The translations under genes and the position numbers were made by a program. Below are positions 1-23,219 of a stretch of DNA of 23,219 bases, one piece after another. The DNA is from a virus: positions 1 through 23,219 of IMG/VR virus record IMGVR_UViG_3300048549_000787; one strand, written 5' to 3'. Within the stretch, counting starts at the first letter, position 1. Every line of letters starts with the position of its first letter. Under the pieces are notes generated by a model that saw only the letters and a list, made by a program, of their open reading frames with translations, was not told the DNA's origin and searched no databases.

Positions 1-618
1 ATTAACAGTAAAGCTGCTAACATTAACATGACCGTTATCAAAAGGAATATTTTTTCTTGCGAAATATTCATCGTTGAATCCTGACACTCTGTTAAAGTAA
101 TGCATAAAGTCATGATAGAATTCACTGTTTGTGTCATGCCATAATTTATAATTAGTATCTATAACTGCTTTATGATAGTGAAACACCTCAAGTTCTTCTG
201 TATCAATAGCTTCTGCGATACAATCAAAGGCACCTGCTGTCCACTGTTCCACATCTTGTGTAGGATTAGGATCGAGTGTAACCCATACCATCCGACCGTG
301 TTTGACTTCACAATGAAGTTCCTTACCGAACTGTTTATCATTGTAGATATTTCCGGCGACACTTTTAATTCCAGGATTTATGAATGCCCTTACTTCTCCA
401 TCACCGACGTTCCAAGCAATAACGTTTTGTCCTGCAATTTGAGTTGTTCTAAAACTGAATACTTTATCCATTTCGGAAATGTGACACATAGGTATCCAGA
501 CTTTAGAAAATATATCTTCCTGCTCTTGAACATATATTTCATGAGAAGAATAAATTTCACTGCTGATATGTTCTATATTGGGTCGTTTCGTCCATTGCTT
601 ATGGTTTCTTGGCGCCAT
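1..618 (-). CDS. Ring-hydroxylating oxygenase alpha-subunit-like protein, C-terminus off the window edge
   Basis: An open frame of 206 codons runs from ATG at 618 to base 1 with no stop, so the C-terminus lies outside the window. AAGGAG sits 6 nt before the ATG. Residues 22-82 resemble the N-terminal part of aromatic-ring-hydroxylating (Rieske non-haem iron) oxygenase alpha subunits, with an 'E-x-E-x-IF-x-x-x-W' pattern, a Gly/Val strand and 'VRAFIN'. Residues 156-173 (N-Y-K...E166-x-Y168-H169...H173) resemble the catalytic-domain segment N-W-K...E/D-x-Y-H-x4-H that carries the mononuclear-iron histidines. The Rieske cluster ligands are not there: where C-x-H is expected after 'FIN' the residues are P-G-I, and the segment with the second C-x-x-H is missing. 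The gene follows the tmRNA directly and probably shares its promoter. The fold assignment is by eye and the substrate is unknown. Confidence 0.6.
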   Translation of the reverse strand, partial: MAPRNHKQWTKRPNIEHISSEIYSSHEIYVQEQEDIFSKVWIPMCHISEMDKVFSFRTTQIAGQNVIAWNVGDGEVRAFINPGIKSVAGNIYNDKQFGKELHCEVKHGRMVWVTLDPNPTQDVEQWTAGAFDCIAEAIDTEELEVFHYHKAVIDTNYKLWHDTNSEFYHDFMHYFNRVSGFNDEYFARKNIPFDNGHVNVSSFTVN

Positions 619-676
619 GTTTTTCTCCTTGTAAGTTGCCACTTTTCTGTTTCGAGGCAAGTGGCCAGCCCAGAGA

Positions 677-718
677 CTATGCTGCTAAGCGCATCTCAGG
701 TGCAAAATTATCGTTTGC
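677..718 (-). other. tmRNA tag reading frame, ANDNFAPEMRLAA
   Basis: Starting at the resume codon GCA (718-716), 13 sense codons read ANDNFAPEMRLAA and end at TAG (679-677). The preceding AGTAAAT and the GCAAACGAT start match the usual context of tmRNA resume codons, and the Leu-Ala-Ala end is the classic ClpXP degron. The ANDNFA beginning resembles alphaproteobacterial tags such as that of Caulobacter (recalled from general knowledge, not searched). With the non-templated alanine from the charged tmRNA, the attached peptide would be 14 residues. Confidence 0.85.
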
Positions 719-765
719 ATTTACTTTTCGAAGACTAAAACACCAGTCGATCCTATTTCGCCCCC

Positions 766-874
766 ATCATAAAGAGTCTCGCGTGATATATTGAGTAGTT
801 ATTGATGCAAATATATTCTACACATCTTTGTCTAAACTGCCACAATAATACTTCATCCATTATAAGACTCCTTA
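766..874 (-). other. Intervening segment of the permuted tmRNA precursor
   Basis: This 109-nt stretch lies between the encoded CCA end of the acceptor piece and the first G of the coding piece. Its two ends extend the acceptor stem: CCATAAGGAGTCT on the acceptor side pairs with AGACTCTTTATG-AT-GG on the coding side, with only a G-U pair and a small bulge. This gives one long precursor hairpin that processing enzymes would open. The middle is AT-rich. It contains a 35-codon ATG frame preceded by AAGGAG, but the frame runs into the mature RNA and is probably fortuitous. Confidence 0.75.
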
Positions 875-941
875 TGGTGGAGGCGGTGGGTACTGCCCCC
901 ACGTCCTGTATGCCCTCCGACATCTTCTATTTTATTTATAT

Positions 942-970
942 ATTATATCATACTTTAACGTCTTTGTAAA
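942..970 (-). promoter_or_regulatory. Sigma70-like promoter for tmRNA and oxygenase-like gene
   Basis: On the minus strand, TTTACA (970-965) is separated by exactly 17 nt from TATAAT (947-942), preceded by TGA as an extended -10. Initiation is expected near 935, a few bases upstream of the predicted tmRNA acceptor piece. It belongs to a family of near-identical promoters in this window. Confidence 0.82.
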
Positions 971-978
971 TATAAATA
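971..978 (+). promoter_or_regulatory. Possible T4-type late promoter
   Basis: TATAAATA is the T4 late-promoter core recognised by gp55/gp33/gp45-loaded polymerase. This copy points towards the only rightward genes in the window and lies 72 bp upstream of the ATG at 1051, divergent from the leftward promoter beside it. The motif is short and AT-rich, and other copies occur by chance inside genes, so position is the main support. Confidence 0.45.
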
Positions 979-1050
979 TACATGAGAGTGGAATTAATTA
1001 TTATATATCTGTGAATTACATCTATCTAACCATAACAAAGGTAGATCAAG

Positions 1051-1527
1051 ATGCCAGTGGCAGAGATTCTAGCAGGAATCTCACTCGTAAAGGCGAGTGT
1101 CGATTTCATAAAATCAAATATCGATACAGCAAAAGACGTAGGTGAAATAGCAGGTGCAATCGACGGATTATTTCGTGGATCTGAAGATGTGCAAAAAAGT
1201 AGAAATAAAAAATCAAAACTTGGATTAGCAGATCAATTTGGAATTAATAACGTAGCACAAGAAATGATTGATGCCAAGTTAGCCGAAGAAAAAATGCATG
1301 AGATGAGAACTCTCGTAGATCTTCGGTTTGGCCCAGGAACTTGGCAAAGTATTGTTGATGAAAGGTCAAAGCGAATTGCAGAAGCAAAAGAAGCAGCGCG
1401 TCTAGCTGCAATACAAAAAAGAAAAGAAGACGCAGAGTTTTGGGAGCAAATTAAGATGATTGCTATTATAGGTGGAGTAATTGTTATCGGAGCAGGTGCA
1501 TTTATTGCAACTTTAGCGATTACATGA
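1051..1527 (+). CDS. Helical membrane-associated protein of unknown function
   Basis: A 158-aa protein on the strand opposite to nearly all other genes. Residues 1-40 form a moderately hydrophobic, Ala/Ile-rich stretch. Residues 100-135 are strongly charged and helical (ERSKRIAEAKEAARLA and following). Residues 136-156 form a clear transmembrane segment with a Gly/Ile/Val core. There is no cleavable signal peptide. The ATG is preceded by AAAGGTAGATCAAG, a modest ribosome-binding site. Its stop overlaps the next ATG (ATGA), so the three rightward ORFs look translationally coupled. From orientation and the possible late promoter, a virion or lysis-phase membrane role is conceivable, but I do not recognise a named family. 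Confidence 0.8.
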   Translation: MPVAEILAGISLVKASVDFIKSNIDTAKDVGEIAGAIDGLFRGSEDVQKSRNKKSKLGLADQFGINNVAQEMIDAKLAEEKMHEMRTLVDLRFGPGTWQSIVDERSKRIAEAKEAARLAAIQKRKEDAEFWEQIKMIAIIGGVIVIGAGAFIATLAIT

Positions 1528-1703
1528 TTTATTTGTTTTGGATCATAATGGTGTATTTCCTCTGGTGTATAATCTTTGGCACATATGCATATGAGATGAT
1601 TGAAAGATTTGATGTACCATACAAGCAAACTGAACTTGAAAAGAAAACAAGAAGTATAAAAGACAGGTATACGGAATGGTCTTTGCGTTACTTATCACAA
1701 TAG
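1524..1703 (+). CDS. Small single-pass membrane protein
   Basis: A 59-aa frame begins at the ATGA overlapping the stop of the preceding gene. Residues 3-22 are a Trp/Tyr/Phe/Ile-rich transmembrane helix. The remaining ~35 residues are charged (ERFDVPYKQTELEKKTRS and following), so the protein is likely anchored by its N-terminus with a soluble tail. Codon usage resembles the neighbours and the stop-start overlap suggests coupling. Function unknown; small membrane proteins like this may be holin- or spanin-related, but no diagnostic motif is visible. Confidence 0.65.
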   Translation: MIYLFWIIMVYFLWCIIFGTYAYEMIERFDVPYKQTELEKKTRSIKDRYTEWSLRYLSQ

Positions 1704-1840
1704 GTGCTAATGTCTATAACTATGATCACTTGTCATATAAAGACTTAGAAACCTGTGAATATCACAAAGGTAAAGTAGAACAACTTTTATTTTACACTAA
1801 AGAAGTTACTGTGACGTGTCATGAACATGAAGCTGAATAA
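1676..1840 (+). CDS. Small protein with hydrophobic N-terminus and two cysteines
   Basis: A 54-aa frame starts at an ATG inside the end of the previous ORF (28-nt overlap) and stops at TAA 1838-1840. Residues 2-11 are hydrophobic, like a short signal or anchor. The rest contains Cys27 and Cys48, which could form a disulphide if the protein is exported. Its 3' end overlaps the convergent minus-strand gene ending at 1806 by 35 bp. No family is recognised. Support is the tight packing and an open frame that continues the rightward cassette. Confidence 0.5.
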   Translation: MVFALLITIGANVYNYDHLSYKDLETCEYHKGKVEQLLFYTKEVTVTCHEHEAE

Positions 1841-2111
1841 GAGCGTAATGTAGGACCTTCATAAGATCTTTTCTAGCATCGTTATCTGTACCCTTCTTAC
1901 CATATCGTTGAGCATACTTCAACACATTACCAATACAAAAGCCTGTTCCATGGCCACCGTCAATAATAAACTCGGTTGCCTGAAAATTGTTTCTAGAATA
2001 ATGTTGTTGATATGTTGAGTCAATATATTCCTGAAACTCTTCAATCAATTCGCGCTCATTAAACTTATAATGAGGAACTTCAAGTTCCTCTGTATCATAA
2101 TTATAAATCAT
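1806..2111 (-). CDS. DUF3310-like small protein
   Basis: A 101-aa protein. Its C-terminal half (about residues 55-96) reads GNVLKYAQRYGKKG, then Asp/Arg/Lys-rich DLMKVLHYAL, matching the pattern of the phage DUF3310 (SaV-like) family: G-N-x-x-K-Y-x-x-R-x-x-K-K-G followed by a D-L-x-K-x-x-x-Y helix. Members are common in phages, often beside nucleotide-metabolism genes, and their role is unsettled. The start overlaps the halogenase stop as ATGA, so it is the last gene of the halogenase unit. Its 3' end converges on the rightward cassette with a 35-bp overlap and no visible terminator. Confidence 0.72.
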   Translation of the reverse strand: MIYNYDTEELEVPHYKFNERELIEEFQEYIDSTYQQHYSRNNFQATEFIIDGGHGTGFCIGNVLKYAQRYGKKGTDNDARKDLMKVLHYALIQLHVHDTSQ

Positions 2112-3601
2112 TCCAACTCCTGAAATATATTAAACCCATTATTTGCTAACTCTATAGCATCTCTATGTTTCGGTGATAGAGGTTTGAACAATTCATCTCT
2201 CCTCCACAGTGAGAACATAAAATCAATCGCACTTTGCCTATCTATATGTGGCAACATTACATTCGCTTCATATCCCATTTGAATCAAATACAATGCCCAA
2301 TTAGGTTCTGTAAATAATTTCTGATTATTTGGTCTTGCTCGTACTGTAAATCTAGGATCTTTTAACCATTCGATATAGTCAAGCATTCTATCCGATTTCA
2401 CATGCGTTTCTTTTACATAACCCCAAAAACCATATTTTGTTTCATCGTTTCTTTCAGTATCAGCATAGTGTAAATTAATAAAGTCTACACAATCTTCATA
2501 CCAACTTGTCATCATATGATTGTAATAATCTACATCTTCTTTATGATATGTAAACCTATTTGCAAATGCTTCAACAGCAAGTAACACACCTCTTGTAGCA
2601 GACTCAATACCTGTACTCTCGAGCGGTTCTACGAATCCACCAGCGAGTCCAATCGATATTACATTATTCTCCCAAAAGTTTTTGATGTAATACGGTTCCC
2701 AGTGTATCATTCGCAAATCATCAGGATTTACTCTACCTTTCCAATGTTCAGCGAAAGATTTACACGCATCATCAATAGAAGTTAAATGCCTGTTGAATAC
2801 AAGACCAGAACCATATCTCGTTTGAGTGGGAACTTCCCATATCCATCCGTGTTCCACAGCAGGGCATCTTGTATATGGTGTAATTTCATCATCCGATTCA
2901 AAAGGAACTTGACAAGCAACTGCGGCATTTGTAAATAATCTACCATTACCGCAAAGGTCTACACCATCCTGTTCTTTAAGGACAGAAGCAAATCCAGTAC
3001 AATCAAAATAAAAATCCGATTCATGATTGCTTCCATCTTCTAAGTCGAGTGATTCAACGAAACCTTCTTCATTCCGGTTTACTTTTACAACACCTTGCTT
3101 TATAAGTTGAACTCTATTACAACTTTTTTGTAACCACTGTACAAGTTTACCGCAGTCTAATTGAAAGGCAACTGACTTTGATTTAATATCTTGTAGAGGA
3201 AGTCGATTCTCTTGTATGTGACCCCAACTAACCAGACCATATTGTTTGAAATCATTATCTTGAAAATTGGATATCCACAAATCTTGTAGTGATGCTTCAG
3301 GTAAATCTAGATTCTGAAGAAATGGGTGCCATATTGTATGACCCTCTTTTTTCCAGTTGGGGAAAAGAATACCTGCTTTGAATGTCGCTTCAACTTCAGA
3401 AAACCAATCTGTATGCTGTAGTCCACATGCTTGCATGTAATTATCAAAGGACATAACTGTTGCTTCACCGAACCCAATAGGTTCGCCAGCATTTTTGTCT
3501 ATAACTGTAACAGGTATATTATAATTTGTGTCAAAGAACTTTGCCGCAAGCCATCCAGAAGTTCCACCACCAACGATTGTAATGCTTGTAATTTTTTTCA
3601 T
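2108..3601 (-). CDS. Flavin-dependent tryptophan-halogenase-like protein
   Basis: A 497-aa full-length member of the flavin-dependent halogenase family, which uses FADH2, O2 and halide to make HOCl or HOBr and halogenate aromatic substrates. Visible motifs: FAD-binding GGGTSGW at 11-17; GFGEATV at 43-49; F-K75-A-G corresponding to the catalytic lysine of PrnA-type enzymes; G-W-I-W-E-V-P at 252-258, the W-x-W-x-I-P signature that suppresses mono-oxygenation; and EPLESTGI with Glu328 at the position of the catalytic glutamate. All key residues are retained, so it is probably active. The substrate is unknown (free Trp, a peptide or another aromatic). It has its own promoter just upstream. Related genes occur in marine T4-like phages. 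Confidence 0.9.
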   Translation of the reverse strand: MKKITSITIVGGGTSGWLAAKFFDTNYNIPVTVIDKNAGEPIGFGEATVMSFDNYMQACGLQHTDWFSEVEATFKAGILFPNWKKEGHTIWHPFLQNLDLPEASLQDLWISNFQDNDFKQYGLVSWGHIQENRLPLQDIKSKSVAFQLDCGKLVQWLQKSCNRVQLIKQGVVKVNRNEEGFVESLDLEDGSNHESDFYFDCTGFASVLKEQDGVDLCGNGRLFTNAAVACQVPFESDDEITPYTRCPAVEHGWIWEVPTQTRYGSGLVFNRHLTSIDDACKSFAEHWKGRVNPDDLRMIHWEPYYIKNFWENNVISIGLAGGFVEPLESTGIESATRGVLLAVEAFANRFTYHKEDVDYYNHMMTSWYEDCVDFINLHYADTERNDETKYGFWGYVKETHVKSDRMLDYIEWLKDPRFTVRARPNNQKLFTEPNWALYLIQMGYEANVMLPHIDRQSAIDFMFSLWRRDELFKPLSPKHRDAIELANNGFNIFQELE

Positions 3602-3609
3602 AGTAACCT

Positions 3610-3638
3610 ATTATATCACATTTGCTTCTTATTGTAAA
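3610..3638 (-). promoter_or_regulatory. Sigma70-like promoter for the halogenase unit
   Basis: TTTACA (3638-3633), 17-nt spacer, TATAAT (3615-3610) with TGA immediately before the -10. The start site would be near 3603, giving a nearly leaderless mRNA for the halogenase (ATG 3601) unless initiation is further upstream. The -35 lies within the 3' end of thyX. Confidence 0.78.
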
Positions 3639-4303
3639 GCATAAAATTCTGAAATCATTGGGAAGATTGGTTCTAGTGCTTTTCCGCATTCGAGCGCGAG
3701 TTCTTTGTGCTCTTTCTGCGTTCCATGCCCAGAACGAAGTTCGACATAGTGGATCCATGACCGAATGGTTCCATTGACATATAGTCGAGAGTTCGTGATA
3801 CCCTCTGGAAGTACAGAACGAGCTTGTTCTTTAGCGATGCCATTTTCGATTGCCCATTTATAAGATTCTTTCGACTTATTTATAACTTCTGCTTGTTGCT
3901 GCAACCAAATTAATTCTAAATCGGCACGTTCATCACTATCCATCATATCGGACAATTCGATTGAATTTTGCCTATTCTTATTATCTTGAAGTCTCGCTTG
4001 CCTCAGAGTAAATTCTAAATCGCTAGTCGGATCAGCATATCGCTGAGAGAATTCTTGAAATGAAAACGATCTATGTCTTAGTAGTTGTCTGGCAATATCT
4101 CGAGTCGTTTCTATTTCCAAGCAAGCACTAACCATTTCGAAGGGCGACCAGTGTTTTTCTCGGATGAGGTATCGTAATAATCTTTCTTGCGTTTCGGTGT
4201 TGTCTTGGTTCGATGGATTCGAGACACGGGCGCAATACGCAATAATGTCCTGGAGACTTTCATCTTTCTCTCCCTTCGAATAACTAATCAGTTTTACTTT
4301 CAT
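3629..4303 (-). CDS. thyX: FAD-dependent thymidylate synthase ThyX
   Basis: ThyX makes dTMP from dUMP using methylene-tetrahydrofolate and FAD/NADPH, supplying thymidine for phage DNA synthesis. The family signature R-H-R-x2-S-x4-S-x-R-Y is intact (RHRSFSFQEFSQRY, about residues 76-89 of the chosen product). LPEGITNSRLYVNG and RSWIHYVELRSGHGTQKE also fit the C-terminal substrate- and FAD-binding part. About 224 aa is normal for the family. ATG 4303 is preferred over ATG 4309 because GGGA then sits 6 nt upstream. The gene overlaps the upstream coiled-coil ORF and ends the gp41 transcription unit. Confidence 0.93.
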   Translation of the reverse strand: MKVKLISYSKGEKDESLQDIIAYCARVSNPSNQDNTETQERLLRYLIREKHWSPFEMVSACLEIETTRDIARQLLRHRSFSFQEFSQRYADPTSDLEFTLRQARLQDNKNRQNSIELSDMMDSDERADLELIWLQQQAEVINKSKESYKWAIENGIAKEQARSVLPEGITNSRLYVNGTIRSWIHYVELRSGHGTQKEHKELALECGKALEPIFPMISEFYALQ

Positions 4304-4523
4304 CGTCATTCCCTATCTGGTCATATATGTTTTCACGAACGTCAATCACTTTTTCACTTTGGATTATATTTATGATGAGTTCTGTGAGTTCTTTTTCTTT
4401 TTTTAAAAAGAAAAGTTTCTTTGTGATCTCTTCAAGTTCTTTTTCATAATATTGAATTTCCTTTTCCTTACGAAGCCTTTGGTCAATCAAGTCTGTAATA
4501 AAAAGAATCTTGCGATCACTCAT
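4284..4523 (-). CDS. Small coiled-coil protein
   Basis: About 79 aa from ATG 4523, chosen because GGAG lies 9 nt upstream; an in-frame ATG at 4538 is possible but has no good ribosome-binding site. The middle (about residues 15-60) is a Lys/Glu/Leu/Ile-rich heptad-like helix predicted to form a coiled coil. The C-terminus is acidic. It overlaps the start of thyX by 20 bp. No family is recognised and the function is unknown. Confidence 0.65.
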   Translation of the reverse strand: MSDRKILFITDLIDQRLRKEKEIQYYEKELEEITKKLFFLKKEKELTELIINIIQSEKVIDVRENIYDQIGNDDESKTD

Positions 4524-4551
4524 ATTAGGTCGCTCCATTTTTCAAGTTCTT

Positions 4552-4761
4552 TCATGGATTTAAAATACCCATAACATAATTCTCCGCAGCATCCTCTGCA
4601 TAGTATTCACTATGATCATATAGTGGTCGAGTCTCAATAAGATCTTCGCCTTTGTACATCTCGATATAATATCCTTGTTCATTCTTCATGACGTGCGCCA
4701 TTCTATCAGAATATTGATTGTCGCCCCAATATGTGCTTAACTGTGGACCTTTGTAAATCAT
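4552..4761 (-). CDS. Small conserved-type hypothetical protein
   Basis: A 69-aa, Tyr- and acid-rich soluble protein whose ATG overlaps the gp41 stop as ATGA, indicating coupling to the helicase gene. There is no membrane segment, Cys motif or recognisable domain. A stretch 'GYYIEMYKGEDLIETRPLYD' suggests a small beta-sheet. It sits in the gp41-thyX unit; function unknown. Confidence 0.65.
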   Translation of the reverse strand: MIYKGPQLSTYWGDNQYSDRMAHVMKNEQGYYIEMYKGEDLIETRPLYDHSEYYAEDAAENYVMGILNP

Positions 4762-6134
4762 AGTTTGAAATCCTTAAATTTTGACATTTCCTGATGAGTT
4801 TCTGATTTATCAAATACAGGTGTATCGTCTGTTAAACTCTGTTCGCTTTCATCTACATCATACAACCGCATTTTTGATCTATCTACACCGATAACAAATC
4901 TCTTATTCATAGTCGGGTCATTATATCTATTCTTCAACTGTTTAACCATCATCTGCCCAAGATTTTCAAGTTCTTCAGTCGAGATAAGAGCGAACATGAG
5001 GTCGGCAGTCGCCGGAAGTCCAAACGATTCAGACGTATCCTCCAGTCCAACATCCGAATTCGAATAGCCAGAACGAGTAGTCTGAGTCGCACTAAAAAGT
5101 GGGACATTGAACTCGACCGCCAAACCACGGAGTTCCTCTGCAATCGCCTTAATATAGTTGTAAGAATTGATAGCACCGCCCATACCTTTCATTCTTGATG
5201 ATGCGCATATATTTAGATAGTCAATAAAAATGATATCTGGTTCAAATTGCCTTTTGAGTTTCAGTTCGTTAAGTAATGCGCGGAAGTGCCCAGTATGTGC
5301 AGATCCTGTAGGATATTCTTTAATAATCAGTTTCCCTGTAGTTTTACGAGCGATGTCTTCAACTTTAGTTCTAAACATTTCTCGTGACAAGTTATTTAAC
5401 TGATCAATCGGAACGTTAAGTAAGTTCGCATCAATCCTTTCGGCGATACGTTCTTCTGCCATCTCCATAGTAATGTATAGAACATTCTTACCTTCTACCA
5501 AAGCACCAGCAGCGACATGACACATAAATAAAGACTTGCCAACGCCAGTACCTGCAAGGGCAATGTTAAGTGTTTTATTTGGTACACCACCCTTCGTAAT
5601 CTTGTTAAAATACTCGAGATCAAATGGGATACGATCTTCTTCGGTGTGATAGAAATCAAAACGTTCTTCATAGTTTTCAACATAGTCGTGACCCACATTA
5701 GTATCAAATGCAACACCAAGTGCTTTACTCAACAGATCAGGCAATGCACCTTTGGTCATTGTTTCGTGTTTGCCATCGATAATAGAGATGGATTCCATAA
5801 TAGCATTATAGATCGCTCTATCCTGACACCACTTCTCTGTATTATCTATTAACCATTGCCCATCAATTTTTTCTTTAGAAAATAATTGTGGAATAATATC
5901 TACAGCAATTGTATATTGTTCACCAGTCAGTCTATCCGAGTTATCAAGTTCAATCTTAAATGATTCGGCAGTCGGAAGTTTATTATATTTGCCAACATAC
6001 TTGCCTGCTTCTTTAAATAATATACGATAGACACCCTCAAAATAATCTGGTTTGATGAAAGGAAGAACCTTCCGCATATATTCTTCATCGGTTAGAAGAT
6101 TTCGTAGGATAGTCTGTTCAAGATTAGTTTGCAA
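4758..6134 (-). CDS. 41: Replicative DNA helicase gp41 (DnaB-type)
   Basis: Hexameric 5'-3' helicase of the phage replisome. A DnaB-like N-terminal helical domain (about 1-110) precedes a RecA-fold ATPase. Walker A is GTGVGKS (195-201), Walker B is IIFIDYLN in the ATPase core, and an Arg-rich DnaB-type C-terminal segment (QLKNRYNDP, VDRSKMR) follows. At 458 aa it is close to T4 gp41. The start codon is TTG at 6134, supported by GGAG 7 nt upstream; no ATG occurs nearby in frame before residue 20. It is the first gene after a consensus promoter. No DnaG-type primase (gp61) is visible next to it. Confidence 0.93.
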   Translation of the reverse strand: MQTNLEQTILRNLLTDEEYMRKVLPFIKPDYFEGVYRILFKEAGKYVGKYNKLPTAESFKIELDNSDRLTGEQYTIAVDIIPQLFSKEKIDGQWLIDNTEKWCQDRAIYNAIMESISIIDGKHETMTKGALPDLLSKALGVAFDTNVGHDYVENYEERFDFYHTEEDRIPFDLEYFNKITKGGVPNKTLNIALAGTGVGKSLFMCHVAAGALVEGKNVLYITMEMAEERIAERIDANLLNVPIDQLNNLSREMFRTKVEDIARKTTGKLIIKEYPTGSAHTGHFRALLNELKLKRQFEPDIIFIDYLNICASSRMKGMGGAINSYNYIKAIAEELRGLAVEFNVPLFSATQTTRSGYSNSDVGLEDTSESFGLPATADLMFALISTEELENLGQMMVKQLKNRYNDPTMNKRFVIGVDRSKMRLYDVDESEQSLTDDTPVFDKSETHQEMSKFKDFKL

Positions 6135-6163
6135 GTCTTACTCCAAAATTTTATGATATCGAT

Positions 6164-6192
6164 ATTATACCTCATTCAAATTTAATTGTAAA
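6164..6192 (-). promoter_or_regulatory. Sigma70-like promoter for the gp41 unit
   Basis: TTTACA (6192-6187), exactly 17 nt, TATAAT (6169-6164), 30 bp before the TTG start of gp41. The bases before the -10 are GAGG rather than the TGA seen at most others. Confidence 0.8.
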
Positions 6193-6200
6193 GATAATAA

Positions 6201-6773
6201 TTATCGTTCTAAATAAATATTCCAACTGATACTCATCCTAGTCGAATCAGTTTCATTTACATAAACTCCATGCGGCATCCACCCAGGAAACATAATCATT
6301 TGCCCTTCCTTTGGTGTAATATCTATTCTTAGGTGTTCGTGGTTATATATTTTGCTACTGTGAGCAGCGAGATTAGGATTATCAAAAAAGAAATCACCAT
6401 CATCTCTACTTGTTTTAAACCAATAAACACCAGATATATCGGCATCACCATGATTATGAACTATAGTGAATTGCCCTTTAACGTTTCGAGTAATCCAAGA
6501 AGTTTTGGTATATTTTCTTTTCCTATGTCCAAGAGCATTCAAATACATTGAGAGAGACTTATCTATGCTTTCTTCTAGATAGGTCAATCCGAAATCTTTT
6601 ATATGATCCTCACCGAAAGTTTTTGTACTTAGGTCGTGAGAGTATCCCCACTGTGTAGTGGGGTGAAACTCAACAGAATTTTCTACAGCATCAAATATTT
6701 GCTCTTGACATAAATCAAAATTATCAACATATGCCGAGTAAGCTTGAACTGGAAAAATATCTACAAGTTTCAT
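6201..6773 (-). CDS. 2-oxoglutarate/Fe(II)-dependent oxygenase
   Basis: A 190-aa protein with the double-stranded beta-helix pattern of the phage/marine 2OG-Fe(II) oxygenase family (TIGR02466-like). Iron-ligand candidates are His106/His108 with Asp110 in HNHGDADISG. The distal His168 is in MFPGWMPHGV, and Arg179 in RMSISWN is the likely 2-oxoglutarate-binding residue. GVYWF and GDFFFDNP fit the core strands. The substrate is unknown. ATG 6773 overlaps the previous stop as TAATG, making it the last gene of the epimerase-uvsX unit. Such genes are frequent in T4-like cyanophages and other marine myoviruses. Confidence 0.82.
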   Translation of the reverse strand: MKLVDIFPVQAYSAYVDNFDLCQEQIFDAVENSVEFHPTTQWGYSHDLSTKTFGEDHIKDFGLTYLEESIDKSLSMYLNALGHRKRKYTKTSWITRNVKGQFTIVHNHGDADISGVYWFKTSRDDGDFFFDNPNLAAHSSKIYNHEHLRIDITPKEGQMIMFPGWMPHGVYVNETDSTRMSISWNIYLER

Positions 6774-7117
6774 TACTCATCAGACTCTGTGATAACCGCA
6801 GAAGAATTTTCTACAGCATCTTTTAATATTTGCTGAAGAACATCACCTGCCCACATTTGCAAGTCTACATCTTCAGAAGTTAAGTTTTCATCTGGAGAAG
6901 ATTCTACAAAGAAATCGAAGTTTAGATAAGCATCTTCATCTCCATCTTCTACATCAGTTCCTTTATCATTTGCTAGACTAATCGTGCCATATTGAATTAC
7001 AGTTTCATTGAATGGACCTTCTAGAAGTCTAACTTGCCAATGTTGATCACCAGCACTTCCGGGAATCAACTGATATGTAACGTTTTCTTTATGCGGAATC
7101 GGCGAGTAAAGACTCAT
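6773..7117 (-). CDS. Acidic hypothetical protein downstream of UvsX
   Basis: 114 aa from ATG 7117, chosen because a very strong purine-rich site (GGAGGGAGGG) ends 6 nt upstream; the longer frame back to 7393 is just the shadow of uvsX. It overlaps the uvsX 3' end by 29 bp. The second half is markedly acidic (DKGTDVEDGDEDAYLNFDF, then many Glu/Asp). Strands such as ENVTYQLIPG and WQVRLLEGPFNETVIQYGTISL suggest a small beta fold. Not recognised; position suggests a recombination or replication accessory role (inference). Confidence 0.75.
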   Translation of the reverse strand: MSLYSPIPHKENVTYQLIPGSAGDQHWQVRLLEGPFNETVIQYGTISLANDKGTDVEDGDEDAYLNFDFFVESSPDENLTSEDVDLQMWAGDVLQQILKDAVENSSAVITESDE

Positions 7118-8135
7118 GATTTTCCCTCCCTCCGATAGCGAATTTTTCCTTGATATAACTCGTGAAATCGGTTTCTTCAAAGATTGGTTCCCAGAAGGAG
7201 GGTTCCAAAGTATCCTTCTCTCGGACTTTTGGGTCGACCAGTTCTCCAGTCTCTCTATCAACACGGCAATACCAACCATTACTAGGCTTAGCAACATAAT
7301 TGCCTGATAAAGCGACGTCGAGTAGACCACTATGAGATTGCACACCGCCATCCCAAGAAACAGAAATAGGAATTTTTGATTTTTCCCTAACATATCTCGA
7401 TTTCTCCACGTTAATTACAAAGTGATAACCTTTGATCTCTGTACCAACTTTATCTTGCTGGCGACCAAGGATCCAAATATTATCAGCAGAGTAATAGATT
7501 CCTGTACCACCCGAAACAACTGCTTTCGGGAATAGTCCGATCTCCATATATGTGTGATTCACCGCGATCATCGGAATATCTTTCATATTCAGATAAGGTG
7601 TACACATACGGAATAAACCCTTCAGTGCTTTTGCTCGCGACATATCAGCAACTGATTTTTCATTGATAGCATCATCTAATTCTTTTTTAGAAGCAAGATT
7701 ACCAACTGAATCAATCATGATGATAACCTTATCACCACGATCAATATTTTCAAGTTGTGAAATGATATCAAATTTAAGTTCTTCTACGTTTGTAATCGGA
7801 GTGTGAAGGACACGAGAAGTGTCAATATCAAACTGCTCAAAATATGATTGAGGTGAACCAAACTCCGAATCATAAAAAAGTAAAACCGCATCCTTATATT
7901 TTTTAAGATAAGCAGACGCCATAATAAGACCGAATGAAGTTTTAAAATGTTTGGATGGACCTGCCAACACAGTAAGTCCTGGCGCCAAACCGCCGTCGAC
8001 AGAACCAGACAAGGCAACGTTAATCATAGGAACGTCAGTTGCTACCATATCTTTTTCTGTAAAAAATTTAGAATCAGAAAGAATAGAAGTTTCCTTCACC
8101 TTACTGTTCTTTTTTAGTTTATCCATAATACTCAT
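7089..8135 (-). CDS. uvsX: RecA-like recombinase UvsX
   Basis: Strand-exchange recombinase of T4-like phages, used for recombination-dependent replication and repair. 348 aa. Walker A GPSKHFKT (59-66) closely resembles T4 UvsX GPSKSFKS. Walker B is KVIIMIDSVG. Downstream, AVNHTY and SGGTGIYYSADNIWILGR match the RecA-core L1/L2 region. The C-terminal tail is acidic. ATG 8135 overlaps the epimerase stop (ATGA), with GGGAGA about 6 nt upstream inside the previous gene. Confidence 0.93.
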   Translation of the reverse strand: MSIMDKLKKNSKVKETSILSDSKFFTEKDMVATDVPMINVALSGSVDGGLAPGLTVLAGPSKHFKTSFGLIMASAYLKKYKDAVLLFYDSEFGSPQSYFEQFDIDTSRVLHTPITNVEELKFDIISQLENIDRGDKVIIMIDSVGNLASKKELDDAINEKSVADMSRAKALKGLFRMCTPYLNMKDIPMIAVNHTYMEIGLFPKAVVSGGTGIYYSADNIWILGRQQDKVGTEIKGYHFVINVEKSRYVREKSKIPISVSWDGGVQSHSGLLDVALSGNYVAKPSNGWYCRVDRETGELVDPKVREKDTLEPSFWEPIFEETDFTSYIKEKFAIGGRENHESLLADSA

Positions 8136-8887
8136 GGGTATCTCCCTTCAATATAATCTCTAACGTCAACTGTTGGTTCCCAACCGAGTTCTTTTAAATA
8201 TGTGTTATCTGCAGTATTATCTTGTGCCTCACACTCATATCCTTCAAAAACTTCGATGGCTGGATATTTTAATCGGGCAAGATCTAAAACAACGTTATTA
8301 GTTCCTGTTCCAATATCATACGCATCTCTGAGAGGAACTCCAGGGAATAGATGTGGGGATAACATTTTAAGCATGATAAGTTCTATCGCTTTGATAACAT
8401 CATCCACATGAATGAAATCGCGCAAATGCTGAGTGGCATACTTTAATTCACCTCTCATCAATTTACCGACAAACATAGTATCTCTCGCCCCATCACCATA
8501 GACAGTTGTAAATCGTAAACCAACTTGTCCAGGAAAAGCAGTTTCTTCATTCACTTTTTTACTAATCCCATATGGAGATTTATGCCAAGCATGAATACAA
8601 GATGATGAGGCATACATCAAAGGAATACGCAAATGATGACAAGTCATTTGAATGTTTGTAGTTGGGGTGACATTGTTATGCCAATATTCATCTGGATGTT
8701 CAATACTCCTACGAACATCAGCATCTGCCGCGAGATGGATAACGAAATCAACATTATCTAATGTAAAGTCGTGAATGTTTTTTCCGATTTTTCTATCCCA
8801 CGGTATGATGTGATGTCCGTTTAGTTCTAGGAAATTTTTCAAGTGGTAACCGATAAACCCACTTGATCCTGTAATTACAATATTCAT
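8132..8887 (-). CDS. NAD(P)-dependent sugar epimerase/dehydratase (extended SDR)
   Basis: An extended short-chain dehydrogenase/reductase acting on nucleotide sugars. The N-terminal Rossmann motif is ITGSSGFIGYH (G-x-x-G-x-x-G). HLAADADVRRS follows, then ASSSCIH and catalytic Y-G-I-S-K (Y-x3-K), then LRFTTVYGDGARDTMF and RDFIHVDDV typical of sugar epimerases. About 251 aa is slightly short. ATG 8887 is chosen because an AGG site precedes it and the longer frame to 8905 needs a TTG without a site. It lies next to the cytidylyltransferase/TAGT genes, so it may provide a sugar for DNA or surface decoration (inference). Its own promoter is directly upstream. Confidence 0.85.
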   Translation of the reverse strand: MNIVITGSSGFIGYHLKNFLELNGHHIIPWDRKIGKNIHDFTLDNVDFVIHLAADADVRRSIEHPDEYWHNNVTPTTNIQMTCHHLRIPLMYASSSCIHAWHKSPYGISKKVNEETAFPGQVGLRFTTVYGDGARDTMFVGKLMRGELKYATQHLRDFIHVDDVIKAIELIMLKMLSPHLFPGVPLRDAYDIGTGTNNVVLDLARLKYPAIEVFEGYECEAQDNTADNTYLKELGWEPTVDVRDYIEGRYP

Positions 8888-8917
8888 ATTACCTATTTCT
8901 TTCAATCATAAAGAACT

Positions 8918-8946
8918 ATTATACTATAATATTCACACAAAGTAAA
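8918..8946 (-). promoter_or_regulatory. Sigma70-like promoter for the epimerase-uvsX unit
   Basis: TTTACT (8946-8941), 17-nt spacer, TATAAT (8923-8918). The -35 differs by one base from the common form in this window. Initiation near 8911 gives a ~25-nt leader before ATG 8887, supporting that start. Confidence 0.72.
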
Positions 8947-8949
8947 TAC

Positions 8950-9153
8950 CTATTTCTTCAAATCATAGATCTTTTGTTCTTCTGGACTTGTAGCATATGT
9001 TTGATATGCCATGTCTGTCTCAAGTTGTTTTATCCTGTTTTTCAATTCTTCAATTTCTTTGGTCAATCGCATATTATTGTATTCCACATTTTCACCAACG
9101 ATTTTACGTTCTAAATCATACTGTTCTTTAATCCAATCTTGAATTTGAGACAT
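8950..9153 (-). CDS. Small coiled-coil protein
   Basis: A 67-aa, highly charged helical protein. Residues 15-50 have Leu/Ile/Met heptads (RLTKEIEELKNRIKQLETD), a probable coiled coil. ATG 9153 overlaps the stop of the cytidylyltransferase (TAATG). It is the last gene before the next promoter. Function unknown; it could be a dimerising adaptor, but nothing in the sequence shows a partner. Confidence 0.65.
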   Translation of the reverse strand: MSQIQDWIKEQYDLERKIVGENVEYNNMRLTKEIEELKNRIKQLETDMAYQTYATSPEEQKIYDLKK

Positions 9154-9569
9154 TACGTTCTCCCTGATTCTGACACACGTTTTCTTAAATCACTTGACGA
9201 AAACCTGTGTTCTCTTTTGTTGAAATGTAAATCGATATCCAATCGTCTACAAATATCTCTCCCAGTAAATTCTTTATCACGATATTCATCACCAAGAATT
9301 CTAATATCAATATGATACATTTGTAAAATATCTTCTAAATCTAATTCTGTAGAGTATGGGATAATCTCGTCCACATAACTCACAGCTTTCAACTGAGTGT
9401 AACGTTCTACAATCGTTTGAACTGGTGCATTTTTTTCTGGACGGTCTACACTTGGGTCGACTTGTAATCCACAAATTAAATAATCACAATGTTCTTTTGC
9501 TTCACGTAACATTTGTACATGACCTGCATGTAATAGGTCAAATGTGCTACAAGTAAATCCTATTTTCAT
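9153..9569 (-). CDS. Cytidylyltransferase-family nucleotidyltransferase (TagD-like)
   Basis: A 138-aa member of the HxGH nucleotidyltransferase superfamily, which transfers CMP or AMP onto phosphorylated alcohols or sugars. The N-terminal TFDLLHAGHVQML carries the H-x-G-H motif (HAGH). RYTQLKAVSYVDEIIPY and ILGDEYRDKEFTG match the glycerol-3-phosphate cytidylyltransferase pattern, and FSSSDLRKRV corresponds to the family's C-terminal S-S/T-x-x-R/K motif. Length is typical. It sits 7 nt after an oxygenase gene in the TET/TAGT unit, so it may activate a building block for a DNA or envelope modification; the substrate cannot be read from sequence. Confidence 0.87.
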   Translation of the reverse strand: MKIGFTCSTFDLLHAGHVQMLREAKEHCDYLICGLQVDPSVDRPEKNAPVQTIVERYTQLKAVSYVDEIIPYSTELDLEDILQMYHIDIRILGDEYRDKEFTGRDICRRLDIDLHFNKREHRFSSSDLRKRVSESGRT

Positions 9570-9576
9570 TTTATTC

Positions 9577-10164
9577 TCATGTATAATTAAATGCTATGGA
9601 GATCCTAGAATCATCTTCATCTTCAGTGATGTTAGCATCTACTCTATGTTTTAACCATGGTGGGAATAATATCAATTGCTTTTCTTGTGGTGTCCAAGAA
9701 AATGTTGACCAAGAGTCTGGTGATTTATTGTTACCAGCATATTGTTCCCAAACGAACTGGCAACCATCGTTTCTGCAAAAAACAATATTACCACTATTCT
9801 CAGGAACTTTTAAATAAAACGTTCCTGATACGATTGATCCTGGATGATCGTGTTCGATATTGTAAGAATGCTTTCTGTTTACATTTATCCAAAACTGAGC
9901 GATCTCTGGAAGTTTTGGTATACCAATAAATTTATAATAATCTAAAACATGCATATCAATTTCATCGATGATAGGTTTGAACATTTTAGGAAACATTCCT
10001 TGTGTGTATCCTAATGATTGCCAACCCAATCTATTTGAAACTTGTCTTCCAGAACCACTTTCTTCTTCGTTGTGGATAAAATCTACAAGTTCATCTTTAT
10101 CATATTCACAACTTAGTTTGCCATGAATTATACTAGTAATAAAGATATTTTCTTTTTTCATCAT
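9577..10164 (-). CDS. 2-oxoglutarate/Fe(II)-dependent oxygenase
   Basis: A 195-aa TIGR02466-like 2OG-Fe(II) oxygenase. Metal-site candidates are His105/Asp106/His107 (EHDHPGSIVSG) and His173 (LFPPWLKHRV), with Arg187 in SRISIAFN as the likely 2-oxoglutarate contact. SGTFYLKVPENSGNIVF forms the core strands. It starts inside the TAGT stop (ATGATG overlap), so it is tightly coupled to the glycosyltransferase, a hint that it acts in the same pathway, for example further oxidising a modified base or sugar (inference). It is distinct in sequence from the oxygenase at 6201. Confidence 0.8.
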   Translation of the reverse strand: MMKKENIFITSIIHGKLSCEYDKDELVDFIHNEEESGSGRQVSNRLGWQSLGYTQGMFPKMFKPIIDEIDMHVLDYYKFIGIPKLPEIAQFWINVNRKHSYNIEHDHPGSIVSGTFYLKVPENSGNIVFCRNDGCQFVWEQYAGNNKSPDSWSTFSWTPQEKQLILFPPWLKHRVDANITEDEDDSRISIAFNYT

Positions 10165-10961
10165 GCAAAGAACTCTTCTAATGTACTTTCAACTTTTTTA
10201 TATTTACCATTAGATCTATCCTTGAGTCTCAATTCAGCATGACCTGTGGTTTCTCTAATGTATTTAGAACATAAGTCAGGATATCTACGAACTAATTCAT
10301 CTGCAGATTTATCGATCCTCTCTACAGTCCTTTCAACTTGCATACCCCCATCCTCTGTGTAGTATTTAGAAATGACTGTAATATTATCTAGTCTACAAAC
10401 AGATCCGTCTTTTACATAATGCTGTAAAGTTCTTTCGAAATCTTCTTTATCATCAAGTTGAACATATAGATCCGGATCATGACTGTTGATATTACCCCAA
10501 CAAGAACCGATGCAATAATACAACCCAACCTTTGCTTCGTAGTTCATAAAGAAAGCATTTGATGCCGCATACACGCCACACAGACTGTTGTTATTTTCTT
10601 CCATAAGTTTTTTCATTGGAAGAAATACTTCAGACATGACGTCGTCGACATCAATCATTTTCTTTTCGTTGTTAGGATCTTTCTTTTTAAAAGAAGATAA
10701 GTCATCGTCAAGGTTTACTACGAAGTCGCCATCATCAAAGTAATCTCTGATAAAGTTTCGGATAGCACCCATACCGACTACACCAACAACGATGTAGGAG
10801 TATGGGGAATCCTTGAGTGCCTCTGCGTATGCTACTCGTTCTTCTTCATTAGCGACAAAGATAATAACGTTTTCTGATGGCACATTATATCGTTCCAATA
10901 ATGCAGCAGTCTTATCTCTTAATGTATTTGCCCTTTTGTAAGAAGGGATCGCGATCTTCAT
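10161..10961 (-). CDS. TET-associated-type glycosyltransferase (GT-A fold), DNA-base modifying candidate
   Basis: A 266-aa GT-A-like glycosyltransferase. The N-terminus MKIAIPSYKRANTLRDKT and NVIIFVANEEER match TET-associated glycosyltransferases (TAGT) of phages. G-A-I-R-N-F-I (66-71) is followed by the metal-binding D-D-D at 85-87 (VVNLDDDLSSF), and 'DDKEDFERTLQHY' supplies a downstream acidic E-D-x-x-R element. Family knowledge: TAGTs glycosylate 5-hydroxymethylcytosine made by a linked TET enzyme. The gene lies 14 bp after the TET-like gene. The protein ends in STLEEFFA, similar to the tail of the phage DNA polymerase, a candidate sliding-clamp-binding motif. The sugar donor is unknown. 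Confidence 0.82.
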   Translation of the reverse strand: MKIAIPSYKRANTLRDKTAALLERYNVPSENVIIFVANEEERVAYAEALKDSPYSYIVVGVVGMGAIRNFIRDYFDDGDFVVNLDDDLSSFKKKDPNNEKKMIDVDDVMSEVFLPMKKLMEENNNSLCGVYAASNAFFMNYEAKVGLYYCIGSCWGNINSHDPDLYVQLDDKEDFERTLQHYVKDGSVCRLDNITVISKYYTEDGGMQVERTVERIDKSADELVRRYPDLCSKYIRETTGHAELRLKDRSNGKYKKVESTLEEFFA

Positions 10962-10975
10962 AATGTTACCTCATA

Positions 10976-12331
10976 TTAAAAAAATGCTTCGAGTGAAGAT
11001 TCTTCCTTTTTGTTTCTGGTTACCAAACCATCTTCATCAGTCAAACCTTTAGATTCGAGATATGATAACCACTCATCTTCTGCCCACATACCTTCAGACA
11101 CACCATTCCAACGGTCGCGCCATAGTTTGTGGTCTTTGTTACGTGATCTCTCAGTTACATATTCACGTCTGGCATCCTCATACTCTTTTGACTTGAGTTC
11201 TTGCATACCATCGCGCATGTATGACACCATAGAGATACGTTCCATATCTTCAATATCTAGTCCTGCTGGTGGAATCATTTCTGTATTACCATGAATGATA
11301 CCAGCGTTATCTACAAGCAATGCATCACCAGGACGTAGATTTACAGCAATCCGATATTCGGGCAGTACAAACAAACCACCTTCCCATCCGATATCACCTT
11401 TAGTGACTGTAGACAAGTTAGAAAACCCAGGAGTATAGTTTGCTCCATCACGATGCGCAGTTGTGCGATAATTTTTGTTTACAGTAATGGTTGAAAATGC
11501 TGTATCCTCGGCAACGATAAACCGTTTATCAATGGACTTGGCAACCTTTTTCTGACGACCGTATCGTTCAGGAACGAGTTCAGCAAACAATGAGTTTAGT
11601 TTACGCATATATGGATAGCACAGTTTAAACTTATCCATATTCAATTCGGTATAGTTGGTTGCTCTACCATATGGAATACGAGGATACCGATCATAGAAAC
11701 CTGCGATACCGGAGTGAATCGCCGCAGTATATGCAGTGTCAGTGATAAATGCTTTGATCTCTTTTACCTTTTCGACAGTAAGTTGATTATTCTTTACCAA
11801 GTCGATAAAGAAGTTTTCATAAACATATCCTGCCTGATCAATCTTACCTCTATGCCAGAGAACTCCACGTTTATCCCAGTGAAAACTGAGTGAACCGTGT
11901 TTAGCGACATACTCATCCATAATATCTTGCGGTGTTTTACCAGTCAAATCGCCATTCAATACAAGGTTCATGATATCGTGTTGCCATGGATAAACCCAGT
12001 CACGATTACCTTGTTTCGCATCGCCGATAGTACCAGTAGAAGTTCCTCTGTTATTTGACAGAGTTGCTGCACCTAGCAGACCCTCGTATGCTCCATCCAT
12101 TTCTTCTTTCGTAAATACATTTTTACGAAACCTGAAACCAAGATTAGATTCATTATTAAATGCACCGTCAATAGTTGCTACTGGTGGGGCATAGAAATCC
12201 ATATCCTCATCTACAACTAAATCGTAATGCTCATCTGTCATAAAATCATTGAGCAGATATTCGCAATCAAATTTATGTTTCGCTGTCAATGTGCGAATAC
12301 CATTAACAACTTCCTCTGTAAAATTGCTCAT
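10976..12331 (-). CDS. TET/JBP-like 2OG-Fe(II) dioxygenase (5-methylpyrimidine hydroxylase candidate)
   Basis: A 451-aa protein whose C-terminal half has the TET/JBP dioxygenase pattern. The Fe ligands are H293-R-D295, followed by GGLFVLPEYRIAVNLRPGD, then H347 in IIHGN, with R365 (ERISMVSY) as 2-oxoglutarate ligand. The 'GG-x-L/F-x-x-P-E/D-Y-x-x-A-V-x-x-R-x-G-D' line is especially like JBP1 and phage TETs. TETs oxidise 5-methylcytosine (or thymine in JBPs) in DNA to the 5-hydroxymethyl base. Residues 1-250 are a helical region of unknown role. The C-terminus SSLEAFF resembles the polymerase tail. GGAGG 5 nt before ATG 12331 and a consensus promoter make it first in its unit. No cytosine-C5 methyltransferase is in this window. 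Confidence 0.82.
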   Translation of the reverse strand: MSNFTEEVVNGIRTLTAKHKFDCEYLLNDFMTDEHYDLVVDEDMDFYAPPVATIDGAFNNESNLGFRFRKNVFTKEEMDGAYEGLLGAATLSNNRGTSTGTIGDAKQGNRDWVYPWQHDIMNLVLNGDLTGKTPQDIMDEYVAKHGSLSFHWDKRGVLWHRGKIDQAGYVYENFFIDLVKNNQLTVEKVKEIKAFITDTAYTAAIHSGIAGFYDRYPRIPYGRATNYTELNMDKFKLCYPYMRKLNSLFAELVPERYGRQKKVAKSIDKRFIVAEDTAFSTITVNKNYRTTAHRDGANYTPGFSNLSTVTKGDIGWEGGLFVLPEYRIAVNLRPGDALLVDNAGIIHGNTEMIPPAGLDIEDMERISMVSYMRDGMQELKSKEYEDARREYVTERSRNKDHKLWRDRWNGVSEGMWAEDEWLSYLESKGLTDEDGLVTRNKKEESSLEAFF

Positions 12332-12354
12332 GCAATCCTCCTTATCATTGGTAT

Positions 12355-12383
12355 ATTATACCTCAAATCTGTATTTATGTAAA
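12355..12383 (-). promoter_or_regulatory. Sigma70-like promoter for the TET/TAGT unit
   Basis: TTTACA (12383-12378), 17-nt spacer, TATAAT (12360-12355), 24 bp before the TET ATG. The four bases before the -10 are GAGG, as in the gp41 promoter. Confidence 0.8.
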
Positions 12384-12411
12384 GAGAAATTTCTACCTCC
12401 CTAGAGAGGGT

Positions 12412-12426
12412 GAGGCATTATGCCTC
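12412..12426 (-). other. Hairpin at the stop codon of the GIY-YIG-like gene
   Basis: GAGGCA-TAA-TGCCTC forms a 6-bp stem with the TAA stop codon in its loop. It is followed on the minus strand by a second GC-rich inverted repeat (CCTCTC-TAG-GGAGG with a bulge, about 12408-12393). There is no T-run, so it is not a textbook intrinsic terminator. It lies exactly between two units and may weaken read-through or protect the mRNA 3' end. Confidence 0.45.
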
Positions 12427-12978
12427 ATCCCAGTTTTGGATTGCTTCACGCTGAACAATCTCAAAGTAGATGTCAGTCATGTCGCTCTTCATCGCAATCA
12501 TTTCTGCAGAAGTCAGACGCTTCATGTCATCAAGGATGCGTGTGTAACGACCATCGTTTCCTGCAGAAGCTTCCTTCCACTTGAACTTCTTACCAAACAT
12601 TTTGGCAGTGGTCGCGTGAACTTCAGACTCAAGAGACTTGTGATCTCTTGTGTTCTGATCTGTGTAACAGTAGCGAATCAAGACTTCATCCTTGCTCAAT
12701 CCGTTCTCACGAATGTACACAGAAGCACCGTGTGAACCACGTGGTTGACGGATCGTGTAAGTTCTAGCATGGATTGAACCAGACTCACCTGTGTAGCAGA
12801 TGTCTTCGTGAATCAGATTGTCACCAATCTTCTCAACATCAGATGCGAGAGCAACTTGGTAAATGCCAGCACTAGTGTGCTTCGCATCAAGTTCTGTCTG
12901 AAGGGCATCACTTGCAGGAATCTCGGAGACTTTTCTCCAACCTGAAACTTCTACGATTCTTGAGTCATTAGTTTTCAT
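12418..12978 (-). CDS. GIY-YIG-like nuclease domain protein
   Basis: 186 aa. A GIY at 38-40 and YTG at 62-64, followed by S-G-S-I-H-A-R72, fit the G-I-Y...Y-I/T-G...R pattern of GIY-YIG endonucleases. Glu118 in the later helix (SLESEVHATTAKMFG) is a candidate metal ligand. The spacing between GIY and YTG (21 residues) is longer than the usual ~10, so the loop is expanded. There is no DNA-binding finger of homing endonucleases, so it may be a free-standing repair, restriction or host-DNA-degradation nuclease. GAGGAG upstream of the ATG supports the start. Assignment by motif only. Confidence 0.6.
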   Translation of the reverse strand: MKTNDSRIVEVSGWRKVSEIPASDALQTELDAKHTSAGIYQVALASDVEKIGDNLIHEDICYTGESGSIHARTYTIRQPRGSHGASVYIRENGLSKDEVLIRYCYTDQNTRDHKSLESEVHATTAKMFGKKFKWKEASAGNDGRYTRILDDMKRLTSAEMIAMKSDMTDIYFEIVQREAIQNWDEA

Positions 12979-12998
12979 TGCTTTTTCTCCTCTTTCAA

Positions 12999-13271
12999 TT
13001 AAACTAAATCTGCAGCAACGTTTTCTGCATAAAATAAAACGTCATCCCACATATCTTGAGCGGCATCGTTATGATCGAATCCATACTCTGTAGCGAAATC
13101 CATACTTGAAGAACCCATTACAGTATCTGCAAGACCTTTCTCAAATACGAACTCACCAAGTTCTCCAATGTCACGCGACCATAATACATCGTTTTCGCTG
13201 TGAAGTGTAAGACCACCGTTATCGGCACCGATATAGTTAACACCTGAAGATTTTTTAGTAATGACAGACAT
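12999..13271 (-). CDS. Small acidic hypothetical protein
   Basis: A 90-aa acidic, soluble protein. The C-terminal ~35 residues (DFATEYGFDHNDAAQDMWDDVL and on) look like an acidic helix. The N-terminal part looks like a short beta structure. No Cys, membrane segment or family match is visible. GAGGAG lies 9 nt before ATG 13271. It is first in a two-gene unit with the GIY-YIG-like gene 20 bp downstream. Confidence 0.65.
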   Translation of the reverse strand: MSVITKKSSGVNYIGADNGGLTLHSENDVLWSRDIGELGEFVFEKGLADTVMGSSSMDFATEYGFDHNDAAQDMWDDVLFYAENVAADLV

Positions 13272-13304
13272 GATAATGAACTCCTCTTTTCATTTTATAC
13301 ATAT

Positions 13305-13333
13305 ATTCTATCATATAAATTCGGAAATAGCAA
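13305..13333 (-). promoter_or_regulatory. Sigma70-like promoter for the 90-aa/GIY-YIG unit
   Basis: TTGCTA (13333-13328), 17-nt spacer, TAGAAT (13310-13305) with TGA just before the -10. It is more divergent in sequence than the others but keeps the exact spacing and the TGA, and lies in the only gap of this region. Confidence 0.6.
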
Positions 13334-13363
13334 GCTCTTTTTTTAAATTATTTGTATTTTTTT

Positions 13364-14290
13364 CTAATTATTTTTATACACATATTCAAGTGCTCGATCC
13401 GCTTCTTTATCTAGCGGACGGTTTGCATACCAATTACCAGTCTCCATATCCAGTTCTCTACACATTTTAGATATTTCATTAGCAGTAATAGGATATTTCT
13501 GTTTGATTGCATTGCCAGCAACTGCAACCATTATTTGGTACATTTTATGGTACCATCCGGTATTTGTGATGAGTCTGTACTCTGCCTCAAGTTTTCGTGG
13601 AAAGAAGGGACAATCGCGATAGGACGACCACACCACATCAGTGTTGTCCAACTGTCCCTTTCTGTGTTCAATAATTTGTTGTTGTAATTCTGTTGGGAGT
13701 CGTTCAAAGAAAGAGTTGCCTTTTGATTTTTCTGCATAGGGATGTTTACTCATAAGATCATTAGGATTAACTGCGTCGCCATCATGACTGAAAATAAAGT
13801 TGTGAGCACCAGAATATTTCGCAGGGATATAGTACATGCGTGATAAGTCTTTAGTTTGAGCGTCACCGAGTTCTCCGAGTTCGGTGTTAAGAGCATGCCA
13901 GAAATGTCTGATTCGGTCACTTCTAATTCGTTCTCGCACAGGGAACACCAATCGGAACTTAGGCGAATCCAATGTACTGCTAGCAGTGCTGTAACAAACG
14001 AAGCGATAGTTAAAAAACCGATTAGATAAATCATTTTGTAAATCCTCTTTAGATTCATATTCGTCAACATCAACGCAGCACCAACCACCCCAATCCACAA
14101 CGTTATCATTCGCTCTTGTAGTATTAGGAGTGTATGTTGCTGGTGATATCAAGACTGCATCTTTCTTAGATCCCTTTGGTTCTTCAGAAAGTTTATACAA
14201 AAATTTCTCAAACGCATCGAAATCATCGAGATCCATGCGCTTATCAGTTTTGTTATCAAATATGTTTTTGAATACAGTAAGTGATATCAT
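13364..14290 (-). CDS. AEP (archaeo-eukaryotic primase)-like protein
   Basis: 308 aa. CVDVDEY (Asp74, Asp76) resembles the metal-binding D-x-D of AEP/prim-pol catalytic cores. YSTASSTLDSPKFRLVFPVRERI resembles the next motif ('ySThS...fRlvfPl'), with Ala103 where an S-x-H histidine is expected. LGDAQTKDLSRMYYIPAKY fits the third motif. The C-terminal part (about 200-305) may be a PriCT-like helical domain. It could prime replication in place of a T4 gp61-type primase, none of which is visible here, or could be an inactive relative. The ATG overlaps the methyltransferase stop (ATGA), so the two are coupled. Confidence 0.58.
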   Translation of the reverse strand: MISLTVFKNIFDNKTDKRMDLDDFDAFEKFLYKLSEEPKGSKKDAVLISPATYTPNTTRANDNVVDWGGWCCVDVDEYESKEDLQNDLSNRFFNYRFVCYSTASSTLDSPKFRLVFPVRERIRSDRIRHFWHALNTELGELGDAQTKDLSRMYYIPAKYSGAHNFIFSHDGDAVNPNDLMSKHPYAEKSKGNSFFERLPTELQQQIIEHRKGQLDNTDVVWSSYRDCPFFPRKLEAEYRLITNTGWYHKMYQIMVAVAGNAIKQKYPITANEISKMCRELDMETGNWYANRPLDKEADRALEYVYKNN

Positions 14291-15156
14291 GATAAAAATG
14301 TATCCAGACTTGTTGTACTTGGTGTGTAATTATATAGAACCAGTTCTTTTCTTTTCTTTTGATCCTTCATATAATTACCGACTGACCTCATAGTATATGT
14401 CAAATCAAACTCCTCGTGAGTCCAGTCATTCTCATCAAACCTTTCCTTTACCCATTGATCTGAGTTATAGGATATAAGTTGATCAGCATTAGATTCATTG
14501 CAATATTCGGCAAACTGATCGTGATTAAAACCTTTGTGCATACTACCTTTCTTGCCATATAATGTATCCTTGATATCATAAGGCGGATCTAGATAAACAA
14601 ATGAGCTGTCAGCGTCATTTAATAATTCTTCGTAAGATAGGTTCGTTATCTTCCAGTTTTTTATTAGTTCACCATATCCCTTTAGATTGTTGATACCTTT
14701 GTATGTAAAGTTAGATTGTGAAGCAGAAGCACTGAATGAAGATGACTCAGTCAATCCACTAAATGAACATTTGTTTAGAATCCAAAAACGAATAGCACGC
14801 CCATATTCATCGTGATCTTCTTGTAAATATTCTTTACACTCTAGAAATAATTTTTTAGCAGTTTCTGGAGTAGGATGATCCATCTTCAACTTTAGTATCG
14901 CCTCACTCATTTGAGAACCATGTGATTGAAGATGAATCCAAAAATTATAAAGATCCCAGTACAGATCATTCACCCACACTTTTACGTGTGGATATTTTTT
15001 AGTTACAAATAATGAAACCGAACCACCACCCAAGAATGGTTCGCGAAACTCATCGTAGTCATTCATGTCTGGAAAGTAAACGTCAAGTTTGTTTACTGCT
15101 CGAGATTTACCACCAGGATATCGAAGTGGGGTTTTTAGTTGTTTCAAATTATTCAT
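14287..15156 (-). CDS. dam: DNA adenine-N6 methyltransferase (D12 class, Dam-like)
   Basis: A 289-aa D12-class adenine methyltransferase. LRYPGGKSRAVNKL (11-24) is the N-terminal signature and EPFLGGGSVSL (39-49) is the AdoMet motif I. DPPY (190-193) is the catalytic motif IV. T4 Dam and bacterial Dam belong here and methylate GATC; the specificity here is inferred only. GATC occurs repeatedly in the window, so it is not strongly avoided. The final residues SLDTFLS resemble the DNA-polymerase and TET/TAGT C-termini, a possible clamp-binding tail. A consensus promoter lies 10 bp upstream. Confidence 0.9.
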   Translation of the reverse strand: MNNLKQLKTPLRYPGGKSRAVNKLDVYFPDMNDYDEFREPFLGGGSVSLFVTKKYPHVKVWVNDLYWDLYNFWIHLQSHGSQMSEAILKLKMDHPTPETAKKLFLECKEYLQEDHDEYGRAIRFWILNKCSFSGLTESSSFSASASQSNFTYKGINNLKGYGELIKNWKITNLSYEELLNDADSSFVYLDPPYDIKDTLYGKKGSMHKGFNHDQFAEYCNESNADQLISYNSDQWVKERFDENDWTHEEFDLTYTMRSVGNYMKDQKKRKELVLYNYTPSTTSLDTFLS

Positions 15157-15165
15157 AATACAATT

Positions 15166-15194
15166 ATTATATCATACTTCACTGTTGTTGTAAA
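15166..15194 (-). promoter_or_regulatory. Sigma70-like promoter for the methyltransferase/AEP unit
   Basis: TTTACA (15194-15189), 17-nt spacer, TATAAT (15171-15166) with TGA before the -10. The -35 and part of the spacer lie inside the 3' end of the mazG-like gene. Confidence 0.8.
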
Positions 15195-15556
15195 GTCTTT
15201 TTTAAATCTGGAGGCGAATAATTAGCACCCTTTAAAACCTTGCCATCTTCACGATAAATCGGTCGCCCATCGGTTCCGAGTTTGCTCATGTTACTCCGAT
15301 GAACTTCATTAAAGCAGTTGTCCAGATTGATACCAAAAGCATGTCCGGCACCATAAACTACATATAGCAAATCACTCAGAGCATCAGCAACTCCCACAAT
15401 ATCTTTTTCATCCATCGCTTCCTTGAGTTCTTCAAGTTCTTCACGGATCAGTTCATATCTCAAATCTGCAACACCTGTCCACATAGGTGTCTTTTCTACA
15501 TCCTGACCGAATGCGTTCATAAAGTCTTCGACCATATCAAAATTACTCTTAGGCAA
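15179..15556 (-). CDS. mazG: MazG-like nucleotide pyrophosphohydrolase
   Basis: An all-alpha NTP pyrophosphatase. RYELIREELEELKEAM gives the E-x-x-E-E metal motif, and DALSDLLYVVYGAGHAFGIN followed by FNEVHRSNMSKL gives the second acidic pair and the C-terminal helix. Marine phages often carry MazG-like enzymes that hydrolyse dNTPs or alarmone-like nucleotides. The start is taken as TTG 15556 because GGAGG lies 6 nt upstream, inside the last codons of the DNA polymerase gene. The first in-frame ATG (15535) has only a weak AAGAG 10 nt away. The gene overlaps the polymerase stop by 8 bp and ends the gp43 unit. Confidence 0.87.
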   Translation of the reverse strand: MPKSNFDMVEDFMNAFGQDVEKTPMWTGVADLRYELIREELEELKEAMDEKDIVGVADALSDLLYVVYGAGHAFGINLDNCFNEVHRSNMSKLGTDGRPIYREDGKVLKGANYSPPDLKKTLQQQ

Positions 15557-18077
15557 AGAAATCCTCCAATGTTTGCTGTTCCTCTTCCCGCCATCCAATA
15601 GAATCAAGAATCATCTTTAGCGGATCCAAGAAAGTTTTTTGAAATTGTAAATCATAATCTATATATTTTTCTAATTGAAACTCTTTAGGAAAATATCCTG
15701 GGAATGCCACAATGTTTTCTTTTATCGGATTCGGAAGTTTCATGTACATAAATTTGATGCGAGTTCCATTCGTGATTAACTCGTACTTGTTAGAGAGCGA
15801 TAATTCTTTTATCTTCTTGTTGTAGATAAGAGATCCTCTCACATGTATCGGTGTACCTTTTTTGTAAATCATTTTTCTATCGCTCCACTCAGTAAGGTTT
15901 TTGACACCTCGTGGAAATGCAATATCTTCAGGTGGTAATGATCGAAACTCTGTTTTAAAATCACGAATAAATTTTTGTGTATCTTCTTCGGATCCAGAAA
16001 TAATAACTTTAAATATCTCTCGAAACTTTGCTCGGCATATCTCTGGAGTCGAAGATTTGATTGCCTCGATACCCATCATCTTGAGTTTCGGTTCTTCATA
16101 CTGCACACCCTCAGAGTTATGCACGTTGAGAATATATCTTTTCTTGGCAGTCCAGATACCCTTATCAGCGATAACCTCACGTGCCATTTCCATTCGTGGT
16201 TTATGGCAATTTAGTTTTAAATACAAATCTTCATAAGACTTAGCAAGTATCGGTTCAAAGTGTTCGGAGCATACCTTATCCAAAAACTGTACAGGATTTT
16301 TAGGATTCAGTTGCTTGACCAGTGGCGCGAAATCTACATACAAAGAATCGGTGTCAATCGCGATAACGTAATCTTTTCCCTCAGTCTTCAAAAGTTTATT
16401 CATCGCTTGATTCATAGACTTTTCTGCCCAACGAATAACCATTTGACCTGTGAGAGTTACACCCTCGGCAACTCTAACATCAAAGTATTTGAACCATTTA
16501 TTACCCAACGCACCATACAAAGAGTTCATAAGAATTTTGATTGCCATCTGCTGGTTTTGCAATCTGTTTATTTCTTTTTCAATTTCATACGTCTTTTCTT
16601 TTTGATATGACTGTTCAGCAGCAAGCATCATATTTTTTACAGACCTTCTATCATCATAATATTCAATAATGATACTAGGTATGACACCATCAAATTCTTT
16701 ACGATACACAGAACCGTTGGCAGCAACGGCAACGTTTGCCTCACGAACTGCCGGATGTAGAGGGTCTGCAGGACTATCATGATATTTAAGGAAGTGCTCG
16801 ATAGAACCGTATGCTTGTTCAGATGGCAGTTTACCCAGAGTCTCTGGTGACATATTCCACTGCACAATAATATTAGGATATAGAGAATTCAAATCAAAAC
16901 TAACGACCCAATCGTGTATACCAACCTGCGGTTCTTTAACATAACCGCCAGCAAATTCTTGCTTTTCCTCGTTTGGTTTTGATATAGAAGAAACTTTTTT
17001 CTGTTTTAATAGATTTCTGTAGATGATAGATTCCCATATACCAGTGACACCAAACGTATCTCTATAGTTGACACCACCTTTATATGCCATGGTCATAGCA
17101 AGTGTAATCAATCCCATCTTATCTTCGAGACGATCAACCAACTGCACGTCTTTCATGTTATAGTCAATATATTTTTGGAAGTCATCCTTGTATAAATTTC
17201 TCAACGAACCAGATTCATCAAATGATAACTTGCGTTCACCTAGAACCACATAGGCGATATGGTCAAGTTTATAAGATTCCATCATACCATAGGTATAACC
17301 GAACTTTTGAAATAGTTCTAGATAATCTAGGATTTCTACACCACCAAGTGAATATCCTTCATATTCTTTGTTCATCTTCTTAATTTTAAAATGCTCGACC
17401 ACACCCCAAGGTGAAAACTTTTTTGCCATATCCAGACCAAGTATCTTGGCAGTTCTATTTACCAAGTAGGGAATATCAAAGAAACGCACGTTCCATCCCG
17501 TAATGACGTCTGGCATTTTTTCTCGAGAAGAATAGAAGTCTAAGAATTTAAGAAGCAGATGCGCTTCATCCTCGCAGTGAGTATATCGCACAGGTTTAAT
17601 AAGTGCGGCATCCTCATCATACTTACCACACGCCCACACCCAATAAGTGTTGTCGATATTATTTTTGAGGGTGATGGCAGTGATTGGTTGATCTGCCTTT
17701 GAAGGTTCCGGGAACCCATCATCATACTCTGTTTCGATATCAATGGTGGATACATTGATGAGGTCGCGATCCCAATCTATATCTCGGGGATACTTACTCG
17801 TGATATACTGGTGCACATAATTAGTGGTACCATAAATTTTAAAACCACCGACATCATCATATTCATCGATGAATTTTCTTGCTGCACTCATAGAGTCAAA
17901 CTCTACAGGTGAAACCATTGTGTCGTCGATAGCACGCCAACCTTCATCCCTTTTGGATGGGATGAAGAGTGTCGGCTTGAAAAACTTTTCTTGTTTATAA
18001 ATTCTTTTGCCAGAGGCATCATACCCACGATAAAGGATACTGTTGCCCATGCGAAAAACTGAAGTATAGAATGACAT
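15549..18077 (-). CDS. 43: Family-B DNA polymerase gp43
   Basis: The phage replicative polymerase with 3'-5' exonuclease, 842 aa from ATG 18077 (GGGAG 6 nt upstream; the frame to 18095 needs a TTG). Exonuclease motifs: STIDIETEYD (Exo I), GWNVRFFDIPYL (Exo II) and YNMKDVQLVDRLE (Exo III). Polymerase motifs: FDLNSLYPNI (motif A; canonical SLYPS is SLYPN here), KILMNSLYGALGN (motif B) and AIDTDSLYVDF (motif C). The C-terminus TLEDFFA corresponds in position to the T4/RB69 gp43 tail that binds the gp45 clamp. Unlike T4, it is separated from regA/62/44 by about 3 kb of accessory genes. Confidence 0.97.
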   Translation of the reverse strand: MSFYTSVFRMGNSILYRGYDASGKRIYKQEKFFKPTLFIPSKRDEGWRAIDDTMVSPVEFDSMSAARKFIDEYDDVGGFKIYGTTNYVHQYITSKYPRDIDWDRDLINVSTIDIETEYDDGFPEPSKADQPITAITLKNNIDNTYWVWACGKYDEDAALIKPVRYTHCEDEAHLLLKFLDFYSSREKMPDVITGWNVRFFDIPYLVNRTAKILGLDMAKKFSPWGVVEHFKIKKMNKEYEGYSLGGVEILDYLELFQKFGYTYGMMESYKLDHIAYVVLGERKLSFDESGSLRNLYKDDFQKYIDYNMKDVQLVDRLEDKMGLITLAMTMAYKGGVNYRDTFGVTGIWESIIYRNLLKQKKVSSISKPNEEKQEFAGGYVKEPQVGIHDWVVSFDLNSLYPNIIVQWNMSPETLGKLPSEQAYGSIEHFLKYHDSPADPLHPAVREANVAVAANGSVYRKEFDGVIPSIIIEYYDDRRSVKNMMLAAEQSYQKEKTYEIEKEINRLQNQQMAIKILMNSLYGALGNKWFKYFDVRVAEGVTLTGQMVIRWAEKSMNQAMNKLLKTEGKDYVIAIDTDSLYVDFAPLVKQLNPKNPVQFLDKVCSEHFEPILAKSYEDLYLKLNCHKPRMEMAREVIADKGIWTAKKRYILNVHNSEGVQYEEPKLKMMGIEAIKSSTPEICRAKFREIFKVIISGSEEDTQKFIRDFKTEFRSLPPEDIAFPRGVKNLTEWSDRKMIYKKGTPIHVRGSLIYNKKIKELSLSNKYELITNGTRIKFMYMKLPNPIKENIVAFPGYFPKEFQLEKYIDYDLQFQKTFLDPLKMILDSIGWREEEQQTLEDFFA

Positions 18078-18100
18078 ACAAACTCCCAATAACAAACATA

Positions 18101-18129
18101 ATTATATCATAAAACGATGGAGATGTAAA
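18101..18129 (-). promoter_or_regulatory. Sigma70-like promoter for the DNA polymerase unit
   Basis: TTTACA (18129-18124), 17-nt spacer, TATAAT (18106-18101) with TGA before the -10; initiation near 18094 fits the ATG at 18077. It fills the gap between the lysozyme stop and gp43. Confidence 0.82.
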
Positions 18130-18134
18130 GCCTT

Positions 18135-18578
18135 TTATCCTATAGACCTCATTCTTTGTACTAACCTTTCGGCACGATTAGGGACTTGGCGATACCACTG
18201 AGAATCTACCATTTCATCAGCAGCTTTTTGCCAGTCTCGCGCGTCGACTCCTGCCTTCATTCCTTTGAATTTAGAAAGTCTTGGGCGTCCAAGATTGAAA
18301 CACATGTTGGCGATGATGAGTTGGGCTTCTTCAGGCAGTTCGTTGAAGTCATCATATAACCTGTAACAGTCTTCAAGTGTGATTTGTATATCCGATTCGA
18401 ACGCTGAAGCCACTCGATCTTCAGAGACTGGAGTGCCAACTTCTTCTCCATACTCGAGATCTTGTTCAGTGATAAGGTGACCGATGCCAAAAGTAGGCAA
18501 CCCAAGATGATCAAGATATATTTCATATTTAATTCCCTCATCTAATTCGAGATCTGCTCTTAATTTTTCTATATTCAT
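18135..18578 (-). CDS. e: T4-type lysozyme (endolysin, GH24)
   Basis: A 147-aa muramidase that cleaves the glycan backbone of peptidoglycan at lysis. Catalytic residues align with T4 lysozyme Glu11/Asp20/Thr26 with identical spacing: Glu14 (LDEG), Asp23 (IYLD) and Thr29 (PTFGIGH). The C-terminal W-Y-R-Q-V-P-N-R-A-E-R resembles T4 'WYNQTPNRAKR'. ATG 18578 overlaps the upstream stop (TAATG), and GGAGG lies 10 nt upstream; the longer frame to 18611 is not needed. There is no signal sequence, so release should need a holin. It lies among early genes rather than in a lysis cassette. Confidence 0.93.
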   Translation of the reverse strand: MNIEKLRADLELDEGIKYEIYLDHLGLPTFGIGHLITEQDLEYGEEVGTPVSEDRVASAFESDIQITLEDCYRLYDDFNELPEEAQLIIANMCFNLGRPRLSKFKGMKAGVDARDWQKAADEMVDSQWYRQVPNRAERLVQRMRSIG

Positions 18579-18790
18579 TACCAAGTGCCTCCTTTTACTT
18601 CCATATAACAATTGCGATCAGGCTTACTATCTGCTTGCTGAACCCAATTTAATTCTTGAATTAATCTATTGTACCAATTTTTATCATGCTCATCATGAGC
18701 TTTATTCATATCATCCATCAATTGACTGATACGTTGTTTAATATAATTTTTCTTACGATTTTCTTGCACGTTATTATATCCGCGTCTCAT
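18578..18790 (-). CDS. Small helical hypothetical protein
   Basis: A 70-aa basic/acidic helical protein. Residues 12-45 (KKNYIKQRISQLMDDMNKAH and on) are a long charged helix and NWYNRLIQELNWV a second. ATG 18790 overlaps the stop of the Cys-rich ORF (TAATG) and its own stop overlaps the lysozyme ATG, giving three-gene coupling. Family not recognised. Confidence 0.68.
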   Translation of the reverse strand: MRRGYNNVQENRKKNYIKQRISQLMDDMNKAHDEHDKNWYNRLIQELNWVQQADSKPDRNCYMEVKGGTW

Positions 18791-18945
18791 TAGGTGTTCT
18801 CCTTTACAAAAGAATCTGGTAAATCTTTTATTGGTAATTCACAATCACAACCATAACAAACATCATTAACGCATTCTGTACAGTCAGTGGTAAGGCAGTG
18901 GCAACGGTGGCCACATTTTTTACAGTGTCTTTCTGATCCTTGCAT
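18790..18945 (-). CDS. Cys-rich, probably zinc-binding microprotein
   Basis: 51 aa with nine cysteines and three histidines in residues 7-35 (HCKKCGHRCHC, then C-x2-C and C-x2-C-x-C), a zinc-ribbon-like arrangement. The ATG is preceded by GGAGG and the stop overlaps the next ATG (TAATG). The C-terminal third is Cys-free. It may be a small nucleic-acid- or protein-binding factor; the function is unknown. It begins just past a strong terminator, so its mRNA must come from read-through or an unrecognised promoter. Confidence 0.65.
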   Translation of the reverse strand: MQGSERHCKKCGHRCHCLTTDCTECVNDVCYGCDCELPIKDLPDSFVKENT

Positions 18946-18958
18946 TTATACCTCCGTG

Positions 18959-18984
18959 AAAAAGGAGCAAGTTGCCCTGCTCCC
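18959..18984 (-). terminator. Rho-independent terminator
   Basis: On the minus strand, GGAGCA-(8 nt)-TGCTCC forms a perfect 6-bp GC-rich stem (18983-18978 with 18969-18964), followed directly by TTTTT. This ends the large unit descending from the clamp-loader genes through Hsp20. It lies ~10 nt after the 13-codon ORF and just before the Cys-rich gene. Confidence 0.85.
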
Positions 18985-18993
18985 CTTTATTTA

Positions 18994-19035
18994 TTATGCG
19001 TAGGTTTCCCACTCATTGTTAGTATACGGCCACAT
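18994..19035 (-). CDS. Possible 13-residue microprotein
   Basis: An ATG frame reads MWPYTNNEWETYA then TAA. It starts 1 nt after the stop of the preceding mini-ORF, with GGTGGG about 8 nt upstream, and ends ten bases before the terminator. The Trp/Tyr-rich, acidic sequence is not random-looking, but at this length it could be fortuitous. Comparison with related phages would settle it. Confidence 0.35.
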   Translation of the reverse strand: MWPYTNNEWETYA

Positions 19036-19036
19036 A

Positions 19037-19099
19037 TTATTTCCCACCTTTTTTCTGTTCGCCCTTCGGACGAAGATAGCTGTGATCCGGATCAATCAT
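19037..19099 (-). CDS. Possible 20-residue microprotein
   Basis: A 20-aa frame (MIDPDHSYLRPKGEQKKGGK) begins inside the ATGA overlap with the preceding 38-aa ORF and ends at TAA 19039-19037. It is basic and probably unstructured. Support comes from consecutive stop-start overlaps along this stretch. Confidence 0.4.
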   Translation of the reverse strand: MIDPDHSYLRPKGEQKKGGK

Positions 19100-19212
19100 G
19101 ATGCATACCTGTCAAATTGATTAACTTCTTTAATCAACATGCGTTCAACTTCAGCAATTGATTCTGGTTTGCAACCTGCTGTCTTAAAAAAGAATTTCCA
19201 GAGATTAATCAT
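19096..19212 (-). CDS. Small 38-residue protein
   Basis: A 38-aa frame from ATG 19212, overlapping the upstream stop as ATGA, and ending at TGA 19098-19096. The N-terminus is aromatic (NLWKFFFKTAG) and the rest is a charged amphipathic helix (ESIAEVERMLIKEVNQFDRY). Function unknown. Confidence 0.5.
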   Translation of the reverse strand: MINLWKFFFKTAGCKPESIAEVERMLIKEVNQFDRYAS

Positions 19213-19442
19213 TTATAATACTCCTTTAATGTCTTTTGATTAAGAATAGCAAGAATACCCGCATAATCTTCATTTGGATACTCATGCCGAAGCATACGTG
19301 CTAGTTTTTGATTAGTTTCAATTTGTCTTGAAACTTCGATCGCACGACCAACTGCTTTTAGATGGCCGATCATCCATGCTGCAAATGCAGTAATGAATGA
19401 GCTACGAACGAGTGAATAACCCTTTAGTGCTATTTCTGTCAT
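19209..19442 (-). CDS. Small helical hypothetical protein
   Basis: 77 aa. GGGG lies 7 nt before ATG 19442, which is inside the Hsp20 3' end (41-bp overlap). Residues 8-30 form an amphipathic or weakly hydrophobic helix and the rest is charged helix (RQIETNQKLARMLRHEYP). It is coupled through ATGA to the 38-aa ORF. No family recognised. Confidence 0.65.
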   Translation of the reverse strand: MTEIALKGYSLVRSSFITAFAAWMIGHLKAVGRAIEVSRQIETNQKLARMLRHEYPNEDYAGILAILNQKTLKEYYK

Positions 19443-19869
19443 TTGTTTTCCCCTTATGACCGTTAATTGTAATCATCTGGGGACGCTTCTCTTCGGGAAG
19501 GACTACCTCCAATCCAACGGACAGTATGCCATCCTTCAGTTCTGCTCCAGTTACTTCCGTATATTCGGACAGTCTAAATGACTTCTTAAATTTGCGTGCT
19601 GAAATACCTTTGTGCACATATTTCTCTGGAGGTCTACGCTGTTCGCGATTACCTTCAATAGTGAGAATGTGGTCTTTTACTTCAACAGCGATATCCTCTT
19701 CACTAAACCCAGCAACAGCAAGTTCTATGCAATATTGCATATCTTCTTCTTTGACCACGTTGTGCGGTGGATACGAATCATTCGCACCCTTACTGATGTT
19801 ATCGAGTTCGTTGAAGATGTGATCGAAACCCAAGAATACATTTCTCGGGAACGCATAAGTTCCAGTCAT
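19402..19869 (-). CDS. hsp20: Small heat-shock protein Hsp20 (IbpA-like)
   Basis: A 155-aa alpha-crystallin-domain chaperone that holds unfolded proteins. NVVKEEDMQYCIELAVAGFS, DIAVEVKDHILTIEG and YVHKGISARKFKKSFRL form the beta-sandwich core. ELKDGILSVGLEV is the A-x-x-x-n-G-v-L-like signature, and a C-terminal I-x-I (ITI) follows. T4-like marine phages commonly carry one. GGAGG 5 nt before ATG 19869 is strong. The leader contains a stable hairpin. The last ~16 residues are polar and overlap the next gene. Confidence 0.93.
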   Translation of the reverse strand: MTGTYAFPRNVFLGFDHIFNELDNISKGANDSYPPHNVVKEEDMQYCIELAVAGFSEEDIAVEVKDHILTIEGNREQRRPPEKYVHKGISARKFKKSFRLSEYTEVTGAELKDGILSVGLEVVLPEEKRPQMITINGHKGKTNDRNSTKGLFTRS

Positions 19870-19900
19870 GTTTACCTCCTATGACTAGCAAGGTTAAAAT

Positions 19901-19923
19901 GAGATCCGCGAATGCGGCATCTC
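19901..19923 (-). other. Leader hairpin upstream of Hsp20
   Basis: GAGAT-(G)-CCGC-ATTC-GCGG-ATCTC forms a 9-bp stem with one bulged G in the ~85-bp gap before hsp20, followed on the minus strand by ATTTT. It could be a weak terminator for the preceding oxygenase gene or a structured hsp20 5' UTR. The AT-rich stretch before it (19924-19955) may hold a promoter (TAGAAT at 19932-19927), but no convincing -35 is visible. Confidence 0.5.
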
Positions 19924-19955
19924 TACATTCTATATATAATACTTTTTTTTAAAAT

Positions 19956-20624
19956 TTAAATAGACTCTTTCAATATTTTTTGTACTTTATTTTTTCTTAA
20001 ATCTAAATATAACATTAATGTGACTCTATATTCATTAGTGTAATTAAAAACGTTATGATAGTGGTAAGAGTTGAAAATATATGCTTCACCAACTTCGAAT
20101 TTTTTACGCCAAACATTTTTTAACCAATTTGGTCTATGAAACCTTTTCCACCACTTGAACTCATCTTTATGTAAAACGCAATATTCGAAATCTTCTGGCA
20201 TAATAATTGGTATTTGGCAAGTTAATTGCCATTCAGGTTGACCGTGTTCTTGCACATGACTATGCCATAATAAAGATTCTTTAGGAGCAATTCTCATAAT
20301 CCTTGCCCTTAATCCTTCACCACCCAATTTTGATATGAGATCATAATAATATGGGCAAATAGATTTTAATTCTGTTTCACTAGAAGCAGAAGAATTACCT
20401 TCCTGCATATCCGAATATAATTCGCCTTTCGAACTAACCAGACAAATACCCGACCAAGCATTAGCATATTTTTTTCGAACTGGCCAGTATCTGGTTCTAT
20501 AATTTTCAAATGAATATTTTTTCTCGACTTCTTTATATTCTTTCAGTAGTAGTTCATGATCAATATCGATATTTAATTTTATAAAAGGTGTGTCTCTTAT
20601 AATATTTAGATCAATGGCGTTCAT
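19956..20624 (-). CDS. Aspartyl/asparaginyl beta-hydroxylase-like 2OG-Fe(II) oxygenase
   Basis: 222 aa. RIAPKESLLWHSHVQEHG (His121, His123), CQIPIIMP, GEAYIFNSYHYHNVFNYTNEYRVTLMLYLDL (His190, Arg200) match the cupin-like core of the Asp/Asn beta-hydroxylase family, in which two histidines bind iron and an Arg binds 2-oxoglutarate. Substrates in phages are unknown; protein hydroxylation is the family reaction. The start overlaps the previous gene by 14 bp. It is distinct from the two TIGR02466-like oxygenases elsewhere in the window. Confidence 0.75.
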   Translation of the reverse strand: MNAIDLNIIRDTPFIKLNIDIDHELLLKEYKEVEKKYSFENYRTRYWPVRKKYANAWSGICLVSSKGELYSDMQEGNSSASSETELKSICPYYYDLISKLGGEGLRARIMRIAPKESLLWHSHVQEHGQPEWQLTCQIPIIMPEDFEYCVLHKDEFKWWKRFHRPNWLKNVWRKKFEVGEAYIFNSYHYHNVFNYTNEYRVTLMLYLDLRKNKVQKILKESI

Positions 20625-21168
20625 TTAATTCTTTTATCACTTCCACTACATTATGTGGTTTACACTTATCATATGGATTCTGATCAGCACCGAAATGAGT
20701 CATACCATCTTCAGCATCAAAATATTCGATTCTACAATCATCAAGAATCATAAAGTGTCGCCAAACTCTTTGTTTCAATCCTAAATGTGATCGATCAACA
20801 TAAACATCAAAATCTGAAGATAGTTGTCCAAGTCCGTCACACATATAACCAATACAATTATGCGGTTCGAAACTTGCTAACCAAGCATCCATAACATAAG
20901 GAGAATCATCAGAACCATAAATGATTTTATCGATCCCCAATTCTTTTAAATCAGATTTATAATTAAGGTAATCTTTAAACTGTTGATTACTCTCAGGTTC
21001 AAAGCAACTAGGAATTCCTAGATACAAAACTTTTTTATTAGAAAGAACTTTATGTGTAAAACAAATATCGATTTTATTAGTAGTTTTATCTAGAAACCAA
21101 GTATGCTTATTCGGAATTACTTGGCGAATCAAGTGTTGCCATCGATCATTAAAAAAATCATAATCCAT
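20611..21168 (-). CDS. Peroxiredoxin-5-like protein lacking the canonical peroxidatic cysteine
   Basis: 185 aa with a thioredoxin-fold pattern of Prx5/AhpE-type peroxiredoxins: KVLYLGIP, then S-C-F-E-P-E-S-N (54-61), a D-S-P-Y-V-M-D-A-W segment matching 'NDPFVMKAW', DGLGQLSSDFDV, and R-V-W-R137-HFMIL matching 'RSxRYA'. In the P-G-A-F-T-P-T-C-S motif the catalytic Cys aligns with Ser60; the only nearby Cys is Cys55, five residues earlier. Peroxidase activity is therefore doubtful, or shifted to Cys55. It lies between regA and an oxygenase gene, starting at the regA stop. Confidence 0.72.
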   Translation of the reverse strand: MDYDFFNDRWQHLIRQVIPNKHTWFLDKTTNKIDICFTHKVLSNKKVLYLGIPSCFEPESNQQFKDYLNYKSDLKELGIDKIIYGSDDSPYVMDAWLASFEPHNCIGYMCDGLGQLSSDFDVYVDRSHLGLKQRVWRHFMILDDCRIEYFDAEDGMTHFGADQNPYDKCKPHNVVEVIKELNERH

Positions 21169-21578
21169 TATTTACTTCCAATATTATACTTCGGGCAAAG
21201 TTCCCATTCTTGTTTTTCTTTGTAAGGAATAATTTTAATTTGCCTCATAGGAGCAAGAGGTTCCACCGTTTTGGCACTTTCAATACTAACTAGTCCCCAA
21301 TCACTCATCAATTGAGCAATCGTGTTTCTACGAGCAATATCATTTTCCTCAAGATTTGATTTCTTACCATCCAGCAAAAACAGTTCTTTAAAATGCACAA
21401 TGAAATACCTACCCTGTTTGTGCAGGATATGGCATGATTGAAACAGTTTCTTATCTTTGCGGGATGCGACTCCAATACGAGTCAGTGTTTCGCGAACCTT
21501 CAAAAAATCATCTGGTTCATTAAGTGTAATTTCCAGCATTGACGCTGGTGTCCATTCAACAATTTTATTTTCTTCCAC
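21168..21578 (-). CDS. regA: Translational repressor RegA
   Basis: RegA binds initiation regions of early phage mRNAs and represses their translation. MLEITLNEPDDFLKVRETLTRIGVASRKDKKLFQSCHIL, FIVHFKELFLLDG and EWELCPKYNIG align well with T4 RegA (by memory). The frame starts at GTG 21578, overlapping gp62 by 14 bp with AGGTGG upstream, adding 13 residues before the usual RegA Met. ATG 21539 would give the canonical N-terminus but has no ribosome-binding site. The order 44-62-regA is as in T4. Confidence 0.93.
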   Translation of the reverse strand: MEENKIVEWTPASMLEITLNEPDDFLKVRETLTRIGVASRKDKKLFQSCHILHKQGRYFIVHFKELFLLDGKKSNLEENDIARRNTIAQLMSDWGLVSIESAKTVEPLAPMRQIKIIPYKEKQEWELCPKYNIGSK

Positions 21579-21942
21579 CTTTATCCACCTTCTTTTTTAT
21601 ATTGTTTATTTGTTCAGGTGTCAGAAGGGTCAAGGCTTGGCGTGCTTTTTGGTTGCTATATCCATAATATTCCTTGACTACTTCCAAATCATTAACGGTT
21701 TCGGGTTTCATCCATTTAGAAAACCTTTTCCGCTTTCGTATGATATTTATAAAAAAATCAAATTGTAAACGATTTGGTGTATGGTGTAATCTGTTCATCT
21801 CATTAGCGAATAAAACTGTATCATTAAAATATGATAGTCCTCGATTAATCATAAAGGAATTATAACCCTTTTCAGCGAGGTCATCTACCATTATATCTTT
21901 TTTAGTATTGTTTATCGCATTCAAATATTCAAATGGATTCAT
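21565..21942 (-). CDS. 62: Clamp-loader small subunit gp62
   Basis: gp62 with gp44 loads the gp45 sliding clamp. 125 aa from ATG 21942 (MNPFEYLNAINNTKKDI), the typical start of gp62 in marine T4-like phages, with GGAG 11 nt upstream; the frame to 21972 lacks support. It is shorter than T4 gp62 (187 aa), as in marine relatives. A Lys/Arg-rich C-terminus (KKKVDKGGRK) ends the protein. Identification rests on sequence pattern plus position between gp44 and RegA. Confidence 0.85.
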   Translation of the reverse strand: MNPFEYLNAINNTKKDIMVDDLAEKGYNSFMINRGLSYFNDTVLFANEMNRLHHTPNRLQFDFFINIIRKRKRFSKWMKPETVNDLEVVKEYYGYSNQKARQALTLLTPEQINNIKKKVDKGGRK

Positions 21943-22123
21943 CGTCGTATTGACTCCATGGTCTTTGTACATATCTAAGAAAACAATATAGTAAGACGGA
22001 TACTGTCAGTTGAACACCAAACGTAGTAATCCATCCCAATATAATTGCAACGATAAAAGTCAAGAGGAGACTGGTCTTATCGCTGCTATCTAAAGTTTTC
22101 CACTCCTCCAACATAAATCTCAT
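21929..22123 (-). CDS. Small membrane protein
   Basis: 64 aa with a continuous hydrophobic region at residues 17-51 (TSLLLTFIVAIILGW, ITTFGVQLTVSVLLYCFL), either one long or two short transmembrane helices; the tail is charged. It overlaps glutaredoxin by 38 bp and gp62 by 14 bp. ATG 22123 or the ATG nine bases downstream may be the start. Function unknown; its insertion between clamp-loader subunit genes is unusual. Confidence 0.55.
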   Translation of the reverse strand: MRFMLEEWKTLDSSDKTSLLLTFIVAIILGWITTFGVQLTVSVLLYCFLRYVQRPWSQYDDESI

Positions 22124-22373
22124 AATCCAAACTTTCTTCTAACATATCCTTTGTAAACTGCATAGTATCTACTTTATTAAGATGTGAATTATTCCAATAA
22201 AGTTGTGGAACAGTTTTATGACCACGAGTTTTTAGAAACTCTTTTGCCCAATTCTGTTTTGTAATATCAATAATTTCAAAATCATATTTCCATTCTTTTA
22301 ATTTTATTTTCATGATATCACAGAAATCGCAGTTTGGTTGAGTATATAATTGCATTCTAATTGAAACTGACAT
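22086..22373 (-). CDS. Glutaredoxin
   Basis: 95-aa thioredoxin-fold redox protein. LYTQPNCDFCDIMK carries the active-site C15-x-x-C18 (Cys-Asp-Phe-Cys), HKTVPQLYW carries the cis-Pro TVP motif, and the spacing is that of glutaredoxins. It probably supplies electrons to ribonucleotide reductase during phage dNTP synthesis (established role of phage glutaredoxins). The start at 22373 overlaps gp44 by 17 bp with GGAGG 9 nt upstream. Confidence 0.9.
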   Translation of the reverse strand: MSVSIRMQLYTQPNCDFCDIMKIKLKEWKYDFEIIDITKQNWAKEFLKTRGHKTVPQLYWNNSHLNKVDTMQFTKDMLEESLDYEIYVGGVENFR

Positions 22374-23219
22374 TTGCCATAACCTCCGTCAAACAGGCAA
22401 CAACGTTAAGTTCGTGGTCTGCTACGAAAGCGTTTTTATACTGGTATTCTGCCAAAATCAATACGAGTTGTGGAATAGACTGAGGCGAAACCTTATCACT
22501 CATACGATCATAGATCGCACGAAAGATAGCAGACGCATCAGTATCTATATTATTCACGACCCAGTTTCGCATCTTTTTGAAATCTTTATTTTTCAAATGC
22601 GAGAAAAGGTCATCGAAGTTTTTATCTTCTAGATTGTTTAAAACATTCGAATCAATACTACCTGAAGCAATAGAATATCTCTGTAGTTCATTTAGTACTC
22701 GCCGCCAGTCTGGAGCGAACTTCATGATAAGTTCTACAACTGCTTTCTTATCATAAGGGATAGATTCTTGATCAAGTATATTTTCAACTCTACCAAGAAA
22801 CTGTTGGCACAAACCAACCATATCTTTTTTACTTGTATTAAATTCGTATACACCGCAACGAGAATGAAGTGGTTCGATAATACGATTCTTAAAATTACAA
22901 GTAAGAATGAAACGACAGTTATTAGAAAACTCCTCAATAAACCCACGAAGTGCAGGTTGAAATGATTGAGGATTCAGGTAATCTGCCTCATCAAGGATTA
23001 CAACTTTGTAACCACCTTGTAAAGAAACAGTAGAGGCAAACTGTTTAATCTTAGTTCGAAGAGTGTCGATATTACCCTCTTCTGAACCGTTGATAATAAT
23101 ATAGTCGATATCCAGAGTATTACAAAGTGCTCTGGCGACTGTGGTTTTCCCAAGACCAGCAGTACCAGTGAAAAGCATATTAGGCAATTCACCAGTATCT
23201 GCTATCTTTTGGAAGGTAT
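22357..23219 (-). CDS. 44: Clamp-loader ATPase gp44, N-terminus off the window edge
   Basis: The AAA+ large subunit of the T4-type clamp loader. In frame from the right edge it reads TFQKIADTGELPNMLF then Walker A GTAGLGKTT. Walker B is VVILDEAD, the arginine-finger/sensor motif is HSRC, and PDWRRVLNELQRYS fits the lid domain. C-terminal 'KNKDFKKMRNWV' and 'VSPQSIP' align with T4 gp44. A TTG at 23187 is not the real start, because homology continues upstream to the window end. About 45 N-terminal residues are probably missing. Confidence 0.95.
   Translation of the reverse strand, partial: TFQKIADTGELPNMLFTGTAGLGKTTVARALCNTLDIDYIIINGSEEGNIDTLRTKIKQFASTVSLQGGYKVVILDEADYLNPQSFQPALRGFIEEFSNNCRFILTCNFKNRIIEPLHSRCGVYEFNTSKKDMVGLCQQFLGRVENILDQESIPYDKKAVVELIMKFAPDWRRVLNELQRYSIASGSIDSNVLNNLEDKNFDDLFSHLKNKDFKKMRNWVVNNIDTDASAIFRAIYDRMSDKVSPQSIPQLVLILAEYQYKNAFVADHELNVVACLTEVMANVSFN

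Follow-up and report, generated by a model that had tools for sequence, protein, structure and literature searches.

A phage two-piece tmRNA whose spacer appears to double as a gene slot

The tmRNA locus and its genomic setting

The window, by which we mean the whole stretch of DNA analysed, is an incomplete virus contig of 23,219 bases that carries on its minus strand the two pieces of a permuted tmRNA, two putative promoters, a short nested open reading frame (ORF) and, downstream, an MsmA-like oxygenase gene (Table 1). Rfam cmscan at gathering thresholds gave minus-strand matches to RF04321 (tmRNA_permuted; 927-677, 78 bits, E 1.1e-13, cut-off 47) and to RF01849 (alpha_tmRNA; 974-634, 73.4 bits, E 1.7e-18, cut-off 50), both models being passed with a margin, and the acceptor piece is encoded first and the coding piece second, as expected of a permuted gene. 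ARAGORN called no tmRNA in the window. An initial annotation had proposed a phage-encoded permuted tmRNA of alphaproteobacterial type, naming no strand, and had recommended a covariance-model search; the two matches bear the proposal out and place the gene on the minus strand.

The acceptor stem is paired at 7/7 positions and includes the G3-U70 pair (AlaRS identity) together with CCA, and the tag frame has its resume codon, hydrophobic -AA end and stop; the fully complementary stem, T-arm, CCA, D-loop and tag frame described in the initial annotation are thus all intact. Relatives likewise retain the acceptor pairing and the tag frame, the loss of which had been named in advance as evidence against a tmRNA. 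The predicted precursor fold (-59.4 kcal/mol, z -5.98) was equalled by none of 200 shuffles. A 4-kb contig, L123, also has a copy of the tmRNA, and the protein encoded downstream of it is 100% identical to that of the window.

Table 1. Features of the tmRNA region in the window
Feature	Position	Strand	Basis
MsmA-like oxygenase gene, downstream of tmRNA, cut by contig end	1..618	-	67% identical to phage HMO-2011 protein
Coding piece: 5' acceptor strand, D-loop, tag frame, 3' hairpin	638..765	-	cmscan and element coordinates
3' hairpin GCCACTT...AAGTGGC	638..665	-	RF01849 match ends at 634
Tag reading frame ANDNFAPEMRLAA-stop	677..718	-	resume codon GCA at 718; stop ends at 677
D-loop GGATCGAC	746..753	-	element coordinates
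Nested ORF, family A, MDEVLLWQFRQRCVEYICINNYSIYHARLFMMGAK-stop, 35 codons	753..860	-	homologues nested and free-standing, pN/pS 0.21, AlphaFold
5' acceptor strand GGGGGCG	759..765	-	G1 at 765
Intervening segment (109 nt), putative cargo slot	766..874	-	between CCA (875) and G1 (765)
Extended precursor helix, 3' arm AGACTCTTTATGAT	766..779	-	pairing, covariation, precursor fold
Extended precursor helix, 5' arm (A73-CCA and 10 slot nt)	865..878	-	13/14 pairs; covaries across phages
Shine-Dalgarno AAGGAG of nested ORF	868..873	-	within predicted slot-closing helix
3' acceptor strand CGCCUCC (885-879), A73 (878), encoded CCA (877-875)	875..885	-	7/7 pairs with 765-759
T-arm of acceptor (first-encoded) piece, GTGGG GGCAGTA CCCAC, loop GGCAGTA	886..902	-	cmscan and element coordinates
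T4-type late promoter TATAAATA	933..940	-	also in relatives
Sigma-70-like promoter TTTACA-17-TATAAT, extended -10 TG	942..970	-	11/12 consensus matches

The window also encodes a T4-type replication module, recognised by PHROG, which comprises a gp43-type polymerase, a DnaB-like helicase, UvsX, clamp loader subunits and a RegA-type repressor. Among phage records the polymerase of phage C48C1 (Kyanoviridae) comes closest, at 53% identity; the window belongs to a marine T4-like phage. Related stretches of the MsmA-like oxygenase gene are common in IMG/VR (at least 596). Inspected by eye, the N-terminal part of this protein is without the usual Rieske CxH...CxxH ligands and has instead the stretches ...NPGIKSVAGN... 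and CEVKHG. A gene of the tryptophan-halogenase family lies at 2108-3601, also on the minus strand (Pfam E 6.8e-90).

Promoters

The suggestion of the initial annotation that the tmRNA has its own promoter is supported by the sigma-70-like element and, in addition, by the T4-type late promoter, from which a transcript would be predicted to start at about 927, where the RF04321 match begins. An exact copy of the late motif precedes the T-arm by 37-54 nt in 72 of 96 phage tmRNAs and is present in 16 of 17 relatives that adjoin an msmA-like gene; among 70 bacterial tmRNAs it was seen once, at 111 nt, and it was seen in 2% of shuffles. TTGAC is found upstream in 60/96 phage copies. The frequency of the late promoter in phage copies makes late transcription likely for most of them, possibly with early transcription as well. 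A search of the window region for a riboswitch at E<=1 gave none.

The nested reading frame

The intervening segment contains AAGGAG, a 7-base gap and then the ATG that opens the nested frame. The initial annotation had overlooked both this ORF and the behaviour of the segment as a slot. The frame runs 13 nt into the coding piece, where its final codons and its stop (755-753) are situated. A search for homologues, here called family A, gave 72 related loci. At 48 of these the acceptor CCA end of a tmRNA is immediately upstream, so that the ORF is nested, and the other 24 lie elsewhere in phage contigs without an adjacent tmRNA, some of them between other genes, for example right behind the clamp loader gene. 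The window ORF shares with the family the homology of the ICINNYS core and a reading frame under selection. For 20 distinct nested coding sequences pN/pS was 0.21 (a set that excludes misaligned MDDY-type sequences, the value being 0.44 with these mixed in) and for the free-standing copies it was 0.23, as against 1.26 and 1.06 in control frames; the differences are distributed over the three codon positions as 783/606/1818, the third position being dominant. AlphaFold, given the family A alignment, modelled a two-helix hairpin (residues 3-20 and 24-31; mean pLDDT 87 for a peptide of just 35 residues), which lends weak support to a real protein. Family A had no Pfam match and weak PHROG matches (best E 0.046), and the collection of phage records gave no match to a free-standing homologue. 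The free-standing homologues, the selection at codon level and the modelled hairpin together argue that the nested ORF is a gene, and that family A is a genuine conserved protein family as read from its coding sequences. Its function can be guessed at as that of a small late accessory protein that binds a phage or host partner.

The Shine-Dalgarno (SD) sequence of the window ORF is fully paired in the predicted fold of the precursor as well as in that of the released spacer, so that translation may be weak or may need unfolding. In other family A members the SD, as read from the sequences, is placed just outside the closing helix.

Contents and exchange of the spacer across phages

Phage permuted tmRNAs are common in IMG/VR, where a single exact 20-base tmRNA motif, blind to the spacer, picked at least 119 loci, 7 of which remained unparsed, mostly through shifted T-arms or incomplete contigs. 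Spacer lengths in this motif-selected sample are bimodal, 43 being no longer than 38 nt and 68 lying in the range 57-266 nt; one further spacer of 499 nt is possibly misparsed. In bacteria the spacers are short, with a median of 29 nt, and no SD-led ORF was found in the two long bacterial spacers of the sample. Among 65 distinct occupied phage spacers (60-300 nt), 27 contain an SD-led ORF that is 25 aa or longer and covers at least 55% of the spacer, compared with a mean of 2.7 and a maximum of 7 in 200 shuffles and with 2 on the reverse strand. The remaining 38 do not, a few of them having ORFs with a weak SD and others resembling structured RNA, which shows that not every slot is coding.

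The ORFs fall into several families. At least 60 loci carry family B (MKNPLVKK...WSICAD...), probably a small membrane protein, as a nested ORF, and at least 5 have it free-standing; its pN/pS is 0.30. Three more were grouped by eye: family C, which ends in KYLG and includes the spacer ORF of phage Melnitz; family D (VKGHI...RLWxNEExYI), also free-standing in L369; and family E, in L023 and L102. Pfam and PHROGs searches with ten cargo proteins gave nothing except, for the slot of L080, a match to a DUF2061-like membrane protein just under the cut-off (E 1.8e-4). A batch run of ARAGORN on 135 spacers found no tRNA, and the spacer of L117 run alone gave a defective tRNA-like call only. The spacers without an ORF, mostly 65-100 nt, resemble compact structured RNAs (L117, L122, L454, L009, L012, L014, L055, L056 and L120), and some have T-arm-like hairpins, such as GGTTCGAAACC in roseophages DSS3_MAL1 and MD18.

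Spacers and the tmRNA parts around them differ in their degree of relatedness. L148 and L161 have coding pieces that are 99% identical, whereas the spacer is of 109 nt with family A in the former and of 29 nt and empty in the latter; in L131, L128 and L130 the coding pieces are 100% identical and the spacers measure 30, 110 and 74 nt, respectively. Conversely, the spacers of L148 and the window (L001) are 98% identical while their acceptor pieces are only 62% and their coding pieces 72% identical. On the tmRNA tree the empty or occupied state requires 24 changes, and families A and B require 6 each. The spacer thus behaves, on these sequence comparisons, as a modular and exchangeable slot that is either empty or filled with unrelated ORFs across related phages, and its contents would be swapped by recombination in the conserved tmRNA flanks.

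The slot is closed by an extension of the acceptor stem. The initial annotation had put this at about 13 further base pairs, which is close to what is found, with 13 of 14 positions paired in the window. At extension positions 6-14 pairing is seen in 82-95% of 88 distinct phage copies, most positions using several pair types, and in 37-65% of 43 bacterial copies; position 2 (C74) is nearly always a C-A mismatch.

Origin of the phage tmRNA and its tag

In a tree built from the tRNA-like and neighbouring regions, one branch, with support of 95/96 and presence in 98% of bootstrap trees, divided the 100 phage copies from the 63 bacterial ones; the alignment had 151 columns only, the phage sample was selected by motif and the bacterial sample was not directed at marine clades. 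The nesting among bacterial copies expected of a host-captured ssrA was not seen. This arrangement on two sides of one branch reads better as a phage tmRNA lineage than as repeated recent capture, and the claim of the initial annotation that the copy had been taken from a host is, for a recent event, not supported. Its description of the T-loop GGCAGTA as unusual was also rejected, this loop being an ordinary one found in 63/117 phage and 22/73 bacterial copies.

Both in the motif-selected sample and among close relatives, in which similar tags are found too, the window tag is the most frequent one. Across 84,980 bacterial and archaeal species its first nine residues, ANDNFAPEM, matched no more than 3 contig stretches, which belong to 2 bacterial MAGs. 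One of the two MAG copies (L280, Hyphomonadaceae) has the full phage tag, an acceptor GGGGCCG and a long branch in the tree; the other (L281, Alphaproteobacteria) has ANDNFAPEMRL up to the contig end and the same acceptor. At seven phage loci (L002, L020, L021, L049, L093, L094 and L112) a search for an ANDN-type tag found none, the tag being absent or different, and at four (L064, L098, L114 and L085) the apparent tags are very long, at 29-31 residues (for example ANDNALSNVTFVDFSAPVTAVNEDFALAA), and may be real or misread frames.

Proposed function and alternative explanations

We consider the window RNA to be a functional phage form of the alphaproteobacterial two-piece tmRNA in which the normally discarded spacer would double as a gene slot, a reading to which we give a probability of roughly 0.8. 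In bacterial two-piece tmRNAs standard processing yields two paired pieces that act with SmpB and AlaRS, and the spacer of split tmRNA genes is usually seen as waste removed during maturation. In the window, the fold of a transcript with its start near 927-935 would bring the tRNA-like halves together through the 7-bp acceptor stem and 13 further pairs. Host tRNA-processing enzymes would then free the spacer, with RNase P acting at G765 and 3' trimming at CCA875. The two pieces would receive alanine from host AlaRS, bind host SmpB and rescue stalled ribosomes, adding ANDNFAPEMRLAA as a ClpXP-type tag, probably at a late stage of infection. Translation of the 35-residue protein might use either the unprocessed transcript or the spacer once released. 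Full-length untagged protein would come only from the uncleaved precursor, because the stop lies in the coding piece and cleavage leaves the spacer without one; the cleaved spacer of the window would be a non-stop message which the tmRNA itself could rescue. A stop at +11 to +13 of the coding piece is found in 8/28 slot ORFs, the window included, and in 19/28 the stop precedes G1, so the non-stop logic is not general; these 19 would be translatable from the released spacer too.

That the locus is an ordinary phage permuted tmRNA whose spacer frame is a functionless product of chance would fit with Rfam matches that the tmRNA alone explains, with the occluded SD and with the many phage spacers that lack an ORF. 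We regard it as highly improbable, since it is already contradicted by the family A homologues outside tmRNAs and by selection at codon level (pN/pS 0.21 against about 1.1-1.3 in other frames), and SD-led ORFs are moreover ten-fold more frequent than in shuffles. Recent capture of a host gene could account for the alphaproteobacterial type of the window tmRNA and for the sharing of its tag, or the beginning of it, with two bacterial MAGs; with one branch separating phage from bacterial copies, and with tags, helix and late promoter that are phage-specific, such capture appears improbable.

The placement of the nested gene is a more balanced question. The gene may be real and translated and yet owe its position to genome packing, the spacer being a tolerated insertion site with processing and translation unlinked. 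This view, which we judge a little better than an even bet, is favoured by the way in which unrelated ORFs, empty spacers and non-coding inserts share one place, and by the occurrence of family A between other genes, and is opposed by the retention of the extended helix in phages whatever the cargo and by the eight slot ORFs with the same stop place in the coding piece, although the latter may simply follow from the TAG in GAAATAG. Alternatively, the spacer ORF could be a built-in non-stop message that becomes a substrate of the tmRNA once RNase P has cleaved, so that the peptide and tmRNA activity would be linked by feedback in the manner of ArfA. The stop at +11 to +13 in family A and some other slot ORFs agrees with this idea, which we nevertheless think unlikely in view of the 19/28 that stop before G1. 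Returning to the gene slot itself, its widest form would be that in marine T4-like phages the slot is a general exchangeable cargo site, bounded by a dedicated helix and in many cases a late promoter, which delivers small phage proteins coupled to tmRNA maturation, with the coupling built into the window through removal of the cargo stop codon by RNase P cleavage; this we offer as a tentative proposal.

Relation to known systems

Phage permuted tmRNAs as such are already known, with 53 two-piece structures among phage genomes, 50 of them from aquatic phages, given in the available text of one report (PMC9004378), and the window copy is another member. The same text, which covers phage Melnitz, describes a glutamine riboswitch and an early promoter and makes no mention there of a nested gene (PMC9004378). 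The window tmRNA resembles that of Melnitz, as described in it, in being permuted, of alphaproteobacterial type and in a T4-like marine phage, and differs in the T4-type late promoter and in having no detected riboswitch (PMC9004378). With alphaproteobacterial ssrA (RF01849, Caulobacter type) it shares gene order, acceptor, T-loop, resume codon and the ANDN- start of the tag, whereas the bacterial spacers are short, are without an SD-led ORF in our sample and have a weak extended helix. The nested message, if cleaved, would be like the ArfA non-stop message in lacking a stop and being open to tmRNA rescue, as far as the available text on ArfA describes it (PMC10107115); unlike that message it belongs to the tmRNA transcript itself, and the likeness claims no sequence relation. 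Group I introns and inteins similarly carry a protein gene inside a segment removed from the mature product; here, in contrast, there is no splicing, the tmRNA remains in two pieces, and the tiny cargo does not count as a recognised endonuclease.

We found no relevant description of spacer ORFs or nested genes in tmRNA in the open-access literature, so priority is not proven. The spacer seems to have been given a second use as a gene slot with varied contents, which would make the tmRNA a vehicle for small phage proteins, and the slot cargo provides a collection of small phage protein families, most of them unrecognised. The comparisons also suggest that tmRNA in phages often acts late and belongs to a separate evolutionary lineage, as opposed to being a stray host gene, and they offer a testable link between ribosome rescue and nested gene expression. 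In Melnitz (L121, MZ577097) the spacer, which follows CCA and is 142 nt long, contains an SD-led ORF (MFKWLSKTRLVVITRDYFRERNRKADAKIPKYLSG..., MFKWLSK...KYLSG...) that is unannotated in the record; as Melnitz is an isolated phage with a candidate filled slot, the idea can be tested in culture.
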